Positions 1-64,000 of a DNA stretch of 64,000 bases are shown piece after piece. The position numbers were made by a program, and so were the translations under genes. Where the stretch lies: the NCBI GenBank assembly GCA_025353105.1, contig JANXRG010000072.1:1-64000 (forward strand), given 5' to 3'. Under the pieces are notes generated by a model that saw only the letters and a list, made by a program, of their open reading frames with translations, had not been told where the DNA came from and ran no database searches. The stretch is from Verrucomicrobiota bacterium (GTDB lineage Bacteria; Verrucomicrobiota; Verrucomicrobiia; Chthoniobacterales; SZAS-18). Within the stretch, counting starts at the first letter, position 1. Each line of letters opens with the position of its first letter.

Positions 1-179
1 AAGTGTCCCATTTTTGGGGTCAGGTCACCCACGCAATAGCGACAGGAGCGAGAGCGATAACGGCAAAGGCAAAAACGAACCAGGGATCGATCCAGACACG
101 AAAGCGGCGATCCGGTGGATAGTGGATAGCGCGATGGACTTTGTCGAATGTCTGCATGCAGAATCGGTTCCAGTGTGAA

Positions 180-827
180 TCAGATTGCTTTGTTTGGTCG
201 TGGTCCCGAGCGTTTGGCCGACGGCTTCTTTGGATTACTCCGTGAGATCTCCGGATACGTGATTGTGGTGCCGCAGACTTTCGCAAAGGGCGTCAGAGTG
301 TGAACCTGGCGGCGAATTGGGCTCATGATGTCCTCGGCGCGGATTCCCCGAATCAGCAAGGCATCGGCGATGAGCGAGCGATGGCAGCGCCAAGGCACCG
401 CTTCGGCGCACATCAATACGATTCGCTCTTGCTTCGACATCAGGATCAATTCGTCGAGGCCCTGCTCAAATTCCGGTGTTTGCATGTAATCCGCATAACC
501 CCGAAAGGAAGCATTGCGCCAGCCCATGTTGACCGAATCGTGCCGAGCATGACGCAGCCCGCCCAGGCCCGGCAGGTGAACGTATCGCAATCCTGCCTTC
601 TTTAACGGTCGAGGCAAAGAAGCCTTGTTGAACTGCGGATTATGCCGGGAACGCGGCACCGTGCGCACATCCACTATGCAAGTTGGCCCATGTCTCTGAA
701 GCAGGCGGATGAATTCATCGAGCGTGCGCGTGGAATGGCCAATCGTCATTACCAACGGTAAAGGTTCTTTCTTTGCCGTGTTTTTTTCCACACCATCGAT
801 CGCTTTTTTATTTCTCAGCGCGCTCAT
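180..827 (-). CDS. DUF488 family protein
   Basis: 215-residue protein of the DUF488 family. Seen: an N-terminal segment with TIGHSTRTLDEFI, then DVRTVPRSRHNPQFN, a central GLRYVHLPGLGG, and a C-terminal ERIVLMCAEAVPWRCHRS block whose cysteines and WRCHRS are the family hallmark. The biochemical function of DUF488 is not established. The tail is basic and serine/proline rich, probably disordered. It overlaps the next upstream gene on the same strand by four bases (ATGA type), so the two are probably translated together. It lies in an accessory strip of decayed genes downstream of tRNA-Phe, but its own reading frame looks intact. Confidence 0.85.
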   Translation of the reverse strand: MSALRNKKAIDGVEKNTAKKEPLPLVMTIGHSTRTLDEFIRLLQRHGPTCIVDVRTVPRSRHNPQFNKASLPRPLKKAGLRYVHLPGLGGLRHARHDSVNMGWRNASFRGYADYMQTPEFEQGLDELILMSKQERIVLMCAEAVPWRCHRSLIADALLIRGIRAEDIMSPIRRQVHTLTPFAKVCGTTITYPEISRSNPKKPSAKRSGPRPNKAI

Positions 828-1045
828 GGTTTGCTTTTGAGTTTCTTGAGCGCCGATCCCTTGTGCATGGCCAGATGGTCCGTCGTGTCACTTTGGATCA
901 AATACTGCGGCTCCTCCTTCGAGGCGCGGACCGTATAGCCCTTGAATCTGATGGCCGAGGTGATCCTTTTCTTGATCGTTCCCCGAACGTGGCCGGCTTC
1001 CGAGTTCCACCCCACATGATCTCCAACCTTAAAGTCCTTCTTCAT
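824..1045 (-). CDS. Small Tudor-like protein (DUF2945/HVA1 family)
   Basis: 73-residue basic protein. The opening KVGDHVGWNSEAGHVRGTIKK matches the short 'hypervirulence-associated Tudor domain' family (DUF2945), which is an SH3/Tudor-like barrel found next to DUF488 genes in many bacteria. Almost the whole protein is the single domain, with a lysine-rich C-terminus. It is the first gene of a two-gene unit with the DUF488 protein (four-base overlap). Function unknown; binding of a modified protein or nucleic acid would be a guess from the fold. Confidence 0.8.
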   Translation of the reverse strand: MKKDFKVGDHVGWNSEAGHVRGTIKKRITSAIRFKGYTVRASKEEPQYLIQSDTTDHLAMHKGSALKKLKSKP

Positions 1046-1189
1046 CGGTATGATCTCCCTACGATTGCTTTATGGTTTCAGGTTCAGGAGCGAATCATTG
1101 TGAGAAACATCTTGAATCGCTTCAGCGCCTTGAGGACGGGCGGCTGCTGCGCGGGCAGTAGAATCATCTCGCCTGCGCGGGAGCCAGAT

Positions 1190-1330
1190 TCGTGATGGCT
1201 GGGCATCGAGGACTTTTCCAAACTTGTCAAAAGCGAACCATTGCAGGGACAATCCCAGGTTTCTTCCGAATGGTTCCAGGTTAAAATGCCTCCCAAATGG
1301 GGCCAAAGCGCTGAACATTCGTGCAACACT
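1190..1330 (-). pseudogene. Decayed Rieske iron-sulfur domain fragment
   Basis: On the minus strand one frame reads SALWPHLGGILTWN, then EETWDCPCNGS (down to about 1234). The next frame continues as FDKFGKVLDAQP (about 1231-1195). Together this is the Rieske pattern C-x-H-L-G-G ... TWDCPCHGSRF-DKFGKVL. The first ligand cysteine is now Trp, the second-motif histidine is now Asn, and a one-base deletion just after NGS shifts the frame. Two of four cluster ligands are gone, so the product could not hold a 2Fe-2S cluster. In FAD oxidoreductases of this type the Rieske domain is C-terminal; I do not see the rest of the gene. Confidence 0.7.
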
Positions 1331-1411
1331 CCGGCCGCATCGCAATAAACCGAGAAGCGTTCGATCCAAGGATAAGGACGCCATTCAATTCAAAGATCCA
1401 GATCAACCCCT

Positions 1412-1621
1412 CTACGCCTGCGGAATCGACCTCCCATCCACATCTTTGAACCGCGTGATCGGAGAACATGCCATAGACGACGTCGTTAACTTCTTTGCCA
1501 ATTCCTTGTCGTAGGCGGGTTGGTCAAGTCGTAGCAGCGCTTCGTCGTCCAGCCACAGTTTCACCTTCTTGCGCACTTCGAGATTCTTACAGATTCTGGG
1601 TAACAGAGCGTCGAATAGCAA
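1412..1621 (-). CDS. Short unrecognised reading frame, possibly a gene remnant
   Basis: 69 codons. The predicted protein has a plausible charged composition (RKKVKLWLDDEALLRLDQPA and ELAKKLTTSSMA) but no family I recognise. It lies between the Rieske remnant and the integrase stump in a strip full of broken genes, so it may itself be a fragment. Support is composition and strand only. Confidence 0.2.
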   Translation of the reverse strand: MLFDALLPRICKNLEVRKKVKLWLDDEALLRLDQPAYDKELAKKLTTSSMACSPITRFKDVDGRSIPQA

Positions 1622-1652
1622 TTATGAATCCGTTTCGGCTTGGCTAAACGTG

Positions 1653-1880
1653 TCAGCCTTCCGACCGAGCAGCGTTTTCGGCCTGCGAGCCTACTACGTC
1701 GAATTCCACTTCACCGCTGTCCGAAAGTCTGACCGGCGAGCTTCGCCGATAAATTTCCACCGGAATCGCCCCGTCCGACGAAACAAAAAAGTGTCCCTTC
1801 TCAATTACCTGCTCCCCCTCCTCAATCTCCTGCGTCTCCCCGCCGTGCAAGCCTCCGACGAGTTTGGTTTTTTCTTTCAT
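1653..1880 (-). CDS. Hypothetical 75-residue acidic protein
   Basis: Starts at an ATG preceded by GAGGA and follows the integrase stump on the same strand. The protein is acidic (GGETQEIEEGEQVIEKGHFF, then EIYRRSSPVRLSDSGEVEFDVV). The sequence looks protein-like rather than antisense, but I recognise no domain. It may be a small accessory gene of the decayed integrated element next to tRNA-Phe. Confidence 0.3.
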   Translation of the reverse strand: MKEKTKLVGGLHGGETQEIEEGEQVIEKGHFFVSSDGAIPVEIYRRSSPVRLSDSGEVEFDVVGSQAENAARSEG

Positions 1881-1936
1881 TCCTCGAGCATCCGTCCGAT
1901 TTTTCGAACTGCAAACTGAAAGCGATGTGGCTCGGC

Positions 1937-2122
1937 CTACGGGGCGATTTGCCACCACTTCTCGGCGACGCTCGGTCTGACCGCCTGATGATAGTGGCGA
2001 AAAATCATCTGAGCCGAGTTTCCAGCCTCCAGCGCGACCTTCGCGGCATCCTGAACGGCCGCGAGCCGAGAGCTGCAGAACGAATGCCGAAGCAGTTTGA
2101 CTCCCGTAAAGCCGATGCGAGT
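1937..2122 (-). pseudogene. C-terminal stump of a tyrosine recombinase (integrase)
   Basis: The minus strand encodes LLRHSFCSSRLAAVQDAAKV, then ALEAGNSAQMIFRHYHQAV and a TAG at 1937-1939. This is the end of a phage-type integrase catalytic domain: the LRHSF motif carries the catalytic Arg, and the FRHY motif carries the nucleophilic Tyr. The frame is closed upstream by a TGA at 2123-2125, about 10 codons before LRHSF, so the rest of the catalytic domain and the N-terminus are gone or frameshifted. The stump ends about 290 bases from tRNA-Phe, a usual integration target, so it marks an old insertion. Confidence 0.8.
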
Positions 2123-2227
2123 TCAATGCGCGAAACTTGGAAACCGAGATATTTTGTTCCCCTAACAGTCTTTGGAGTCACCGCTGTCCCAAGCAATTTG
2201 GTGCAGTTATGGTGCAGTTACTCTGAC

Positions 2228-2300
<73 letters not shown>

Positions 2301-2364
2301 TTCGCCGAAAGCGGACGGGAAGGATGCCGCGCGCGATCACCTTTGCAAGGGAAATTGCGGAAGT

Positions 2365-2399
2365 GCGAATGGCGAACGGCGAATGCCGAATGGCGACAA
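2365..2399. repeat. Degenerate heptanucleotide tandem repeat (GCGAATG type)
   Basis: Five consecutive 7-base units: GCGAATG, GCGAACG, GCGAATG, CCGAATG, GCGACAA. It lies in the short gap between tRNA-Phe and the recF stop codon. One of seven such heptad arrays in the window, each with a different unit. Confidence 0.8.
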
Positions 2400-2437
2400 T
2401 CGAGCCAGCCAGCGCGCGGCCCAGGCGTCGATATTCA

Positions 2438-3499
2438 CTAGGCCCGCACCACGCCGGCCTCGATGCTCCAGATGGCACCCGGAGTCGAGTCGTCGAGCCA
2501 GGACAGACTCGTAGCGGTGACAAATTTTTGCGCGCCGGGCGGCAACGCGCGCACCAGGGCGTTGCGCCGCGGGAGGTCCAGCTCGCCGAAGATGTCGTCG
2601 ATCAACAAAATCGGCGGCCGAGACATCGCCGCAGCGATCAGCTCGCCCTGCGCCAGCCGCAACGCCAGGACGATGGTGCGTTGCTGGCCCTCGGATCCGA
2701 ACTCCGATGCGGATCGATTGTCCAACCGGATGCGCAGTTCGTCTCGATGCGGCCCCACCACGGTCTGACCCAGCCGGGCCTCGTGTTCGGCGCTGTCCAT
2801 CAGCGCCGACAGCAAGTCGTCGCCGCCGCTCGGCACGTATTCGAGCCCCAGCCGCTCGCCCCCCTCGCCCGCCGGAAGCCGGATCGCGACGTGAGCCGAC
2901 AACGCGCGCGGCGCGAGTTCCCGCACGAGGTTTGCGCGCAGCAACTGCAACAAGGCGCCGGATTCAAGGAACGGGGCGTCCCACGCGGCCAGTTCGCGGC
3001 GCGGCATCGGCGTCATTTTCAGCAGGCGGTTGCGCGAGCGCAGCGCGCGCTCGTACGCACGAAGATGCTTGCGATAGAGCGGCTCTATTTGCGCGCCGAG
3101 AAAATCCAGGAAACGCCGCCGGCCCTCCCCCGGCCCGGTGACGATTTCCAAATCGGTGTTGCCGAACCACACGACACCCGACACCGCCAGATAATCCCCG
3201 GACGAGGGCTGCGGCGTTTCGTTTAACGAGATTGTCCGACCATCCGCCCCGTGCTTGAGATCCAACTGCACGTCGCGACAAAGGCCGCGCAGCGAAAAGG
3301 CCGGTTGCTCGTGGCGCGTCAGCGGCGCGAGGGTCAAGGCTCGCGGCGAAGTCAGCCGCAGCAGGACGCAGATGGCCTCGAGCAGCGAGGTCTTGCCCTG
3401 GGCATTGTCGCCGACGATGAAATTGAATCCGGGCCCCGGTTCAAACGCGAGCGATTCGAAGCAACGAAAGTCGCGCGCCTTGAGCTGACGGAGCGCCAT
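2438..3499 (-). CDS. recF: DNA replication/repair protein RecF
   Basis: 353-residue SMC-like ATPase that loads RecA at gapped DNA with RecO and RecR. Seen: the N-terminal LKARDFRCFESL start typical of RecF, Walker A in VGDNAQGKTSLLEAI (about residues 29-43), the central FLDFLGAQIEPLY and VVGPHRDEL, the ABC-type signature GSEGQQRT, and Walker B ILLIDDIFGELD. The ATG at 3499 was chosen because the conserved N-terminus begins there; the frame stays open further upstream but that sequence is unlike RecF. It is preceded on the same strand by a small lipoprotein gene and is not next to dnaA/dnaN here. Confidence 0.93.
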   Translation of the reverse strand: MALRQLKARDFRCFESLAFEPGPGFNFIVGDNAQGKTSLLEAICVLLRLTSPRALTLAPLTRHEQPAFSLRGLCRDVQLDLKHGADGRTISLNETPQPSSGDYLAVSGVVWFGNTDLEIVTGPGEGRRRFLDFLGAQIEPLYRKHLRAYERALRSRNRLLKMTPMPRRELAAWDAPFLESGALLQLLRANLVRELAPRALSAHVAIRLPAGEGGERLGLEYVPSGGDDLLSALMDSAEHEARLGQTVVGPHRDELRIRLDNRSASEFGSEGQQRTIVLALRLAQGELIAAAMSRPPILLIDDIFGELDLPRRNALVRALPPGAQKFVTATSLSWLDDSTPGAIWSIEAGVVRA

Positions 3500-3518
3500 G
3501 GAGGGTCCGCCGGCTTCC

Positions 3519-3761
3519 TTACTTTCCGTCGGGCACCAGCTTTTGCGGAGTGGCCGCTGGTTCCGCCTGCTTGTCAGCGTGTTCCGCGTCCTTCTTTTCC
3601 TCGTGCTTCGCGTGCTGGGCCTGGAAGGCATTCGTCTTCTCCATCTGCTCGAGGTAGAACATTTTGGCCGTGTCGCCCGGCATCCGGTTGCAGGCGGGCG
3701 ACGTGAGCAGCACGGCCGCGAGAATGGTGACGAGAGCGAGAGAGCAAATCAGACGTTTCAT
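3519..3761 (-). CDS. Small lipoprotein
   Basis: 80 residues starting MKRLICSLALVTILAAV, a typical signal peptide ending in a lipobox-like LTSPAC; the cysteine would be lipidated after signal peptidase II cleavage. The mature part is short, very hydrophilic and rich in Lys, Glu, His and Ala (QHAKHEEKKDAEHADKQAEP), probably disordered or helical. The ATG at 3761 was preferred because it puts the signal peptide at the very N-terminus. It lies 19 bases upstream of recF on the same strand. Function unknown. Confidence 0.75.
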   Translation of the reverse strand: MKRLICSLALVTILAAVLLTSPACNRMPGDTAKMFYLEQMEKTNAFQAQHAKHEEKKDAEHADKQAEPAATPQKLVPDGK

Positions 3762-3811
3762 GGCAGGGAAAGGCGTGAGCGGTATGAAAGCCGGGATGAG
3801 AGAGAAAGACA

Positions 3812-3838
3812 ATTGAAGATTTCAGATTTCAGATTTGC
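3812..3838. repeat. Heptanucleotide tandem repeat (ATTTCAG type)
   Basis: Units ATTGAAG, ATTTCAG, ATTTCAG, ATTTGCT in direct succession, upstream of the small lipoprotein gene. AT-rich, unlike the surrounding GC-rich genes. Confidence 0.75.
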
Positions 3839-3914
3839 TCTTTGAGGGCGGAGAACTGTTTGAAGAGCTGTCTCGCGCCGCTCGGCTCAGATTTTTTCAG
3901 TGGTTCGGTCCGAG

Positions 3915-3942
3915 CCAATAACCAGTAACCAATAACCATTAA
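3915..3942. repeat. Heptanucleotide tandem repeat (CCAATAA type)
   Basis: Four units: CCAATAA, CCAGTAA, CCAATAA, CCATTAA. The last unit supplies the queD stop codon (TTA at 3939-3941 on the plus strand), so the array begins exactly where coding ends. Confidence 0.8.
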
Positions 3943-4310
3943 CTCTTCTTCCCTCCCCTATACGCACATCTCGCCTTCGGCGTCTCGTGGATGACGATTT
4001 CGGCGAGGCCGGGGAGCTGGGATGACAGCTTTGCCCAGAACCAATTGGCCATGAGTTCAATCGTGGGATTCTCCAAGCCGGGAATGTCGTTGAGGTAGGC
4101 GTGATCGAGTTGATCGACCAGCGGACGCATCGCAGCGCTGATCTTCGCATGGTCGTAGACCCAGCCGGTCTGTGGGTCGATCTCGCCCTCGACGGTAATC
4201 TCCACCTTGAAACTGTGTCCGTGCATCTTCGCGCACTTGTGACCGGCCGGCGCGTTGGGCAGCGTCTGGGCCGATTCGAAACGGAAGTCCTTGGTGAGAC
4301 GGAAGCTCAT
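3939..4310 (-). CDS. queD: 6-carboxy-5,6,7,8-tetrahydropterin synthase QueD
   Basis: 123-residue QueD of the 6-pyruvoyl-tetrahydropterin synthase family. It converts 7,8-dihydroneopterin triphosphate to 6-carboxytetrahydropterin, the second step of queuosine/7-deazaguanine synthesis. Seen: HKCAKMHGHSF with the catalytic Cys and two zinc-binding His, LDHAYLND, and PTIELMANWFW with the conserved Glu. Its partner queE lies about 100 bases upstream on the same strand, acting on the product. AT-rich heptad repeats lie on both sides of the gene. Length is normal for the family. Confidence 0.93.
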   Translation of the reverse strand: MSFRLTKDFRFESAQTLPNAPAGHKCAKMHGHSFKVEITVEGEIDPQTGWVYDHAKISAAMRPLVDQLDHAYLNDIPGLENPTIELMANWFWAKLSSQLPGLAEIVIHETPKARCAYRGGKKS

Positions 4311-4337
4311 TTCAGATTTAAGATTTTAGATTTGTGA
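4310..4337. repeat. Heptanucleotide tandem repeat (TTTCAGA type)
   Basis: Units TTTCAGA, TTTAAGA, TTTTAGA, TTTGTGA directly abut the queD start codon (CAT at 4308-4310). The array therefore lies in the queD leader, where it could affect translation. Confidence 0.75.
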
Positions 4338-4373
4338 ACGGCAACGCCGCAAGCGCACACAGCATGTCTCTTC

Positions 4374-4408
4374 AAATCCTAAATCTGAAATCTAAGATCT
4401 AAAATTCG
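4374..4408. repeat. Heptanucleotide tandem repeat (AAATCTG type)
   Basis: Five units: AAATCCT, AAATCTG, AAATCTA, AGATCTA, AAATTCG. It ends at base 4408, immediately before the queE stop codon at 4409-4411. With the array at 4310-4337 it forms an approximate inverted pair around a 36-base core between queE and queD. Confidence 0.8.
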
Positions 4409-5113
4409 TCAAACGCCCCTTTTCGCGGGTGGCCAGACGTACTTGTGCAACTGGAGCTGGAAACGCACGGGCAGCTTGTCGGCCAGCAGCCACTCGACGA
4501 CTTTCACGGGCTCAAGCCGGCTGAAAATCGTGGAAAACAACACCGTGCCACAGCGCTCGTGCAGCCGATATTCGCGGAGTTTCTCGCGCGACCACTCGTA
4601 GTCCTCCCGCGAACCGATGACGAATTTCACCTCGTCGCGCGGCGTCAGGTGATCGATGTTTGCGTAAAGGTTGCGCCGGCACTCGCCGCTGTCGGGCGTC
4701 TTCAAATCCATGATGCGGTGCACGCGCGGATCGATCGTCGAAATATCGTGCGCGCCGCTCGTCTCGAGCAGGACGGTCTTGCCGGCGTCGCAGAGCGTGG
4801 TCATCAGCGGCAGCGTGTTTTTCTGCAGCAGCGGCTCGCCGCCGGTGATCTCAACGAGCGGACAATCAAACGCGAGCACGCGGTCGACAATCTCGGGCAG
4901 CGTCATCTTCGTGCCTTCGTAGAACGCGTGCGCGGTGTCGCAATAGGTGCAGCGCAGATCACAAAAAGTCGTCCGCACAAACGTGCAGGGAAGTCCCGCA
5001 AAGGTGCTCTCGCCCTGAATGGAATGGTATATCTCATGGATTGTCAGCGTCGGCGCCTTGGGCGCGACGGCCGGAACCGAGGCCGGCTCGGCGATGGCGG
5101 TGGACAGATTCAT
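4409..5113 (-). CDS. queE: 7-carboxy-7-deazaguanine synthase QueE (radical SAM)
   Basis: 234-residue radical-SAM enzyme that turns 6-carboxytetrahydropterin into 7-carboxy-7-deazaguanine. Seen: EIYHSIQGESTFAGLPC at the substrate-binding N-terminus, the cluster motif CDLRCTYCDT (Cys51, Cys55, Cys58, CxxxCxxC), and VEITGGEPLL for SAM binding. The C-terminal QLQLHKYVWPP matches the QueE end. The first 20 residues are Ala/Pro rich and may be an unstructured extension. It is cotranscribed with queD; queC and queF are not in the window. Confidence 0.93.
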   Translation of the reverse strand: MNLSTAIAEPASVPAVAPKAPTLTIHEIYHSIQGESTFAGLPCTFVRTTFCDLRCTYCDTAHAFYEGTKMTLPEIVDRVLAFDCPLVEITGGEPLLQKNTLPLMTTLCDAGKTVLLETSGAHDISTIDPRVHRIMDLKTPDSGECRRNLYANIDHLTPRDEVKFVIGSREDYEWSREKLREYRLHERCGTVLFSTIFSRLEPVKVVEWLLADKLPVRFQLQLHKYVWPPAKRGV

Positions 5114-5252
5114 GAACCGGGCAATAACCGGCGGAATGGCGCCAATTGCAACGGGCGGGAGCGAGGGCGGAGGCGGCCCGTCGGAGAATTGGCGATTTTA
5201 TCCTAAGAAGTGAGCGCCGAATCCGTCATTATGAAGGGAGAGGTCTCCGCGC

Positions 5253-5816
5253 ATGACCGACCCCGCCACCGAATCACCCGCCAACCTGATTTCCGTGCCG
5301 CGCTGGGGCACGGACCATAACAACTGGCTTCGCGGCATCGTCGGCCGATACGAGCAGCCCCTCCTCACCTTTGCCGCGCGCATCCTCGGCGACCCCGAGC
5401 TGGCGCGTGATGTGGTGCAGGACACGTTCATTCGACTCGGGCAATCGGGGCCATGGCAATTTGCGAGCGGCGACCCAGCCAAATGGCTCTTCAAGGTCTG
5501 CCGCAACCGCGCGATCGACGTCTGCCGGCGCATGAAGCGGCTGACGTTCATCGACAGCAACGCGCTCGCGACGCACGCGAGCGAGGAGGCGTCGCCCGCG
5601 GATGTGCTCGCCTCGCGCGACGACCACGGCGCGCTCTTACGCCTCGTCGCGAGATTGCCGGCGCGGCAGCAGGAGGTCATCCAGCTCCGGTTTCAAAACG
5701 ATCTCAGCTACCGGGAAATCGCGGACATCACGGGCCTGACCGAAACAAACGTCGGCTTCCTCCTGCACACCGCACTCAAGTCATTGCGCGAACACCGGGC
5801 CGAACTTCACCGCTGA
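5253..5816 (+). CDS. ECF-family RNA polymerase sigma factor
   Basis: 187 residues with sigma region 2 (about 30-95: LLTFAARILGDPELARDVVQDTFIRL) and region 4 (about 125-180: LPARQQEVIQLRFQNDLSYR, then IADITGLTETNVGFLLHTAL helix-turn-helix). No region 3, as expected for ECF. It ends 20 bases before a membrane protein with an anti-sigma-like N-terminus, which is almost certainly its regulator. Divergent from queE. The inducing signal cannot be read from the sequence. Confidence 0.9.
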   Translation: MTDPATESPANLISVPRWGTDHNNWLRGIVGRYEQPLLTFAARILGDPELARDVVQDTFIRLGQSGPWQFASGDPAKWLFKVCRNRAIDVCRRMKRLTFIDSNALATHASEEASPADVLASRDDHGALLRLVARLPARQQEVIQLRFQNDLSYREIADITGLTETNVGFLLHTALKSLREHRAELHR

Positions 5817-5836
5817 GAAATTTCCCTTCCGACTCT

Positions 5837-7132
5837 ATGAATGCCCAATTTGACGATCCAAAACTAACCGCCTACGCGCTGGGCGAATCCCTCCCGGACG
5901 AGGAGCGCCAGGCGGTGGAGCGCCTTCTCGCGGAATCGCCGGAAGCCTGTGCCATGGTGGACGAAATGCGTGCCCTACGAGCCGGGTTGCGGGCCGAATA
6001 CGACGCGCAGCGGACGAACACCCCGAGTCGCGAGTTGGCAAATATTATCGAACTCAGCGAGGCGCGCCGGGAGACGCCCATGGCGCGATCGACAACTCAT
6101 CTGCCGCGCGTCGCGGCGCTGGTCGTAGCGAGTTTGGCGATTGCGTCGATCGCCTGGTTCACGATTCGTCCCGGAGAACGCGATCGAATCGTCACGGCGA
6201 AATCGAAGGCTTCCGCACCGGGGGCATCCGGTGAGACCGACCCCAACGCGTACCTCGAGATGGAAATGGAAGGCCCCGCGGGGTCGGCGGCCGCGCCCAG
6301 GGACAACCCAAGCTACGAAACTGTCCGCCGGTCACTCCGCGCCAACCAGCTCCCGCCGAAGGATGCGGTGCGAATCGAGGAGATGGTGAATCATTTTTCG
6401 TATCGCTACGCCGCATCGACGGCGAATGCGGGGGACCCGTTCGCGGTGCATCTGGAAGTCGCAAGCGCACCGTGGAAATCGGCCCACCGTCTGGTGCGCA
6501 TCGGCGTGAAAGGCCGTGAAGTCACCCCCGGGCAGCGACCGACCGGGACCGTCGCCACGACAGCCAAAGACGTGAACCTCGAAGTCGAATTCAATCCTGC
6601 GCGCGTCGCGGCGTACCGTCTCATCGGTTACGAAAACCAGCCGTCGAAGAAAGAGAATTCCGCTTTTGACCGGATCGACGTCGGTGAAATCGACGCCGGG
6701 CGCACCGTGACCGCGCTCTACGAAATCGTTCCGGCCGGACGGTCGGTCCCGCCCGCCGGATTCGTGGACGCATTGCCATACCAGACCCCGGCGCCGACGA
6801 GTGGCGCCGCCGCGAGCGCGGAAATGCTGACCGTGAAAATGCGCTACAAGTTGCCCGGGGGCAACATCAGCGAGTTGGTGGACTTCCCGCTCGTTGACGA
6901 CGGCCGGCCATTTGAAGCGGCGACCGCCGATTTCAAGTTTGTCTCGGCGGTGGCGGGATTCGCGATGCTGCTGCGCGATTCGCCAGAGCGCGGCGACGCG
7001 ACGCCGGACTCGATCGCGAAGTGGGCCGACGCCGGGCTCAGCGACGACACGGCCGGACATCGCGCCGAGTTCATCGAATTGGTGCGCAAGGCAGAATCAC
7101 TCCTCGCCATCGGCCGGCCGGGACCGTCGTAG
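5837..7132 (+). CDS. YfbK-like membrane protein lacking its VWA domain, putative anti-sigma factor
   Basis: 431 residues. Residues 1-60 (DDPKLTAYALGESLPDEERQ) resemble anti-sigma N-termini of this phylum but lack a zinc-finger HxxxCxxC. One membrane helix follows at about 91-110. Residues 158-227 (SYETVRRSLRANQLPPKDAV ... HRLVRIGVKG) match the N-terminal domain of YfbK-type VWA proteins (vWF_N, PF12450). Residues 243-431 (AKDVNLEVEFNPARVAAYRL, IGYEN ... ALYEIVPAG) match its C-terminal DUF3520. In YfbK a VWA domain of about 170-180 residues with a DxSxS metal site lies between these; here they are joined by about 15 residues. The frame is intact, so this is a clean domain loss. The likely job is to hold the upstream sigma factor at the membrane (inferred). 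Confidence 0.8.
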   Translation: MNAQFDDPKLTAYALGESLPDEERQAVERLLAESPEACAMVDEMRALRAGLRAEYDAQRTNTPSRELANIIELSEARRETPMARSTTHLPRVAALVVASLAIASIAWFTIRPGERDRIVTAKSKASAPGASGETDPNAYLEMEMEGPAGSAAAPRDNPSYETVRRSLRANQLPPKDAVRIEEMVNHFSYRYAASTANAGDPFAVHLEVASAPWKSAHRLVRIGVKGREVTPGQRPTGTVATTAKDVNLEVEFNPARVAAYRLIGYENQPSKKENSAFDRIDVGEIDAGRTVTALYEIVPAGRSVPPAGFVDALPYQTPAPTSGAAASAEMLTVKMRYKLPGGNISELVDFPLVDDGRPFEAATADFKFVSAVAGFAMLLRDSPERGDATPDSIAKWADAGLSDDTAGHRAEFIELVRKAESLLAIGRPGPS

Positions 7133-7202
7133 CGGGAAAGTAATGGCGGGCCTTGCATCGGAGGCCATCGCGTCGTTTGCTTCGCCTCCCGTCCCGGACG
7201 CC

Positions 7203-8015
7203 ATGGACCCATCCAACCGCATCGATGCCGCGTTTGCCCGCCTGAAGGCCGAAGGCCGCAAGGGCTTCGTCGCCTACGTCACGGCCGGCGATCCGAACCT
7301 CGACGCCACCGTGGATCTCGCGCTCGCGCTCGAGCAGGCCGGGGTCGACATCCTCGAGCTGGGCGTGCCGTTCTCGGATCCGCTGGCCGACGGCATCGTC
7401 AACCAGCTCGCCGCCGCGCGCGCGCTCGCGGCGGGCACCACGCTGTCGAAGCTCCTCGAGGCCGTGCGGCAGATCCGCCGGACCTCCGAGTTGCCAATCG
7501 TGCTCTTCACCTATTTGAACCCGGTCTACATGTTCGGGTTCGAGCGTTTCCTCGGGGACGCGGCGAAAGCGGGCGTCGATGGCGCGTTGTTTCTCGACTT
7601 GCCGCCGGACGAGGCCGCGTGTCACGAAGAGCTGAGGGCGACATCGGCCGCGTTGAAAATGATCCGCCTCGTCGCGCCGACCACGCCGATCGAGCGCGTG
7701 CGCGAGATCGCCGCGACGGGCGGCGGATTTCTCTACGTGATTTCCCGCGAGGGCGTCACCGGGGAGCAGACCGAGCTGGCGACGGGCCTGGCCGAGCAGG
7801 CCGCGTCGATTCGCGCGGTGACCAAGCTCCCGCTCGCGATCGGCTTCGGCATCTCCACGCCGGAGCAGGCGCGCGCCGCGGCGCAACACGCCGATGCGGT
7901 GGTGGTTGGCAGCGCGATCGTGAAGCGCGTGGGCGAATTCGGCGCGGCGCCGGACCTCGCGTCGCGCGTGGCGGAATTCGTGCGGCTGCTGGTTCAGGCG
8001 GTGAAGTCCGTTTGA
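7203..8015 (+). CDS. trpA: Tryptophan synthase alpha chain
   Basis: 270 residues; cleaves indole-3-glycerol phosphate to indole, which is passed to TrpB. Seen: YVTAGDPNLDATVDLALAL, the catalytic Glu52 in DILELGVPFSDP, Asp63 in PLADG, and the phosphate-binding GFGIST. The usual PLADGPVIQ is PLADGIVNQ here, a mild variation. An in-frame ATG at 7143 would add 20 residues, but 7203 fits the family. No other trp gene is adjacent; dapF follows within 35 bases, so trpA sits in an amino-acid biosynthesis cluster with dapF and dapA. Confidence 0.93.
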   Translation: MDPSNRIDAAFARLKAEGRKGFVAYVTAGDPNLDATVDLALALEQAGVDILELGVPFSDPLADGIVNQLAAARALAAGTTLSKLLEAVRQIRRTSELPIVLFTYLNPVYMFGFERFLGDAAKAGVDGALFLDLPPDEAACHEELRATSAALKMIRLVAPTTPIERVREIAATGGGFLYVISREGVTGEQTELATGLAEQAASIRAVTKLPLAIGFGISTPEQARAAAQHADAVVVGSAIVKRVGEFGAAPDLASRVAEFVRLLVQAVKSV

Positions 8016-8049
8016 TGGACATTCGGCCGTGCGCATTTACCGTTTTGCC

Positions 8050-8868
8050 ATGACGAGGCTTTCCTTCGTGAAAATGAACGGCGCGGGCAACGACTTCGTG
8101 CTGCTGGACAATCGCAATCACACGCTGCAATTGGACGGGGCGACAATCGCGCGCCTCTGCGATCGGCACCGCGGCGTCGGCGCCGATGGCGTCCTGGTCC
8201 TCGAGCCCGCCGAAAACGGAGCGGACCACCGCATGCGCTATTACAACGCCGACGGCGGCGAGGCGGAAATGTGCGGCAACGGCGCGCGTTGTTTTGCGCG
8301 CTTTGCTAAACAAATCGCCGGAGCGAATGGTGACGTCTCCTTCGAAACGCCCGCCGGCGTGATCCGCGCCGAATTTGTTTCGGGCGACCGCGTGCGCATC
8401 GACATGGTCACGCCGACCGACTTCGCGCCCCACCTTGCCCTGACCGTCGAGGGCGCGACCCACTCCGTGCACGCCATCAATACGGGTGTGCCGCACGCCT
8501 GCCTTTTCGTGGAGGACCTCGAACACGCGCCGGTCGTCCGGCTGGGACGAGTGCTGCGTCAACATCCCGAGTTCGCGCCCAAAGGCACGAACGCGAACTT
8601 CATCCAGGCACTCGGGCCGCAAGCCATCTCGATCCGCACCTACGAGCGCGGGGTCGAGGACGAGACGCTCGCGTGCGGGACCGGCGTCACGGCAAGCGCG
8701 CTCATCCACGCAACGCTTTCCGGCGCGGCCTCGCCCATCGAAGTCACCGTCCGCGGCGGGGATACGTTGCAGGTCGGATTCACCCGCGGCGCGAAGCCCG
8801 GCGAATTCACGAACGTCACCCTTTGCGGCCCCGCCGACTTCGTTTTCGCCGGCGAAATCGAACTCTAG
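8050..8868 (+). CDS. dapF: Diaminopimelate epimerase
   Basis: 272-residue PLP-independent racemase converting LL- to meso-diaminopimelate for lysine and peptidoglycan. Seen: FVKMNGAGNDFVLLD at the start, Cys75 in MCGNGARC and Cys209 in ACGTGVTA, which are the two catalytic thiols of the family. The ATG at 8050 is preferred; a GTG at 8029 would add seven residues. dapA follows after a 38-base gap that is a heptad repeat. Confidence 0.94.
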   Translation: MTRLSFVKMNGAGNDFVLLDNRNHTLQLDGATIARLCDRHRGVGADGVLVLEPAENGADHRMRYYNADGGEAEMCGNGARCFARFAKQIAGANGDVSFETPAGVIRAEFVSGDRVRIDMVTPTDFAPHLALTVEGATHSVHAINTGVPHACLFVEDLEHAPVVRLGRVLRQHPEFAPKGTNANFIQALGPQAISIRTYERGVEDETLACGTGVTASALIHATLSGAASPIEVTVRGGDTLQVGFTRGAKPGEFTNVTLCGPADFVFAGEIEL

Positions 8869-8903
8869 CCTTCAACCTCTGGCCGTCGACCTTCGACTCT
8901 TCA
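8869..8903. repeat. Heptanucleotide tandem repeat (CCTTCGA type) between dapF and dapA
   Basis: Units CCTTCAA, CCTCTGG, CCGTCGA, CCTTCGA, CTCTTCA. The array starts at the base after the dapF stop codon and ends three bases before the dapA ATG, filling the spacer almost completely. No Shine-Dalgarno sequence is visible before dapA. Confidence 0.6.
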
Positions 8904-8906
8904 AAA

Positions 8907-9785
8907 ATGTTCTCCGGCACCTACACCGCGCTTGTTTCGCCGTTCCTCAACGATCGCCTCGATGACGAATCCTACGCGCGCCTGATCGAGCATCAGATCG
9001 CCGGCGGCGTGAACGGCATCGTGCCGGTTGGCACCACCGGTGAATCGCCCACGGTCAACCATGAGGAGCACCTCACGCTCGTCGGCCGCGCGGTGGAACT
9101 CGCCAAGGGCCGCTGCCAGGTGATCGCCGGGGCGGGTTCGAACTCCACGCGCAAGTCGATCGAGACGGCCAAGGAATGCGAGCAGCTCGGCGTGACGGGC
9201 CTGCTGCTGGTCGCGCCCTATTACAACAAGCCGAGTCCCGATGGCATGTTCCGTCATTTTCGCGACGTCGCGGCCGCGACGAAGCTCCCGATTATGCTCT
9301 ACAACATCCCGGGCCGCTGCGGCGTCGAGATTGGCGTCGACGTCGTAAAGCGGCTGGCCGAGGAAGTCCCAAACATCGTTTCGATCAAGGAAGCGGGCGG
9401 AACCCCGGAGCGCGTGAGCCAAATGCGACAGGTCCTGCCGCCGGAGTTCACCATTCTCAGCGGGGACGACAGCCTGACGCTGCCGTTCCTCGCCGTCGGC
9501 GCGGTGGGCGTGGTGAGCGTCGCCTCGAATCTCATCCCCGCCGAGGTCGTGGGGATCGTGAAACATTTTCTCGACGGCCAGCCGCTGCCGGCGCGCGTGT
9601 TGCACGAGGCGTTCTACCCGTTGTTCAAGGAAATCTTTGTTGAGCCGAACCCCGTGCCGATCAAGCTCGCCCTCGTGTGGAAGGGCATCATCGCGAGCGC
9701 CGAAGTCCGCGCGCCCTTGTGCGAACCCACGCGCGAAAACACCGATCGGCTGCGCGAGGTCCTCGTGCGACTAAAGGTAATCTGA
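8907..9785 (+). CDS. dapA: 4-hydroxy-tetrahydrodipicolinate synthase
   Basis: 292-residue class I aldolase condensing pyruvate with aspartate semialdehyde, the first committed step of the diaminopimelate/lysine pathway. Seen: GTTGESPTV (pyruvate-binding), LLVAPYYNKPS, Tyr132 in MLYNIPGR and the Schiff-base Lys161 in VSIKEAGG. Length is typical. It is directly downstream of dapF, so two steps of one pathway are linked; dapB is not in the window. Confidence 0.95.
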   Translation: MFSGTYTALVSPFLNDRLDDESYARLIEHQIAGGVNGIVPVGTTGESPTVNHEEHLTLVGRAVELAKGRCQVIAGAGSNSTRKSIETAKECEQLGVTGLLLVAPYYNKPSPDGMFRHFRDVAAATKLPIMLYNIPGRCGVEIGVDVVKRLAEEVPNIVSIKEAGGTPERVSQMRQVLPPEFTILSGDDSLTLPFLAVGAVGVVSVASNLIPAEVVGIVKHFLDGQPLPARVLHEAFYPLFKEIFVEPNPVPIKLALVWKGIIASAEVRAPLCEPTRENTDRLREVLVRLKVI

Positions 9786-9818
9786 GGCGCGCGCCGGCAC
9801 CGCTTCCGCGCAAAGCCG

Positions 9819-10706
9819 ATGAAGACTCCGGTTCAAGTCGGGCTGCAGATCGCCTGCGCGCTGGCGCTGAATTTCGCCGCTCCGCTCCGGGCGCAATCCG
9901 TCGCGGAAGAGGGCTTGAAGGTGGTCCGCCTCAATGAGCTATCGAGCACGTCGCTCAATCCGCTCGGGCGAACCGCGCTCGCGTTGAACCGCGATGGGTG
10001 GAAGCACGCTGAGACCGCGAATTTTATCTATCATTTTTTCGACCTCGGCGCGGCGCGGCAGGTGGCGAGCGAAGCGGAATTCTATTTCCGGGTCATCGCG
10101 CGGGATCTCGGCAAGGAGGGCCAGGCGGTGGAGCGCAAGGCGCAAATTTTCATCCTGCCGACGGCCGAATGGGACGAATTCAAGCACGGCGCACACCTCG
10201 ATCCCTGGACCGGGGGCGCCCACCTGGCGAACGAGCTTTTCCTCACGCGCGACGGCGAGCGCTTCCAGGGAGCGACGCTCGGGCACGAGGTCGCGCATCT
10301 CGTGGTGGAACGGTTCTTCGGCGGCGGGATTCCGCTCTGGCTGAACGAGGGCTATGCGGAATACATCTCCGGCGTGCTCTACGCCGCGTACTACCGGGCG
10401 CGCGGCTACGCGTCGAAGCCGCGCTACGCGGAGATCAAGGCGGAGGAATTCATCCCGATCGAGAAGCTCGTCGCGTTCACCGGCTATCCGCCCACCGAAC
10501 GCGAAGCCGTGGCTTTCTACGTCGAGTCGCGCAAGCTCGTCACCTTCCTGCAACAGCGCGGGAAAGAGGCGTTCCGCGCGTTTTTTGAGGCGATGGCGAA
10601 GGGAAGCTATTTTGAATCGGCGGTGGACGGCGCGTACGGCGGCCGTTTCAGCAGCCGGGGCGACCTCGAGGATCAATTCCGCGCCGAGGCCTTCAAGACA
10701 CCTTGA
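9819..10706 (+). CDS. Secreted gluzincin metallopeptidase (peptidase MA-like)
   Basis: 295 residues with a signal peptide (about 1-26, ending LRAQS). The zinc site is GHEVAH (His156, Glu157, His160) followed by LWLNEGYAEYISG, where Glu177 or Glu181 would be the third ligand. This is the gluzincin HExxH-plus-Glu layout of the MA-like/DUF1570 family. The product is probably exported to the periplasm or surface. The substrate is unknown. It sits 33 bases after dapA and before holA. Confidence 0.75.
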   Translation: MKTPVQVGLQIACALALNFAAPLRAQSVAEEGLKVVRLNELSSTSLNPLGRTALALNRDGWKHAETANFIYHFFDLGAARQVASEAEFYFRVIARDLGKEGQAVERKAQIFILPTAEWDEFKHGAHLDPWTGGAHLANELFLTRDGERFQGATLGHEVAHLVVERFFGGGIPLWLNEGYAEYISGVLYAAYYRARGYASKPRYAEIKAEEFIPIEKLVAFTGYPPTEREAVAFYVESRKLVTFLQQRGKEAFRAFFEAMAKGSYFESAVDGAYGGRFSSRGDLEDQFRAEAFKTP

Positions 10707-10744
10707 GCCACGCGCGGCTTGGCGGCGGCGCGAGGCTGGGCTAA

Positions 10745-11911
10745 ATGCACGCCATGGCCGTCCGCCCATCGAAACCTTCCGCCGCGTCGAACATCCACGC
10801 GGTGGTCGGGAAAAACGACAGCGCGGTGAAGGAGGCGGCCCGCACCCAGGCGAAGAAACTTGCGCCGGTTTCGCTGGAGGATCTCAGCACGGAAATCATC
10901 GACGGCGACTCCGAATACGCCGACACGGCGGCGGAGCGCATCTATGCCACCATCGCCGCGCTGCAGACGCTCCCATTCTTCGGCGGCGAAAAACTCGTGT
11001 GGCTGAAGAGCGCGAGCTTCCTCGCCGACAACGCGCTGGGTGGGTCGAATGCGGTGACGGAAGCCCTCGACGCGCTCGCCGAATTGTTGGAAGCCGGGCT
11101 GCCGCCCGAGGTTCGGTTCCTCGTGAGCGCGGTCGACGTCGACAAACGGCGGCGCTTCCTCAAGGTCCTCAGCAAGATTGGACAGGTGGCCGTGCACGAC
11201 GGCGTCGACACCACGAAATCCGGCTGGGAGGAAAGGGCGGCAGTTCTGGTGGCACAGCGCATGGCCGCCCGGAAGCTGCGCTTCGAGCCCGAGGCCGAGC
11301 GCCTGTTCACGTTACTCACCGGCGGGGACGCACTGCAAATCGAGAATGAGCTCGAGAAGGTCGATCTCTACCTCGGGCCGGACCGTCGCGCGGTCACACT
11401 CGACGACGTGCGCCAGCTCGTATCGCGCTCGCGCGACGGCGTAGTCTTCGAGCTGAGCGAGGCCATTCTGCGCCGCAAACTCGACGACGCCCTTGAGCTG
11501 CTCGGTCAGTTGCTGCAGCAAAAGGGAATGACGGTCATGGGCATCCTGCTCGTCGCGATCGTGCCGACCGTTCGAAATCTGCTGCTTGTGAAAGATCTGC
11601 AGGAAAACCATCGCGTGCGTCGCCCGGAAAACGCGTTTCAATTCGGCGACGCGCTCGCGCGCCTGCCGTCGGAAGCGACCGCGCATCTGCCGCGCAAGAA
11701 GGATGGCACGGTGAACGCCTTCGGATTGGGCTTCGCGGCGCAGGCGAGCGGCCGCTTCACGCTGGCCGAATTGCAGGCGGGCCTGCGGGCCTGCCTGGAC
11801 GCGAACCTCGCGCTTGTCACCACCGGCACGGAACCACGCATCGTACTTGAGCAGTTGTTGGTTCGACTGCTTTCCAGCGAGGTCGCCCCGGCCCCGGCCT
11901 TATCACGATAG
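10745..11911 (+). CDS. holA: DNA polymerase III subunit delta
   Basis: 388 residues of the HolA family, the clamp-loader wrench that opens the beta ring. Seen: the N-terminal AAA+-like domain lacking a Walker A (VVGKNDSAVKEAAR, TLPFFGGEKLVWLKS), the characteristic ALQIENELEKVDLYLG equivalent of the E. coli 'L.NEL.KL' motif, and a C-terminal helical collar. The Ala/Pro tail is short and variable. An ATG four residues on (10754) is an alternative start. Confidence 0.88.
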   Translation: MHAMAVRPSKPSAASNIHAVVGKNDSAVKEAARTQAKKLAPVSLEDLSTEIIDGDSEYADTAAERIYATIAALQTLPFFGGEKLVWLKSASFLADNALGGSNAVTEALDALAELLEAGLPPEVRFLVSAVDVDKRRRFLKVLSKIGQVAVHDGVDTTKSGWEERAAVLVAQRMAARKLRFEPEAERLFTLLTGGDALQIENELEKVDLYLGPDRRAVTLDDVRQLVSRSRDGVVFELSEAILRRKLDDALELLGQLLQQKGMTVMGILLVAIVPTVRNLLLVKDLQENHRVRRPENAFQFGDALARLPSEATAHLPRKKDGTVNAFGLGFAAQASGRFTLAELQAGLRACLDANLALVTTGTEPRIVLEQLLVRLLSSEVAPAPALSR

Positions 11912-12180
11912 GCAGGAAAAACGCCGGCGCGATGAGGCTTCCGTGCGCAAAACGCGGAACCACGGACAATTAGCCCAGCTTCATGAAGCGCGAGATGGCG
12001 GTTTTGTCACTTTGCATTAACAAAACTAATAATTCGTGCTTGCCCGGTCGCTTCCGGGCACTACGATTCGGGCAGATTTGAAAGATTGTTCTGGGGGGAA
12101 CAGACGCCCTCTGCGCCCAAGCGGGTGCGGGGGGCGTTACTTTCTCGGGAGGCCTGCAGCGACCCGAGGTCTGACTTCGC

Positions 12181-12219
12181 CGGGATCCTGCGTATCGTCC
12201 GCGATGATGCAGGATCCCG
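12181..12219. other. Perfect 11-bp inverted repeat enclosing a start codon
   Basis: CGGGATCCTGC (12181-12191) and GCAGGATCCCG (12209-12219) are perfect inverted copies with a 17-base loop. The ATGATG start of the DUF4230 gene (12204) lies in the loop and 3' arm. In mRNA this would fold into a stable hairpin over the initiation site. The rest of the gap from 11912 holds a second GC-rich imperfect hairpin near 12107-12146 and no gene. Confidence 0.5.
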
Positions 12220-12911
12220 AGCCAACGCCGACCGCCCCCGTCCGGACGCGACTGGGATTTCCCGCCGCGTTTCTGGGCTCAATCGTCGCTCTCGTTCTGT
12301 TCGCGGTCTTCGCGCTCTGGCGGTGCGAGCGGGTGGCGACGAAAGTCGCGTCGCAACCGATGGAAATCGTCGATCGCGCGGCTCAGGCTTTCAAGGACAT
12401 CCTGCAGGTCCAGCCGCGCGTGACGATTAACGAGCGCGTGGTCCTCAACCAATCGTCGCCGGTGCTCGAGCTGGCGGTCCTGAGCCGCGAGGTCGAGGTG
12501 GAGCGCGAATTCGAGCACACCTGGCTTGGGAGCACGAAACGCGTTCGCCTGCGCGGCGTGTACGTGATTAAGACCGGTTTCGATTTGACCCTGCCATTTT
12601 CGATCGAGCTGAGCGACGCGCCCGGCGCCGCGGCAAAAATCAGTCTACCGGCGCCGAAGATTCTTAGCGCTGACACGCGCCGCGTCGAGGTGCTCGCGCT
12701 GGAGAACGGGCTTTGGAACCGCGTGCAGGCGGAGAATCTGGAGACGGAAATCGCGGCGCTGCCCGAGGAGGCAAAGCGCAAGGCCCATCGCATCGGGGTG
12801 GTGCGCGAGGCGGAGGAATCAATCGTGAAACAGCTATCCGCACGCTTTCCCCAACCGCCGGGTGTAACGGTCACGATCGTTCCCGCGGCGCCCGTCGATT
12901 TCCGGAAGTAG
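12204..12911 (+). CDS. DUF4230 family membrane-anchored protein
   Basis: 235 residues: a short cytoplasmic N-terminus, one membrane helix (about 24-45, AAFLGSIVALVLFAVFALW), then an extracytoplasmic region with INERVVLNQSSPVLELAVLS and LRGVYVIKTGFDLT that fits DUF4230. Function of the family is unknown. Start chosen at the ATGATG pair; the frame is open further 5' but that sequence is not protein-like. The gene ends one base before the convergent NagPA-like gene. Confidence 0.65.
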   Translation: MMQDPEPTPTAPVRTRLGFPAAFLGSIVALVLFAVFALWRCERVATKVASQPMEIVDRAAQAFKDILQVQPRVTINERVVLNQSSPVLELAVLSREVEVEREFEHTWLGSTKRVRLRGVYVIKTGFDLTLPFSIELSDAPGAAAKISLPAPKILSADTRRVEVLALENGLWNRVQAENLETEIAALPEEAKRKAHRIGVVREAEESIVKQLSARFPQPPGVTVTIVPAAPVDFRK

Positions 12912-12912
12912 A

Positions 12913-13725
12913 TCAGCGCGGGAAGACGCCGAGAAAATTCCGCACGGTCCCAAACTCGGGGGTGTAACGCGGCGCGGCGCCGCCCTCGCCTTTGACCCAA
13001 AGCCCGGTCGACGAGCCACCATCAAGATTCAGCGCGCGCTGGATTTGAATTCCATCCCCGAGAATACCCGGCGTGGCCAGCAGTGAGGCCGCTTCGGCGA
13101 GCGTCGCCCGGTTGATTGTTAGAATCGCCCAGCGCCCCGCCCCGTCGGTGGCGAGCACGCTGCGGCGCGCGGCGCGCTTGTTCTCGAGGCCGGTGACGGG
13201 CCGGCCGGCATCGACGAGAAATGGCCCGGCCTGCAGGGCCTCGCGTACGTCCGGTTTTGTGCGCGGTTCATTCACGCGTTGCAACTTCATCGAGCCATTG
13301 GCGAAGACCAACAGTACGCCGCTCAACAGCCGCGCGCGCTCCTCGGGGTGAATCGTCACGCCGCCGCTCATCACGAGCCCAAGCGGCTGGCGGTCCGGAT
13401 GGAAATAGCCGCCGTTGATTCCCGCGATTGCCCCCGCGGCCATCATCGCGCCCGCGAGACGTTGTTCGCCGTCCGTGCCCTGGTCCACCACCCGCAGCCC
13501 GGCGTCCGCGGCGTCAAAGTGAACGAGGTCGACCACGGCCTCGGTGTCGCCGGATTCGGTTGTCCAGGTCTGTTGCTCAAACACCACGCGGGAGGCAGAG
13601 GGCAGGCGCTCGACGGCCAAACGCTTCCAGCCGGAACCCTGGGCGTTGGCGCGGGTTGGCGATCCCAGCAGCATCACGCCGAGCAGCAGCGGGGCGGAAA
13701 AAAATCGCATGCGGCGAACCAACAC
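12913..13725 (-). CDS. Secreted phosphodiester glycosidase family protein (NagPA-like)
   Basis: 270 residues with a signal peptide (about 1-29, ending ANAQG). Seen: [20 protein letters not shown] and [14 protein letters not shown], the two signatures of the NagPA/DUF2233 phosphodiester glycosidase fold. In animals NAGPA removes a GlcNAc-phosphodiester cap; bacterial members are exported and probably act on envelope or extracellular glycans, with substrate unknown here. A second ATG five codons in ([10 protein letters not shown]) is an equally good start. It is divergent from acs. Confidence 0.8.
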
Positions 13726-13902
13726 CAGAATCCGCCAGAACCCAACGCGAATCCCCGCCCCGCGCCGGGGAATGCCACGGTCCCGTACCCGAAAAATTCT
13801 TGTCTCACCGGACCGCGTTGTTATTCTCCGCGCGCTCGGTGGCTCTCGCCCTCAAGTTCCCCGGCGACTCCCGTCGTTCCCCAGTTCCCATCCCTCCCCG
13901 CC

Positions 13903-15909
<2,007 letters not shown>

Positions 15910-15917
15910 CGGGCGGG

Positions 15918-15938
15918 AAATTCGAAATTCGAAACTCG
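15918..15938. repeat. Heptanucleotide tandem repeat (AAATTCG type)
   Basis: Units AAATTCG, AAATTCG, AAACTCG nine bases after the acs stop codon. The rest of 15939-16141 is non-coding and partly AT-rich, with a short GCCGG...CCGG dyad near 16087-16106. Confidence 0.7.
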
Positions 15939-16141
15939 AATGTCCCCCCGCCTCCCTTGACCTGTCGCCAAGCCTCCAGTCTCGAACAGAGTTTTGAAAA
16001 TGATTGAAGCGGGGAAAATTTAGAGAACGACCGGTTGGTTCTTCTTTGCTTTTCCGCTTTACGCTTTGTTCGAGTTTCTCGTGTAGCCGGTCTCGCTGAG
16101 GCCGGGGCGGATGGGCCGTGTAATCCGCGGATGAGATCGCA

Positions 16142-16240
16142 GGACAGAACCGTGTTGCGGTTCGATCAACGGAGGGCTTGAAACCCAGGGTTGCGGCAAC
16201 CCTTGGCTGGCAGACGCGACGCCGTTGGCGTCGAGACGCA
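16142..16240. repeat. Composite palindromic repeat, copy 1
   Basis: Three palindromes in a row: AACCG-TGTTG-CGGTT (16148-16162), GGGTTGCGGCAACCC (16188-16202) and CGACGCCGTTGGCGTCG (16217-16233). The same three blocks in the same order and orientation, with matching text around them (GGACA before the first, CTGGCAGAC before the third), recur at 26341-26438. The remaining gap to 16494 contains no gene that I can support. Confidence 0.8.
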
Positions 16241-16494
16241 ACAGAATTTCATCACGCGGCGAGGCTGGTGGAACGCGAGCGCCGGGCGCGTTGACAAGTG
16301 GGTAGGGCCAACCGTGCGCGGTCGTCCCAAACTTTCGCTTGCGACATGGCTGACGCGGAAAGTCACGCGCTGCACCGTTAGATTTTGCCATCGCGTCGGG
16401 GCAACGCGAATTACCTGGCCCGTGCCGCGACCAAACAACGGTCCCGACGGCGGCGCGACTGGACATCACGCAACGACCCGCCGATGAAGTCCAC

Positions 16495-17442
16495 ATGACG
16501 CTTCCGCGAGCAAACGGCACGCTCGTCCTGCGCGGCGGGGCGATCGGCGATTTCATCGTAACGCTTCCGTTGCTCGAGTCGTTGCGGCGCGCGTTTCCGG
16601 ATGAACCGCTCGAACTGGGAGCCCACCCCGCGATCGCCTCGCTTGCCGTCGCTGGCGGCCTGGCCGACGCCGTCCATCCCATCGAATCGGCCGGCCTGGC
16701 GCCGTTCTTTGCGCCCGAAGCTGAACTCCCGGCCGAGTGGAGCGAGCGATTCCACGGCGCAGCGAGATTGATCAGCTTTCTGCACGATCCCGGGGACGTA
16801 CTTCAGACGAACATCCGGCGAACGGGCGCGACATCGTGGATTCAGGGGCCGCACCGGCCGGTCGACTGCGGTGGTCCTGCCGCGCGGCAACTTGCGGCAT
16901 CGATCGAACGCGCGCTCGGACTCGCCCCGGGAAATCCGGCGGATTTTCGGCTGCGATTGGACTGCGCTGCACACGACGAAGCCGAGTCGTTCCTCGTCCG
17001 CGCCCCGTGGATTGCGATGCATCCCGGCAGCGGCAGCCCGCGCAAGAACTGGCCGGTGGAACGCTGGATCGAAACCGCCCAGACGCTCCTCGCGCAGCGC
17101 ACGAATCTCCGCCTCTTGATCCTCGCGGGCGAGGCCGACCGTGCCGCCCTCCGCGCCATGGAAGCGACGTTGCCCCATGAGCGCATTTGGATCGTCGATC
17201 ACGCACCGTTGCCCCACGTCGCCGCGCTGCTTGCGGCGTGCGAGAGTTTTCTGGGGCACGACAGCGGCATCGCCCATCTCGCCGCGAGCGCCGGAATCCC
17301 ATGCGTCCTGCTCTTCGGTCCGAGTGACGCGTCAGTCTGGTCGCCGCCGCAGCCGCGCGTGCGGACGATCCAATCGCCGGACGGGATTCTGGACCGCCTT
17401 CCGGTGGAGCGGGTGCTCGACGAAATCGCGGCTCTGGCCTAG
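16495..17442 (+). CDS. Glycosyltransferase family 9 (ADP-heptose:LPS heptosyltransferase-like)
   Basis: 315 residues of the GT9 (GT-B fold) family. Seen: LVLRGGAIGDFIVTLPLLES at the N-terminus (the acceptor domain start typical of WaaC/WaaF), then AMHPGSGSPRKNWPVERW and FLGHDSGIAHLAASAGIPCV with LLFGPSD, the ADP-sugar binding signature. Such enzymes add heptose to the LPS inner core; the exact acceptor is not readable. The gene stands alone, with a terminator-like hairpin after it, not inside an LPS locus. Confidence 0.85.
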   Translation: MTLPRANGTLVLRGGAIGDFIVTLPLLESLRRAFPDEPLELGAHPAIASLAVAGGLADAVHPIESAGLAPFFAPEAELPAEWSERFHGAARLISFLHDPGDVLQTNIRRTGATSWIQGPHRPVDCGGPAARQLAASIERALGLAPGNPADFRLRLDCAAHDEAESFLVRAPWIAMHPGSGSPRKNWPVERWIETAQTLLAQRTNLRLLILAGEADRAALRAMEATLPHERIWIVDHAPLPHVAALLAACESFLGHDSGIAHLAASAGIPCVLLFGPSDASVWSPPQPRVRTIQSPDGILDRLPVERVLDEIAALA

Positions 17443-17466
17443 CCGCGCGGGTCCGCCGCGGAAATG

Positions 17467-17490
17467 AGGCGCGGAATTTCGCCTTTTTTT
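17467..17490 (+). terminator. Rho-independent terminator after the GT9 gene
   Basis: AGGCG (17467-17471) pairs with CGCCT (17480-17484) around an 8-base loop and is followed by a run of seven T. The stem is short but the T-run is clear. Confidence 0.5.
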
Positions 17491-17529
17491 GTCGAAACCG
17501 ACCAGCGAGGTGGCTAGTTTTCGGCTGCC

Positions 17530-18207
17530 ATGCATTCCGTCGACTCCGCCGCGGTCGTGACTGCCGACCCCCAACCGACCCCCAAAGTGGACGCACGCAC
17601 CCGCCCCATCTATCGAACGTTGCTGATCTTTGGAGCGCCCGGCAGCGGTAAGGGCACGCAGGGCTCGGCGCTCGGCATGGTCCCGCGCTTCGTGCATTTT
17701 GCGTGCGGCGAAGTCTTCCGCAGCCTCGACACCCGCACGAAACTCGGCCAGGCATTTCTCCATTACTCCAGCCGCGGCGAACTCGTGCCGAATGAGCTCA
17801 CCGTCGAGCTTTGGCATGAACACATCGATCGGATGGTCGATGCGGGACGTTTCAAGCCGGACATTGATGTGCTCGTCCTCGACGGCATCCCGCGGAACAT
17901 GGAGCAGGCGACGCTCATGGAACAGCACATCGTCGTGGAAAAGGTCTTTCATCTCACGTGCCCCGATCGGAATAAACTCATCACCCGCCTCAAGAAGCGC
18001 GCGTTGAAGGACAACCGGCTCGACGACGCCAACGAAGAGGTCATCCGGACGCGATTGCAAACCTATGAAAACGAATCGCGCCCGCTGCTCGAGTACTATG
18101 CGCCGCGCGGCGTGATTCAAACCATCGACGCGACGCAGCCCCCGGTCGTCGTGCTCTCGGACATCCTGCACGGCATCATCAAACTCAGCAATCTGCCAGA
18201 GGCGTAG
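17530..18207 (+). CDS. Adenylate kinase family protein (short-LID nucleoside monophosphate kinase)
   Basis: 225 residues. Seen: Walker A GAPGSGKGTQ (about 35-44), the NMP-binding FACGEVFRSL, LDGIPRNMEQA, and the arginine-rich DDANEEVIRTRLQTYENES. The LID region between LKKRAL and EEVIRTRL is only about 10 residues, so this is a short-LID form with no zinc-finger LID. The first 28 residues are a non-conserved extension. It lies eight bases before the receiver-phosphatase gene, so it may be cotranscribed with the partner-switching module. It could be a dedicated paralog rather than the housekeeping adk. Confidence 0.82.
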   Translation: MHSVDSAAVVTADPQPTPKVDARTRPIYRTLLIFGAPGSGKGTQGSALGMVPRFVHFACGEVFRSLDTRTKLGQAFLHYSSRGELVPNELTVELWHEHIDRMVDAGRFKPDIDVLVLDGIPRNMEQATLMEQHIVVEKVFHLTCPDRNKLITRLKKRALKDNRLDDANEEVIRTRLQTYENESRPLLEYYAPRGVIQTIDATQPPVVVLSDILHGIIKLSNLPEA

Positions 18208-18215
18208 GAGACCTG

Positions 18216-19508
18216 TTGGCGGCCCCGGTGACGCGGCACTTGTCATCCGCGCCTTCGGCCCTTATGGCTGCCCTCGATATGGCTCACCCCGGCAGCGATC
18301 GATCCCGCGTGCTCGTCGCCGACGACCAGCCGGACGTTCGCGAGGCACTGCGTCTCCTCCTCAAGAGCGAAGGCTACGCCGCGGATTTGGTCGAGTCGCC
18401 CGCGCAGGTTCTAACGGCGGTTCGCGCGCGGCCATACGCCGCGCTGCTTTTCGACTTGAATTACACGCGCGACACCACCTCAGGCAGCGAGGGTCTGGCC
18501 GCGCTGCCGGAAATTCTCGCGGCGGATCGAGACCTGCCGGTCATCGTAATGACCGCTTGGGGCACGATCGATCTCGCGGTCGATGCGATGCGCCGGGGCG
18601 CCCGCGACTTCATCGAGAAGCCCTGGGACAACGACCGACTGCTGGCCACGCTCAAGACGCAGGTGCAATTCCGGGAAGTCTTGAAGCAGGCCAATCCCGC
18701 CCCGCCGCCGGCGTTGGCACCCGCGGACAATTCCGCGGCGCCGAAAACGCCCCTGGTTCCGCGCGTGTCGAACGAGAGCCAGCTTCGGATCGAACTGGAA
18801 GGCGCAGCGAGCTACATCCGGGCGATGCTGCCCGAGCCCCTGACGGAGCCGTTCCGGGTGGACTGGCGTTTCGTGCCGTTCTCGGCGGTGGGCGGCGATG
18901 CGTTCGGGTATCATTGGATCGACGAGGACAATTTTGCGATCTACATCCTCGACGTGTCGGGGCATGGCGTGCCGGCGGCGCTGCTTTCGGCCACCGCGCT
19001 GAAGGTGCTGCGCGCGGGCGCGCTTCCGGCGGTGGACTTCCGCGACCCAGGCGCGGTGCTGACCTCGATGAACAACGCGTTCCTGATGCGCGACCAGAAC
19101 AATCTGTATTTCACGATCTGGTATGGCGTATGGCACCGCGGCTCGCGCGAACTGCGTTACGCCTCGGCCGGTCATCCCCCGGCAATCCTGATCGATTCGA
19201 ATGCGGAGGACGGCGTCGTTCATCTCGGCGCCAAGGGGCTGGTGCTGGGCGCCCGGGCCGGCAAGGTCTATCACACCCACGTGCACCGGACCGCGCCGGG
19301 CGGACAGCTCTACCTCGTGACGGACGGCATTTATGAGGTGCGTCGCCCGGATGGCACGATGTGGCCGTACGAGGAATTTATCCGGTGTCTGTGCGAGCTC
19401 GACCCGACGGGACCCCAGGCGTTGGATCGGTTTCTCATGCGACTCAGCGAGGTTCACGGTAGCGAATCCCAGGACGATGATGTTTCCATCGTCCAATTCA
19501 GCTGGTAA
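18216..19508 (+). CDS. Response regulator with PP2C-type (SpoIIE/RsbU) phosphatase output
   Basis: 430 residues. Receiver domain at about 30-150: acidic pair VADDQPD, phospho-acceptor Asp80 in LLFDLNYT, Thr in VMTAWG and Lys in FIEKPW. A linker rich in Pro/Ala leads to a PP2C SpoIIE domain at about 190-430, with VGGDAFGYHWID and DVSGHGVPAALLSA metal-binding motifs, SAGHPPAIL, TDGIYEV and DDDVSIVQF. It would dephosphorylate the STAS antagonist when its receiver is phosphorylated. The TTG at 18216 has AGGAG five bases before it; ATGs at 18264 and 18279 are alternatives. Confidence 0.9.
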   Translation: MAAPVTRHLSSAPSALMAALDMAHPGSDRSRVLVADDQPDVREALRLLLKSEGYAADLVESPAQVLTAVRARPYAALLFDLNYTRDTTSGSEGLAALPEILAADRDLPVIVMTAWGTIDLAVDAMRRGARDFIEKPWDNDRLLATLKTQVQFREVLKQANPAPPPALAPADNSAAPKTPLVPRVSNESQLRIELEGAASYIRAMLPEPLTEPFRVDWRFVPFSAVGGDAFGYHWIDEDNFAIYILDVSGHGVPAALLSATALKVLRAGALPAVDFRDPGAVLTSMNNAFLMRDQNNLYFTIWYGVWHRGSRELRYASAGHPPAILIDSNAEDGVVHLGAKGLVLGARAGKVYHTHVHRTAPGGQLYLVTDGIYEVRRPDGTMWPYEEFIRCLCELDPTGPQALDRFLMRLSEVHGSESQDDDVSIVQFSW

Positions 19509-19523
19509 ACCCTTGCGCCTCGA

Positions 19524-19970
19524 ATGCCCTCTTCCGCCCAGGTGCCTCACCGACTCAGCCTCGAATCCGGAAACACGATCCGCGAGATCACCGTGATCAT
19601 CGAGCGGGCCGTGGAATTCTTGCAAAAACACGGGGCGTCCCGTCACGTTCTGTTTGTCTCCGAACTCGCCCTCGAGGAGTTGCTGACCAACATCGTGAAG
19701 TACGGCTACAAAGATACGGCGTACCATGCCATTGCCGTGGAGCTGGAGGCGCTCGGCGACGAGGTGAGAGTCCGCCTGACCGACGACGGGACCGCCTTCA
19801 ACCCGTGGGATGATGCCCCCGAGCCCGTGCGCGGTCGCCCGGCCGGCGCGCGTCCGCTCGGAGGCCAGGGCGTCATGCTCGTGAAGAAGTTCGCGAGCGC
19901 GTTGGAATACGAACGTAACGACCAGAAAAACGTCGTCATCGTCAATCTGCCCCATCAGCGTGACGCCTGA
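19524..19970 (+). CDS. RsbW-like anti-sigma factor kinase (HATPase)
   Basis: 148-residue GHKL ATPase. Seen: N-box SELALEELLTNIVKYGY, G1 box LTDDGTAFNP, and G2 box GGQGVMLVKKFAS. These match RsbW/SpoIIAB-type serine kinases that bind a sigma factor or another target and phosphorylate a STAS antagonist. It follows the phosphatase by 15 bases and precedes the STAS gene by about 107 bases, completing a kinase-phosphatase-antagonist set. Confidence 0.85.
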   Translation: MPSSAQVPHRLSLESGNTIREITVIIERAVEFLQKHGASRHVLFVSELALEELLTNIVKYGYKDTAYHAIAVELEALGDEVRVRLTDDGTAFNPWDDAPEPVRGRPAGARPLGGQGVMLVKKFASALEYERNDQKNVVIVNLPHQRDA

Positions 19971-20077
19971 CCCGCGCTTTTTCGGCTCGCGATCCGCCAA
20001 TTGCACAACTTCTGTTCTTTTTCGTAGAAGCCGCCTTTGATTATGCTACAACTCAGCCACCAAACCGCACATATACT

Positions 20078-20419
20078 ATGATACTGCACGAGCTAGGTTC
20101 CAAAGAAGGCGTCACAGTCGTCGAACTCAGTGGACACATGGGCCTTACGGCCGTTCAGGAGATCGAACGGGACTTCAAAAAGGCCACTGCTTCCAAAAGC
20201 CAGTCGGTCGTCGTCGACATGCATGGTGTCGATTACATCTCCTCGTTCGGTGTTCGGCTGTTCCTCGATGTCATCCAGGAACTGGAGAAGAAGGGCAAGA
20301 AGCTCGTCTTTGTCGCCCCTTCGCCCGATGTGGAAAAGGTGTTGCTCGCGTGCGAAATGGACACGCTCGCCGGAATTGAGCCGACCATTGAGGCCGCCGT
20401 GGCCAAGCTGAAGGCTTAA
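20078..20419 (+). CDS. STAS-domain anti-sigma factor antagonist (RsbV-like)
   Basis: 113 residues, a single STAS domain. Seen: VVELSGHMGLTAVQEIERDF and VVVDMHGVDYISSFGVRLFL, where the SS pair is the usual phosphorylation site, followed by KKLVFVAPSPDVEKVL. In partner switching it is inactive when phosphorylated by the RsbW-like kinase and active after dephosphorylation by the PP2C protein. The 107-base gap before it is AT-richer and could hold its own promoter. Confidence 0.88.
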   Translation: MILHELGSKEGVTVVELSGHMGLTAVQEIERDFKKATASKSQSVVVDMHGVDYISSFGVRLFLDVIQELEKKGKKLVFVAPSPDVEKVLLACEMDTLAGIEPTIEAAVAKLKA

Positions 20420-20436
20420 GCGCCGCAAATCGTCGC

Positions 20437-20453
20437 ACGGGCATCCTGCCCGT
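20437..20453 (+). terminator. Hairpin after the STAS gene
   Basis: ACGGGCA-TCC-TGCCCGT is a perfect 7-bp stem with a three-base loop, 18 bases after the STAS stop. No T-run follows, so termination is uncertain. A related CACGGGC...GCCCCTG dyad lies near 20579-20599. Confidence 0.35.
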
Positions 20454-20600
20454 CGCGGGTGGGACGAGTAAGCGATGGAACCGTGTCTCACGGACGGCAG
20501 ATGAACCGCGCCCCCGGGCCAAGCGGATCGAGTGCTCCGCCTGACATTCTTCGCCGTTCGGCCCGCCGTGATGAAACCTCACGGGCGAAGATGCCCCTGC

Positions 20601-20643
20601 CACAAACAAAACGCGCGGAACCGCTTTCGCCGTTCCGCGCGTT
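20601..20643 (-). terminator. Rho-independent terminator of the RpoD-like sigma gene
   Basis: Reading on the minus strand, AACGCGCGGAAC (20643-20632) pairs perfectly over 12 bp with GTTCCGCGCGTT (20621-20610), followed by TTGTTTGTGG. It lies 22 bases beyond the sigma gene stop codon. Confidence 0.85.
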
Positions 20644-20664
20644 GTGAAATGAACTCGGTCGGAC

Positions 20665-21516
20665 TTAGTTCGCGTCGGCGAACACTTCGCTCGGACGCTC
20701 CTTTTTGTTCAGCGCGCGACGCAACTTCGTCAGCGCTATGTTCTGGAGCTGACGGATCCGCTCGCGCGTCACGCCGAACTTCTTGCCGACTTCCTCAAGC
20801 GTCTTCGGCTTGCCGCCGTCGAGCCCGAAGCGGGAGAAGATGATCTTCTTCTCGCGCTCGTCGAGCACTTCAAGCAGGCCATCGACCTCATCGCGGAGGT
20901 TCTTGTCGCGAAGCAACTCGAACGGCGTCTGCGCGTCCTCGTCACCCACGATCTCGCCGAACTCCGTAGAGTCGTCGTCGCTGATCGGCGCGTCCAGGCT
21001 CGCGGGGCGGATGGAAACGGTCTTGAGCTGCGACACCTTGCCGCTCGCCAGGCCGATTTCTTCCGCGAGCTCGTCGTCGGTCGGTTCGCGACCGAGTTCT
21101 TCGCTCATCTGGAGCGCCACGCGGCGCATTTTCGAGATTTTGTCGACGAGGTGCACCGGCAGACGGATCGTCTTGCTCTGGTTGGCCAGTGCACGCTTGA
21201 TCGACTGCTTGATCCACCACGCGGCATAGGTCGAGAGCTTGCCGCCCTTGGCCGGATCGAAACGCTCCACGGCCTTCATCAAGCCGATGTTGCCTTCCGA
21301 GATCAGGTCAAGCAGGGGCAGGCCGAGATTCGCGTAGTCATGCGCAATCTTCACGACCAGTCGAAGATTCGACTTGATCATGATGGCCCGCGCTTCCTTG
21401 TCGCCCTTCTTGATCCGCGCCGCGAGGACGATTTCGTCCTGCGGGGTCAAGAGCGGGATCTGTCCGATCTCGCGCAGGTAAATTTTGATTCCGCTATCGC
21501 TGTCTTCAGCACCCAT
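20665..21516 (-). CDS. RpoD/RpoS-like sigma-70 factor (group 1/2)
   Basis: 283 residues. Region 1.2 (DSGIKIYLREIGQIPLLTPQ), region 2 (LRLVVKIAHDYANLGLPLLD, LISEGNIGLMKAVERFDP, LSTYAAWWIKQSIKRAL), region 3 (MRRVALQMSEELGREPTDDE) and region 4.2 (TLEEVGKKFGVTRERIRQLQ) are all present. Region 1.1 is missing, so this is short for a housekeeping sigma and may be a group 2 alternative, although short RpoDs exist in this phylum. It converges with the partner-switching module and is divergent from comM. Whether the RsbW-like kinase targets it cannot be read from sequence. Confidence 0.9.
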   Translation of the reverse strand: MGAEDSDSGIKIYLREIGQIPLLTPQDEIVLAARIKKGDKEARAIMIKSNLRLVVKIAHDYANLGLPLLDLISEGNIGLMKAVERFDPAKGGKLSTYAAWWIKQSIKRALANQSKTIRLPVHLVDKISKMRRVALQMSEELGREPTDDELAEEIGLASGKVSQLKTVSIRPASLDAPISDDDSTEFGEIVGDEDAQTPFELLRDKNLRDEVDGLLEVLDEREKKIIFSRFGLDGGKPKTLEEVGKKFGVTRERIRQLQNIALTKLRRALNKKERPSEVFADAN

Positions 21517-21601
21517 GGTATTGTTCTATTTGGTGGTTTGTGTCGGTGAAACTCGCTCTGAATTAGTTCTTCTTATGAAGCAGGTTTTATACTAACGCCC
21601 C

Positions 21602-21623
21602 TTGACTTCGTGAAAGTTTTCAC
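21602..21623. promoter_or_regulatory. Dyad operator candidate between the sigma gene and comM
   Basis: GTGAAA-GT-TTTCAC (21610-21623) is a perfect 6-bp dyad with a two-base centre, adjacent to TTGACT (21602-21607). It lies in the divergent promoter gap. TTGACT could be a -35 element for comM, but no clear -10 is seen at the right distance. Confidence 0.3.
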
Positions 21624-21740
21624 AATGTTCACTATCCCCCTGAAGGTTACACTGGAAAACAGGGCTGGAGCACAGACGCTCGGGGCGGGGTTGATGTTCA
21701 ACTTTCGGGGAAAATTTGTGCCAAATTGACAAGGTGAGTC

Positions 21741-23258
21741 ATGTTTGCCCGGGTCTTTTCGGCAGCCGTCTATGGCATTGACGCCTTTTCTGTGGAGATC
21801 GAGGTCAACACGGGGTCTGCCGTAAAGAACGTAATTGTGGTCGTTGGGTTGCCGGATATTGCCGTAAAAGAGAGTCAGGAGCGGGTCACGACCGCGATCG
21901 TCAACAGCAGCTTCCGCTGGCCCAAAGGGCGAACGGTCATCAATCTGGCCCCGGCCGATGTGCGCAAGGAAGGCCCCAGTTTCGACCTGCCAATCGCGCT
22001 TGCGATGCTGGCGATCACGATGGAGGTCGAGCCGGAGCGGCTCGAACCCTATTGCGTGGTCGGTGAGCTGGCGCTGACCGGCGCGGTGCGGCCCGTCAAA
22101 GGCATTCTGCCGATCGCGCTCGAAGCGAGGAAGGCCGGCCGCCAGAAGCTTATCGTCCCCCGGGAGAACGCGAAGGAGGCAGCCATCGTGGAGGGGTTGG
22201 ACGTGTATGGGGTCGCGAGCCTGCGCGAGGCCCACGAATTGATGACCGGCGAACGCGAAGTCTCGCCGACGCGCGTGAATCTTCGAAAATTATTCGAGCA
22301 GCACCAGCGCTACGACACCGACTTCTCCGAGGTGAAGGGAAACCAGCACGTGAAGCGCGCCATCGAGGTTGCCGTGGCTGGCGGGCACAACCTCCTGATG
22401 ATCGGCCCTCCCGGATCCGGCAAGTCGATGCTCGCCAAGCGGGTGCCGACCATCATGCCGACGATGTCGCTCGCGGAGGCGATTGAGGTCACCAAGATTC
22501 ACAGCGTCTGCGGACTGCTCGACGCGAAGTCGGCGCTGGTGTCGACGCGCGTCTTTCGCTCGCCGCATTCCACGGTGTCCGACGCCGGACTGCTGGGCGG
22601 TTCGCACCAGCCATCACCGGGCGAGATCAGCCTGGCGCATCACGGCGTGTTGTTTCTCGATGAGCTGCCGGAGTTCAAGCGCTCGGCATTGGAGACGCTG
22701 CGCCAGCCGCTCGAGGATGGGCGGGTGACGATTTCACGGGCGGCGGGGACAATGACCTTTCCCGCCGAGTTCATGTTCATCGCGGCGATGAATCCCTGCC
22801 CGTGCGGGCACTACGGTGATCTGAAGAAAGCGTGCCGATGCAGCTCGGCGCAAATTCAGCGTTATCGCGCCCGCATCTCCGGGCCGCTGCTCGATCGGAT
22901 TGATCTCCACGTCGAGGTACCGGCGATCGAGTACAAGGAATTGTCGTCCGAAGCGGCGGGCGAAGGATCGGAGGCGATCCGCGCGCGCGTCGAGGCCTGC
23001 CGCAAGGTGCAACTGGATCGCACCGGCGCGGCGAACGCGCGCATGAAGCCGAAACAGATTCGCGCGCTGTGCAAACTCGACGAGGCCGGCTCCGGGTTGC
23101 TCAAGCTGGCCATGGCGGAGATGAATTTGAGCGCGCGCGCTTACGATCGGATTCTCAAGGTGGCGCGAACCATCGCGGATCTCGCTGGGGACGAAGCGAT
23201 CGCGCCGGCGCACTTGGGCGAGGCGATTCAGTATCGCGCGCTCGACCGGGGCATGTAA
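21741..23258 (+). CDS. comM: ComM/YifB family Mg-chelatase-like AAA+ helicase
   Basis: 505 residues. The N-terminal ChlI domain holds [15 protein letters not shown] and [20 protein letters not shown]. The AAA+ core has Walker [16 protein letters not shown] and Walker [20 protein letters not shown]...CRC cysteine cluster (about residues 353-370) and the C-terminal [19 protein letters not shown] are also present. ComM is a hexameric helicase that aids branch migration during natural transformation. Length matches the family. Confidence 0.93.
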
Positions 23259-23334
23259 CATGCGGGCGATATGGAGTGAGTGCCGAAACTTCCAGCTTTA
23301 CAAACCGGACGGCTAAAACACGTTGCATTTTCCA

Positions 23335-23721
23335 ATGGGCTTCATTCAAGAATTCAAAACGTTCATCCGCAAAGGCAACGTGATGGACCTCGCAATCGGT
23401 GTCATCATCGGCGCGGCCTTCGGCAAGATCGTCACCTCGCTGGTCGAAGACCTGATCATGCCAATCGTTGGCAAGATCGTTGGCGGGATCGATTTTACGT
23501 CGCTTAAATACGTCATCAGCGGCACGGGCAAGGATGAAGTCGCCGTGCGCTACGGGAATTTTATCCAGACCTCCTTCAACTTCCTGATCATCGCGTTTTG
23601 CGTCTTCCTGATGGTCAAGGCGCTAAATGCCATGAAGCGCCGAAGCGAGGCCCCCGCTCCCGAAATCCCCGCCGAGGTGAAACTCCTCACCGAGATTCGC
23701 GATCTGCTGGCGAGGCGATAA
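23335..23721 (+). CDS. mscL: Large-conductance mechanosensitive channel
   Basis: 128 residues. Seen: the N-terminal amphipathic MGFIQEFKTFIRKGNVMDLA, TM1 IGVIIGAAFGKIVTSLVEDL with the glycine/alanine gate, a periplasmic loop, and TM2 FLIIAFCVFLMVKALNAM, then a charged C-terminal helix (EVKLLTEIRDLLARR). It opens on membrane tension to release solutes on osmotic downshock. The ATG at 23335 was chosen because it gives the standard N-terminal helix; a TTG four codons earlier is possible. Confidence 0.95.
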   Translation: MGFIQEFKTFIRKGNVMDLAIGVIIGAAFGKIVTSLVEDLIMPIVGKIVGGIDFTSLKYVISGTGKDEVAVRYGNFIQTSFNFLIIAFCVFLMVKALNAMKRRSEAPAPEIPAEVKLLTEIRDLLARR

Positions 23722-23915
23722 GCGGCAAATCGGCGGAGGGTGGAACACGACCTCCGGGCGCGTTGGCGGCGACGATTCGACGAAACGTCCCGAGCTCTGC
23801 GGACAGAATGCGCCAAGCGGCAAACGAGGTGACGTTGTGGTGGTGTCCGGTGAATTGGTCAATCACTCCGCACGGGTTTGCGAACGCGTCCGAAAGTTGC
23901 GATCCGCCTGATCCC

Positions 23916-23961
23916 TTGACGCCGCCCCCTCCTTCCTTTATATGATGATTGTCATACCATC
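23916..23961 (+). promoter_or_regulatory. Promoter and candidate autoregulatory operator of the TetR gene
   Basis: TTGACG (23916-23921) and TATATG (23939-23944) are 17 bases apart, a good sigma-70 promoter. Directly after lies the imperfect dyad GATGATTGTCATACCATC (23944-23961), ending at the base before the ATG. This position would let the TetR protein block its own promoter. The gap 23722-23915 shows no other feature. Confidence 0.5.
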
Positions 23962-24558
23962 ATGCGTTATCCACCTGGACACAAGAAACGCACCCGCCAC
24001 CGCATCGTGCGGGCCGCCAGCCGAACGTTTCGCCGGGAGGGCATGGGCCGGACCGCGGTCGCGAAGGTGATGAAACGTGCGGGCCTGACCCACGGCGGAT
24101 TCTACGCGCATTTCCGCGGCAAGGACGCCCTCGCGGCGGAGGTCTTCGCGGAGGGATTTCAGGCGCTCGAGCAGCTCAGGAAAGTGGTGGATGAATGGCA
24201 CGGGGCCGGGCGCGAACATCCGCTGATTCGCGTGTACCTGAGCGCCTGGCATCGCGACCACCCCGGCGAGGGCTGCCTGCTTCCGCCGCTGGCCGGCGAG
24301 ATTGCCCGCGAGCCCAAGAACATCCGGCACGCTTTTACCCAAGCGTTCGAGCGGTACGTCGGCGAACTCGGCCGGATGGCGTTCGGCCCGGACGCCGCGC
24401 CGGATGATCCCCGCACGCTTGCGCTCGTGGCGGGGATGGTCGGCGCGCTGTCGCTCGCCCGCGCGGTCGATGACCCGAAGCTCAGCGACCGCATCCTGCG
24501 TGATTGCCGGCGTTCGTTCATCGCCGCTTTTACCACCCCACACTCCGTTCAGAAATGA
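23962..24558 (+). CDS. TetR family transcriptional regulator
   Basis: 198 residues. The N-terminal helix-turn-helix has RIVRAASRTFRREGMGRTAV, then VMKRAGLTHGGFYAHFRGKD; the YAHF motif is the TetR recognition helix. The C-terminal domain is variable, with GCLLPPLAGEIARE resembling members that bind acyl or aromatic ligands. It overlaps the downstream thioesterase by four bases, so that enzyme is the likely regulated target. The start codon abuts a dyad operator candidate, suggesting autorepression. Confidence 0.9.
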   Translation: MRYPPGHKKRTRHRIVRAASRTFRREGMGRTAVAKVMKRAGLTHGGFYAHFRGKDALAAEVFAEGFQALEQLRKVVDEWHGAGREHPLIRVYLSAWHRDHPGEGCLLPPLAGEIAREPKNIRHAFTQAFERYVGELGRMAFGPDAAPDDPRTLALVAGMVGALSLARAVDDPKLSDRILRDCRRSFIAAFTTPHSVQK

Positions 24559-24998
24559 ATCCACCAGACAACGCCTCCCTGCCGGACTTGGCCACGATTC
24601 GCCGCTTCGGCTCGGCCAATGCCTCCGCTCATCTCGAGATCGAGATCACCCGCTACGACGCCGAAGGGATGGAGCTGACGATGCCGATCACGGACAAGAC
24701 CCGCCAGCCGCTCGGCCTGTTTCATGGCGGTATGAGCCTGGTCCTGGCCGAATCCGCTGCCAGCATGCACGCCTGCTGGGGCGTGGACCTCTCAAAGGTC
24801 GCGCCGGTGGGCATCGAGATTAATGGCTCACATCTGCGCTCCGCCCGCGACGGCACGGTGCGCGCAACGGCTCGCGTCATCCGGCGCGGGCGCTCCATCA
24901 TCGTGCACGAGGTCGAAATCCATCACGTCGAGACCGGCAATTTATTGTGCGTCTCCCGCGTGACGAATTTCTATAACACCGTGCGAACTGCCGCCTGA
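24555..24998 (+). CDS. PaaI-like hotdog thioesterase
   Basis: 147 residues, hotdog fold of the PaaI/YbgC-like acyl-CoA thioesterases. Seen: MPITDKTRQPLGLFHGGMSL, where LFHGG carries the catalytic His/Gly environment, VLAESAASMHA with the catalytic-type Glu, and GIEINGSHLRSARDGTVRA. It hydrolyses acyl- or aroyl-CoA esters (family knowledge; substrate not known here). The ATG overlaps the TetR stop codon, so the pair is translationally coupled. Confidence 0.85.
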   Translation: MNPPDNASLPDLATIRRFGSANASAHLEIEITRYDAEGMELTMPITDKTRQPLGLFHGGMSLVLAESAASMHACWGVDLSKVAPVGIEINGSHLRSARDGTVRATARVIRRGRSIIVHEVEIHHVETGNLLCVSRVTNFYNTVRTAA

Positions 24999-25085
24999 AC
25001 GCCGCCCGTGAGGTGTCCTCGCGCCCAGCGGATATCGTTTTGGCCCTGACTGACTTTTTGCTCCACTCCGCGTAATCTTCCCGTC

Positions 25086-25871
25086 ATGTCCTCTCCCGAC
25101 CCCACTCCAACCGTTCACGTCAACACGAGCGACGGCATCCTGACCATCAGCTTGCATCGCCCGGAGAAAAAGAATGCCCTTTCGCTCGCCATGTATGTTG
25201 CGATGACCGCCGCGTTGCGCGCCGGACAGGCCGACCCGGCGGTGCGCGCGGTCGTGATGCAAGGCACGGCTGACTGCTTCACGAGTGGTAACGATATCGC
25301 CGATTTCGTCAGTGGGCCCACACCCGAGCGCCTCGCGCCGATTTTTGATTTCCTCGGCACAATCTCGACCTGCGAGAAGCCGATCGTCGCGGCGGTGAAC
25401 GGTCTCGCCGTTGGCATCGGCACGACGATGCTGCTGCACTGCGACCTCGTTTGCGCCGGCGAGAGCGCGCGCTTCCAATTGCCGTTCGTGAATCTCGGTC
25501 TGGTTCCGGAGGCAGCCTCGAGCCTGTTACTACCACGGCTCGCCGGGTCGCATCGCGCGGCGGAGCTGCTCATGCTCGGCGAAATGTTCAGCGCCGCGAC
25601 CGCGCGGGAAATCGGTTTGGTGAATCGGGTCACGCCCGACGCCGACTGTCAGGCCGCCGCGCGCGAATGGGCGGGGAAACTGGTCGCCAAGCCGGCGGCC
25701 GCATTGCGCCTGACGAAATCGCTGTTGAAGAAGGGATCCACCGCGTTGGTTCGCGAAGTCATGACCGAGGAAGGCAAACTTTTCGCTGCTCGCTTGCAGT
25801 CGCCCGAGACCGCCGAGGCGTTCACCGCGTTTCTCGAACGTCGGAAGCCGGATTTTTCAAGATTCGAATGA
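25086..25871 (+). CDS. Enoyl-CoA hydratase/isomerase family protein
   Basis: 261 residues, crotonase fold. Seen: LTISLHRPEKKNALSLAMY, oxyanion-hole segment CFTSGNDIADFV, KPIVAAVNGLAVGIGTTMLLHCDL, and FVNLGLVPEAASSLLLPRL. The NLGLVPEAASSLLLPR context resembles enoyl-CoA isomerases (one catalytic Glu) more than the two-Glu hydratases. It follows the TetR-thioesterase pair with an 87-base gap and may belong to the same acyl-CoA theme. Confidence 0.85.
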   Translation: MSSPDPTPTVHVNTSDGILTISLHRPEKKNALSLAMYVAMTAALRAGQADPAVRAVVMQGTADCFTSGNDIADFVSGPTPERLAPIFDFLGTISTCEKPIVAAVNGLAVGIGTTMLLHCDLVCAGESARFQLPFVNLGLVPEAASSLLLPRLAGSHRAAELLMLGEMFSAATAREIGLVNRVTPDADCQAAAREWAGKLVAKPAAALRLTKSLLKKGSTALVREVMTEEGKLFAARLQSPETAEAFTAFLERRKPDFSRFE

Positions 25872-25922
25872 CGACCGGGGAATAAATCCCGGGCGATCCG
25901 GCTCTTAGGTGCCACGCGGTGC

Positions 25923-26138
25923 ATGCCGCACCGCGACACCAACTCCAGGCCCACTACCCAAATAAAATTAGTCAAGACAGCCGCGCTCGCTTGTGCGCTT
26001 TCCATCAGCCTGCTCAGCGCGACCCCGGTATTCGCGTCGGACAAGGCCCTGACGATGGTCTCGATGGCGAAGAGTAAGAACGATGCCGCCACCGCCCAGA
26101 TGGTCCTTCACACGCTGATGACCGATCCGAAAAGATGA
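25923..26138 (+). CDS. Small secreted protein of unknown function
   Basis: 71 residues with a signal peptide at about 15-39 (VKTAALACALSISLLSATPVFAS). The mature part (DKALTMVSMAKSKNDAATAQ, then MVLHTLMTDPKR) is short and helical. The TGA stop overlaps an ATG in the +2 frame (26135), which starts a further 32 codons to 26233 reading MIKEMLSDKSFMSDLDQE. That text continues the style of the first protein, so a single-base frameshift may have split one gene of about 100 residues. A T-run follows at 26274-26280. Confidence 0.55.
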   Translation: MPHRDTNSRPTTQIKLVKTAALACALSISLLSATPVFASDKALTMVSMAKSKNDAATAQMVLHTLMTDPKR

Positions 26139-26340
26139 TGATCAAAGAAATGTTGTCCGACAAAAGCTTCATGAGCGACCTTGACCAGGAGCGCGCGTCG
26201 CAGGGCGCGGCGGTTGATTCCCGATCGGGTTAGCTTGATCCAGGCGGCATCGCTCAAGAGGCCGGCACCGCTTTTTTTATGGGTGTTGAGTCCGCGCACA
26301 TCGGCCGGCACGCAGTGTGTCCGATCGATTTCGACGCAAG

Positions 26341-26614
26341 GGACAAAACCGCGTTGCGGTTCGATCCAATTCAACACGTGAGCACCCAGGGTTGCGGCAA
26401 CCCTTGCTGGGCTGGCAGACACGACATCGTTGGCGTCGAAGAACGCCGGACGTTCGATTGGGCACCATCGTTTCCGTAAGCGGCGTAATTATCCCGATTG
26501 AGGAACCATGCGCCGGACACAATTTCGTCCCACGTGCGGTTCGTCCAGCCCCGAAGCGGGCTGTGCCTGCCAGCCCAAGGTTCCGCGTCGACCGACCGCA
26601 ACGCGGTTGTGTCC
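26341..26614. repeat. 274-bp element with 20-bp terminal inverted repeats, composite palindromic repeat copy 2
   Basis: The ends GGACAAAACCGCGTTGCGGT (26341-26360) and ACCGCAACGCGGTTGTGTCC (26595-26614) are inverted copies matching at 19 of 20 positions. A second inverted pair lies inside: TGGGCTGGCAGACAC (26408-26422) and GTGCCTGCCAGCCCA (26563-26577), matching at 14 of 15. The left end also has GGGTTGCGGCAACCC (26389-26403) and the near-palindrome at 26422-26438. It carries no transposase. The left 100 bases match the repeat at 16142-16240. It fills the gap 26234-26653 between convergent genes. Confidence 0.85.
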
Positions 26615-26653
26615 TGTCGCGGCGCAACCAAAGCTCCACCCGCAGTCACATTC

Positions 26654-29053
26654 TTAATGCTTCGCCGCGTGCTCGCGCATTTGCACGGGCGACGCCATGA
26701 GCTTGTCGAGCAGCGGCGTGCCGCTCGCATCATACCGCCCAAAGCTCAGCACGCCCGTCGGGCACTGCTGCACGCAGGCCGAGCACCGCACGCATTCCGG
26801 ATCCTCCATCGGCAGGCCCTTGTTCGCGAAGCTCATGATGTCGATGCCCTGGTGGCACACGCTGGTGCAGACGTTGCACGAGATGCATTTCTTCTTCTCG
26901 GCGAAGATGCGGAATTTCCCGAAGCGCGCATAAATGTGCATCAACGCCGCGAGCGGGCAGGCGAAGCGGCACCAGACGCGACCGCTGAACCAGAAATACA
27001 TACCGACGCCCAGGATCCCCGCCCAGAAAAGATCGACGAACCAGACGTAGTTGAAGAAGGGTAAATCGTGAAACAGGTAGCTGAAGCTGCGCGACGCCCA
27101 CGACTCCGGGCCAGTCACCCAACCGATCGAGCGAAAGACCATCAGGAGAAGCGCAAACGCGAGAAATACCTGACCGATCATGTTCATGCGATTCCAGAAT
27201 GGTCCGTGCGGCATCTTGGATCGCTGCGTGTCGCCGAGCGTTTCCGCGAGCGCTCCGCACGAACAGAGCCAGCCGCAATACGCACCCTTGCCCCAGCGCA
27301 TCACGATGAACGGGATGATGACAAACGTCTGGAATACCGAGATGCCGAGCCAGAGCCACATCGGCTGGTCAGTGAAGCAATTCCAAAAGAAGAGCGGCCA
27401 GGCGAGAATGAAGCCGAACGCGCGCCAGTATTCGCGGCCCAGCTCCGTGTAAGTCACGGCCGGGAAAAGCTGATCGGCGAGCCATTTCAGCGCGCCGTGA
27501 TCAAACCAGCCGTTGAGGCCCGCCCATGGGAGCAGGAGGTAGGGCATGAGGAAAAGCGGGATGATTTGCACCGCGGCAAGCGTGATGGTCTGCAGCTTCA
27601 CGTAGGGCGTGCGCCGGCGCTGGTAGCGCTTCCAGCCGAAAAGCGCGACACACAGGCAATAGGCCAGTGAGTAATAAAATCCAGGCTCGCCCAACGCGAC
27701 CTTCATCACGCCGAGAAGGTTCGTCTTGCGGCTGAACGCGGCGCCGAGCGAACCCCACCAATCAGGCACCTTGTACGGAAACCAACCGTTGTTCGCCCAC
27801 ACGTCGCCAATCGACGAGATCTGCTTGAGCACGGGCACATCGGCGATGACCACGCCCTGCTTCTTCCATTGGTACAGGAAGACCGCGAAGGCGAAGAAAA
27901 GGATGAAGCTGATCCACGTCCACGCGCGCCATTCGCCGCGGATCGGGATGCCGCTGCGCCGGAAGAAATCGAGCGGCGCTTCTCGGCCGATCATGGAAAA
28001 CACCGTGTCGTTCGGAATCGTCTCCTCGCCGTCCGCGGTCTTTAGCTTCACGGCCTCGCCCGCGATTTCCTGCACCTCCGATCCCAGCAACACGCGTAGC
28101 TTGCCGTGCGGCGAGCTCTCGCGCATCGCGTGGCTGGCGGCAGCGTTCACTCGCTCTGATTTCGGATTTTCCACGGCCACGGCCGCGGTCGGATCCTTTT
28201 CCAGCTCACGGAGCTTCTCGACATTTTCCGACTTCGCGCGGCCAAACTCCTTCGCCCGATAGCTCAAGGTCACGTCGGCCCCGCAAATCGCGCAGGCAAT
28301 CGCGGTCTCGAGCGCCGAGTCGCCGCCGCCCACCACAAGGACCCGCTTGCCGGTGAAGTCCTTGGGGTCGTAGAGCCGGTTCGAAACCTTGTCGAGTTCT
28401 TCGCCCGGCACGCCGAGCTTGCGGTAGTTTCCGCTGCGACCAATGGCAACGACGCACCGGCGCGCCTTGGTGACCCGTTTGTCGGCGTGATGCACGACGA
28501 TGTTACCACCCGTGCGCTCAACGCGGTCGATCCGGTCCTTCGTAAATTCGATGCCGGCGGCGGCGCGCTGCGCCTCGAGTTCGGCCAGGAGTGCCTCCTT
28601 GACGTTCGTGGTGAACTTCACCTCACCGGCCTGGACCATCTCCGTGGGATACGTGTAGATCGGCTTCGCCTTGGGAAAATTGACGATGGTCGAGAACGGC
28701 TCGGCCGCCTCGTAGATCTTGAACGAGAGGCCGGCCTTCTTTGCCTCGAGCGCCGCGGACAAGCCGGAGACACCGCCGCCGATGATGACAATATCGAGCA
28801 CCTCCGCGTCACCGCGTTGCCCCGCGAAGTCCGGTTCCTTCAAGATGGCCTGAACCGCGCGCGCACCCGTGTCGGCCGAAAACTTCAGCAGCGGGATCCC
28901 GCTCAAATCGCCCACGATGCGCACGCCCTTGACGACCGTCGCGCCGTCCTCGCCAACTTCGGGAAGTCGCTCGACCGTGCCGGCGGGCCAGCGCGTATGC
29001 AGCCAGCGGGTATATCCGGTGATGGGGGAGAACAGCGTTTGGGCGATGCTCAT
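26654..29053 (-). CDS. Fused thioredoxin-reductase-like flavoprotein and NosR/NapH-like membrane ferredoxin
   Basis: 799 residues. The N-terminal half is a two-dinucleotide flavoprotein: FAD site IIGGGVSGLSAA (residues 90-101), NAD(P)H site VVGGGDSALETA (241-252), and SMIGREAPLDFF closing the FAD domain. Several membrane helices follow from about 380, with the NosR/CcoG-type CGWLCSCGA and WCRFACPLAALM motifs. It ends in two 4Fe-4S clusters, CISCNVCTSVC (723-733) and CVRCSACVQQCP (754-765). The likely job is moving electrons between NAD(P)H and a membrane or periplasmic partner (inferred). It overlaps the GT2 gene by four bases. No nos or nap genes are nearby. Confidence 0.85.
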   Translation of the reverse strand: MSIAQTLFSPITGYTRWLHTRWPAGTVERLPEVGEDGATVVKGVRIVGDLSGIPLLKFSADTGARAVQAILKEPDFAGQRGDAEVLDIVIIGGGVSGLSAALEAKKAGLSFKIYEAAEPFSTIVNFPKAKPIYTYPTEMVQAGEVKFTTNVKEALLAELEAQRAAAGIEFTKDRIDRVERTGGNIVVHHADKRVTKARRCVVAIGRSGNYRKLGVPGEELDKVSNRLYDPKDFTGKRVLVVGGGDSALETAIACAICGADVTLSYRAKEFGRAKSENVEKLRELEKDPTAAVAVENPKSERVNAAASHAMRESSPHGKLRVLLGSEVQEIAGEAVKLKTADGEETIPNDTVFSMIGREAPLDFFRRSGIPIRGEWRAWTWISFILFFAFAVFLYQWKKQGVVIADVPVLKQISSIGDVWANNGWFPYKVPDWWGSLGAAFSRKTNLLGVMKVALGEPGFYYSLAYCLCVALFGWKRYQRRRTPYVKLQTITLAAVQIIPLFLMPYLLLPWAGLNGWFDHGALKWLADQLFPAVTYTELGREYWRAFGFILAWPLFFWNCFTDQPMWLWLGISVFQTFVIIPFIVMRWGKGAYCGWLCSCGALAETLGDTQRSKMPHGPFWNRMNMIGQVFLAFALLLMVFRSIGWVTGPESWASRSFSYLFHDLPFFNYVWFVDLFWAGILGVGMYFWFSGRVWCRFACPLAALMHIYARFGKFRIFAEKKKCISCNVCTSVCHQGIDIMSFANKGLPMEDPECVRCSACVQQCPTGVLSFGRYDASGTPLLDKLMASPVQMREHAAKH

Positions 29054-29859
29054 GGTTCACAAGCCGACTTGGGATTCGGTAGCAGGGATGGACGGGCCGA
29101 AAGGGCTGCACGGGCAAAACCCGGCAGCGGCCGGACGCGCGCGCGCCACGCGGCGGCCAGGATCTGCGCGCCCACCGAAATCGTCCGCCGGATGCCGACG
29201 CCCGAAACCTTTTGCTCGCCGGCGAGTCGCGCGCGCTCGCGCACGGAAACTTCGATCATCGGCACGCGACGCCGCGCCGCCAGGATCTGCGGTTCGATCG
29301 TCCAGCCGTAGGTCCATTCGCCCATCTCCAGCTCGTCAAACAATTGGCGCTCGATCAGGCGGAATGGTCCGAGATCGAAAAAGAACCGGCCGGTCAGCAG
29401 TCCACACCACGCGCCGAGCACGAGGTTGGCGACCCAGTGCGTGAACGTCATCGCCCCGTGCACATTTCGGAATCCGTCCGTGCGGCAACCCAGTACGAAA
29501 GGATAGCCATCTGCATGCGCCCCCAGCAGCCGGGGCAAATCCAACGGGTCGTTCGCGCCATCGGCCGCCATGAAAATATAGGCGTCCGGCGAAACGCCCT
29601 CGTGCTGGAGGTGGTCGATCGCCGCCTGGCAGCCGTGGCCGTACCCGCGGCGCGGCGTCACGGCGACTTCCACGCCGTGCTCGCGGGCGACGTCCGCGGT
29701 GCCGTCGGTCGAGCCGTTCACGCCGACGCAAATCGTAAAGTCGTGTCGCTGGCCCAAAGCGGCGAGCTTTCGGCGCAGCTCGTCGAGCATCACACCGAGA
29801 CAGGCTTCCTCGTTGCAAGCCGGGATGATCAAGGCGTAGTGGCGACGGTCGGAATTCAT
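29050..29859 (-). CDS. Family 2 glycosyltransferase
   Basis: 269 residues, GT-A fold. Seen: ALIIPACNEEACLGVML at the N-terminus, GVNGSTDGTADVA, and AADGANDPLDLP, which takes the place of the usual DxD (here DGAND), in the style of DPM1/polyprenyl-phosphate glycosyltransferases. LGPFRLIERQLFDEL and MIEVSVRERARLAGEQKVSG complete the domain. No C-terminal membrane anchor is obvious. It is the first gene of a two-gene unit with the flavoprotein fusion, an unexpected pairing. Confidence 0.82.
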   Translation of the reverse strand: MNSDRRHYALIIPACNEEACLGVMLDELRRKLAALGQRHDFTICVGVNGSTDGTADVAREHGVEVAVTPRRGYGHGCQAAIDHLQHEGVSPDAYIFMAADGANDPLDLPRLLGAHADGYPFVLGCRTDGFRNVHGAMTFTHWVANLVLGAWCGLLTGRFFFDLGPFRLIERQLFDELEMGEWTYGWTIEPQILAARRRVPMIEVSVRERARLAGEQKVSGVGIRRTISVGAQILAAAWRARVRPLPGFARAALSARPSLLPNPKSACEP

Positions 29860-30069
29860 CGGCAGGGAGGAAGGTATGACAGGTACGGCTTCGCGGGCAA
29901 CTTGGGATGCGGGAACTTCTTGGGGAAGAAAACGGCTCGTGGCGACTCCTAACGAAGATGAAAGCGCCGCCGCCCCGAAATATTCCGGGAATTTGCTCCC
30001 CGTGGATCGTTGCTTGCCACGCCGCGGTGGGCTGGGTACCTAGCAGCAGGGGCCGCGGCTCCGAAACCC

Positions 30070-30561
30070 ATGTCCGCGGAATTCTCATCGCTCGTCGAGG
30101 CTCATTACGGGGGACTTTTTCGCTTTGCGGTAAGTTTGGCGCGGGACGAGGCGGCGGCCGCCGACCTGACGCAGCAGACGTTTCTGAAGTGGGCGCGTCA
30201 TGGCGACCAATTGCGCGACCGGACCAAGGCGAAGACGTGGCTGTTCACGACATTACACCGCGAATTCCTGGCGACGCGGCGCAAGGTGCGCGAGCAGGCC
30301 GACGAGTCAGAATTGGATTCGATTCCCGCCCCGCAGATCGAAGTGGGAAACAAGATCGACGCCAAGGCGGCCGTCGCGGCGCTTTCGGACCTCGACGAGA
30401 CGTATCGCGCGCCGGTCGCGATGTTTTACCTCGAGGATCTGAGTTACGCCGAAATCGCCGAATCCCTCGACATTCCCATTGGCACCGTGATGTCCCGTCT
30501 TTCACGCGGACGCGAGCGCTTGCGGAAAATCTTGTCGCCCGCCTCCGAACTCCATGAGTAA
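30070..30561 (+). CDS. ECF-family RNA polymerase sigma factor
   Basis: 163 residues. Region 2 covers EAHYGGLFRFAVSLARDEAA, then ADLTQQTFLKWARHG; region 4 covers YRAPVAMFYLEDLSYAEIAE and SLDIPIGTVMSRLSRGRERL. The ATG at 30070 matches the family start; the frame runs 20 codons further upstream. It overlaps the next gene by eight bases, and that gene is probably its regulator. The gap from 29860 holds the divergent promoters; I see no clear -35/-10 pair. Confidence 0.88.
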   Translation: MSAEFSSLVEAHYGGLFRFAVSLARDEAAAADLTQQTFLKWARHGDQLRDRTKAKTWLFTTLHREFLATRRKVREQADESELDSIPAPQIEVGNKIDAKAAVAALSDLDETYRAPVAMFYLEDLSYAEIAESLDIPIGTVMSRLSRGRERLRKILSPASELHE

Positions 30562-31204
30562 CCCTGAGCCCAACCTGTCCGACGGCCGACCTCCGCTTGA
30601 CGAGCTGGATCTTTTGATTCGCCAGGCGGTGCGCGCCATCGAGCCGCCGCCGAATCTTTACGGTAAGATTCTCGCCGCCGCCGCAGAGTCCGGCTCGGCT
30701 GCGGCGGTGGAGGCTGAAGGCAAGCTGTCGTGGTGGAGCTCGCTCGCGGCCGCCGGCGCGCGACTTTTCGGGACAGCACGCGGCGCGTTTGACGATTTTC
30801 GAGTCGAGGTCGCCACGGTCAGGACGCCGCAGCTCGTCGCCGCGCGCCTCAAACTGGATCTTCGTTCCGCGGAGCTCTCGCAACTTGTCGACTGGCTGGA
30901 CCAGGCCCGCGCCCCGCGTCCGGACGGCAGCGGATTCCGGCCGGAGGGGAATTTCGGCCCGGTGGGGTGCAAGACCTTTCAATGGCACGGTCAGCGCTTC
31001 AGCGTGATCTGTTTTTACGATCACGGGAAACGTGGAGTGCACCTGTTCTCGATCAACGGGCGTTCGCTGCACCATCCGCCTCCCGAGGGCACGCCGCAGT
31101 GGCTCACGCTTGGTGGTCTGCCAACCGCCAGCTGGAGTCACGGCGGAACCAGCTTTGTGCTCGTCGCCGGCGGCCCGGGGATGAATTTGGGCGAATATTT
31201 CTAA
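30554..31204 (+). CDS. Putative cytoplasmic anti-sigma partner, unrecognised family
   Basis: 216 residues. The N-terminus (LDELDLLIRQAVRAIEPPPN) resembles short anti-sigma helices, but no zinc ligands and no confident membrane helix are seen; a weak hydrophobic stretch lies at 60-75 (WSSLAAAGARLFG). The C-terminal half (FQWHGQRFSVICFYDHGKRG, then HLFSINGRSLHH) looks like a small beta-rich domain. Assignment as an anti-sigma factor rests on the eight-base overlap with the upstream sigma gene. Function otherwise unknown. Confidence 0.6.
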   Translation: MSNPEPNLSDGRPPLDELDLLIRQAVRAIEPPPNLYGKILAAAAESGSAAAVEAEGKLSWWSSLAAAGARLFGTARGAFDDFRVEVATVRTPQLVAARLKLDLRSAELSQLVDWLDQARAPRPDGSGFRPEGNFGPVGCKTFQWHGQRFSVICFYDHGKRGVHLFSINGRSLHHPPPEGTPQWLTLGGLPTASWSHGGTSFVLVAGGPGMNLGEYF

Positions 31205-31244
31205 CGGCGGAGCGGCGGCGCCGGACCGAATTCCCCGACCCGTT

Positions 31245-31943
31245 GTGCCGGCGGGATTTTGGCGGACACGCGTGCTAGATTCAAATTCTGTGGACGGACG
31301 CGGCCTGAAATTCACTCTCGTGTTTGTGCCCGTGCTCTACGTGGTGCACGCACTGGAATTGCTCTCGCCGGGAAGTTCCTGGGCGTGGCTGGGGATTCTG
31401 CCGCGGACGCTGCGCGGACTATCCGGCCTGATCTTCACGCCCGTCCTGCATGCGAGTTGGCAGCACCTGCTCGTCAACACCGGTCCGCTTCTCGTGCTGC
31501 TCGCGCTGCTCTTTATGAACATGAGCTACCGGCCGTGGCGAAGCCTCGTTTGGCTCTGGATTTTGAGCGGATTCGGCACGTGGTTAATCGGACGCGGCGG
31601 CACGATCCATATCGGCGCCAGCGGCCTCATCTGCGCGCTCGCGGCCTTCCTTGTCGTCGCGGCTTGGCGGCTTCGGCATTGGTCCGCACTGTTGATCGCC
31701 GGCGTCGTGGTCGCGCTTTACGGCGGACTTTTCCTCGCCGCGCTGCCTTGGACCGTGGGACCCAACGTTTCCTGGGAATCGCACCTCAGCGGCCTGTTTG
31801 TCGGCGCGTTGGTCGCGGCCCGGCTCCGGCCGCCGCGGCCCGACCCGGCCGAGGCCGCCGCGCGCGCGGCGCTTGCCGAGGCCGACCGCCTCGAGCAGCT
31901 CGCGGTGCAACTTTCCGATCGACATCCCCGAACCCGACCCTGA
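31245..31943 (+). CDS. Rhomboid family intramembrane serine protease
   Basis: 232 residues with about six membrane helices. Seen: FTPVLHASWQHLLVNTGPL (the rhomboid H/N loop), catalytic Ser in HIGASGLICAL and catalytic His in WESHLSGLFVGAL, as in the GxSx...H dyad. The C-terminus is Arg/Ala rich and cytoplasmic. It cleaves transmembrane substrates within the bilayer. GTG at 31245 was used; GTGs at 31272 and 31290 are alternatives and would remove a non-hydrophobic leader. Confidence 0.85.
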   Translation: MPAGFWRTRVLDSNSVDGRGLKFTLVFVPVLYVVHALELLSPGSSWAWLGILPRTLRGLSGLIFTPVLHASWQHLLVNTGPLLVLLALLFMNMSYRPWRSLVWLWILSGFGTWLIGRGGTIHIGASGLICALAAFLVVAAWRLRHWSALLIAGVVVALYGGLFLAALPWTVGPNVSWESHLSGLFVGALVAARLRPPRPDPAEAAARAALAEADRLEQLAVQLSDRHPRTRP

Positions 31944-31955
31944 ACATCGCCGCGT

Positions 31956-32354
31956 ATGCAAATCGCCACCCAACTCGCGCTGTTTCTCGAGAATAAACCC
32001 GGCACGCTCGCCGCCGTCTGCGCGGCGCTGGCCGAGGCGAAAATCAACATCTACGCCCTGACCGTTTCGGACACGGTGGACCATGCGGTGGTGCGGATGG
32101 TCGTCAGCGACACGGTAAAAGCCCTGCATCTTTTCGGCGAACGCGGCGTGCTGGTGGTGGAAAACGAAGTCCTCCTGATCGTGGCCGACAACCGTCCCGG
32201 AGTGCTGGTCGAGATCGCAACCAAGCTCGCCAAAGCCCGCACGAACATCGAGTACCTTTATCTCGGCGGGGCGCCGAAAGCGAAGAAATCGCTCATCGTG
32301 ATCCGCGCGAGCCACGCGCAAAGGGCATTCAAGGCGCTCGGCGGCAAAGCGTGA
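31956..32354 (+). CDS. Tandem ACT-domain protein
   Basis: 132 residues made of two ACT modules: ATQLALFLENKPGTLAAVCA at the first and VLLIVADNRPGVLVEIATKL at the second, each with the ENKPG/DNRPG turn that starts an ACT ligand site. Stand-alone double-ACT proteins are thought to sense amino acids. It follows the rhomboid gene by 12 bases and precedes glgX by 49; no catalytic partner is adjacent, so its target is unknown. Confidence 0.85.
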   Translation: MQIATQLALFLENKPGTLAAVCAALAEAKINIYALTVSDTVDHAVVRMVVSDTVKALHLFGERGVLVVENEVLLIVADNRPGVLVEIATKLAKARTNIEYLYLGGAPKAKKSLIVIRASHAQRAFKALGGKA

Positions 32355-32403
32355 CGCGCGAAGTCGTTCCGCCGCCGCACCGCTCGACGAGGGCACGTCC
32401 GCG

Positions 32404-34587
32404 ATGAAGCTGCAGACCTGGCCCGGTTCGCCGTATCCGCTCGGCGCCACGTCGACCGGCGAGGGCGTCAATTTCGCGCTTTTTTCCGAGAACGCGTCGG
32501 GGGTGGATCTCTGCCTGTTCGACTCGTCGCACCAGCCGCAGGAAACGTTACGCATCCGGCTCACCGAGCACACGGATCAGATCTGGCATTCGTTCATTCC
32601 CGGACTGCGGCCCGGCCAGATTTACGGCTACCGCGTCTACGGCCCGTATGCGCCGGAACGCGGTCATCGCTTCAATGCGAGCAAGCTCCTCGTCGATCCG
32701 TACGCGAAGGCCATCACGGGCGAGGTCCGCTGGGGACCCGAGATGTTTGGCTTCGAGCTGGGCTCGCCGCTGGGCGATCTTTCACGCGATTACCGCGACA
32801 GCGCGCCGGGCATGCCCCGATGTGTTGTGGTGGATGATCGCGCGTTCGACTGGGCTAGTGACGCCCCGCCGCGCACGCCGTTGCATCAATCGATCATCTA
32901 TGAGCTGCACGTCCGCGGATTTACCAAGCTCAGTCCGGACATTCCTGAAGAGCAGCGCGGCACCTACGCGGGGCTCGGACATCCCGCCACCATCGAATAT
33001 CTCAAGACGCTCGGCGTGACCGCCGTGGAGTTGTTGCCAGTACATCATCACTCCGACGAGCCGCATCTCGTCGGGCGCGAACGCTCGAATTATTGGGGCT
33101 ACAGCACCCTTGGGTATTTCGCCCCGCATGCCGCGTACGCCGCCTGCGGCGGCACCCAGGGCGAACAGGTCGCGGAGTTCAAACAGATGGTGAAGGCGCT
33201 CCACGCCGCCGGAATCGAGGTCATCCTCGACGTCGTCTACAACCACACGGCCGAGGGTGGCGAGGGCGGTCCGACGCTGTGCTTTCGCGGGATCGACAAC
33301 GCGTCGTACTACCGCCTGCAGCCCGACAATCCCCGCTTTCATCTCGACTTCACCGGTTGCGGGAATTCCCTGAACGTCCTCCACGAAAACGCGCTGCGGC
33401 TCGTGCTCGACAGCCTGCGCTACTGGGCAACGGAGATGCATGTGGACGGCTTCCGCTTCGACCTCGCAACAACCCTGCTGCGCGGCGAGAATACGGGCGT
33501 CGAGGAAATGTCGCCCTTTCTCGCCATCGTCCACCAGGACCCGGTCATCTCGCGCGTGAAGCTCATCGCGGAGCCATGGGACGTTGGGCACGACGGCTAC
33601 CACGTCGGCAATTTTCCCGTGCTTTGGGCCGAATGGAACGGGCGGTATCGCGACACGGTGCGGCGGTACTGGAAGGGCGATGACGCGCAGGCCGCCGACC
33701 TCGCCTTCCGGCTGTGCGGCAGCTCCGATCTCTACCGCCACAACGGCAAACGGCCCTACGCGAGCATCAATTTTGTCACGTCGCACGACGGATTCACGCT
33801 GCACGACCTCGTGAGCTACAGCGAGAAGCACAACGAGGACAACGGCGAGGAGAACCGCGACGGCGACAATCACAACAACTCGTGGAATTGCGGCGTAGAG
33901 GGCGAGACCGACGATGGGGAAATCAACGCGCTGCGCCAGCGCCAGCAGCGCAATCTGCTCGCGACGCTGCTGCTTTCCCAAGGCGTGCCGATGATCTGCG
34001 CCGGCGACGAGTGCGGTCGCACCCAACGGGGCAACAACAACGCTTACTGCCAGGACAACGGGATCAGCTGGTTTGATTGGTCGCGGCTGGCGGACCCGAA
34101 ATCAAAGCTCCTGCTCGAATTCACGCGGCGATTGATCCGGCTCCGGCATGACCATCCGATTTTCCGGCGTCCGAAGTTTTTTCAGGGCCGCAGGATTCGT
34201 GGTTCCGACGTGAAGGACGTCATGTGGTTCAGTCCGGCCGGCACCGAAATCACCGACGAAGAGTGGAACATGCATTACGTGCGCAGCATCGGGCTCTTCT
34301 TGAGCGGACGAACGATGGACGTGCGTGACGAGCAGGGCCGCCTGATCGAGGACGATTCGTTTCTGCTCCTGCTCAATGCGAATCACGCGCCGATGGCGTT
34401 CGTCCTGCCGGGCCGGCGGGATGCGCGCTGGGAACTGGAGCTCGACACCGCTCTCGACGACGGGGAAATCTCCGCCGATCGGCGCGAGCATCAGGGCAGT
34501 TCGACGCTGCTGCTCCGCGAACGCTCGCTGTGCGTGCTCAAGCTGAGTGGCCGGACGTCCGTCGAGTCGATGCTGCTCCTGAGCTAG
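32404..34587 (+). CDS. glgX: Glycogen debranching enzyme GlgX
   Basis: 727 residues, isoamylase-type GH13. An N-terminal CBM48 (GEGVNFALFSENASGVDLCL) is followed by the (beta/alpha)8 barrel: ILDVVYNHTAEG, nucleophile Asp353 in DGFRFDLATTL, acid Glu390 in LIAEPWDVG, and Asp462 in VTSHDGFTL. It hydrolyses alpha-1,6 branches of glycogen limit dextrins. Length is typical of bacterial GlgX/TreX. No other glycogen genes are adjacent. Confidence 0.94.
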   Translation: MKLQTWPGSPYPLGATSTGEGVNFALFSENASGVDLCLFDSSHQPQETLRIRLTEHTDQIWHSFIPGLRPGQIYGYRVYGPYAPERGHRFNASKLLVDPYAKAITGEVRWGPEMFGFELGSPLGDLSRDYRDSAPGMPRCVVVDDRAFDWASDAPPRTPLHQSIIYELHVRGFTKLSPDIPEEQRGTYAGLGHPATIEYLKTLGVTAVELLPVHHHSDEPHLVGRERSNYWGYSTLGYFAPHAAYAACGGTQGEQVAEFKQMVKALHAAGIEVILDVVYNHTAEGGEGGPTLCFRGIDNASYYRLQPDNPRFHLDFTGCGNSLNVLHENALRLVLDSLRYWATEMHVDGFRFDLATTLLRGENTGVEEMSPFLAIVHQDPVISRVKLIAEPWDVGHDGYHVGNFPVLWAEWNGRYRDTVRRYWKGDDAQAADLAFRLCGSSDLYRHNGKRPYASINFVTSHDGFTLHDLVSYSEKHNEDNGEENRDGDNHNNSWNCGVEGETDDGEINALRQRQQRNLLATLLLSQGVPMICAGDECGRTQRGNNNAYCQDNGISWFDWSRLADPKSKLLLEFTRRLIRLRHDHPIFRRPKFFQGRRIRGSDVKDVMWFSPAGTEITDEEWNMHYVRSIGLFLSGRTMDVRDEQGRLIEDDSFLLLLNANHAPMAFVLPGRRDARWELELDTALDDGEISADRREHQGSSTLLLRERSLCVLKLSGRTSVESMLLLS

Positions 34588-34599
34588 GGCGGGCGCCGT

Positions 34600-35970
34600 T
34601 CAATCGAGGAATTTCCCGGGGTTCAGGATGCCGTGCGGATCGAGCGCGGCCTTGACCCGGCGATGCAGGGCGAAATTCTCCGCGCTAACCGCCTCCGGCC
34701 ACCACCGTTTCTTGGCCAGCCCAATCCCGTGCTCGCCGGTAATGGCCCCGCCCCACGCGATCACCTGCCGGAATAACTCGTCGAGCGCACGGTCCACGCG
34801 AGCCCGCACCTCGGGCGCCTCGTAGTCCGCCGCCATGATGTTCACATGGATGTTGCCGTCGCCGGCATGGCCAAAGCACGCGACCGCGTCGCCGTATTTC
34901 GCCTGCAAACCGGCCGCGAAGTCCATCAGGTCGACCAGCCGGCCGCGCGGCACCGTCACGTCCTCGTTCAACTTCGTCAGCCCGCTCGCCTTGAGCGATT
35001 CCGAAAATCCGCGCCGCAGTGCCCACAGCGCCTCGACGTCCGCATCGCCGAACGCGGTTTTCACGTCCGTCGATCCGCTACGCTCGATCAGCGCCGCCAA
35101 ATCCGCCAGTTCCGCGCGAATCGCGCCGGCGTGACCGTCGAGCTCGAGCAGGAGATGCCCGTCGCCCGCGGGCACCATTTCGCCGAGATGCGCGCGCGCC
35201 GCCGCCAGCGTGAACTTGTCCGCGATCTCGAGCGCCGCCGGAAGGTGGCCCGCGGAAAAAATCGACTGCACCGCCGCGGCTGCGTCCCGAATCGTCGGCA
35301 TCGCCGCCGAGATCGCGGCCCGCGCCGGCGGATGCGGCAGCAGGCGGAGCGTCGCGCGCGTCACCACGCCGAGCATGCCTTCCGAGCCAACGAACATACC
35401 GATCAGGTCGAACCCGGTCTTGTTCTTGTGCGCGCGACCGCCCACCTCAACCACGCGGCCGTCGGCGAGCACGACCTCGAGGCCGAGCACGTAGTGGCGC
35501 GTGACCCCGTACTTCAGGCAGCGCGGGCCGCCGGCGTTGGTCGCGATGTTCCCACCGAGCGTGCAATGCTTGAGGCTGGCCGGGTCCGGCGGATAAAACA
35601 TGCCGCGCGCCCGCACGGCCGACTGGAGATCGCCGGTGATGACGCCCGGTTCCACCACGGCGATAAAATCACGGTCATGGATCTCGAGGATCCGGTTCAG
35701 GCGCGCGACGGACAGCGCGATGCCGCCCCGTTCCGGCACGACTCCGCCCACGTAGCCGTAGCCCGCACCGCGAGCGGTCACGGGAAAGCGATGCTCATTC
35801 GCGAAACGGAGCGTCGCGCTAACCTCGGCCGTCGATCCCGCCCACACCACCACGTCGGGCAAGCGGTGCGCGAACCATTTATCCCCGTCGTGCGCCTGCA
35901 AAACCGCCGGCGCATCACCGACCGAGTCCGCCGGCAGAAATTCACGCAGCGAGGCGGCGAGATTCATCAT
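34600..35970 (-). CDS. FAD-linked oxidase (glycolate/D-lactate dehydrogenase GlcD-like)
   Basis: 456 residues. An FAD-binding PCMH domain (VTARGAGYGYVGGVVPERGG, YPPDPASLKHCTLGGNIATN, AGGPRCLKYG) is followed by an FAD-oxidase C domain with ACFGHAGDGNIHVNIMA and TGEHGIGLAKKRWW. These oxidise 2-hydroxy acids such as glycolate or D-lactate; the substrate cannot be fixed from sequence. The ATGATG at 35970 begins protein-like sequence. It lies 29 bases after mlaD on the same strand, and there is no glcE or glcF nearby. Confidence 0.85.
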   Translation of the reverse strand: MMNLAASLREFLPADSVGDAPAVLQAHDGDKWFAHRLPDVVVWAGSTAEVSATLRFANEHRFPVTARGAGYGYVGGVVPERGGIALSVARLNRILEIHDRDFIAVVEPGVITGDLQSAVRARGMFYPPDPASLKHCTLGGNIATNAGGPRCLKYGVTRHYVLGLEVVLADGRVVEVGGRAHKNKTGFDLIGMFVGSEGMLGVVTRATLRLLPHPPARAAISAAMPTIRDAAAAVQSIFSAGHLPAALEIADKFTLAAARAHLGEMVPAGDGHLLLELDGHAGAIRAELADLAALIERSGSTDVKTAFGDADVEALWALRRGFSESLKASGLTKLNEDVTVPRGRLVDLMDFAAGLQAKYGDAVACFGHAGDGNIHVNIMAADYEAPEVRARVDRALDELFRQVIAWGGAITGEHGIGLAKKRWWPEAVSAENFALHRRVKAALDPHGILNPGKFLD

Positions 35971-35999
35971 GATCGATGTGGCGCCAGCAACGCTGACGA

Positions 36000-36989
36000 T
36001 CAGCTCTGCTTCCTTTTCGCGGGCACCGCCTTGCGCGGTGCGGGCGTCGGCGCGGGCGCCGCGGTGTCGGCGGGATAATCCTTCGTCGTGGGGTAAATGA
36101 TGCGCCACGGCTGGCGCTTCAACGTGTCGGTCAGCTGCTCGGCATTGGTCGCAGTTTGGTTGAGCTTCGGCTGCAGGCCCGTGAGGAGGCGCTCCAAGCG
36201 TTCGCTGGCCGTCCGGATGTTCGCGAGTGTTTTTTGCAGCGCGTTGTCCTTGCTGAGCTGATCCATCGCGTCGCGCGCCTTCTTCAACGCCTGGGTCAGC
36301 GGACCATCCTCAGACGCGAGTCGCTCGGTCAGGACGCGGACATTTTCCAGGGCCACGCCCAGCGAGCCTTCCTTGCTGCTGATCGAGGCCATGTTTTCAC
36401 CGACCCGCCGGATGTTCGAAATGCTCGCCTGCAGGTCCGAGCCCTGCCCGAAAAATCCATTGAGCGTGCCGATGGTGACCTTCAAATCCTTGAGGGTGGC
36501 TTCGGCGGCGGCCGCCACCGGCTCGAGCGTCTTGATGGCCTTCGCGGCCACCGAACTGACATCGAGCTGCCGCTCGCCAATGAACGTGCTGCCACGCTCG
36601 GCGAGACCGGATTCCTCGTTGCCCTGCACGAAATCGATCATCATTTCCGCGAGCAATCCGTTGGCGCCCATGCGAGCCACGGCGTCGCGGTAGACCTTGG
36701 CGCTCCGGTCCACGCGGATCTTCACGAGCACCTCGAAGTCGGGATGTTGCGTCGGCCGAATCGCCTTCGGCACGGGCGACTCGATCGCCAGCACCTGGCC
36801 AATCTTCCGACCGCCCAGGTTCACCGACGCACCCGGCTTCAACCCACCGGCATTGTCAAAGAATACCTCGAATTCCTTCAGCGAACGGAACAGGCCCGGC
36901 GCGGTGAGAAAGAGCACCACGCCCAGCAGCAGGCCAAACGTGGCGACAAAAAAGACGCCGGTGCGGATTTCGGAGCGCTCGAATTTCAT
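36000..36989 (-). CDS. mlaD: MlaD-like MCE domain protein
   Basis: 329 residues. One N-terminal membrane helix (GVFFVATFGLLLGVVLFLTA), an MCE domain (FFDNAGGLKPGASVNLGGRK, then GQVLAIE, about 40-140), then a long helical region and a Pro/Lys-rich tail (about 300-329). MlaD forms a periplasmic hexamer that passes phospholipids between membranes with the MlaFE ATPase-permease. The gene order mlaE-mlaF-mlaD is as expected. mlaB and mlaC are not present here. The C-terminal extension is longer than in E. coli MlaD (183 residues). Confidence 0.88.
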   Translation of the reverse strand: MKFERSEIRTGVFFVATFGLLLGVVLFLTAPGLFRSLKEFEVFFDNAGGLKPGASVNLGGRKIGQVLAIESPVPKAIRPTQHPDFEVLVKIRVDRSAKVYRDAVARMGANGLLAEMMIDFVQGNEESGLAERGSTFIGERQLDVSSVAAKAIKTLEPVAAAAEATLKDLKVTIGTLNGFFGQGSDLQASISNIRRVGENMASISSKEGSLGVALENVRVLTERLASEDGPLTQALKKARDAMDQLSKDNALQKTLANIRTASERLERLLTGLQPKLNQTATNAEQLTDTLKRQPWRIIYPTTKDYPADTAAPAPTPAPRKAVPAKRKQS

Positions 36990-37007
36990 GGAAAACGATG
37001 GAGGCGG

Positions 37008-37835
37008 CTAAGTTCGTTCGTGGGCGGCTTCGCCGATCGGACCTTGCGTGCTGCCGGAGACAAACTGGGCGACGACTTCGTTGTCGGAATTCCGGAATTT
37101 CTCGGGCGTATCGTCGGCGATGATCTTGCCTTGATACAGCATTACCATGCGCGTGGCGATGCGGAAGGCGCTTTCCATTTCGTGGGTGACGATGATCGCC
37201 GAGGACTTCGTCCGCGCACTGGTGTCGATGATCAATTCGTCAATCACGGAACTTGTCACCGGATCGAGGCCCGCGCTGGGCTCATCGTAAAGGATCAGCT
37301 CGGGTTCAAGCATCAGCGCGCGGGCCAGACCGATCCGTTTCCGCATGCCGCCACTCAGCTCGGAGGGCATCTTGTCCTCCGACCCGCTCATGTCCACGGC
37401 GGCGAGGCGCGCGCGGATCAATTCGTCGATTTCCGCGGTCGATTTTTCAGTCAGCTCCTCCAGCGGCAACGCGAGGTTGTCGCGCACGTTGAGCGAACTG
37501 ATGAGGGCGGAATATTGATACACCATGCCGAGCCGCGCACGCATCGCGTTCAATTGCCGGCGACTGAGCCGCGCAATATCGGTGCCGGCAAAGAGCACGC
37601 GGCCCGAGGTCGGCTTCAGGATTCCAATGACCAGGCGCAGCAGCGTGCTCTTGCCGCCACCCGATTGCCCCATCACGACGAGGCGGTCGCCTCGGTCGAC
37701 GGTAAAACTGATGCCGTCGAGCACCGTCTTCGAGCCGAAGCGTAGCACCACCTCCTCAATCTGCACGAGCGGTCGATCGTCGTCCGGCGCTGCGTCGCGT
37801 CGCGTCGCGCTGGGGGAAGGGGAAGCGGCGGCCAT
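37008..37835 (-). CDS. mlaF: MlaF-like phospholipid ABC transporter ATPase
   Basis: 275 residues. Walker A MGQSGGGKSTLLR, Q-loop VYQYSALISSLNV, signature ELSGGMRKRIGLARAL, Walker B LILYDEPSAGLDP, and H-loop VTHEM are all present. The first 20 residues are Ser/Ala/Pro rich and variable. It energises retrograde lipid transport with MlaE, whose gene ends six bases upstream. Confidence 0.92.
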   Translation of the reverse strand: MAAASPSPSATRRDAAPDDDRPLVQIEEVVLRFGSKTVLDGISFTVDRGDRLVVMGQSGGGKSTLLRLVIGILKPTSGRVLFAGTDIARLSRRQLNAMRARLGMVYQYSALISSLNVRDNLALPLEELTEKSTAEIDELIRARLAAVDMSGSEDKMPSELSGGMRKRIGLARALMLEPELILYDEPSAGLDPVTSSVIDELIIDTSARTKSSAIIVTHEMESAFRIATRMVMLYQGKIIADDTPEKFRNSDNEVVAQFVSGSTQGPIGEAAHERT

Positions 37836-37841
37836 CGGACG

Positions 37842-38639
37842 TCAATTATTCAGCACATTGACCTGCAGCATATTCAAGAACGTATCGACGCCGATGACCG
37901 TCGTGATGGTCAGCACGACGCTCCGGGTCGTCGCATTACCCACGCCGGCCGCACCGCCCTTGACCGTGAGCCCGCTGTAGCACGCGATCAGGCCGATGAT
38001 GACGCCAAAGAGGAGACTCTTCGCCATGCCGAGCACCACATCCTTGAGGATGAGCGCGTCCATGACGAGGTCGAGAAAGTTCTCGCCGCTGATGTTAAAC
38101 GAGATCTGGCAAATCATGTAGGTGCCGAAGAGGGCCGCGAGATTCGACATCACCACCAGAGCCGGCATGAGGAGAACGAGAGCGGTGAGGCGAGGCGCGA
38201 CCAGGAACCGGAGGGGGCCGAGACCCATCGCCTCAATGGCCTCGACCTCCTCGGAGACGGTCATCGTGCCAAGCTCCGCCGTGAAGGCCGCGCCGATCCG
38301 CGCGGCGAGAATGATGCCCGTCATCAATGGTCCGAGTTCGCGCCAGAACGCAATCGTGATCAAGCCCGGCACCAGTCGCTCGGTGCCAAAGGTGCGGAGT
38401 TGATACCCGGTGAGAAGCGCCATCGTCAGACCCAGAAAAAACGACACCATGCAAACGAGCGGAACCGACCCCAGCCCGGCCCGCTCACCCTGTTCGAAAA
38501 ATACGCTGCGCCGGAACGGCAGCCGCCCGCGCGAAATGTGGTCGCCCATTTCCGCGACCATGTCGATCAGCAACCAAATCAGGCTGCTGACGGTCTGCAG
38601 GAACGTGCGTACGTAATGCCCGATCGCGCCGATCACCAC
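37842..38639 (-). CDS. mlaE: MlaE-like permease
   Basis: 265 residues, MlaE/YrbE family with about five to six membrane helices. Seen: VPLVCMVSFFLGLTMALLTG, FWRELGPLMTGIILAARIGA, and ELGTMTVSEEVEAIEAMGL, the conserved coupling helix that contacts the ATPase. It is the first gene of the mla unit. The gap between it and the PII gene (38640-38921) holds the divergent promoters. Confidence 0.92.
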   Translation of the reverse strand: MVIGAIGHYVRTFLQTVSSLIWLLIDMVAEMGDHISRGRLPFRRSVFFEQGERAGLGSVPLVCMVSFFLGLTMALLTGYQLRTFGTERLVPGLITIAFWRELGPLMTGIILAARIGAAFTAELGTMTVSEEVEAIEAMGLGPLRFLVAPRLTALVLLMPALVVMSNLAALFGTYMICQISFNISGENFLDLVMDALILKDVVLGMAKSLLFGVIIGLIACYSGLTVKGGAAGVGNATTRSVVLTITTVIGVDTFLNMLQVNVLNN

Positions 38640-38795
38640 GCGTCCTCCCGATCAAAAGTTAGCCAGTGTCGATTCACGATTCGCCAAGTGCGTGCGCAAA
38701 GTGGGACAAGATGCGCATGTTCTGCCCGTCCGACAAGGCGACACTTCGACCGAAAACCGCCTGATGACGTGGAACCCGGCCCACTTGAGCGAGTG

Positions 38796-38811
38796 TGGCA
38801 TGACCGGTGCT
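38796..38811 (+). promoter_or_regulatory. Candidate sigma-54 promoter upstream of the PII gene
   Basis: TGGCATGACCGGTGCT matches the sigma-54 consensus TGGCACGRNNNTTGCW at 14 of 16 positions, including the essential GG (-24) and GC (-12) at the right spacing. The inferred transcription start near 38823 lies about 100 bases before the GTG start codon. PII genes are classic sigma-54 targets, which raises the plausibility. Confidence 0.5.
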
Positions 38812-38921
38812 AAACGTCCCACCGTGCGAATTGCGGCGACGCGGGTCGGTCGGTTTCCAGGGGATATTCGATGGCTCCGCGTCGCCCATGGATCCATCGC
38901 ATCTTATTGGATTTGATTATC

Positions 38922-39251
38922 GTGAAAAAACTTGAGGCCATCATCAAGCCATTCAAGCTGGAGGAGGTGAAGGAAGCATTGCGGGAGCTTGGCATCGAGG
39001 GCATCACGGTGGGCGAGGTGAAAGGATACCAGCCGACGGACGGCACCCGAAGCGGCACCGGGCATCTGTCGGACCTCCACCCCAAATTCAAGATCGAGGT
39101 CGTGATTCCCGAAAGCATGCTGGATCGCGCCGTGCGCTCGGTGTCGGCCGCGGCGCGCACCGGCTTGGCTGGCGACGGCAAGGTGTTCGTCAGCTCGATC
39201 GAACAGGTGATCCGGATCCGGACGGAGGAAACGGGCTACGCGGCGATTTGA
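38922..39251 (+). CDS. PII-like nitrogen regulatory protein with altered T-loop
   Basis: 109 residues, GlnB/GlnK fold. Seen: KKLEAIIKPFKLEEVKEALR, GITVGEVKG, the B-loop TGLAGDGKVFV and the C-loop QVIRIRTEETG, so ATP binding is intact. The T-loop reads GYQPTDGTRSGTGHLSDLHP instead of the usual GRQKGHTELYRGAEYxVDFLP. It is three residues shorter and lacks Tyr51, the uridylylation site. The GTG at 38922 gives the standard MKKLEAI start; an upstream ATG (38871) would add a non-conserved leader. It is followed by pepA, not amtB. It may signal by ligand binding alone (inferred). Confidence 0.85.
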   Translation: MKKLEAIIKPFKLEEVKEALRELGIEGITVGEVKGYQPTDGTRSGTGHLSDLHPKFKIEVVIPESMLDRAVRSVSAAARTGLAGDGKVFVSSIEQVIRIRTEETGYAAI

Positions 39252-39304
39252 GGACCGCGGTCGGGCGCATTGCCAAGCCGCGCGGAGCAGGCTAGGAAAC
39301 GGGC

Positions 39305-40711
39305 ATGAAACTCACCGTCGCTTCGACCCCCGCGAAACCTCAACTGCCCACGGTTCATTTTTTCACGAAGGAAGAGCGCAAGCAGCTTCCTCATCCCCTA
39401 ACGGAGGCGGAATTTTCGCTGATCCCAAGTTCCCTGCTCCCGCTCCATGAGTCGAACGCGCTTTGCGTCGGCTTGGGGACGGCGGCAAAGGTGACCGGCA
39501 ATACCGTCCGACAGGCCGCAGCTGCCGCCGCAAAATTCCTCCGTAAGAACGGCCACGCGGACTATTCGCTCCATCTCGGTAAACACGCCGGGTTCGCGGG
39601 CGAGGCCACCGAGGGCGTGGTCGTCGGCAGTTATCAATTTGAGCAGTACAAGACCGCGGACAAGCGGACGCCCGCACCGGAACGCGTGACGCTCGTCGTC
39701 CCGGCGGATCAAATCCCGGGCGCGGCTGCGCGCGCGCGGCGCGGCCTGGTCATCGGCGAAGCTTGCAACCGCGCCCGGGAGATCGCCAACCAACCGCCCA
39801 ACGTTTTCTATCCGCAAATCCTCGCGGAGACCGCGGCGGCCATCGCCAAGGAACACAAACTCGGGCTCACCGTGCTCGACGAAAAGGCGTTGCGTAAAGG
39901 CGGCTTCGGCGGACTGCTCGCGGTCGGCGGCGCCAGCGCGCATCCCCCCCGGCTCGTCGTGCTGCGCTACCAGGGTGGCCGCAAAGGTGACGCCCCCATC
40001 GCACTCGTTGGCAAGGCCGTCACGTTCGACAGCGGCGGCATTTCGATCAAGCCGTCGCTCGGCATGGAGGAAATGGTTTTCGACAAGTGCGGGGGCTGCG
40101 CCGTGTTGGGCGCGATGGCGGGCCTCGCCACGCTCAAGCTCAAACTCAACGTCGTCGGCATCATCGCGAGCGCCGAGAATCTCTTGAGCGGCGAATCGTA
40201 CCGGCCCGGCGACATCGTCACGGTTTATGACGGCAAGCACATCGAGATCAACAACACCGACGCCGAGGGTCGCGTCATCCTCGCCGACGCGCTGGGCTAC
40301 GCCGTGAAGGATGTGAAGGCCTCGCAAATCATCGACCTCGCCACGCTGACCGGCGCGGTGGTAGTCGCGCTCGGCGACCACGTGGCCGGCTTGTGGACCG
40401 CGTCGAAGAACATGCGCACCGGCCTGCTCGACGCCGCCGAAAAGGCGGGCGAAAAATTCTGGCACATGCCGCTCTTCCCGGAATACGAGGAACAAATCCG
40501 CAGCCAGATCGCGCTCGTAAAGAACAGCAGCGGACGGCCGGGCGGCGCGAACACCGCGGCCGCGTTCCTCAAGACCTTTGTCGGCGACACGCCGTGGGCT
40601 CACCTCGACATCGCGGGCACGGCAGCCACCGACAAGGACAGCGCGACACTCGCGCGCGGTGCCACCGGCTTCGGCGTGCGCACGCTGCTCGAGTATCTGA
40701 GCGCAATCTGA
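39305..40711 (+). CDS. pepA: Leucyl aminopeptidase (M17)
   Basis: 468 residues, M17 family. Seen: the catalytic domain begins around NQPPNVFYP; GKAVTFDSGGISIKP carries the metal Lys/Asp pair; the signature NNTDAEGRVILADAL holds the remaining metal ligands and the catalytic Arg; ATLTGAVVVALG follows. It is a two-metal hexameric exopeptidase, and members can double as DNA-binding regulators. It lies 53 bases after the PII gene on the same strand. Confidence 0.93.
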   Translation: MKLTVASTPAKPQLPTVHFFTKEERKQLPHPLTEAEFSLIPSSLLPLHESNALCVGLGTAAKVTGNTVRQAAAAAAKFLRKNGHADYSLHLGKHAGFAGEATEGVVVGSYQFEQYKTADKRTPAPERVTLVVPADQIPGAAARARRGLVIGEACNRAREIANQPPNVFYPQILAETAAAIAKEHKLGLTVLDEKALRKGGFGGLLAVGGASAHPPRLVVLRYQGGRKGDAPIALVGKAVTFDSGGISIKPSLGMEEMVFDKCGGCAVLGAMAGLATLKLKLNVVGIIASAENLLSGESYRPGDIVTVYDGKHIEINNTDAEGRVILADALGYAVKDVKASQIIDLATLTGAVVVALGDHVAGLWTASKNMRTGLLDAAEKAGEKFWHMPLFPEYEEQIRSQIALVKNSSGRPGGANTAAAFLKTFVGDTPWAHLDIAGTAATDKDSATLARGATGFGVRTLLEYLSAI

Positions 40712-40726
40712 TTGCAGACCGCGGGG

Positions 40727-40840
40727 GCAACCACGAATTTTGCACGACTGAACACCAATTTATCTGGACCGGGTGACTCCGACCCTCGCAGTCGCTTTCC
40801 CAAATTGATTCGGGTAAATTCGTGTCTCATTCGTGGTTGC
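40727..40840. repeat. Inverted repeat spanning the gap before chrA
   Basis: GCAACCACGAAT (40727-40738) and ATTCGTGGTTGC (40829-40840) are perfect 12-bp inverted copies about 90 bases apart; both extend with runs of G and C. The interior is AT-richer and repeats ATTCGTG-like words (ATTCGTGTCTCATTCGTGG at 40819-40836). The chrA GTG start (40833) is inside the right arm. Confidence 0.6.
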
Positions 40841-42134
40841 TCCCCCTTCCCGTCCGACCTTCACCGAGGCGCTGCGCTTCTGGTTGAAGCTTGGATTCAT
40901 CAGCTTTGGCGGACCGACCGGCCAAATCGCGTTGATGCATTCCGAGCTCGTCGAGCGACGGAAATGGATCGATGAGGGTCGCTTCCTGCACGCGCTGAAT
41001 TACTGCATGCTGCTGCCCGGCCCCGAGGCGACCCAACTCGCGACGTACATTGGCTGGCTCATGCACCGCACGGCGGGCGGGATCGCGGCAGGAACGCTGT
41101 TTGTGCTTCCGTCCGTCTTCATCCTTTGGGGTCTGAGCTGGGTCTATTTGAGCCTGGGCACCGTGCCTTGGATCGCCGCGGCCTTTTACGGTCTGCAGAT
41201 CGCGGTAATGGCGGTGGTCGCGCAGGCCGTGATCCGAATCGGCCAGAAGGTGCTGAAAAATGCGGCGATGTGGATCCTGGCCGCCGCCGCGTTCGTTGCC
41301 TTGTTCGTCGTGCACGCGCCGTTTCCGATCATCGTGCTCAGTGCGGGTGTCATCGGCTTCGCTGGCGGAAAACTCCAACCCGATCTCTTCGCGATCATCC
41401 AGGGACATGGAGGAAAGACGGACGTCGACTCGAGCACGGACTTCCATTTCGTCACGCCGTTGCCAGGTTGGGCCCGCTCGTTGAGGGTGCTGCTCCTCGG
41501 CCTCGCCGTCTGGTTCGCCCCGGTGATCGGCGTAGGTTGGTGGCTGGGACGCGATCACGCCGCGTTCCAGATGGGCATCTTTTTCAGCAAGGCCGCCTGC
41601 GTGACGTTTGGAGGCGCGTACGCCGTCCTGCCGTATGTCGCGCAGCAGGCGGTGGAACGCTTTGAATGGCTTTCCGCCGACCAGATGCTGGTGGGTCTCG
41701 GACTCGCCGAGTCGACGCCCGGGCCGCTGATCATGGTGCTTCAGTTCGTCGGTTTTGCCGGGGGCTGGCAACACCCGGGCGGATTGAGCGCCCTCGGCGC
41801 AGCGACCCTGGGCGCGGCGATCACGACGTGGTGCACGTTTGTCCCGTGCTTCATCTGGATTTTTCTCGGCGGCCCGTCCGTCGAACGATTGCGCGGCAAC
41901 GTGCAGCTTTCCGCCGCGCTCTCGGCAATCACCGCCGCGGTGGTCGGGGTAATTCTCAATCTCGCAATCTGGTTTGGCTGGCACATTTTGCATCCGGCTC
42001 CGGATCGCTGGGACGGTTTCGCCCTGGTCATCGGCCTGCTGGCCTTTGCCGGTTTGCAGTGGCAAAAGTGGAACGTCATTTACACGATCCTCGCGTGCGC
42101 CGCCCTGGGCATGGCCTGGCGTCAGTGGGGGTAA
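40833..42134 (+). CDS. chrA: Chromate efflux transporter ChrA (two-domain type)
   Basis: 433 residues, about ten to twelve membrane helices. Two homologous CHR halves are visible: the first opens LRFWLKLGFISFGGPTGQIA, then LLPGPEATQLATYIGWL; the second has FFSKAACVTFGGAYAVLPYV and GLAESTPGPLIMVLQFVGF. This is the long-chain ChrA that exports chromate. The GTG at 40833 gives the expected start. The gene follows pepA within a 121-base inverted-repeat gap; no chrB is adjacent. Confidence 0.9.
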   Translation: MVAPPSRPTFTEALRFWLKLGFISFGGPTGQIALMHSELVERRKWIDEGRFLHALNYCMLLPGPEATQLATYIGWLMHRTAGGIAAGTLFVLPSVFILWGLSWVYLSLGTVPWIAAAFYGLQIAVMAVVAQAVIRIGQKVLKNAAMWILAAAAFVALFVVHAPFPIIVLSAGVIGFAGGKLQPDLFAIIQGHGGKTDVDSSTDFHFVTPLPGWARSLRVLLLGLAVWFAPVIGVGWWLGRDHAAFQMGIFFSKAACVTFGGAYAVLPYVAQQAVERFEWLSADQMLVGLGLAESTPGPLIMVLQFVGFAGGWQHPGGLSALGAATLGAAITTWCTFVPCFIWIFLGGPSVERLRGNVQLSAALSAITAAVVGVILNLAIWFGWHILHPAPDRWDGFALVIGLLAFAGLQWQKWNVIYTILACAALGMAWRQWG

Positions 42135-42211
42135 CCCGACTTCGCACCCCGCGGCTGGTCGCCATGAAAGATGCGTTGGCACACGGCGCGTGACTTTGGC
42201 ATTCTGCGGCC

Positions 42212-43423
42212 ATGAGTGACGGCCTCCCCCCGCGTCGGCTTCCCCTCAGCGGTTTGCGCGTGATCGAAATGGGCCAGTTGATCGCTGGTCCCTTCGCGGG
42301 CAAAACGTTCGGCGAATTCGGCGCGGAGATCATCAAGATCGAACCGCCGGGCGTTGGCGATCCGCTCCGGCGCTGGCGCGAAATGGACGGTGACACCTCG
42401 CTTTGGTGGCACGTCCAGTCCCGTAACAAGAAGTCCGTCACGCTCGATCTCAAGCAGCCGGAGGGACAGGAAATCGTCCGGCGGCTCGTGCGCGACGCGG
42501 ATATTCTGATCGAGAACTTCCGCCCGGGTACGCTCGAGAAATGGAATCTTGGCTACGAAGCGCTGTCCGCCATCAATCCCGGACTCATCCTGGTGCGCAT
42601 CTCCGGCTTCGGCCAAACGGGGCCATACCGCGATCGGCCAGGCTTTGGCGTCATCGGTGAATCCATGGGCGGTCTTCGCTATCTCACCGCCGAGCCCGGC
42701 CGCCCGCCCGTGCGGGTCGGCGTCAGCCTCGGGGATTCGCTCGGCGCCTTGTACGCCGTGATCGGGGCGTTGGTTGCGCTGCGGGATCGCGCCCAAAACG
42801 GCGGGCGCGGCCAAGTCGTTGACGTCGCGCTCTACGAGTCAGTCTTCGCGATCATGGAAAGCCTGTTGCCGGAATACGACGTGCGCGGGCTCGTTCGGCA
42901 GCCCGGCGGTGGCGCGCTGCCCGGCATCACGCCCTCGAACAGCTACCCCTGCCGCGAAGGTCGCTACGTCCTCATCGCCGGAAATGGCGACAGCATTTTC
43001 AAGCGATTGATGCGGGCCATTGGGCGGGCTGATCTCGCCGATGATCCGCGGTTCGAGCATAACGACGGGCGGACCGCCCATGCGACCTTCCTCGATGAGG
43101 CCATCGGCGCGTGGACCCGCGAACGCCCACTGGAAGAGGTCCTGGCCATGCTCGAGCGCGCCGAGGTGCCCGCGGGAAAGGTTTTTACCGTGGCCGACAT
43201 CGCGAGCGATCCGCATTACGCGGCCCGCGGCATGATCGAGGCCATCACCCTGCCCGGCGGAGGATCGCTCCGGGTCCCGGGCATCGTCCCAAAGTTGAGC
43301 GACACCCCCGGCCGCGTCGGCGGGCCGGGACCGGCACTTGGACAGCACACGGACGAAATTCTCGCCCGGCTTGGTTTCGACGAGTCGGCCCGCGCCGATC
43401 TCCAATCGCGAAATGTCATCTAA
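42212..43423 (+). CDS. CaiB/BaiF family CoA-transferase (family III)
   Basis: 403 residues. Seen: LSGLRVIEMGQLIAGPFAGK, VTLDLKQPEGQEIVRRLV, ISGFGQTGPYRDRPGFGVIG, and the catalytic Asp region VGVSLGDSLGALYA with VVDVALYESVF. It moves CoA between carboxylic acids through an aspartyl intermediate. Followed 21 bases later by a binding-protein gene of an ABC importer, so the unit may import and CoA-activate an organic acid (inferred). Confidence 0.88.
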   Translation: MSDGLPPRRLPLSGLRVIEMGQLIAGPFAGKTFGEFGAEIIKIEPPGVGDPLRRWREMDGDTSLWWHVQSRNKKSVTLDLKQPEGQEIVRRLVRDADILIENFRPGTLEKWNLGYEALSAINPGLILVRISGFGQTGPYRDRPGFGVIGESMGGLRYLTAEPGRPPVRVGVSLGDSLGALYAVIGALVALRDRAQNGGRGQVVDVALYESVFAIMESLLPEYDVRGLVRQPGGGALPGITPSNSYPCREGRYVLIAGNGDSIFKRLMRAIGRADLADDPRFEHNDGRTAHATFLDEAIGAWTRERPLEEVLAMLERAEVPAGKVFTVADIASDPHYAARGMIEAITLPGGGSLRVPGIVPKLSDTPGRVGGPGPALGQHTDEILARLGFDESARADLQSRNVI

Positions 43424-43444
43424 CCCCTCCGCTCCCCTCACCTC

Positions 43445-44470
43445 ATGAAAAAATATCTCCTCCTTGTCTCTTTCCTGGCTCTCGCGCCGGGCCGACCGCT
43501 TGGCGCGCAAGCGCAAAGCATACCTCTCGAATCCCCAAAGGTGCGGCTCGCCGTGGGCGGCAAAAACAGTCTTTTTTACCTGCCGCTCACCGTCACGGAA
43601 AAGCTCGGATACTTTAAGGACGAGGGACTGGACGTCGAGTTCTTCGACCTGGGCGGCGGCTCGAAGGCCCTGCAGGCACTGGTCGGTGGCAGCGCCGACG
43701 TGACCTCGGGCGGCTACGAACACACCATCCAAATGCGCGCCAAGGGCGTGCCGATCACCGCGTTCGTTGTGCAAGGCGCGCACACGGATATCGCCATCGG
43801 CATCATCAAGGGAAAGATTCCGGACTACCGGTCACCCAAGGACCTGAAGGGCAAAAAGATCGGGGTGTCGTCACCCGGCTCGAGCACGCATCTGACCCTC
43901 AATACCCTGCTCGCCCGCGACGGCTTGAAACCGGAGGACGTGTCGGTGATTGGCGTGGGTCTGACCGGCGCCGCGGTGGCGGCGGTCCGCTCCGGTGATC
44001 TCGATGCGATTTCGAACGTCGATCCCGTGATGACCATTCTCGAGACCGCCGGCGATGTAAAAATCATTGCCGATGCGCGCACGACGGAGGGATCCAAGGC
44101 CATCTTCGGCGGGGATTATGTCGCCGCGTCGCTCTACACGACCGAAGACTACATCCGCAAGAATCCGCGGACCGTGCAGGCGCTGACAAACGCGATGGTG
44201 CGCGGCCTGAAGTGGATCCAAACCGCGACGAACGCCGAAGTCGCAAAGCTGGTGCCCGAACTTTCGGGCGGTGAAGCGGCGATTTTCGAGACCGCAATCG
44301 CCAAGGTAAGACCCACGTTGTCGCCCGACGGGCGCCTCCCGGCCGGCGCAGCGGAAATCGGCTTCGCCACGCTCGCGCTCTTCGATCCGCAGGTGAAGGA
44401 AATGAAAATCGACCTCGCGAAAACGTTCGACGATCGATTCGTGAACGAAGCGAACAAGCGCTCGAAATGA
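43445..44470 (+). CDS. ABC transporter substrate-binding protein (SsuA/TauA/NMT1-like), copy 1
   Basis: 341 residues with a signal peptide (about 1-24, ending PLGAQA). The mature protein is the NMT1/SsuA family: VRLAVGGKNSLFYLPLTVTE, LGYFKDEGLDVEFFDLGGGS, KALQALVGGSADVTSGGYEH and DAISNVDPVMTILE. The same blocks recur in the next gene, so the two are recent tandem paralogs. The family covers sulfonates, taurine, nitrate and thiamine precursors; the ligand is not known here. Confidence 0.87.
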   Translation: MKKYLLLVSFLALAPGRPLGAQAQSIPLESPKVRLAVGGKNSLFYLPLTVTEKLGYFKDEGLDVEFFDLGGGSKALQALVGGSADVTSGGYEHTIQMRAKGVPITAFVVQGAHTDIAIGIIKGKIPDYRSPKDLKGKKIGVSSPGSSTHLTLNTLLARDGLKPEDVSVIGVGLTGAAVAAVRSGDLDAISNVDPVMTILETAGDVKIIADARTTEGSKAIFGGDYVAASLYTTEDYIRKNPRTVQALTNAMVRGLKWIQTATNAEVAKLVPELSGGEAAIFETAIAKVRPTLSPDGRLPAGAAEIGFATLALFDPQVKEMKIDLAKTFDDRFVNEANKRSK

Positions 44471-44581
44471 GGACATGCCGATTGCCCAAGCCGCCGAAAT
44501 TCGACATTCTCGTCCCCAACGTCCCCTCCGCTGATCCAGCATCCGCCACGCTTGAACCCGCCGCCCATCCCCCAAAATACC

Positions 44582-45610
44582 GTGCCCAAACACGTCCTTC
44601 TCCTCGCGGTCGCCGCCGCCACATTCTTCCTGCCGCCCGCCCTGCGCGCGCAGGCCGACCGTCCCGAACAAGCCAAGGTGCGACTCGCCGTCGGCGGCAA
44701 GGTGGGGCTTTTCTATCTCCCGGTCACGATCGCGGAGCGACTCGGTTACTTCAAGGAGGAGGGGCTCGACGTCGAGATGATCGACCTCGCGTCGGGAACG
44801 AAAGCACTCCAGGCGCTGGTGGGCGGCAGCGCGGACGTGACGTCCGGTTCCTACGAACACACGATTCAAATGCAGGCCAAGGGGATGGCCCTAACCGCCT
44901 TCGTGCTGCAAGGGCGCCTCATTGATTACTCGCTCGGTATCGTCAAGAAGAAGGTGCCCTCCTACCAATCACCAAAGGATCTCAAGGGCCTCAAGGTGGC
45001 GGTTTCATCGCCGGGCGCAGGCACCCACATGTTTCTCAACGCCGTGCTGGCGAAAGCCGGATTGAAACCCGACGACGTTTCCGTGATCGGCGTTGGGCAG
45101 ACCGCGGGCGCGGTCGCCGCCATGCGCAACGGGGAAATCGACGCGATTGCGAATACCGATCCTGTCATGACAATTCTCGAGTCGGCCGGCGACGTGCGCA
45201 TCGTCGCCGATGCGCGAACCAGTGACGGCTCCAAACTTGTTTACGGCGGCGATTACCCCGCCGGATCGTTGTACACGACCGCCGAATATCTGAAGAAAAA
45301 TCCGCGGACTGTGCAGGCTCTGGCCAACGCGATGGTCCGCGGGCTCGCGTGGCTGCAAAAGGCGACGCCGCAACAGGTGGTGGAGCTCCTGCCGCCGGAA
45401 TTTTCAGCGGGTGAACCGGAGATCCTGAAAAAGGCGCTCGAGAAACTGCTTCCGACATATTCGCGGGATGGTCTGTTCCCCGAAGGCGGCGGCGAACGCG
45501 TGCTGGCCGTGGTGTCGACCTATGATCCCGAAGTACGAGCCGCGAAAATCGACGTCCAAAAAACTTACGACAATCGATTTGCAACCGAAGCGGCGAAGAA
45601 GCTCAGGTAA
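44582..45610 (+). CDS. ABC transporter substrate-binding protein (SsuA/TauA/NMT1-like), copy 2
   Basis: 342 residues, starting at a GTG that gives the signal peptide MPKHVLLLAVAAATFFLPPA ending LRAQA. It is a tandem paralog of the preceding binding protein, more than half identical by eye across VRLAVGGKVGLFYLPVTIAE, LGYFKEEGLDVEM, KALQALVGGSADVTSG and NPRTVQALANAMVRGL. The 111-base gap before it has no terminator. Two binding proteins in front of one ATPase and one permease suggest two ligand specificities feeding one importer. Confidence 0.85.
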   Translation: MPKHVLLLAVAAATFFLPPALRAQADRPEQAKVRLAVGGKVGLFYLPVTIAERLGYFKEEGLDVEMIDLASGTKALQALVGGSADVTSGSYEHTIQMQAKGMALTAFVLQGRLIDYSLGIVKKKVPSYQSPKDLKGLKVAVSSPGAGTHMFLNAVLAKAGLKPDDVSVIGVGQTAGAVAAMRNGEIDAIANTDPVMTILESAGDVRIVADARTSDGSKLVYGGDYPAGSLYTTAEYLKKNPRTVQALANAMVRGLAWLQKATPQQVVELLPPEFSAGEPEILKKALEKLLPTYSRDGLFPEGGGERVLAVVSTYDPEVRAAKIDVQKTYDNRFATEAAKKLR

Positions 45611-45649
45611 GCGGCCGATGTCGATTGGTACTTCACCCCAGATTTCCCG

Positions 45650-46471
45650 ATGATGATCGCCCCGGCTGTCGCACTTCGTGACGTCACGTGCCGGTTTCAC
45701 ACGACCCGGGCGCTGAAGGAGGGGATCCCCGCGTACGTCGCGGTCGACCAGACCAGCCTCAAGATCGCAAATGGTGAATTCGTTTCGGTCATCGGCCCCA
45801 CCGGCTGCGGAAAATCGACGCTGCTCAACGTCACGGCCGGCCTGCTCAAACCCAGCGAAGGCTCGGTCGAAATCTTCGGCGACATTCTGCGGGGACTGAA
45901 CGCCAAGGCCGGCTACATGTTCCAGGCGGACTCGCTGTTGCCGTGGCGCACCGCGTTGGAAAACGTCACGCTCGGGCTGGAGTACCGGCGCGTGCCGGCC
46001 CCGGAGGCGACGGCTCACGCGATGGAGTGGCTCGATCGCGTGGGCCTTGGGGGCTTCGGCGATCGCTACCCGCATCAACTTTCCGGCGGCATGCGCAAGC
46101 GCGTCTCGCTCGCGCAGATGCTCATCCTCGATCCGAAAATCCTGCTCATGGACGAACCCTTCAGCGCGCTCGACGTACAGACCCGCGTGCTGATGGAAAA
46201 TGAGCTGCTCGAGTTGTGGTCGGCGGATCGAAAGTCGGTGCTGTTTATCACGCACGATCTCGAAGAGGCCATCGCTTTGTCCGACCGCGTGATCGCGCTT
46301 TCCGCGGGACCGGGCACTCATCCGATCGGCGAATGGGCGATCGATTTGCCGCGGCCGCGCGACATCGCGGAGATCCGGCTCGCGCCGCGTTTCGTCGAGC
46401 TGCATCGGCTCATTTGGGAAACCATGAAAGAAGAGGTGCTCAAAGGTTATGTCCAAAGCCAGCGGAAATAA
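45650..46471 (+). CDS. ABC transporter ATP-binding protein (SsuB/TauB-like)
   Basis: 273 residues. Walker A IGPTGCGKSTLLN, Q-loop MFQADSLLPWRTAL, signature QLSGGMRKRVSLAQML, Walker B ILLMDEPFSALDV and H-loop FITHDLEE are all present. The QADSLLPW block is typical of SsuB/TauB. It overlaps the permease gene by 23 bases, so the two are translationally coupled. Confidence 0.92.
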   Translation: MMIAPAVALRDVTCRFHTTRALKEGIPAYVAVDQTSLKIANGEFVSVIGPTGCGKSTLLNVTAGLLKPSEGSVEIFGDILRGLNAKAGYMFQADSLLPWRTALENVTLGLEYRRVPAPEATAHAMEWLDRVGLGGFGDRYPHQLSGGMRKRVSLAQMLILDPKILLMDEPFSALDVQTRVLMENELLELWSADRKSVLFITHDLEEAIALSDRVIALSAGPGTHPIGEWAIDLPRPRDIAEIRLAPRFVELHRLIWETMKEEVLKGYVQSQRK

Positions 46472-47255
46472 GAGCGGCCTGCGCGGTCCAATGCTTCGCT
46501 TCTGGCAGGCGCTGCTGCTGCTGGTCGTGTTTGCCGTCTGGCAGGCGCTCGTCGTCACCAACGTCCTGCCGAAATTCTTTTTCGGTGAACCGATCAAGGT
46601 ACTCACCCGCGCCGTCACGTGGTTCACCACCGGGACCATCTGGCCGCATCTCGCCACCACGTTGCTGGAAACCGTGCTCGCCTTTGTGATCGGGGCGACT
46701 TCCGCGCTGGTGATCGGACTGTGGCTGGCGCTGAATCCGACCGCTTCCGCGCTCACGGAGCCTTACATCAAAGCCATGAATTCGATGCCACGCGTCATTC
46801 TCGCGCCCATCTTCGCCGTGTGGTTCGGCCTCGGCATCTGGTCCAAGGTCGCGCTGGGCATCACGCTGGTTTTCTTCGTCGTTTTTTTCAACGTCTACCA
46901 AGGCATCAGGGAGGTCAGCCCCGTCGTCCTGGCTAACACCCGCATGCTGGGCGCCTCGCGCTCGCAGCTCCTGCGCACGGTGTATCTGCCGTCTGCGACC
47001 AGCTGGGTGTTGTCCAGTCTGCACACGGCGGTCGGCATGGCGTTCGTCGGCGCCGTCGTAGGCGAATATCTTGGCTCCTCCAAGGGCGTCGGCTATCTGA
47101 TTCTCCAGGCGGAGGGTGTATTTGACGTGAATACCGTCTTTGCGGGAATTCTCGTGCTCACCATTTTTGCCTTGCTGCTCGACGGGTTGGTTGGCCTTGT
47201 CGAAAAGCGTTTGCTCGTGTGGCGGCCGGCCCCGGCCGGCTCCGAAGCCCATTGA
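46449..47255 (+). CDS. ABC transporter permease (SsuC/TauC-like)
   Basis: 268 residues, about six membrane helices. The permease EAA-type loop is visible in EVSPVVLANTRMLGASRSQL followed by LRTVYLPSATSWVLSSL. It has MPRVILAPIFAVWFGLGIWS and YLGSSKGVGYLILQAEGVFD, typical of sulfonate/nitrate permeases. The same importer uses the two upstream binding proteins. The VOC gene starts five bases after the stop. Confidence 0.9.
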   Translation: MSKASGNKSGLRGPMLRFWQALLLLVVFAVWQALVVTNVLPKFFFGEPIKVLTRAVTWFTTGTIWPHLATTLLETVLAFVIGATSALVIGLWLALNPTASALTEPYIKAMNSMPRVILAPIFAVWFGLGIWSKVALGITLVFFVVFFNVYQGIREVSPVVLANTRMLGASRSQLLRTVYLPSATSWVLSSLHTAVGMAFVGAVVGEYLGSSKGVGYLILQAEGVFDVNTVFAGILVLTIFALLLDGLVGLVEKRLLVWRPAPAGSEAH

Positions 47256-47260
47256 TCGAT

Positions 47261-47665
47261 ATGCCCGAATTGATTCATCACCTGGATCACTTTGTCCTGA
47301 CGACGAGTGATGCGGTGCGGTGCGTCGACTTCTACACGCGGGTGCTCGGGATGACCTTGGAGCATTTCGGCACCGACCGCATCGCGCTGAAGTTCGGCGA
47401 ACAGAAGATCAATGTGCACGAACCGGGCCGGCTGTTCCGCCCGCGGGCCGATGTCCCCACGCCGGGTTCGCTCGATCTGTGTTTCATCTCGGCGATTCCC
47501 TTGGACGCGGTCATCCTGCATTTGAAGGAATCCGGCGCGATCATCGAGGAGGGACCGGTCCCGCGCACGGGGGCGATGTCTTCGCTGCGTTCGATCTATC
47601 TGCGCGATCCAGACGGTAATTTGATCGAGATTTCCGAACGCACCGAAGAGGAAGCGACGGATTAG
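47261..47665 (+). CDS. VOC family protein (glyoxalase/dioxygenase fold)
   Basis: 134 residues: one VOC module with HHLDHFVLTTSDAVRCVDFY, then TRVLGMTLE, and the C-terminal SIYLRDPDGNLIEISE. The first His and last Glu are the likely metal ligands. The function within the family (glyoxalase, resistance protein, dioxygenase) cannot be fixed. The ATG at 47261 fits the family start. It is the last gene of the CoA-transferase/importer unit and converges with the HD gene by a four-base overlap. Confidence 0.8.
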   Translation: MPELIHHLDHFVLTTSDAVRCVDFYTRVLGMTLEHFGTDRIALKFGEQKINVHEPGRLFRPRADVPTPGSLDLCFISAIPLDAVILHLKESGAIIEEGPVPRTGAMSSLRSIYLRDPDGNLIEISERTEEEATD

Positions 47666-48711
47666 ACCTCCGCCCGCCAGCTCGGCAGCGGCTGCACGAC
47701 CGGACTGGTCAGCGGGGCGACGCGATCAAAGATGCCGGGCGCGAGTTCCGGCGCGCTCGCATAGGCGCCCGAGAGCATCTCGAGCCGCGCGTCGAGATTG
47801 TCGATGTAATGCAGCAACATCGCCTCGGGCGTTTTTGGCACCACGGGCGATCCGAATTGCATCTCGCCGTGATGCGACGCGATCAGGTGGAGCAAATGTT
47901 GACGGACGAGATCGGATTTCGGCGTCAACGCCTGCCACGGCGTGAACGTTCCGTTCTCGCGCAGGTCGCTCCAGAGCCGGTTTACGAGCTCGAAACCGAT
48001 GTTGATGTGACCGAGCAACTCGCCGCTTTCCGTGCGCTCAATCGCGAACGCCTGCTCCGACGGGCAGCATTCCCACAGCTTGCCGCAATCGTGAAACAGC
48101 ACGCCGGAGATCACCAAATCGCGATTGAGCTGGGCGTACACCACGCAGAGCACGTCAGCGGCACGCATCATCTGCGCCACGTGCTCGACCAGCCCACCGC
48201 GCCGCGCGTGGTGATAGCTCCGGGCCGCCGCCGCGCGCCGGAACCGGTCCTCAAAACGCTCCAGAAAAAGTCCGCCAACCGCGCGCAGTCGCGGGTCCGC
48301 AATCGATTCCATCAGGCGGACAATATCCGCGAAGTCGTGGTCCAGCCGAACGCGGCGCTCGGGCGAACCGAGCAGGAGTTCCTCCCGTTCGTCGTCGGTC
48401 AACTCGCGGCACCGCAACGAGCGGATCTCGGGCCCGTACGTACCGTGCCCCGCGAATTCGCCTTCGCCCTCGATAAATTTGCCCGGTTCCAGACTCGCGC
48501 AGGCGGAATAAAACGGGTGATTGCTCCAGATCTTGAATCGGAGATGCGCGCCGCCGTCGCCCAGCTCAAGATCGAAATAAGGCTTCTGCTCGCGCGTGGC
48601 GCGGGCGGTGCGCGCCAGAACCTGCGCGTGAAGGATGGCCACGACCGGGGCGCCGCCCGCCGCCGCGACCTGCGTCTTCAGTTCCGCCAGGCTCAGCCGC
48701 GGCTCACTCAT
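47662..48711 (-). CDS. YhaM-like OB-fold/HD-domain 3'-5' exoribonuclease
   Basis: 349 residues. The N-terminal OB-type domain contains PYFDLELGDGGAHLRFKIWS; the HD domain follows with YHHARRGGLVEHVAQMMRAA, FHDCGKLWE and LIASHHGEMQFGSP. The layout matches the YhaM family (OB then HD), which degrades single-stranded RNA or DNA from the 3' end. The ATG at 48711 overlaps the acetyltransferase gene by eight bases. Confidence 0.8.
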   Translation of the reverse strand: MSEPRLSLAELKTQVAAAGGAPVVAILHAQVLARTARATREQKPYFDLELGDGGAHLRFKIWSNHPFYSACASLEPGKFIEGEGEFAGHGTYGPEIRSLRCRELTDDEREELLLGSPERRVRLDHDFADIVRLMESIADPRLRAVGGLFLERFEDRFRRAAAARSYHHARRGGLVEHVAQMMRAADVLCVVYAQLNRDLVISGVLFHDCGKLWECCPSEQAFAIERTESGELLGHINIGFELVNRLWSDLRENGTFTPWQALTPKSDLVRQHLLHLIASHHGEMQFGSPVVPKTPEAMLLHYIDNLDARLEMLSGAYASAPELAPGIFDRVAPLTSPVVQPLPSWRAEV

Positions 48712-49153
48712 GCACCTTGAGGCGGAAGTGGTAGCTCGCGATGTGCATCCGCTGGCGAAAATAGAACCGGTGCGCGGCTGCGCGCTGGACCGCCGAGTCC
48801 AGCTCGAGCGTCCTGCATTCCTGCGCCGTCGCGTAATGCACCAGCCAGTTGAACAGGAACGCGCCGTAACCGCGCGACCGCCGTTCCTCCACGATGACGA
48901 GATCATCGACGTACAATACGCGTCCCGTGACGAGCATCTGCATGACGCGGAAGCCGGCGACGCCCATCACTTCATCCTCATCCTCCACGTAGACGAGGCG
49001 GTAGCCATCCTGCTCGTCCTGCCGACGCACCGACTTGACGAATTCCCCGCACGAAAGGTGCGGGCGCAGCTCGACCATCGCGAGGTAGCAACGTTCGAGC
49101 TCGGCTTCCGTGCCGGCGAACCGGACGGTCCATTTTTTGGCGGCGGTGGCCAT
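48704..49153 (-). CDS. GNAT family N-acetyltransferase
   Basis: 149 residues. Acetyl-CoA site: [20 protein letters not shown] followed by [20 protein letters not shown], the GNAT motif A (R-x-x-G-x-G/A, here RSRGYG). The C-terminal [15 protein letters not shown] is typical of GNAT. Substrate unknown. It is the upstream partner of the YhaM-like gene. Confidence 0.82.
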
Positions 49154-49266
49154 GCACCCCGGTTATCGCATGGTTTCATGCTCTCGATCAAGGTTCCCGT
49201 GCCCGTGCGCGGCGCCCCTTCCGTCGATTTGCGCAATTTACCGCCGGGATTCGGGCTGGTAATCTC

Positions 49267-50283
49267 ATGGCCGATCCATTTCCCATCCCCATGCAAATCG
49301 CAATCAAGCGCTCGATTGAACGCGTCCCCGGCGGCATGATGGTCGTGCCTCTGCTCGTCGGCTGTCTCATCAACACCTTCGCGCCCGAAACGCCGAAGTT
49401 CTTCGGCTCCTTCACCGGCGCGCTGTTCTCCGGCGCCCTCACGATCCTGGCCGTCTTCTACGTGTGCATGGGCGCGACGATCGACTTCGCGACGACGCCC
49501 TACATCTTGAAAAAGGGTGGTGCCTTGCTCGGCACCAAGATTCTTTGCGGGATCATCGTCGGTCTCGTGCTCGGTCGACTGCTCGGCGAAAAGCCGATCG
49601 AAGCCGGCTTCTTCGCCGGACTCTCCACGCTCGCGGTGGTCGTCGCGATTAACGACACCAACGGCGGACTCTACATGGCGCTGATGGGACAATATGGAAA
49701 GCCACGCGACGTCGGCGCGTACAGCGTCATGTCGCTCGAAAGCGGTCCGTTCCTGACGATGGTAACGCTGGGTGTCGCGGGCCTCTCGGCGTTTCCATGG
49801 CAGACGCTCGTGGGCGCAATTATCCCCCTCGTGCTCGGCATGCTGCTTGGAAACTTGGATCGCGAAATGCGCGAGTTTCTTGGCCGGGCCGTGCCGGTGC
49901 TGATTCCCTTTTTCGCCTTTGCGCTCGGCTCGGGCATCAATCTCAAGACCGTGGTCACGACGGGCCTGCTGGGAGTGATTCTTGGTCTCTTCGTGGTGGT
50001 TTTTTCCGGAATCCTGCTCTTCACCACTGACAAGCTGACCGGAGGCAATGGCGTGGCGGGACTCTCCGCCGCGTCCACGGCCGGCAACGCCGCTGCCGTC
50101 CCCGCCCTCGTGGCCGCCGCCAACCCTGCCTACCTCGAGGCGTCGAAGTATGCCACGCTGCTGGTCGCGGCCAGCGTCGTCGTCACGTCGCTCCTCGTCC
50201 CCGTCATCACCGCGTGGTGGGCCGGACGCGTTGGACCGTTACCAGACGACGACGCCCAACCGCCCGCGGCGACGGCACCATGA
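49267..50283 (+). CDS. KdgT-family sugar-acid permease
   Basis: 338 residues with about ten membrane helices. Seen: [40 protein letters not shown], and [20 protein letters not shown], matching the 2-keto-3-deoxygluconate permease family. Overlap of four bases with the DUF1537 kinase gene shows that transport and catabolism are one unit, so the real substrate is probably a four-carbon acid sugar rather than 2-keto-3-deoxygluconate (inferred). A non-conserved Ala/Pro tail ends the protein. Confidence 0.86.
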
Positions 50284-51524
50284 GCTTCCAGGCGCACACG
50301 ATCATCCTCGCGGATGATCTCTCAGGCGCGGCCGACTGCGCAGCGCCCTTTGCGCGGGTCGGCCAGGAAGTGCGCGTCGCCTTCGACGCCGAATTCGCCG
50401 GTCACGCCCAGGTCGTGGCCATCGATTTGGACACGCGTCGGATGACCGAGGCCGAAGCGCGCGACACCGCGGCCCGCGCCGCGCGCCGCGTCGCCGACGC
50501 AGACGGCGCCATCGTTTACAAGAAAATCGATTCCACGCTGCGCGGTCATGTCGCGGCGGAATTGGGCGCGACCATTCACGAACTCACGCCGCGTCCGCTG
50601 ACGTTGTTTGCCCCGGCCTTCCCATCGATGGGCCGAACCACCAGCAACGGACGGGTATTGGTCAATGGTACGCCGCTCGAAGAAACCGAAACGTGGCGGC
50701 ACTCCGGTATCGGCGGGTCCGCGGATCTCGTGAAATTTTTGAAGCCCTCGGGCCTGCGCGTCGAACGCGTCGCGCTCGAGGAAATCCGGGGGGACCTTTC
50801 GACGCTTGCCATGTCGGTGCGCATGCGCTGGGAGGCCGGGGTCGACGTCCTGGTGTGCGACGCCACCGAGGAAGCCGATTTGCGGGCGCTGGCGCGGATA
50901 AGCCCGCGCTTGAAGGATGTGCGAATTCTGTTTGTTGGTTCCGCGGGGCTTGCGTCACATCTCGCCGCCACACTCACCCCCGTGCGGGGGCGTCCGCCGC
51001 TGCGCGTGCAACGGAACGGACCCGTCGTGTTCCTGGTGGGGAGCGTCTCGACCGTGTCCCGAACGCAGCTCGAAACGCTGACCAAGCTCAGCGGGATCGA
51101 ACCGCTCATGATTGCCCCGTTAACCCTGCTGGGCGGAGACGATCAACCCGCCTGGCGCGCGTTGCGCGATGAGATGGAGCGAAGCCTGACCGCGGGCGCG
51201 GATGCGGCCGTCAGCACCACGTCCGATTCGAACGTCGATCCCGGCACCGGCGGACCCCTTGCGCTCGCGCTCGGCCGCTTGATAAAGGAATTCCGAGATC
51301 GCATCGGCGCGCTTGTGATCACGGGCGGCGAAACCGCGCGTGCGGTGCTCACCGCCATGAACGTTCACGCGCTCGACTTGCGCGGGGAAGTCGAGCCGGG
51401 GGTGCCCTTGGGTGTCGCGTGCGGCGAGCATCAGATTCCCATCGCGACCAAGGCCGGGGCGTTTGGGAATCCGGAAACTTTTTTGCGCTGCCGGGAAATT
51501 CTGCATCAAGTTCTGGGACGATGA
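50280..51524 (+). CDS. DUF1537 four-carbon acid-sugar kinase (DtnK/OtnK family)
   Basis: 414 residues. N-terminal: [20 protein letters not shown] and [20 protein letters not shown]-terminal nucleotide-binding: [19 protein letters not shown]. This kinase family phosphorylates erythronate, threonate or related acids at C4. The ATG at 50280 overlaps the permease stop; the gene overlaps pdxA2 by four bases. Established: DUF1537 kinases and PdxA2-type dehydrogenases are neighbours in acid-sugar catabolism. The exact stereoisomer is not predictable. Confidence 0.88.
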
Positions 51525-52543
51525 AAACCTCCTCCAACGGCAAGGCGAAGCTGCCGCGCATCGCGATCACAATGGGTGATCCCGCCGGCGTCGGGCCGGA
51601 AATCATCATGAAGAGCCTCGCCCACCGCGAGGTCTATCAGATCTGCCGCCCGCTGGTGATCGGTGACGCCGGACGCTTGCAAAAGGCGGGCGTGATCGTC
51701 GATTCGCGCCTCGCCATTCGCGACGTCACCGGCGTGGCCGACGCGAAGTTCGAACCGGGCATCGTTGATTGCGTGGACCTGAAATGTGTCCCGGACGACC
51801 TTCCCTTCGGCCAGCTTTCACCGATGGGCGGCGAGACCGCGTATCGTTGCATCGTTGAGGCCGTACGGCTCGCGCAGGCCGGCCAGGTGGAAGCGATCTG
51901 TACGGCGCCGCTCAACAAGGCTGCGTTGCACGCGGCCGGACATCATTTTCCCGGCCACACCGAGTTGCTTGCGCACCTCACCGGCACGCCCGAGGTCTCC
52001 ATGATGCTGACGACGCCGAAGCTGCGCGTCATCCACGTCACGACCCATCTCGGACTAATTGACGCGATCGCGAAGATCGAACCCGGCCTCGTCTTCCGGA
52101 CGATCGAGCGCGCGCAGGCCACGATGGAACGCGCGGGCATCGCCCATCCGCGCATCGGGGTCTGCGCGATCAATCCGCACGCGGGCGAAGGCGGCCTCTT
52201 CGGTCACGGCGAGGAGGCAACCAAGATTGAACCAGCGATCGCGCAGGCTCGCGCCCGCGGCTGGAACGTCGAGGGCCCGCTGCCGGCCGACACGCTGTTT
52301 TTCCGCGCCGGGCGAGGCGACTTCGACATCGTGCTCGCGATGTATCACGATCAGGGCCACGGCCCGGTGAAGGTGCTCGGTCTCGAGTCCGGCGTAAATA
52401 TCACCGTGGGCCTGCCGGTCATCCGCACGTCGGTCGATCACGGAACGGCCTTCGACATTGCCGGCACCGGCAAAGCCGATGAACGCAGCCTGCTCGAGGC
52501 TTTGCGCCAGGGCGCCGAACTCGCCCCGCGCGCGGCCGACTAG
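51521..52543 (+). CDS. PdxA2-like 4-phosphate dehydrogenase of acid-sugar catabolism
   Basis: 340 residues, PdxA fold. Seen: IAITMGDPAGVGPEIIMKSL, ICTAPLNKAALHAAGHHFPG (metal His), FRAGRGDFDIVLAMYHDQGH and GVNITVGLPVIRTSVDHGTA. Because it lies directly behind a DUF1537 kinase and permease, it is probably the PdxA2/DtnP or LtnD-pathway type that oxidises 4-phospho-threonate or -erythronate. It is probably not the vitamin B6 enzyme. It converges with the GNAT gene by a four-base overlap. Confidence 0.88.
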   Translation: MKTSSNGKAKLPRIAITMGDPAGVGPEIIMKSLAHREVYQICRPLVIGDAGRLQKAGVIVDSRLAIRDVTGVADAKFEPGIVDCVDLKCVPDDLPFGQLSPMGGETAYRCIVEAVRLAQAGQVEAICTAPLNKAALHAAGHHFPGHTELLAHLTGTPEVSMMLTTPKLRVIHVTTHLGLIDAIAKIEPGLVFRTIERAQATMERAGIAHPRIGVCAINPHAGEGGLFGHGEEATKIEPAIAQARARGWNVEGPLPADTLFFRAGRGDFDIVLAMYHDQGHGPVKVLGLESGVNITVGLPVIRTSVDHGTAFDIAGTGKADERSLLEALRQGAELAPRAAD

Positions 52544-53034
52544 GCATCGTCCAACGAGCGAGACATCACGTACGCATCGACGAACCCGTGTTGCGGATGT
52601 CGAAATGCGCCCGGCAGCGTGCCGACAATCCCGAAGCCGAGCTGCTGCCAGAGCCGCACGGCGGCTGCGTTGGTGGAGACGACGAAGTTGAATTGCATCG
52701 CGCGGAAACCGAGCCGCCGCGCCTCCGCCAGGCAATGTTCGCCAAGGGCGCGGCCCACGCCCTCGCCCCGCGCCGACGGCGCGACCATGAAGGCCGCATT
52801 CGCCACGTGCGCGCCGGGACCGGATTGATTCGCCCTGAGCAGGTAGGTGCCGGCGATGCGTCCCTCGTGCTCCGCGACATAAATATGGGCGTCGGCGCAA
52901 AACCAATAGTCCATCGCCTCCTCCCGCGACATGTCCGGGCTCAGCGCATAGGTGTCGCCCGGGGCGATCACGGCACGGAAAATCGTCCAAACCGGCTCGC
53001 GGTCCGGCTCGATCGCAGGACGAATCAGCAGCAT
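52540..53034 (-). CDS. GNAT family N-acetyltransferase
   Basis: 164 residues. Seen: LIRPAIEPDREPVWTIFRAV, AAFMVAPSARGEGVGRALGE (the R-G-x-G-x-G/A acetyl-CoA loop), and NFVVSTNAAAVRLWQQLGFG, then PGAFRHP. This pattern fits the RimI/PhnO-like group. The ATG at 53034 starts LLIRPAI; 18 upstream codons in frame look non-conserved. Substrate unknown. Confidence 0.82.
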   Translation of the reverse strand: MLLIRPAIEPDREPVWTIFRAVIAPGDTYALSPDMSREEAMDYWFCADAHIYVAEHEGRIAGTYLLRANQSGPGAHVANAAFMVAPSARGEGVGRALGEHCLAEARRLGFRAMQFNFVVSTNAAAVRLWQQLGFGIVGTLPGAFRHPQHGFVDAYVMSRSLDDA

Positions 53035-53100
53035 GAATCGTGGGCCAACAGGCGATCCTAATTTGTGGCGGTTCTTCGTGTCTGACAATGTCCGGCTGCA

Positions 53101-53788
53101 ATGAACCCGAATTCCGAGTCTTCCGGGTTGCGGCCGGCCACTTCCCGACCCGCCTCCCGCGCGCCGAAATGGATCAGCGGCGCGCTCGCGCTCGTCGGCA
53201 TCGCGGCGCTCGGGGTGGCACTAACGCGTCCTCCGCGCGCCGTGACCGCGACGTCCGCAGCAACGCGCAAATCGGGGGCCACCGCAAAGCGGGACCTGCC
53301 GACCCCAGGCACCGTGGCCGCGACCGTCACGTCCGCGTTTCAACCCATGATCGAGAATCAGACCACGGCTCGTGGCTCCGCACCCGAGGGCATGGTGTGG
53401 ATTCCCGGCGGGGAGCGATTTTCCGGTGCGCGACTCCGGCGCTGACGGATTCGCCGGCATCGCTCCAGTCGCACAATTCCCGCCAAATCGCTACGGCCTC
53501 TACGACCTGGCCGGCACCGTCTGGCAATGGATGAGCGACTGGTATCGGCCCGACACCTATGCCCGGCAGAAGCGCGCGGGGGGAATCCCGCGCAATCTCC
53601 AAGGCCTCGACACGCCCTATGATCCGGCGGAGCCGAATGAGAAGAAACGCGTTCACCGCGGCGGATCGTATCTCTGCACGGATCAATACTGTACGCGCTA
53701 CATGGTCGGCACCCGCGGCAAGGGCGAGGCCAGCACGGGGAGCAATCATCTGGGCTTCCGCTGCGTGCAGGGGCCCGCGCCAAACTAA
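53101..53788 (+). pseudogene. Formylglycine-generating-enzyme-like (SUMF1) gene with internal deletion and frameshift
   Basis: Frame 1 (from 53101) codes a membrane helix (SGALALVGIAALGVAL) then SAPEGMVWIPGGE, the start of a SUMF1/FGE domain. After about 53415 the reading switches to another frame coding FPVRDSGADGFAGIAPVAQF, GLYDLAGTVWQWMSDWYRPD, VHRGGSYLCTDQYCTRYMVG and NHLGFRC. The C-terminal part keeps the two FGE cysteines in CTDQYC. About 150-200 residues of the usual core are missing at the junction. The combined loss of frame and core means it is not functional. Ancestral role: oxidation of a sulfatase cysteine, or a related carrier function. Confidence 0.85.
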
Positions 53789-53848
53789 CCCGGTGCGGCT
53801 GGGCGGAACGGACGTCGCAACCCGCGAGGTCGAACTATCGCTGGCGAC

Positions 53849-54418
53849 TCACATCTTGGGCCCCGTGATGCCCCGTTGTTTCATATACTTGCCCTTGCGA
53901 TCGGCGTAGCTCACCTCGCAGACCGATTCCGCCTTGAGAAATAGCACCTGCGCGAGTCCTTCGTTGGCGTAAATCTTCGCGGGCAGCGGCGTCGTGTTGC
54001 TGATCTCGAGCGTGACATGGCCCTCCCATTCCGGCTCGAATGGCGTCACGTTCACGATGATGCCGCACCGCGCGTAGGTGGACTTCCCGAGACAAATCGT
54101 CAGGATGTCGCGCGGGATTCGGAAATATTCGATCGAGCGGGCCAGCGCGAACGAGTTCGGCGGCACGATGCAAATCTCGGTGTCCATGTCCACGAACGAG
54201 CGGTCATCGAAGTGCTTCGGATCGACCACCGTGTTGAAGACGTTGGTGAAGACCTTGAACTCGGTCGAGACGCGCAGGTCATACCCGTAACTGCTGATGC
54301 CATAACTGATGACCGCGTCCCCGCCGTCGGTCTTGCGCACCTGCGCCTCGGCGAAGGGCTCAATCATGCCGTGTTCGACGGCCATGCGGCGGATCCAGGT
54401 ATCAGGTTGCACTCCCAT
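53849..54418 (-). CDS. dcd: dCTP deaminase
   Basis: 189 residues. Seen: [55 protein letters not shown] and [20 protein letters not shown], then GLAQVLFL, covering the homotrimer active site with the conserved Ser/Arg and Glu. It deaminates dCTP to dUTP for thymidylate synthesis. The ATG at 54418 fits the family. It is divergent from the HARE-HTH gene. Confidence 0.94.
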
Positions 54419-54584
54419 GTGGGCGGAGTGTTCCCGCAAAATCCTCCCGTCGGCAAGGGTGAATTACGGCCGCCCGCCGAGGCGGACCGGATCCTGACCC
54501 GATGACCGGGCCATTCTCGTCCGATGTTAGATCGAAATAGATCGCGCTTGCGTCCCTCCTGCTTTCCGTCGATATCCGCTTTCT

Positions 54585-55049
54585 ATGATGACATCAGCTG
54601 AACCCCTCAAACGTCTTGCTCAGATCCATTCGGAAGTCGCCGCCCTGAAGGCGGAATTCCATGCCATTCTCGACCGACTTCGCGGCACCGTGGAATCGGT
54701 CGTTGCGTCCGGTCCGGCCGCTCCGAAGGTTCGCACCCGCCGCGGCCGCAAGCGCCGCGCCCGCGCGGTCGCCCCGGTCGCCGCCAAAGCCCCGCGCGCC
54801 GGGCGCCGACGCCGCTCCCCGCTCAAGGGAAAGAAGCGCCCCGCTTCACCGAGTGGACCGCTCGCCCCGGCGGTCGTGGCCGTGCTGAAGTCGAGCGGCA
54901 AACCGCAAAGCGTGAATGCCGTGCTCGATGGTCTCAAGAAGGCCAAGTACGTCTTCACCTCGAAGGATCCGAAGAAGAATCTCGCCGCGCGCATCTATAA
55001 GTTGAGCGGCGTGAAACAGGTCGGCCCCGGCTTATTTGCCGCGAAGTGA
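54585..55049 (+). CDS. Basic DNA-binding-type protein with C-terminal HARE-HTH-like domain
   Basis: 154 residues in three parts: a helical N-terminus (LKRLAQIHSEVAALKAEFHA, then ILDRLR, 1-35, coiled-coil-like), a strongly basic Arg/Lys/Ala/Pro linker (48-90), and a C-terminal winged-helix (about 92-154: PLAPAVVAVLKSSGKPQSVN, VFTSKDPKKNLAARIYKL, VGPGLFAAK). The last part resembles HARE-HTH modules. Its 3' end overlaps the ligase gene end by 18 bases on the opposite strand. DNA binding is inferred. Confidence 0.6.
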   Translation: MMTSAEPLKRLAQIHSEVAALKAEFHAILDRLRGTVESVVASGPAAPKVRTRRGRKRRARAVAPVAAKAPRAGRRRRSPLKGKKRPASPSGPLAPAVVAVLKSSGKPQSVNAVLDGLKKAKYVFTSKDPKKNLAARIYKLSGVKQVGPGLFAAK

Positions 55050-57806
55050 TTTCCGCCGCGTCTTCCCGCCGGTCGGTCTCAACCCCGGCGGGAGCGCGTC
55101 CTTCAACGCGTTCGTGAGGGACAGCGAACGCGCGTACGACAGCGTGTCGATTTCCGCGGGCGACTTGTCGCGACGGACCGACTTGATGCGCGGAAACCGC
55201 ATCGCCAGCCCGCTGGCGTGGCGGTCGCTCGGCTGAATCGAGTCGAACGCAATCTCGAGCACCACGCCCGGCTCAACCTCGTGGAATTTGCCGCGCGTTG
55301 CGATGGTGCTGCGGAGAAACTCCTCGGTGAGTTCCGCGATCTCCGTGTCCGTCAGCCCGGAGTACGCCTTGCCGATCGGCAACAAGGCGCCGCTCGCGTC
55401 GTCGCGCACGGCAAAGGTGTAGTCGCTCAACACGTGATGCCGCTTGCCGTGGCCCCATTCCGCGCCAACGACCACGACATCGAGCGTGGCGAGTTCCATC
55501 TTCAGCTTCAGCCAGGCCATCCCCCGGCGGCCCGGCGTGTAGGGACTGTCGGGATCCTTGATGATCAATCCTTCGCGCTGGCGCTCGCGCGAGGCCCGAA
55601 ACGCCGCGTCGATCGCCGCGCCCCCGGCCGCGCGACGCACTTCCACGAGCCGGAAGACGGGCGGCAATGAAATCGATTCGAGCGCCGCGCGGCGCTCGTG
55701 CAACGGACGCCGCAGGAGCGATTCGCCATCGAGCGCGAGCAAATCAAACGCGACAAAGACGACGGGAATCATCTCGCCAAGAAATAGATCCGGCGAACGA
55801 CGGCCCAGCCGCTTTTGCAGATCGAAAAACGTCAACGGCCGGTCCGCGTCGAAGGCCACGATCTCACCGTCAAAGATCGCCTCCCGCTCAAAGGCGCGCC
55901 CGGCCGCGGCGACCTCGTCGAATTGCGCCGTCACCCGCCGCAGGTCGCGCGAGAAAACTTCCGTTCGTCCGCGCCCGACATGAACCTGCGCGCGAATGCC
56001 GTCGAACTTGTCCTCGATCCAGACTTCGCCCCCACCGCGGCCCGCCTCCAGATGCCGTTCCCAAATCGCCGCGGCGGTGGACTCGGGGCTGGCCAGCATG
56101 ACCTTGAGCGGATGAAAGAGGGTGAGACCCGCCTCCGCGAGCGCGTTCCGCCGCGCGAGCACCGCCACTCGGCCCACCTCGCCACTCAACATGTTCGCCT
56201 CCCGGACCGCGTCGCTCCCGACGCCCGCGGCCACCGCGATGGCTTCCTCAAGCAGTCCCTCCTTCAAGCCGATGCGGAGATCCCCCGAAAGCACCTTGAG
56301 AATCACGGCGCACTCATCCGGGGTGAGCTGCGCAAACCGGCGCTGGAGCAGATCCGCTTTTTCGAGGGGCCCGCGGGCCGCCTCGACGGACTCGAAGAAG
56401 CTCAGCGACTCGCGCAGCGTGAACGGCGCCGGCTCCGTCCGGCCGCGGAGCGCCTCGCGAGCGGCCTCCGCCTGATCGCCGCGCGCCGCCGAAACGGCGC
56501 GCAGCTCGGACTCACCGAGCTTTGAGACGGCCAGCAAAGCGCGTTTCACGATCGACCAGCCCACCTTCAGCACGCGACTCTGACTGCGCGGAAAAGCCGA
56601 ACCCGTGAGGTATTGTGCAGCGACGGGCAACGAAGCGTCGTCCAGCGTGCGCAGATATTCGACGAGCAGCGCGATCTTGCGCGACTTCGCCGGCGTGGCC
56701 GCGAGCTCGAAGCAAAGCCGCGCCAGGCGCCGAAAGTCGTCCGGCGATTCCGATTCCGCCCCGACGGCGCTCGCCGGACGCGCGGCCGGTCGCGGCCGGC
56801 GGATTGGCGTCACAACGCCTGACATCTCGAGCTGATCTTCCTCGCCGAGCGCCCAAGCTTCCACACCGCGCGAACGCAAATCCGCCGCAAACGGCCTGGC
56901 GAAACCGTGTAACGTGAACACCCGCCGCGGCTGCACCAATTCGACGTAGCGGACAAGGTCGTCGTAGTCCGCGTGGTCCGACAACGGGAACGCGGCATCG
57001 CAACCGTAGCGGTAGGCCGCGCCGGCGTCTATGGCCCATCCCGTCAGCACCGCCGTGCGCCGCGGCTTGATCTGCTGCACCATGCGCGATCCGCTGGCGC
57101 TGGGTGGGCAGATTAGAATGTGGCCTGCAACATTAGCCGCGACGTAACGTTCTGCCGCCGGGAAATCGGGTCGCAGTTCGCGGTAAATCTCCGTCATCTT
57201 ATGAACCGCGCCGTGTAACATGATCGGAAATCCGGCCGCGGCGATGGCGCAGAGAATTTCCTGGCCCTTGCCCAGCGAGTAACCGAACAGCACCGCCACT
57301 GCGCCTTCATCGAGCGCGTCCCGACAAAACTCCACCACGTGTGCGATCGTCTCGTCGCGCGGCGGAAATCGGTACTGCGGCAGGCCGAAGGTCGTTTCCA
57401 TGACGAGCGTATCCGCGGCGCGCCACTCGATCGGCTCGGCCGAAAGGCCCGGGCGCAACTTGAAATCGCCGGTGTAGAGCAGGCTCGCGCCGGTCGCTTC
57501 CTCCGTCACGTGCAACTGCGCCGAACCGGCAATGTGGCCCGCCGGCAGTAGCGTCAACCGTGCGCCGCGAAACGCGAACGCCTCGCCAAAGGGGACCACG
57601 TATTCGATTCGTTCGCCGGGCAGCCGAGCCTGCATTAATTTGGCGGTCGCGGGCGTGAGGATAATCTCGCGATGCTGCCCGATGTGATCCGAATGCGCAT
57701 GCGAGACGAACGCCGCGGGTCGCGGGTCGCGCGGATCGAGCCACAGATCGATCGCGGGCAGATGCACCCCGCGCTCAAATCGGATGGCAACGGCGGAATT
57801 TGGCAT
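55032..57806 (-). CDS. Fused ligase-associated exonuclease (metallo-beta-lactamase) and ATP-dependent DNA ligase
   Basis: 924 residues. The N-terminal half (1-340) is a beta-CASP/MBL nuclease like the ligase-associated 3' exonuclease: SHAHSDH (35-41), LLPAGHIAGSAQLHV, YTGDFKL and FPLSDHADYDDLV. The C-terminal half (about 360-924) is an ATP-dependent DNA ligase with nucleophile Lys600 in EDKFDGIRAQVHV, DGEIVAFDAD, GLIIKDPDSPYTPGRRG and WLKLK. In other bacteria these are separate neighbouring genes. The Lhr-like helicase and phosphoesterase partners of that cluster are not in the window. Likely a repair nuclease-ligase. Confidence 0.9.
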   Translation of the reverse strand: MPNSAVAIRFERGVHLPAIDLWLDPRDPRPAAFVSHAHSDHIGQHREIILTPATAKLMQARLPGERIEYVVPFGEAFAFRGARLTLLPAGHIAGSAQLHVTEEATGASLLYTGDFKLRPGLSAEPIEWRAADTLVMETTFGLPQYRFPPRDETIAHVVEFCRDALDEGAVAVLFGYSLGKGQEILCAIAAAGFPIMLHGAVHKMTEIYRELRPDFPAAERYVAANVAGHILICPPSASGSRMVQQIKPRRTAVLTGWAIDAGAAYRYGCDAAFPLSDHADYDDLVRYVELVQPRRVFTLHGFARPFAADLRSRGVEAWALGEEDQLEMSGVVTPIRRPRPAARPASAVGAESESPDDFRRLARLCFELAATPAKSRKIALLVEYLRTLDDASLPVAAQYLTGSAFPRSQSRVLKVGWSIVKRALLAVSKLGESELRAVSAARGDQAEAAREALRGRTEPAPFTLRESLSFFESVEAARGPLEKADLLQRRFAQLTPDECAVILKVLSGDLRIGLKEGLLEEAIAVAAGVGSDAVREANMLSGEVGRVAVLARRNALAEAGLTLFHPLKVMLASPESTAAAIWERHLEAGRGGGEVWIEDKFDGIRAQVHVGRGRTEVFSRDLRRVTAQFDEVAAAGRAFEREAIFDGEIVAFDADRPLTFFDLQKRLGRRSPDLFLGEMIPVVFVAFDLLALDGESLLRRPLHERRAALESISLPPVFRLVEVRRAAGGAAIDAAFRASRERQREGLIIKDPDSPYTPGRRGMAWLKLKMELATLDVVVVGAEWGHGKRHHVLSDYTFAVRDDASGALLPIGKAYSGLTDTEIAELTEEFLRSTIATRGKFHEVEPGVVLEIAFDSIQPSDRHASGLAMRFPRIKSVRRDKSPAEIDTLSYARSLSLTNALKDALPPGLRPTGGKTRRKSLRGK

Positions 57807-57886
57807 GCGGATCCGGCACGATCGTTCGGCCCGGCCACCGATCAACGGGTTTGACACGGCGGGCCTTCGTCGCGTTTGCTGCCTCC

Positions 57887-58396
57887 GTGCCCTCGTCCCG
57901 CCCGTTTCGCTGCTTCGTGCCGCTCCTCGCGGTGATCGCAATCGGCAGCGCAATGGCGCCGGGCCGGGCCGCCGAGTTGAAATCCAACGGCGCCATCCGG
58001 TTCTCGAAGACCAAGTTGCTGTTCCTCGACGCCTCGAAAAAATCGCCGCTGGAGCCCGGCCAGGATCGCTACGTGGAATTCGAGCGGAAGCGCGCCCTCT
58101 ATGGCGCCATCACCCCGAGCGACCAGCGCGAGCGCTACGGAAATTATTTTACTTTCATGTGGGAGTCCAAGCGTCCTGCCGACGTTGTGGTGCGCCTCGA
58201 ATACCGCCAGCAAGCGCTCGGGGCGATGGTGCAAACGAAGGACATTTCCTATCGCGCCGCGTCCGGCCATTTGATCACGCGGTTCCAGGTCACAGGCGAT
58301 GATTACCTGCAATACGGCCGCGTGCTTGCGTGGCGCGCGAGGATTCTCGAGGGCGGCAAGGTGGCCGCCGAGACGCGCTCAAACCTTTGGCGCTAG
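57887..58396 (+). CDS. Hypothetical secreted protein
   Basis: 169 residues from a GTG that starts a signal peptide (FRCFVPLLAVIAIGSAMAPG, then RAAELK). The mature region (TKLLFLDASKKSPLEPGQDR, YVEFERKRALYG, LEYRQQALGAMVQTK) looks beta-rich and folded but matches no family I recognise. Divergent from the ligase gene by 80 bases and converging with the coiled-coil gene by four bases. Confidence 0.6.
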   Translation: MPSSRPFRCFVPLLAVIAIGSAMAPGRAAELKSNGAIRFSKTKLLFLDASKKSPLEPGQDRYVEFERKRALYGAITPSDQRERYGNYFTFMWESKRPADVVVRLEYRQQALGAMVQTKDISYRAASGHLITRFQVTGDDYLQYGRVLAWRARILEGGKVAAETRSNLWR

Positions 58397-60090
58397 GGTC
58401 CCGACTCCGCGGTAGGCGAAAGGCCGACCCCGGCCAACCGCGTGAGGAAATCGCGCGCCGTGGTGCCGGCAACCACAAAGCGGAACTCCACCTCCGATTC
58501 CCGCTGCTCAATGACCGGCGGCTCAAAAAAGGATCCCCCGTCGGCCAGGCCCACCAGGGCGGCGCCTCGCTCGCGCAGCAGGAGCACTAGGCGCACCGCG
58601 GCGGCATCCGAATCGGTCCGAAGAAAAAGGACCGCGGTCTGAGGCTCCGCCGCCCGGGCGGCGAACCCGAGGAGCCGTGTCGCGGCCAGCAATTCCGGCG
58701 CGAAGAGCGGCGACCCGTGGGCATCGGTCAACGATTCGGGGTGACGCGTCACGAACCGGAACGCACTGCCACGATCGAGACTCTGAAACTTCTCGTAAAA
58801 TTGTTCGTCGAGCTTGAGGGCCTGCGCGAGGCCAAGACGTACGCGAATCATTTCCTCCACCGCGACGGATCCTCCCACCGCAATTGTCGCGGGGCCGATC
58901 TGCGCACACGCCACCTCCGTGCTCCGTTCGTAAATCGGCAAACCGCCGAGCCGTGCGCTGTCGTACCGCTGACCGAAGCCGTGCTGTACAACGAGCGTCG
59001 AAACCACCGAGGCCGCCGACGCCTCGGTCTCAACGAGATCATACTCGACGATTTGGCCCGACTGCGAGACGCCAATTGCTCGGACCACGCGGCGCACTTC
59101 GGCGACGGGATTCGTGAGGGTTGGCACCGCGAGGAGCGGTTGGGACATGGCCACCCAAATTGGATTCCACAAATTGCCAAGCTGCGGGGCGTTCGCGGAG
59201 GAGAGGCGGCCGAGATTGGCGGAGACGACCAGGTGCGTGTTCGCCGGCAACCAATCCCGGCGCGGCGGGGCGCGGAAAATCAGCAGCAGCGCCAGTGCTG
59301 CGAAGACCGCAAATGTCGTGAACACGAAAAGGCTGAGACGCAAACTTTGTGGGTCGGCCTGCCGCGATTCATGCACCAGCGCGACGTCGCGCAGTTCCAG
59401 CGTGCGCATTTGCCGTCGAGCCTCGCGCACCGTGGCCAGATGCCGGGTCGCCGCGGGCGGAACCGCGTCTTCATGGTCGGCCAGGTATTGTCCCAACCGA
59501 CGCAGCGGCGTGCGGCGCGATTGCTCCAACTGCGCCTGCGCCGCGCGGAGGGGACGCAGGCGATCCTGCAGGGCTTCGCTCCGGGTCGCGCTGTCGCGTT
59601 CCTCATCCCGCCGGCGTTCCCGAATCACCCCTTCCCGCTGCTCAAGCTCCTGCATCTGCTGGAGCAAACGCCGGTGCGGCGAATCCGCTGCCTCGCCGGC
59701 AGCATCCGGGCTGGGCGCGGGACTCGCCGTCTTGAGATCGTCGCGCGCCCGACGCAGCGGCGCGCGTTCCGTTTCAAGCCGGGCGAGTTCCTCCGCGAAG
59801 GCCCGCCGGGCGGTCGCTTCCTGCTCGCGCTGCGCCGCCGTTTCGCGCTCGGCCTCCGCAAGTTTTGCGCGCGTTTCCGCGCCCTCGGTGTCTAGGCGAT
59901 GCAGCGGGACGAGCCGTTCCGCCAGCTCCGAAGCGGCGTTCCCGGCGTGGGCGAGTTCGCGCCAGCCTTCGCGTCCCAACTCGATTTCTGCCTGCTCGAC
60001 GCCGCGCTCCTCGACGCGCAGCGAGCGCCGGAGATGGCGCCGGCGGAGCCGACGCGCGACCTCCTGAATCCCGGTGGAGAGAAAATCCAT
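58393..60090 (-). CDS. Coiled-coil membrane protein of unknown function
   Basis: 565 residues. The N-terminal half (about 30-245) is a long Arg/Glu/Ala-rich coiled coil (ERLVPLHRLDTEGAETRAKL, EAERETAAQREQEATARR). A single strong membrane helix lies near 255-275 (LSLFVFTTFAVFAALALLLI). The C-terminal 290 residues (LPANTHLVVSANLGRLSS, VVQHGFGQRYDSARLGGLPI, ATIAVGGSVAVEEMI) form a folded domain I do not recognise. It may bridge cytoplasm and envelope. Alone on its strand apart from the next membrane gene. Confidence 0.65.
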   Translation of the reverse strand: MDFLSTGIQEVARRLRRRHLRRSLRVEERGVEQAEIELGREGWRELAHAGNAASELAERLVPLHRLDTEGAETRAKLAEAERETAAQREQEATARRAFAEELARLETERAPLRRARDDLKTASPAPSPDAAGEAADSPHRRLLQQMQELEQREGVIRERRRDEERDSATRSEALQDRLRPLRAAQAQLEQSRRTPLRRLGQYLADHEDAVPPAATRHLATVREARRQMRTLELRDVALVHESRQADPQSLRLSLFVFTTFAVFAALALLLIFRAPPRRDWLPANTHLVVSANLGRLSSANAPQLGNLWNPIWVAMSQPLLAVPTLTNPVAEVRRVVRAIGVSQSGQIVEYDLVETEASAASVVSTLVVQHGFGQRYDSARLGGLPIYERSTEVACAQIGPATIAVGGSVAVEEMIRVRLGLAQALKLDEQFYEKFQSLDRGSAFRFVTRHPESLTDAHGSPLFAPELLAATRLLGFAARAAEPQTAVLFLRTDSDAAAVRLVLLLRERGAALVGLADGGSFFEPPVIEQRESEVEFRFVVAGTTARDFLTRLAGVGLSPTAESGP

Positions 60091-60154
60091 GGGCGAAAAA
60101 TGCTACGCGACGAAAGTTAACTGCTCCATTCCCGCCCCGCGGGCAAGCACCGCC

Positions 60155-60706
60155 TTACCACCACCGCACCGCGCAGGCGAGGACGACGATGCCATAAGCG
60201 ACCCCGCCCCACACCGCAATCTGCCAGCGCAGGGGCACGCGAAGCACAAACTGAATCTGGTCGCGCAGCAGGTGCGGCGATGAGGTCCAGCAGAGGCCGA
60301 GCACGACCCACACATACGCCAACCCGACGACGAGCAGTCGACTGACCGGGGGTTTCATGAAGGCCGCGTCGAGCACCGGCATGGCGGCGAGCAGCATCAG
60401 CATACCGAGCGCCCGCGCCGCGAGGTATTCATGCACGAGATAAATCGTCATCGCGTACGCCGCCGGCAACAGCAGGAGAACCGGCACGCGCCAAGAGAGA
60501 AATTCACCCCAATCCATCGTCTCCGCGATGTACCATGCCCAGACCAGATCGATGGTCAGCAGGACAAGACCCGCCAGATGCCAGCGCGGAAAACGCGACA
60601 GGAACGCTTTCACCGGTTCCGTCCGCAGCGCGGCGAAGAGGTGAGCCACAATGAGCGCGAGGCCCACGAAGAGGCCGATGGCGCGGAGGGAAAATGGATA
60701 GTGCAT
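60155..60706 (-). CDS. Hypothetical membrane protein (about five helices)
   Basis: 183 residues: helices near 8-26 (AIGLFVGLALIVAHLFAAL), 43-60, 73-90, 95-115, 120-140 and a final one at 160-180. No family is recognised; the sequence is rich in Trp, Leu and Arg and has no catalytic motif. It precedes the coiled-coil gene on the same strand, 64 bases away. Confidence 0.55.
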   Translation of the reverse strand: MHYPFSLRAIGLFVGLALIVAHLFAALRTEPVKAFLSRFPRWHLAGLVLLTIDLVWAWYIAETMDWGEFLSWRVPVLLLLPAAYAMTIYLVHEYLAARALGMLMLLAAMPVLDAAFMKPPVSRLLVVGLAYVWVVLGLCWTSSPHLLRDQIQFVLRVPLRWQIAVWGGVAYGIVVLACAVRWW

Positions 60707-60833
60707 GAAGGTGACCGGGCGACCCGATCATGAGACAACGGGTGCGCGGACTTAGGACCATCCCGGCAGCACGGTCAAAAGTTAATTGGCGAGATCCGGT
60801 GTTCCGCCGGGAGCCGGTTGACGGAGGCGACCG

Positions 60834-60861
60834 TTGACTTGCCCCCCTGCGAACCTAAAGT
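60834..60861 (+). promoter_or_regulatory. Sigma-70-type promoter of the phosphatase-glyA gene
   Basis: TTGACT (60834-60839) and TAAAGT (60856-60861) are separated by 16 bases. This lies 45-70 bases before the GTG at 60906 and argues against the in-frame TTG at 60834 as start codon. Confidence 0.5.
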
Positions 60862-60905
60862 CTGAGCCATCTTCGCCTGTTGTCCGGAACCCGACGCTGC
60901 CGACC

Positions 60906-62663
60906 GTGAAAAAGCTCCTTTTCGTCTGCACCGGCAACATCTGCCGCAGCCCGATGGCGGAGGGATTGTGGCGGCACCTGACCAAGAACAACCCCGCGTT
61001 CGCGGCGATTTCCGTGGGCGTTAGCGCGGTGCAGGGCCAGCGCGCAAGCCAGCACGCCGTCGAGGTGCTCCGAGACGTCGGCGTCGATATTTCGCGCCAT
61101 CGAAGCCAGCCGGTTTCAGCCGAAACCGTGGGCAACGCCGACATCATTGTCGCCATGACCAGCGGGCACGCGGAAGCGCTGGCTTATCTCTACCCCGAGG
61201 CCGCGAAAAAGACCTTTCTCATCCGTGAATTCGATCCCGCCGCGCGCGAGAATGACCTCGACGTGATGGATCCGATCGGGATGGGACGCAACACCTACGC
61301 GAATTGCCGCGACGCACTCTGCGCGGCCCTGCCGGGTCTCGCCGCTTTCCTGCAGGGGCGCACGCCCGCGCCCGACACGGGCAAGAGCTTACGCACATAT
61401 CTCCACGCCATGACCGACTCCTATTCCACCTCTCCCACCCTTGCCGAAGTCGACCCCGAGATCGCCCGCGCGATCGACGCCGAGGTCCAGCGCCAGGACG
61501 AAAACATCGAACTGATCGCCTCAGAAAACTTCGCCAGCGCCGCCGTGCGCGAGGCGCAGGGTTCGGTGCTCACCAACAAATACGCGGAGGGCTACCCCGG
61601 CCGCCGCTGGTATGGCGGTTGTGAAAACGTCGATGTCGTCGAGCAACTCGCCCTCGATCGCGCACGGCAGCTCTTCGGCGGGGAGCACCTCAACGTCCAG
61701 CCGCACAGCGGCGCGCAGGCGAACATGGCGGTCTATTTTTCCGTGCTGCAGCCGGGCGATCGAATCCTCACGATGGACCTTTCGCACGGCGGACATCTCA
61801 CCCACGGCCACAAAGCGAATTTCTCCGGCCGCTTTTATGAGGTCACGCACTACGGCGTGCGCCAGGGCGATGAATTGATCGATTACGATGCGCTCGCGCG
61901 CCAGGCGCTCGAGGTGAAGCCGAAGATGATCACGGTCGGCGCGTCGGCATATGCCCGCATCATTGATTTCGAGCGGATGCGCGCGGTCGCCGACTCCTGC
62001 GGCGCCATGCTGTTCGCCGACATGGCGCACATCTCGGGTCTCGTCGCGGCCGGGGTGCACCCGAGCCCCGTGCCGCACGCGGACTTCACCACGAGCACCA
62101 CGCACAAGAGCCTGCGCGGTCCGCGCGGCGGCCTCGTCATCTGCAGGGCGCAATACGCCAAGGCGATCGACGCGCAGGTGTTTCCCGGCATCCAGGGCGG
62201 CCCGCTCATGCACGTCATCGCGGCCAAGGCGGTGTGCTTCCACGAGGCGCTCCAACCCTCGTTCCGCGAGTACCAACAGCAGGTCGTGCGCAACGCCAAG
62301 GCCATGGCCGCACGGCTCGCCAAGAACGGCTACCGCATCGTCTCCGGCGGCACGGACAATCATCTCATGCTCGTGGATCTACGCCCGCAAAACATCGACG
62401 GCCGCACTGCGCAGGAGTGGCTTGATCGCGCCGGCATTACCGTCAACAAGAACTCGATCCCGTTCGACACGGTCAGCATCATGAAGGGCGGCGGGGTCCG
62501 CATCGGCACGCCCGCCATGACGACACGCGGCATGAAGGAAGAGGAGATGATGGAAATCGCCGACTTGATTCACACCGCCTTGGGCAGCGGCGGCGATGAA
62601 GCCAAACTGGCGAAAGTGAAGGAAGCGGTGGTCGTGCTGACACGCCAGTTTCCGCTTCCCTGA
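60906..62663 (+). CDS. glyA: In-frame fusion of a low-molecular-weight protein phosphatase with serine hydroxymethyltransferase
   Basis: 585 residues in one open frame with no stop between domains. Residues 1-155: LMW phosphatase, with P-loop [15 protein letters not shown] and DVMDPIGMG carrying the general-acid Asp. Linker at about 156-168. Residues 169-585: full GlyA with [42 protein letters not shown]-binding Lys401 in [15 protein letters not shown], and [14 protein letters not shown] makes glycine and methylene-tetrahydrofolate from serine. An internal ATG at 61410 could also make free GlyA (417 residues). The arginine-phosphatase Thr is Ile here, so tyrosine specificity is more likely. 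The neighbouring-gene order known from Bacillus is here a fusion. Confidence 0.9.
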
Positions 62664-62669
62664 TCGTCG

Positions 62670-63362
62670 ATGTTTTCGCTCATGAAATTTCAGCTTCCGC
62701 TGTTCGCCGTTTTGCTGGTCGCGCCGGGCGCGCTTTTTGCCCAGGCTCCCGCCGCGCCCGCGCCGACCGCCCCGCCGGCCGCGGCCGGCAGCAAGCCGGA
62801 GCCCGAACTGAACGCCACGTTGCCCGCGGAAATCGATCCGGTGGTGATTGCGGTTTTGCGCCAGGCGTTCGCGGCCCAGCGCACCAAGGGTTCGTTTCGC
62901 GCGACGATGGAATCCGCCGGCCTGGGTGGCGGCGCGATTCCGTCGATGGAAATGGAATTTGTTTTCCCGGACCGGATGCGGATGAAGATGTCCGGCATGG
63001 AGATTGTCGGGGTGGGCGGCAAGATCATGATGCGCATGGGCGATTCCTGGATGCCGGCGCCGGCCGAGGTGAGCAAGGCCTCGGGGTCGTTTGGCGACCC
63101 GAAAAAAGTCGAGGAGATGCTGGGCAACACCACGTACGCCAAAAGTCTGGGCCAGACGAAGATTGACGAAAAATTGCTGGATTCCTACGAGGTGCACGTC
63201 AAGACCAAGGGGGCGATATCGAAATCAAAATTTTACATCTCGCCGGGCGACAGCTTGATCCGTCGCGTCGAGACACAGGCCGATTTGTTGGGCAAGCCGA
63301 CGACCTCCACGCTCAATTATTCGGACTATGGGGTCCCGATCCGGATTGAGCTGCCCAAATAG
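62670..63362 (+). CDS. Secreted protein with LolA/outer-membrane-lipoprotein-sorting-like fold
   Basis: 230 residues with a signal peptide (about 1-25, LFAVLLVAPGALFAQ). The mature part starts with an Ala/Pro linker, then a beta-rich domain (EMEFVFPDRMRMKMSGMEIV, GGKIMMRMGDSWMPAPAEV, FYISPGDSLIRRVETQADLL) that looks like the LolA-type half-barrel. Assignment to that fold is by pattern only. It starts six bases after the phosphatase-glyA stop. A hairpin CCCGGC-CCA-GCCGGG (63370-63384) follows the stop. Confidence 0.6.
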   Translation: MFSLMKFQLPLFAVLLVAPGALFAQAPAAPAPTAPPAAAGSKPEPELNATLPAEIDPVVIAVLRQAFAAQRTKGSFRATMESAGLGGGAIPSMEMEFVFPDRMRMKMSGMEIVGVGGKIMMRMGDSWMPAPAEVSKASGSFGDPKKVEEMLGNTTYAKSLGQTKIDEKLLDSYEVHVKTKGAISKSKFYISPGDSLIRRVETQADLLGKPTTSTLNYSDYGVPIRIELPK

Positions 63363-63484
63363 GACGACGCCCGGCCCAGCCGGGACGAGTGAATTTTCTC
63401 TCGCCTCCCGCGCGGCATTCCCTCATAACGATGCGCCCGGGTGCCGACGTCGGCATTCGCGGCTTCGCAACCTTCCCTGCCGCC

Positions 63485-64000
63485 ATGTCCACCGCTCCCA
63501 ACAGCCCAGCTGACAACCCTCTTCGCGAGGGTCTCACCGCGCGTCCTCAACCGAAGCCCTGCACCGTCGTCATCTTCGGCGCCACCGGCGACCTGACGAT
63601 GCGCAAGCTTCTCCCCGCGCTTTACAATCTCGCCGCCGACGGCGACCTCCCGCCCAGCACCGCCATCGTCGGCTTTGCCCGTCGCGAAAAGACCGACGAG
63701 GCCTTCCGCACGGAAATGGAAACTGCCGTGCGCAAGTTTTCGCGCCAGACGGTCCGCGATGAATTGTGGAACACGTTCGGCAAATCAATCTCGTATAACC
63801 AAAGTGAGTTTCACGATGACGAGGGCTACAAGCGTCTCGCCGAAAAGCTCGATCAGATTGACGCCGAGCGCGGCACCGGCGGCCGGCGGCTTTACTATCT
63901 TTCGGTCGCGCCCGATCAGTTCGGCTTGATCATCGAGCGCTTGAAAAAGTTCGGTCTCGACAAGGGCAAGGACGGGGGCTGGGCCCGTGTCATCGTGGAA
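63485..64000 (+). CDS. zwf: Glucose-6-phosphate 1-dehydrogenase, N-terminal part (cut by window edge)
   Basis: 172 codons run off the right edge without a stop. Seen: CTVVIFGATGDLTMRKLLPA, then LYNLAADGDLP (NADP-binding Rossmann start of G6PD), IVGFARREKTDEAF, and RRLYYLSVAPDQFGLIIERL, then KDGGWARVIVE, the approach to the usual VEKPFG. It catalyses the first step of the oxidative pentose phosphate pathway. The ATG at 63485 gives a short Pro-rich leader before the core. Confidence 0.93.
   Translation, partial: MSTAPNSPADNPLREGLTARPQPKPCTVVIFGATGDLTMRKLLPALYNLAADGDLPPSTAIVGFARREKTDEAFRTEMETAVRKFSRQTVRDELWNTFGKSISYNQSEFHDDEGYKRLAEKLDQIDAERGTGGRRLYYLSVAPDQFGLIIERLKKFGLDKGKDGGWARVIVE

Follow-up and report, generated by a model that had tools for sequence, protein, structure and literature searches.

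In-frame absence of the VWA domain from a YfbK-type putative anti-sigma factor of Verrucomicrobiota

In the stretch of Verrucomicrobiota DNA analysed here (the window, 64,000 nucleotides) the gene for a stress-type ECF sigma factor is followed by the gene for a 431 amino acid membrane protein of the YfbK type, in which the two flanking domains vWF_N and YfbK_C are present and the VWA domain between them is missing. We consider it likely that the two genes constitute an autoregulated pair of ECF sigma factor and membrane anti-sigma factor, from whose sensor the VWA domain was cut in frame, the host module being kept. The same excision appears to have been made several times independently in related bacteria. 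The features of the locus are given below.

5203-5230, + strand: promoter-like dyad CTAAGAA-N14-CGTCATT (5202-5230 as CCTAAGAA-N14-CGTCATT), upstream of the sigma factor gene
5253-5816, + strand: ECF sigma factor gene, 187 amino acids (Pfam and NCBIfam sigma70-ECF matches)
5837-7132, + strand: VWA-less, YfbK-type, anti-sigma-like membrane protein, 431 amino acids (translation, Pfam, AlphaFold mean pLDDT 80.9)
5837-6070, + strand: anti-sigma-like head, residues 1-78 (helices 8-14, 21-33, 35-61 and 64-78)
6107-6160, + strand: predicted membrane helix, residues 91-108 (a hydrophobic stretch, helical in the model)
6281-6499, + strand: vWF_N (PF12450; Pfam vWF_A/PF12450), residues 149-221 (E 2.8e-21, profile positions 24-94)
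6500-6547, + strand: putative VWA excision junction, residues 222-237, inside KGRE-VTPGQRPTGTVATT-AKDV (KGRE to AKDV spacing)
6548-7102, + strand: YfbK_C (PF12034), residues 238-422, remaining part of the beta-sandwich and C-terminal helices (E 1.7e-53; modelled strands and helices)

The sigma factor gene and its upstream motif

The 187 amino acid protein belongs to the ECF class by its size and by carrying only Sigma70 regions 2 (PF04542, Sigma70_r2, E 2.8e-11) and 4 (PF08281, Sigma70_r4_2, E 2.2e-14), both over the Pfam cut-off. It is 54% identical to an ECF sigma factor of the same family which adjoins an intact YfbK gene. The gene for the 431 amino acid protein lies on the same strand directly downstream, its ATG 20 bases past the sigma factor stop codon as the earlier note had it, and this pairing is kept in most relatives. 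A PADLOC search for a tie to phage defence gave no match. Distant from the pair, at 2228-2300 on the minus strand, Rfam places a tRNA gene.

The promoter-like motif ends 22 bases ahead of the sigma factor ATG. Across Verrucomicrobiota the pattern [TC]AAGAA-N14-16-CGT[TCA] is conserved upstream of this clade of ECF genes and, to our knowledge, does not correspond to any motif of the described ECF groups. Of the clade's 78 upstream regions, 28 contain its strict form (TAAGA-N14-16-CGT[TC]), against a random expectation of 0.19 on average and 2 at most (200 random resamplings), and the motif is common to the VWA-bearing, the VWA-less and the head-only members. The window site is the sole match to TAAGAA-N13-15-CGTC in the 64 kb. 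We infer that the TAAGAA-N14-CGTC site is the sigma factor's own promoter, and the shared motif could serve as a reporter for the pathway. A wider regulon was considered and rejected: genome-wide the motif has six matches as compared to fourteen for the reversed pattern, with the N14 spacing only at the window site, and for this reason no regulon is claimed.

The VWA-less protein and its VWA-bearing relatives

Both flanking domains of the 431 amino acid protein score far over the Pfam cut-off of 25 bits (75.7 bits for PF12450 and 182 bits for PF12034), with a gap of just 16 residues between them. The earlier note had described vWF_N, at residues 158-227, as running almost directly into DUF3520 from about residue 243, with the whole VWA domain gone and the frame intact, and had proposed a Pfam search as a check. 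The Pfam limits (149-221 and 238-422) are close to these; no VWA model was matched between the two domains, and the gene is open throughout from 5837 to 7132. Profiles built from intact relatives detected no VWA domain in any reading frame of the window between 3801 and 9000 which, together with the Pfam result, rules out a VWA concealed in another frame or elsewhere in the gene. The spacing from KGRE to AKDV is 14 residues in the window protein and 191 in the intact relatives L012, L090 and L127, so that the junction is too short to conceal a VWA, which takes about 175 residues. A second YfbK gene working in trans could also be ruled out, since PF12450 is matched just once in the whole genome (as is PF12034).

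The N-terminal head is modelled as four helices, with a pLDDT of about 95 for residues 11-50. The NCBIfam antisigma model (NF052375) matches the protein at E 1.4e-7, which is under its cut-off, and zf-HC2 is matched weakly by eight of fifteen heads of the family. A profile of the heads of fifteen relatives, compared to the PDB, retrieved one significant chain, 3hug_B (E 0.0014), labelled in the PDB table only as a "probable conserved membrane protein"; we take 3hug to be the RslA-SigL complex and its chain B to be the anti-sigma factor RslA. The zinc-binding HxxxCxxC motif, which marks the ZAS subtype only, was present in none of 71 heads. By these sequence matches, which for single heads are weak, the head is likely to act as an anti-sigma domain. 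The anti-sigma-like head and the membrane helix of the earlier note are thus both upheld, the latter by the hydrophobic stretch at residues 91-108, modelled as a helix.

The same note took head and helix to have been gained in this protein, and here the relatives tell otherwise. In a genome of the same family (G001) the ECF gene is followed by the gene for a protein of 891 amino acids (the likely ATG taken as its first residue), in which the DPKLTAYALGEL head recurs and the vWF_N-VWA-YfbK_C series is full. VWA-bearing YfbK proteins behind ECF genes carry the same DPxLTAYALGEL head, within the family (L012) as well as across the whole phylum. Head and helix are therefore ancestral. An ECF gene lies directly upstream in nearly all of about forty intact loci surveyed across Verrucomicrobiota, and an alignment of 35 intact ectodomains shows no variation at the MIDAS residues D112, S114, S116, T180 and D210. 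Operons that combine ECF sigma factor, head, membrane helix and vWF_N-VWA-YfbK_C are common across Verrucomicrobiota; judged from the sequences compared, the head and the pairing with an ECF sigma factor are old and the loss of the VWA is derived.

Sequence searches with the window protein gave no meaningful match to a solved structure. In its AlphaFold model the strands are at 202-211, 214-226, 241-252, 257-263, 290-299, 329-338 and 345-353, followed by three C-terminal helices. In the model of the intact L012 ectodomain (pLDDT 87.5) two strands (70-79 and 82-94) precede the VWA domain (about 105-283) and five strands (286-297, 302-308, 335-344, 391-400 and 407-416) and then helices follow it. 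The strand order agrees between the two models, the comparison being one of strand order and not of superposed coordinates. The VWA domain is thus predicted to be inserted at a single loop into one host domain made up of vWF_N and YfbK_C. These flanks, treated in the earlier note as two separate domains, are modelled as one discontinuous beta-sandwich that ends in a helical tail, and removal of the VWA would accordingly leave a whole domain. Foldseek gave ArnB (8s05) as the best match for both models, with E 1.8e-16 and TM 0.40-0.49 for the intact relative (8s05_B) and a weak match for the window model (E 1.4e-3, query TM 0.21).

Recurrence of VWA loss

The earlier note, which knew of no description of the arrangement, had proposed a search for homologs with the same gap next to sigma factors. 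VWA-less relatives were found in several families, and the arrangement is not a single oddity, since it recurs in several lineages. They include G006, of the same genus as the window and with its head cut by the contig end, L070-L073 in family f10, L007-L010 in Akkermansiaceae-type genomes, and the more diverged L068, L069 and L074-L084 in families f8 and f11. In L073 (G334, 2-4364) the two forms stand in tandem, an ECF gene with a VWA-bearing copy being directly followed by an ECF gene with a VWA-less copy.

On the ECF tree the VWA trait takes six changes, of which at least five are forced by well-supported branches, and the window's ECF falls together with VWA-bearing members from its family and from f2, a family of the same order (96/99). 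With the ECF tree as a proxy for the history of the operon and with groups picked by trait, the AU test rejected a single clade of the five close VWA-less members (p 3.7e-58), the window together with L071 (p 2e-6) and the four VWA-less members of f10 as a clade (p 4e-4).

The junctions differ as well. From KGRE to AKDV there are 14 residues in both the window and L070, with unlike sequences, 8 in L071, 24 in L072 and about 6 in L073. A clean removal is seen in L071, which compared to L127 of the same genus misses 183 codons in frame, with about 78% DNA identity on either side; from GLKGRE to TLVTIAKDV it has 3 residues and L127 has 186.

Proposed mechanism, alternatives and known systems

In the proposed mechanism the head (residues 1-78) would hold the sigma factor in the cytoplasm, and the single helix is predicted to span the inner membrane. 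The outside part would be the host module known from YfbK, Sec23/24- and ArnB-like and composed of a beta-sandwich and a helical tail. One loop of this module bears, in most relatives, a VWA domain whose MIDAS is complete; in the window protein that domain has putatively been excised in frame. A signal from outside, probably a protein contact, would be read by the sandwich and helical module and would loosen or destroy the grip of the anti-sigma factor, by proteolysis or conformational change, and the freed sigma factor would start transcription of its own operon at the TAAGAA-N14-CGTC site. A wider reading, to which we give an even chance, treats the VWA of a phylum-wide class of ECF anti-sigma sensors as a removable insert of the YfbK/Sec23-24-type host domain, repeatedly and cleanly excised from sensors which still work via the sandwich and helical tail.

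The main rival to a working sensor, which we regard as unlikely, is decay: after loss of the VWA the ectodomain would be under relaxed constraint and the tethered head would sense little. The ectodomains of the window protein, L072 and L073 sit on long branches, a possible sign of such relaxation. The D-V-D core of the FSIDVDT stretch preceding vWF_N is kept in 54 of 56 VWA-bearing and in only one of 16 VWA-less rows (L070), as counted from printed alignment rows with L081 and L082 unalignable at that stretch; either this stretch contacts the VWA or the region was relaxed after VWA loss. The same-genus G005 moreover has an ECF gene and a head with no recognisable YfbK part. As a further decayed copy G005 was rejected, the ectodomain comparison being insignificant (E 0.27); its whole-protein comparison is significant (E 2.3e-7), a match which probably arises through the head. 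Against decay stand the intact frame of the gene, the high confidence with which most strands of sandwich and tail are modelled, the many residues invariant across six VWA-less ectodomains, and the Akkermansiaceae version kept in four genomes.

Somewhat less probable again is that only one or two losses occurred and that the VWA-less ectodomain then spread by gene exchange, in which case some of the losses counted on the ECF tree would be transfers of the partner gene instead. The minimum forced by the ectodomain tree is just two changes, and the window lies there close to family f10 and not in its own. This tree is poorly resolved, too poorly for counting losses by itself, and a placing of the window in its own family and order was not rejected (p 0.25); on it, too, L071 is a well-supported sister of the VWA-bearing L127, and the differing junctions speak against exchange as well. 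An assembly or sequencing artefact dropping about 530 bases would be conceivable in a draft genome of 121 contigs, and we hold it to be highly improbable: the junction is in frame, the VWA-associated stretch before vWF_N is altered as well, and the same architecture is found in a same-genus genome and in several other families, and also in the single-contig genomes G094 and G128.

Among known systems, the window protein shares with the YfbK family (e.g. YfbK of E. coli) both flanking Pfam domains over the curated cut-offs, and is distinguished from it by the missing VWA, the anti-sigma-like head, the membrane helix and the ECF partner. To pairs of ECF sigma factor and single-pass membrane anti-sigma factor of the RslA-SigL and RskA-SigK type it is linked by the adjacent ECF gene, the modelled helical head with its possible likeness to RslA, the one predicted membrane helix and an outside domain; in distinction to these, its head has no zinc ligands and its outside part is the YfbK host module. 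YfbK proteins are widespread and, as far as we know, have no established function. ArnB is a beta-sandwich split by a VWA, with a helical domain, and has been likened to Sec23/24; E. coli YfbK has been named as its predicted structural relative, and ArnA, the partner of ArnB, makes contact with both its sandwich and its C-terminal domain (PMC12852372). By analogy, these contacts suggest that the VWA-less module could still receive a signal. The intact form is predicted to share with the ArnB and Sec23-Sec24 core fold (8s05) the VWA-split sandwich followed by a helical bundle, but the window protein lacks the VWA, is membrane-bound, lies beside a sigma factor and matches 8s05 weakly, as given above.

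In the literature searched there was no paper that deals with DUF3520 or connects YfbK to ECF sigma factors, and no report of the YfbK host module as the outside part of an anti-sigma factor. That probable anti-sigma factors across Verrucomicrobiota have YfbK as their outside part gives it a testable role in ECF control. That the VWA has been naturally removed again and again suggests that the host sandwich, and not the VWA, is the indispensable part, and the recurrent removal allows the same sensor to be compared with and without its metal-dependent adhesion site. Should the removable-insert reading be true, such natural pairs would reveal the contribution of the MIDAS to sigma factor control.

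Some further observations concern the surroundings of this family. Seven loci of the same ECF clade (L088, L089, L092, L098, L102, L104 and L105) have the same head and no recognisable YfbK part; L088 is of the window's own genus and the tail of L089 is trypsin/HtrA-like by eye. Among the plasmid records no VWA-less case was present in the matches listed, the best of which are VWA-bearing YfbK proteins that match in two pieces. Weaker PF12450 matches occur in open frames of about 900-1500 amino acids in many Verrucomicrobiota, possibly a separate subfamily. In L009 and L010 the pair of ECF and VWA-less genes lies behind genes which by eye encode a Rex-like repressor and a Gfo/Idh-type oxidoreductase.

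Follow-up and report, generated by a model that had tools for sequence, protein, structure and literature searches.

A transposase-free repeat in a Verrucomicrobiota genome is probably an orphan pair of three-hairpin transposase ends

Introduction

At replication forks, IS200/IS605-type enzymes bind to hairpins of single-stranded DNA and use a tyrosine to cut alongside them; their elements carry one hairpin per end, not mirrored. In REP/RAYT systems the transposase gene lies within inverted hairpin repeats, and gene-free copies and inverted pairs of these repeats (REPINs) are found between genes. The cassette system described here resembles both: it shares an HUH/Y1 enzyme and subterminal hairpins with the former, and the gene within inverted hairpin repeats, the gene-free copies and the inverted pairs with the latter. 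However, its ends are mirrored and have three hairpins each, in a fixed order, and its protein is class 1-like rather than class 2. No GTAG/GTGG foot was recognised in the aligned cassettes, as judged by eye only. We regard the system as a variant of the REP/RAYT kind whose three-hairpin ends appear to be new: the part of the literature covered contained no account of Y1 transposases with such ends.

Tyrosine transposase genes within long inverted repeats, some self-complementary and some repeated in the genome, are described as TIRYTs or TIRtrons, with the consensus motif GGGGWSAS, in the portion of Di Nocera et al. 2013 (PMC3733652) used here. Most of these (20 of 26) were placed in subclass 2.1, another protein class, according to the sections of Quentin et al. 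2018 (PMC6006769) on which we draw. The same sections define TnpAY1 subclass 1.2 by the motif Y---Q--HH, and describe its members as generally without typical terminal IS200 structures, as not sharing IS properties and as found mostly in Cyanobacteria and Bacteroidetes. The proteins that we found beside cassettes have this motif, the HUH motif and the same closeness to IS200 transposases, but they are cassette-flanked and occur in many other phyla. By their motif alone they would belong to subclass 1.2 and, since those sections present the subclass as generally lacking ends, the three-hairpin cassettes look like its missing ends. Because ends have generally not been recognised in this HUH subclass, it has been left open whether its members are mobile or domesticated; the mirrored cassettes offer it candidate substrates, which could be made synthetically and put to the test.

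Here we describe an element at 26335-26621 of the window (the whole 64,000-nucleotide stretch of DNA that was analysed), which we consider, with a probability of about 0.8, to be an orphan pair of cassettes of the type that forms the mirrored C-B-A-[tnpA]-A-B-C ends of a Y---Q--HH element.

Results

The original prediction, of a transposase-free 274-bp element (26341-26614) with inverted ends, a second inverted pair inside, short palindromes in its left part and convergent neighbours, was accurate in each of these respects. The outer arms (26341-26360 and 26595-26614) are 95% complementary (19/20 positions), the inner arms (26408-26422 and 26563-26577) are 93% complementary (14/15), and a 13-nt palindrome pair lies at 26383-26409. 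The flanking genes encode an enoyl-CoA hydratase (25086-25871, + strand) and an FAD/Fe-S protein (26654-29053, - strand). The predicted RNA fold of the element was more stable than 200 of 200 shuffles (z -5.4), and its DNA fold had a z of -4.1. Neither of the short ORFs called over it (26277-26639 and 26317-26700) had a Pfam match.

Alignment of copies in the window's genome revealed a cassette of about 104 bp with three hairpins in the fixed order A-B-C. Hairpin A has the sequence AACCGCGTTGCGGTT, hairpin B is CCCAGGG..CCCTGGG followed by CT (in aligned form CCCAGGGTTGC..GCAACCCTGGG, then CTGGCAG), and hairpin C has the sequence GACGCCGTTGGCGTC. A covariance model, R1, was built from 12 cassette units. 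The 274 bp comprise two inverted copies, the left on the + strand and the right, degenerate, on the - strand. The left cassette (26335-26440), one of the units used to build R1, was matched at 26334-26442 (E 3.3e-18); it has A at 26347-26361, B at 26385-26411, with a 4-nt insertion in the 3' arm and CT at 26412, and C at 26422-26438. The right cassette (26542-26621), which was not in the R1 input, was matched with an E of 2.0e-6; it has A at 26594-26608, a remnant of the mostly lost B with the CTGGCAG tail at 26567-26582, and a C with a variant stem at 26546-26563. Because R1 matches the right half independently, the 274 bp are two tail-to-tail cassettes, and the apparent TIRs are their A ends (left arm on the + strand, right arm on the - strand). 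To the left, 26299-26340 resembles by eye the spacer of the pair at locus L006 but for some 30 additional bases, and the left border of the family may thus lie beyond 26341.

The window's genome assembly (3.72 Mb in 121 contigs, 97.6% complete) contains a dispersed family of these structured, transposase-free repeats, as predicted. BLAST with 26301-26660 found seven other places of about 90 bp (E <= 4e-10), all covering only query positions ~40-139. The left part matched 16142-16234 with 81% identity (E 1.7e-17), and the remaining six places matched with 74-81% identity (E <= 4e-10). R1 found 14 full-length units (E <= 0.0013) at 10 loci; 12 of these were its own input, which leaves C1:2109-2213 and the right cassette at 26542-26621 (-) as independent matches. 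The match to the 16142 locus had been predicted, but as a truncated copy: it is a complete single cassette (16135-16237, + strand), aligned to R1 positions 1-104 of 104 (E 4.3e-22, in the R1 input), with A at 16148-16162, B at 16184-16206 and C at 16217-16233. This cassette and those at C95 and C117:73k are alone, with no right-hand partner. Head-to-head (A-to-A) pairs, with 21-22 nt between model ends, are the commonest pairing and occur at three loci (C119, C117:103k and C34); at C59 and C50 a second half was spotted by eye. Among the 10 loci the tail-to-tail order is confined to the window pair, which we count against our reading; this pair may be the product of two insertions or of a rearrangement.

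Across the aligned cassettes, 92.9% of stem cells were paired; the figure was 89.2% for shuffled alignments and never above 52.5% for slid ones. Both sides had changed in five pairs, and the covariation score exceeded that of 500 of 500 shuffles, as related sequences can do even without structure. Spacing was near-constant: the A-B gap was 19-22 nt in 12 units, the B-C gap was 10 nt in the nine units with C present, and CT directly followed B in 12 of 12. By ORF composition the dispersed copies are intergenic, some as inverted pairs, which is REP/REPIN-like behaviour.

The link to a transposase came from 50 Y1 loci, selected on their Pfam scores in genomes of the window's order. A tight scan of these loci for B flagged L080, L138, L150 (from the window's genus) and L151, with L153 on one side. 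The arrangement C-B-A-[Y1]-A-B-C was read in L124, L138, L150 and L151, and partially in L153. The protein beside the cassettes is an HUH/Y1 transposase of ~150 aa with the motif Y---Q--HH, which matches IS200/IS605 families and has IS608 TnpA and other IS200-like enzymes as its nearest solved structures. In a wider scan of the same loci, made after the motif was known, B flanked the gene on both sides at 18 of the 20 Y---Q--HH loci compared to none of 30 loci without the motif (Fisher p 1e-11). The two exceptions, L080 with B on one side and L147 with none, count against our reading. Among the 30, L082, L130 and L140 had a one-sided B and 27 had none. Some flanks among the 50 loci were clipped by contig ends, and the left match at L135 is long-looped and may be spurious.

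The original prediction had proposed a search for a transposase with matching ends, and none was found in the window's genome: tblastn with a same-genus Y---Q--HH transposase gave no match at E <= 10, and all eight Y1 loci lacked both the Y---Q--HH motif and a B hairpin. The cassettes are thus orphans in this assembly. That they are the GTAG REP of the genome's own RAYTs was considered and rejected, as B was present at 0 of these 8 loci.

To describe the wider distribution, we aligned five cassette-flanked proteins (A4) and scanned named genomes with the alignment. The best 80 loci among the matches listed came from Verrucomicrobiota, Planctomycetota, Acidobacteriota, Armatimonadota, Bacteroidota, Kiritimatiellota and others, as judged by the titles of their records, and 78 of them had Y---Q--HH. 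As the A4 seeds carried cassettes, the rates in these 80 loci describe the A4 clade and not all Y1 proteins. The density of perfect hairpins (stem >= 7) was 7.6 per kb over the 100 nt preceding the gene and 8.5 per kb over the 100 nt following it, and mostly less than 1 per kb beyond 800 nt, an approximately tenfold enrichment near the gene. B with CT was present upstream in 60/80 and downstream in 61/77, compared to 12/80 and 11/77 on the wrong strand, and 6/67 and 4/69 at 900-1160 nt away. Per evaluable locus (n = 77), B lay on both sides in 52, on one in 16 and on neither in nine; these nine count against our reading, although in a few of them hairpins are present, either overlooked by the script or in reverse orientation. 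With the CT requirement dropped, a stem >= 8 lay near the gene on 84 of 153 sides, followed by CT in 61. Inner and outer hairpins were also present on 44 of 153 sides, but in only 1 of 135 far windows. The left and right B arms of a locus agreed at 6.5 of 7 positions, compared to 5.5 when shuffled (maximum of 2000 shuffles, 5.85). The median A-B gap at the named genes was 22 nt (quartiles 19-24) and the median B-C gap 12 nt (quartiles 10-13). The spacing and CT of the window family match those of the transposase-flanking cassettes at these loci, and it is by this shared grammar alone that we would assign the window's cassettes to the Y---Q--HH system.

R1 matched 11 of 57 genomes and 8 of 30 genera at E <= 0.01, the window's genome being counted in both; in the matched relatives the grammar was preserved and the stems differed. 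Gene-free cassettes occur in genomes that hold the Y---Q--HH gene. The same-genus genome G001 has 15 cassette matches, including adjacent -/+ pairs, and the complete chromosome of Kiritimatiellota bacterium B12222 has 48, the gene's own locus being counted in each. One G001 locus (L066, G001:C69:75374-76295) shows four matches in direct tandem, ~269 bp apart. In B12222, at ~3.192 Mb (L235), tandem cassette arrays lie on both sides of a Y---Q--HH transposase gene.

G035, another genome of the order, has a related cassette pair in the form of a true MITE, with 14-bp TIRs, 9-bp target duplications and ISKra4-type ends. The pattern GGGTGCRGGACAAA was found there at 76 places (<= 1 mismatch), compared to 1 for the reversed pattern. 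Both flanks were read for seven copies, six gene-free and one with a Y1 gene; target duplications of 9 bp were perfect in 2/7, close (2 mismatches) in 1/7 and absent in 4/7. The same 14-bp ends enclose an ISKra4 transposase gene (NF033572, E 3.9e-69), and at C24 the order is end-C-B-A-[gene]-A-B-C-end around a Y1 transposase gene. Apparently one mobile element has taken over the ends of a second. Loci with the shared ends are L123 (G035:C46:15825-17570), L124 (G035:C24:225-1045) and L093-L122, and dozens of copies of the gene-free pair lie inside such ends.

Discussion

The data above can be read in other ways. The original prediction gave the 274 bp the form of a single MITE with 20-bp TIRs, which would be mobilised by a DDE transposase as in the ISKra4-type element of G035. 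The ends look perfect, GCAGGAC lies beside A in many copies in the window's genome, perhaps as a remnant of ISKra4 ends, and the G035 pair has been amplified inside its 14-bp ends, where two of the seven copies that could be evaluated have 9-bp duplications. However, the ends in G035 sit outside C, whereas GCAGGAC sits beside A, and the 274-bp form is unique in the window's genome, where no copy shares both the 26341 and 26614 borders. As there is no second 274-bp copy, and single cassettes as well as pairs in the opposite order are present, we reject the single MITE as very unlikely. Less likely again is a structured RNA or transcription terminator kept for its function at gene ends, to which the transposase link would be secondary. 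The stems are preserved and, at all 8 loci with readable neighbours, the window pair included, a cassette lies downstream of one or more genes (5 convergent, 3 co-directional and 0 divergent by a GC-frame heuristic, omitting C59 at a contig end and the ambiguous C50). Yet REPs likewise favour gene ends, according to the portion of PMC3733652 used here, and the mirror symmetry around a single transposase class counts against such a function. Nor did the bidirectional terminator originally suggested gain support: 26341-26614 contains no stem followed by a T run, and the one terminator-like site within 25800-26800 (26078-26097) lies outside the element. At the Rfam gathering score the window yields a tRNA only, with no family match for the element. 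Least likely of all, and hard to credit, is that A, B and C are three independent REP families that are neighbours by chance. Other palindromes (D, E and F types) do adjoin cassettes in the window's genome, but the order of A, B and C is fixed there and the gaps are near-fixed, and that order and those gaps recur around transposases in many phyla.

The orphan pair of Y---Q--HH-type ends remains our preferred reading. It seems to be what remains of the ends of a mobile element, not a mini-transposon complete in itself, and the cassette family is probably mobile. An empty-site comparison with G001 offered no site to compare, since the neighbouring gene is kept there (81% identity) and similarity stops at its 3' end. 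We infer that the Y---Q--HH enzyme binds, cleaves and mobilises the cassettes. A replication fork would expose single-stranded template in which the hairpins could fold; the transposase would then bind and cut near the cassette, and might move or copy single cassettes, A-to-A pairs or cassettes together with the gene. Gene-free cassettes would be left in intergenic sites, as is thought for RAYTs with REPs. In the window's genome the transposase would be gone or unassembled, and its orphan copies would be decaying.

It is an even bet, in our judgement, that these loci represent a cross-phylum class of single-strand-DNA transposons, in which a Y---Q--HH TnpA acts on mirrored ends of the form A, ~22 nt, B, CT, ~12 nt, C. 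The stems would drift with the transposase as the grammar stayed fixed, and gene-free cassettes and A-to-A pairs would be seeded, making a second REP world beside that of GTAG. If true, this would account for many of the palindromic repeats without a name that lie between genes in Verrucomicrobiota, Planctomycetota, Acidobacteriota and others and that are at times wrongly annotated as short ORFs.

Repeats of other kinds lie near the cassettes. A GTGG-tagged, REP-like repeat, GGTGGAACGCGACCTCCGGGCGCGTT, occurs at 16267-16292, beside the 16142 cassette, at 23739-23764 and at L037 (1270-1369), where two inverted copies surround a palindrome near one of the Y1 genes of the window's genome, like a REPIN with its RAYT. 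Palindromes of the GGGACGTTTCGGCGAAACGTCCC and GCAGCCCGCGGGCGCGGGCTGC types also lie beside cassettes (23769-23791 in the window; L007, L008 and L005), and these intergenic regions are therefore mosaics of several palindrome families.
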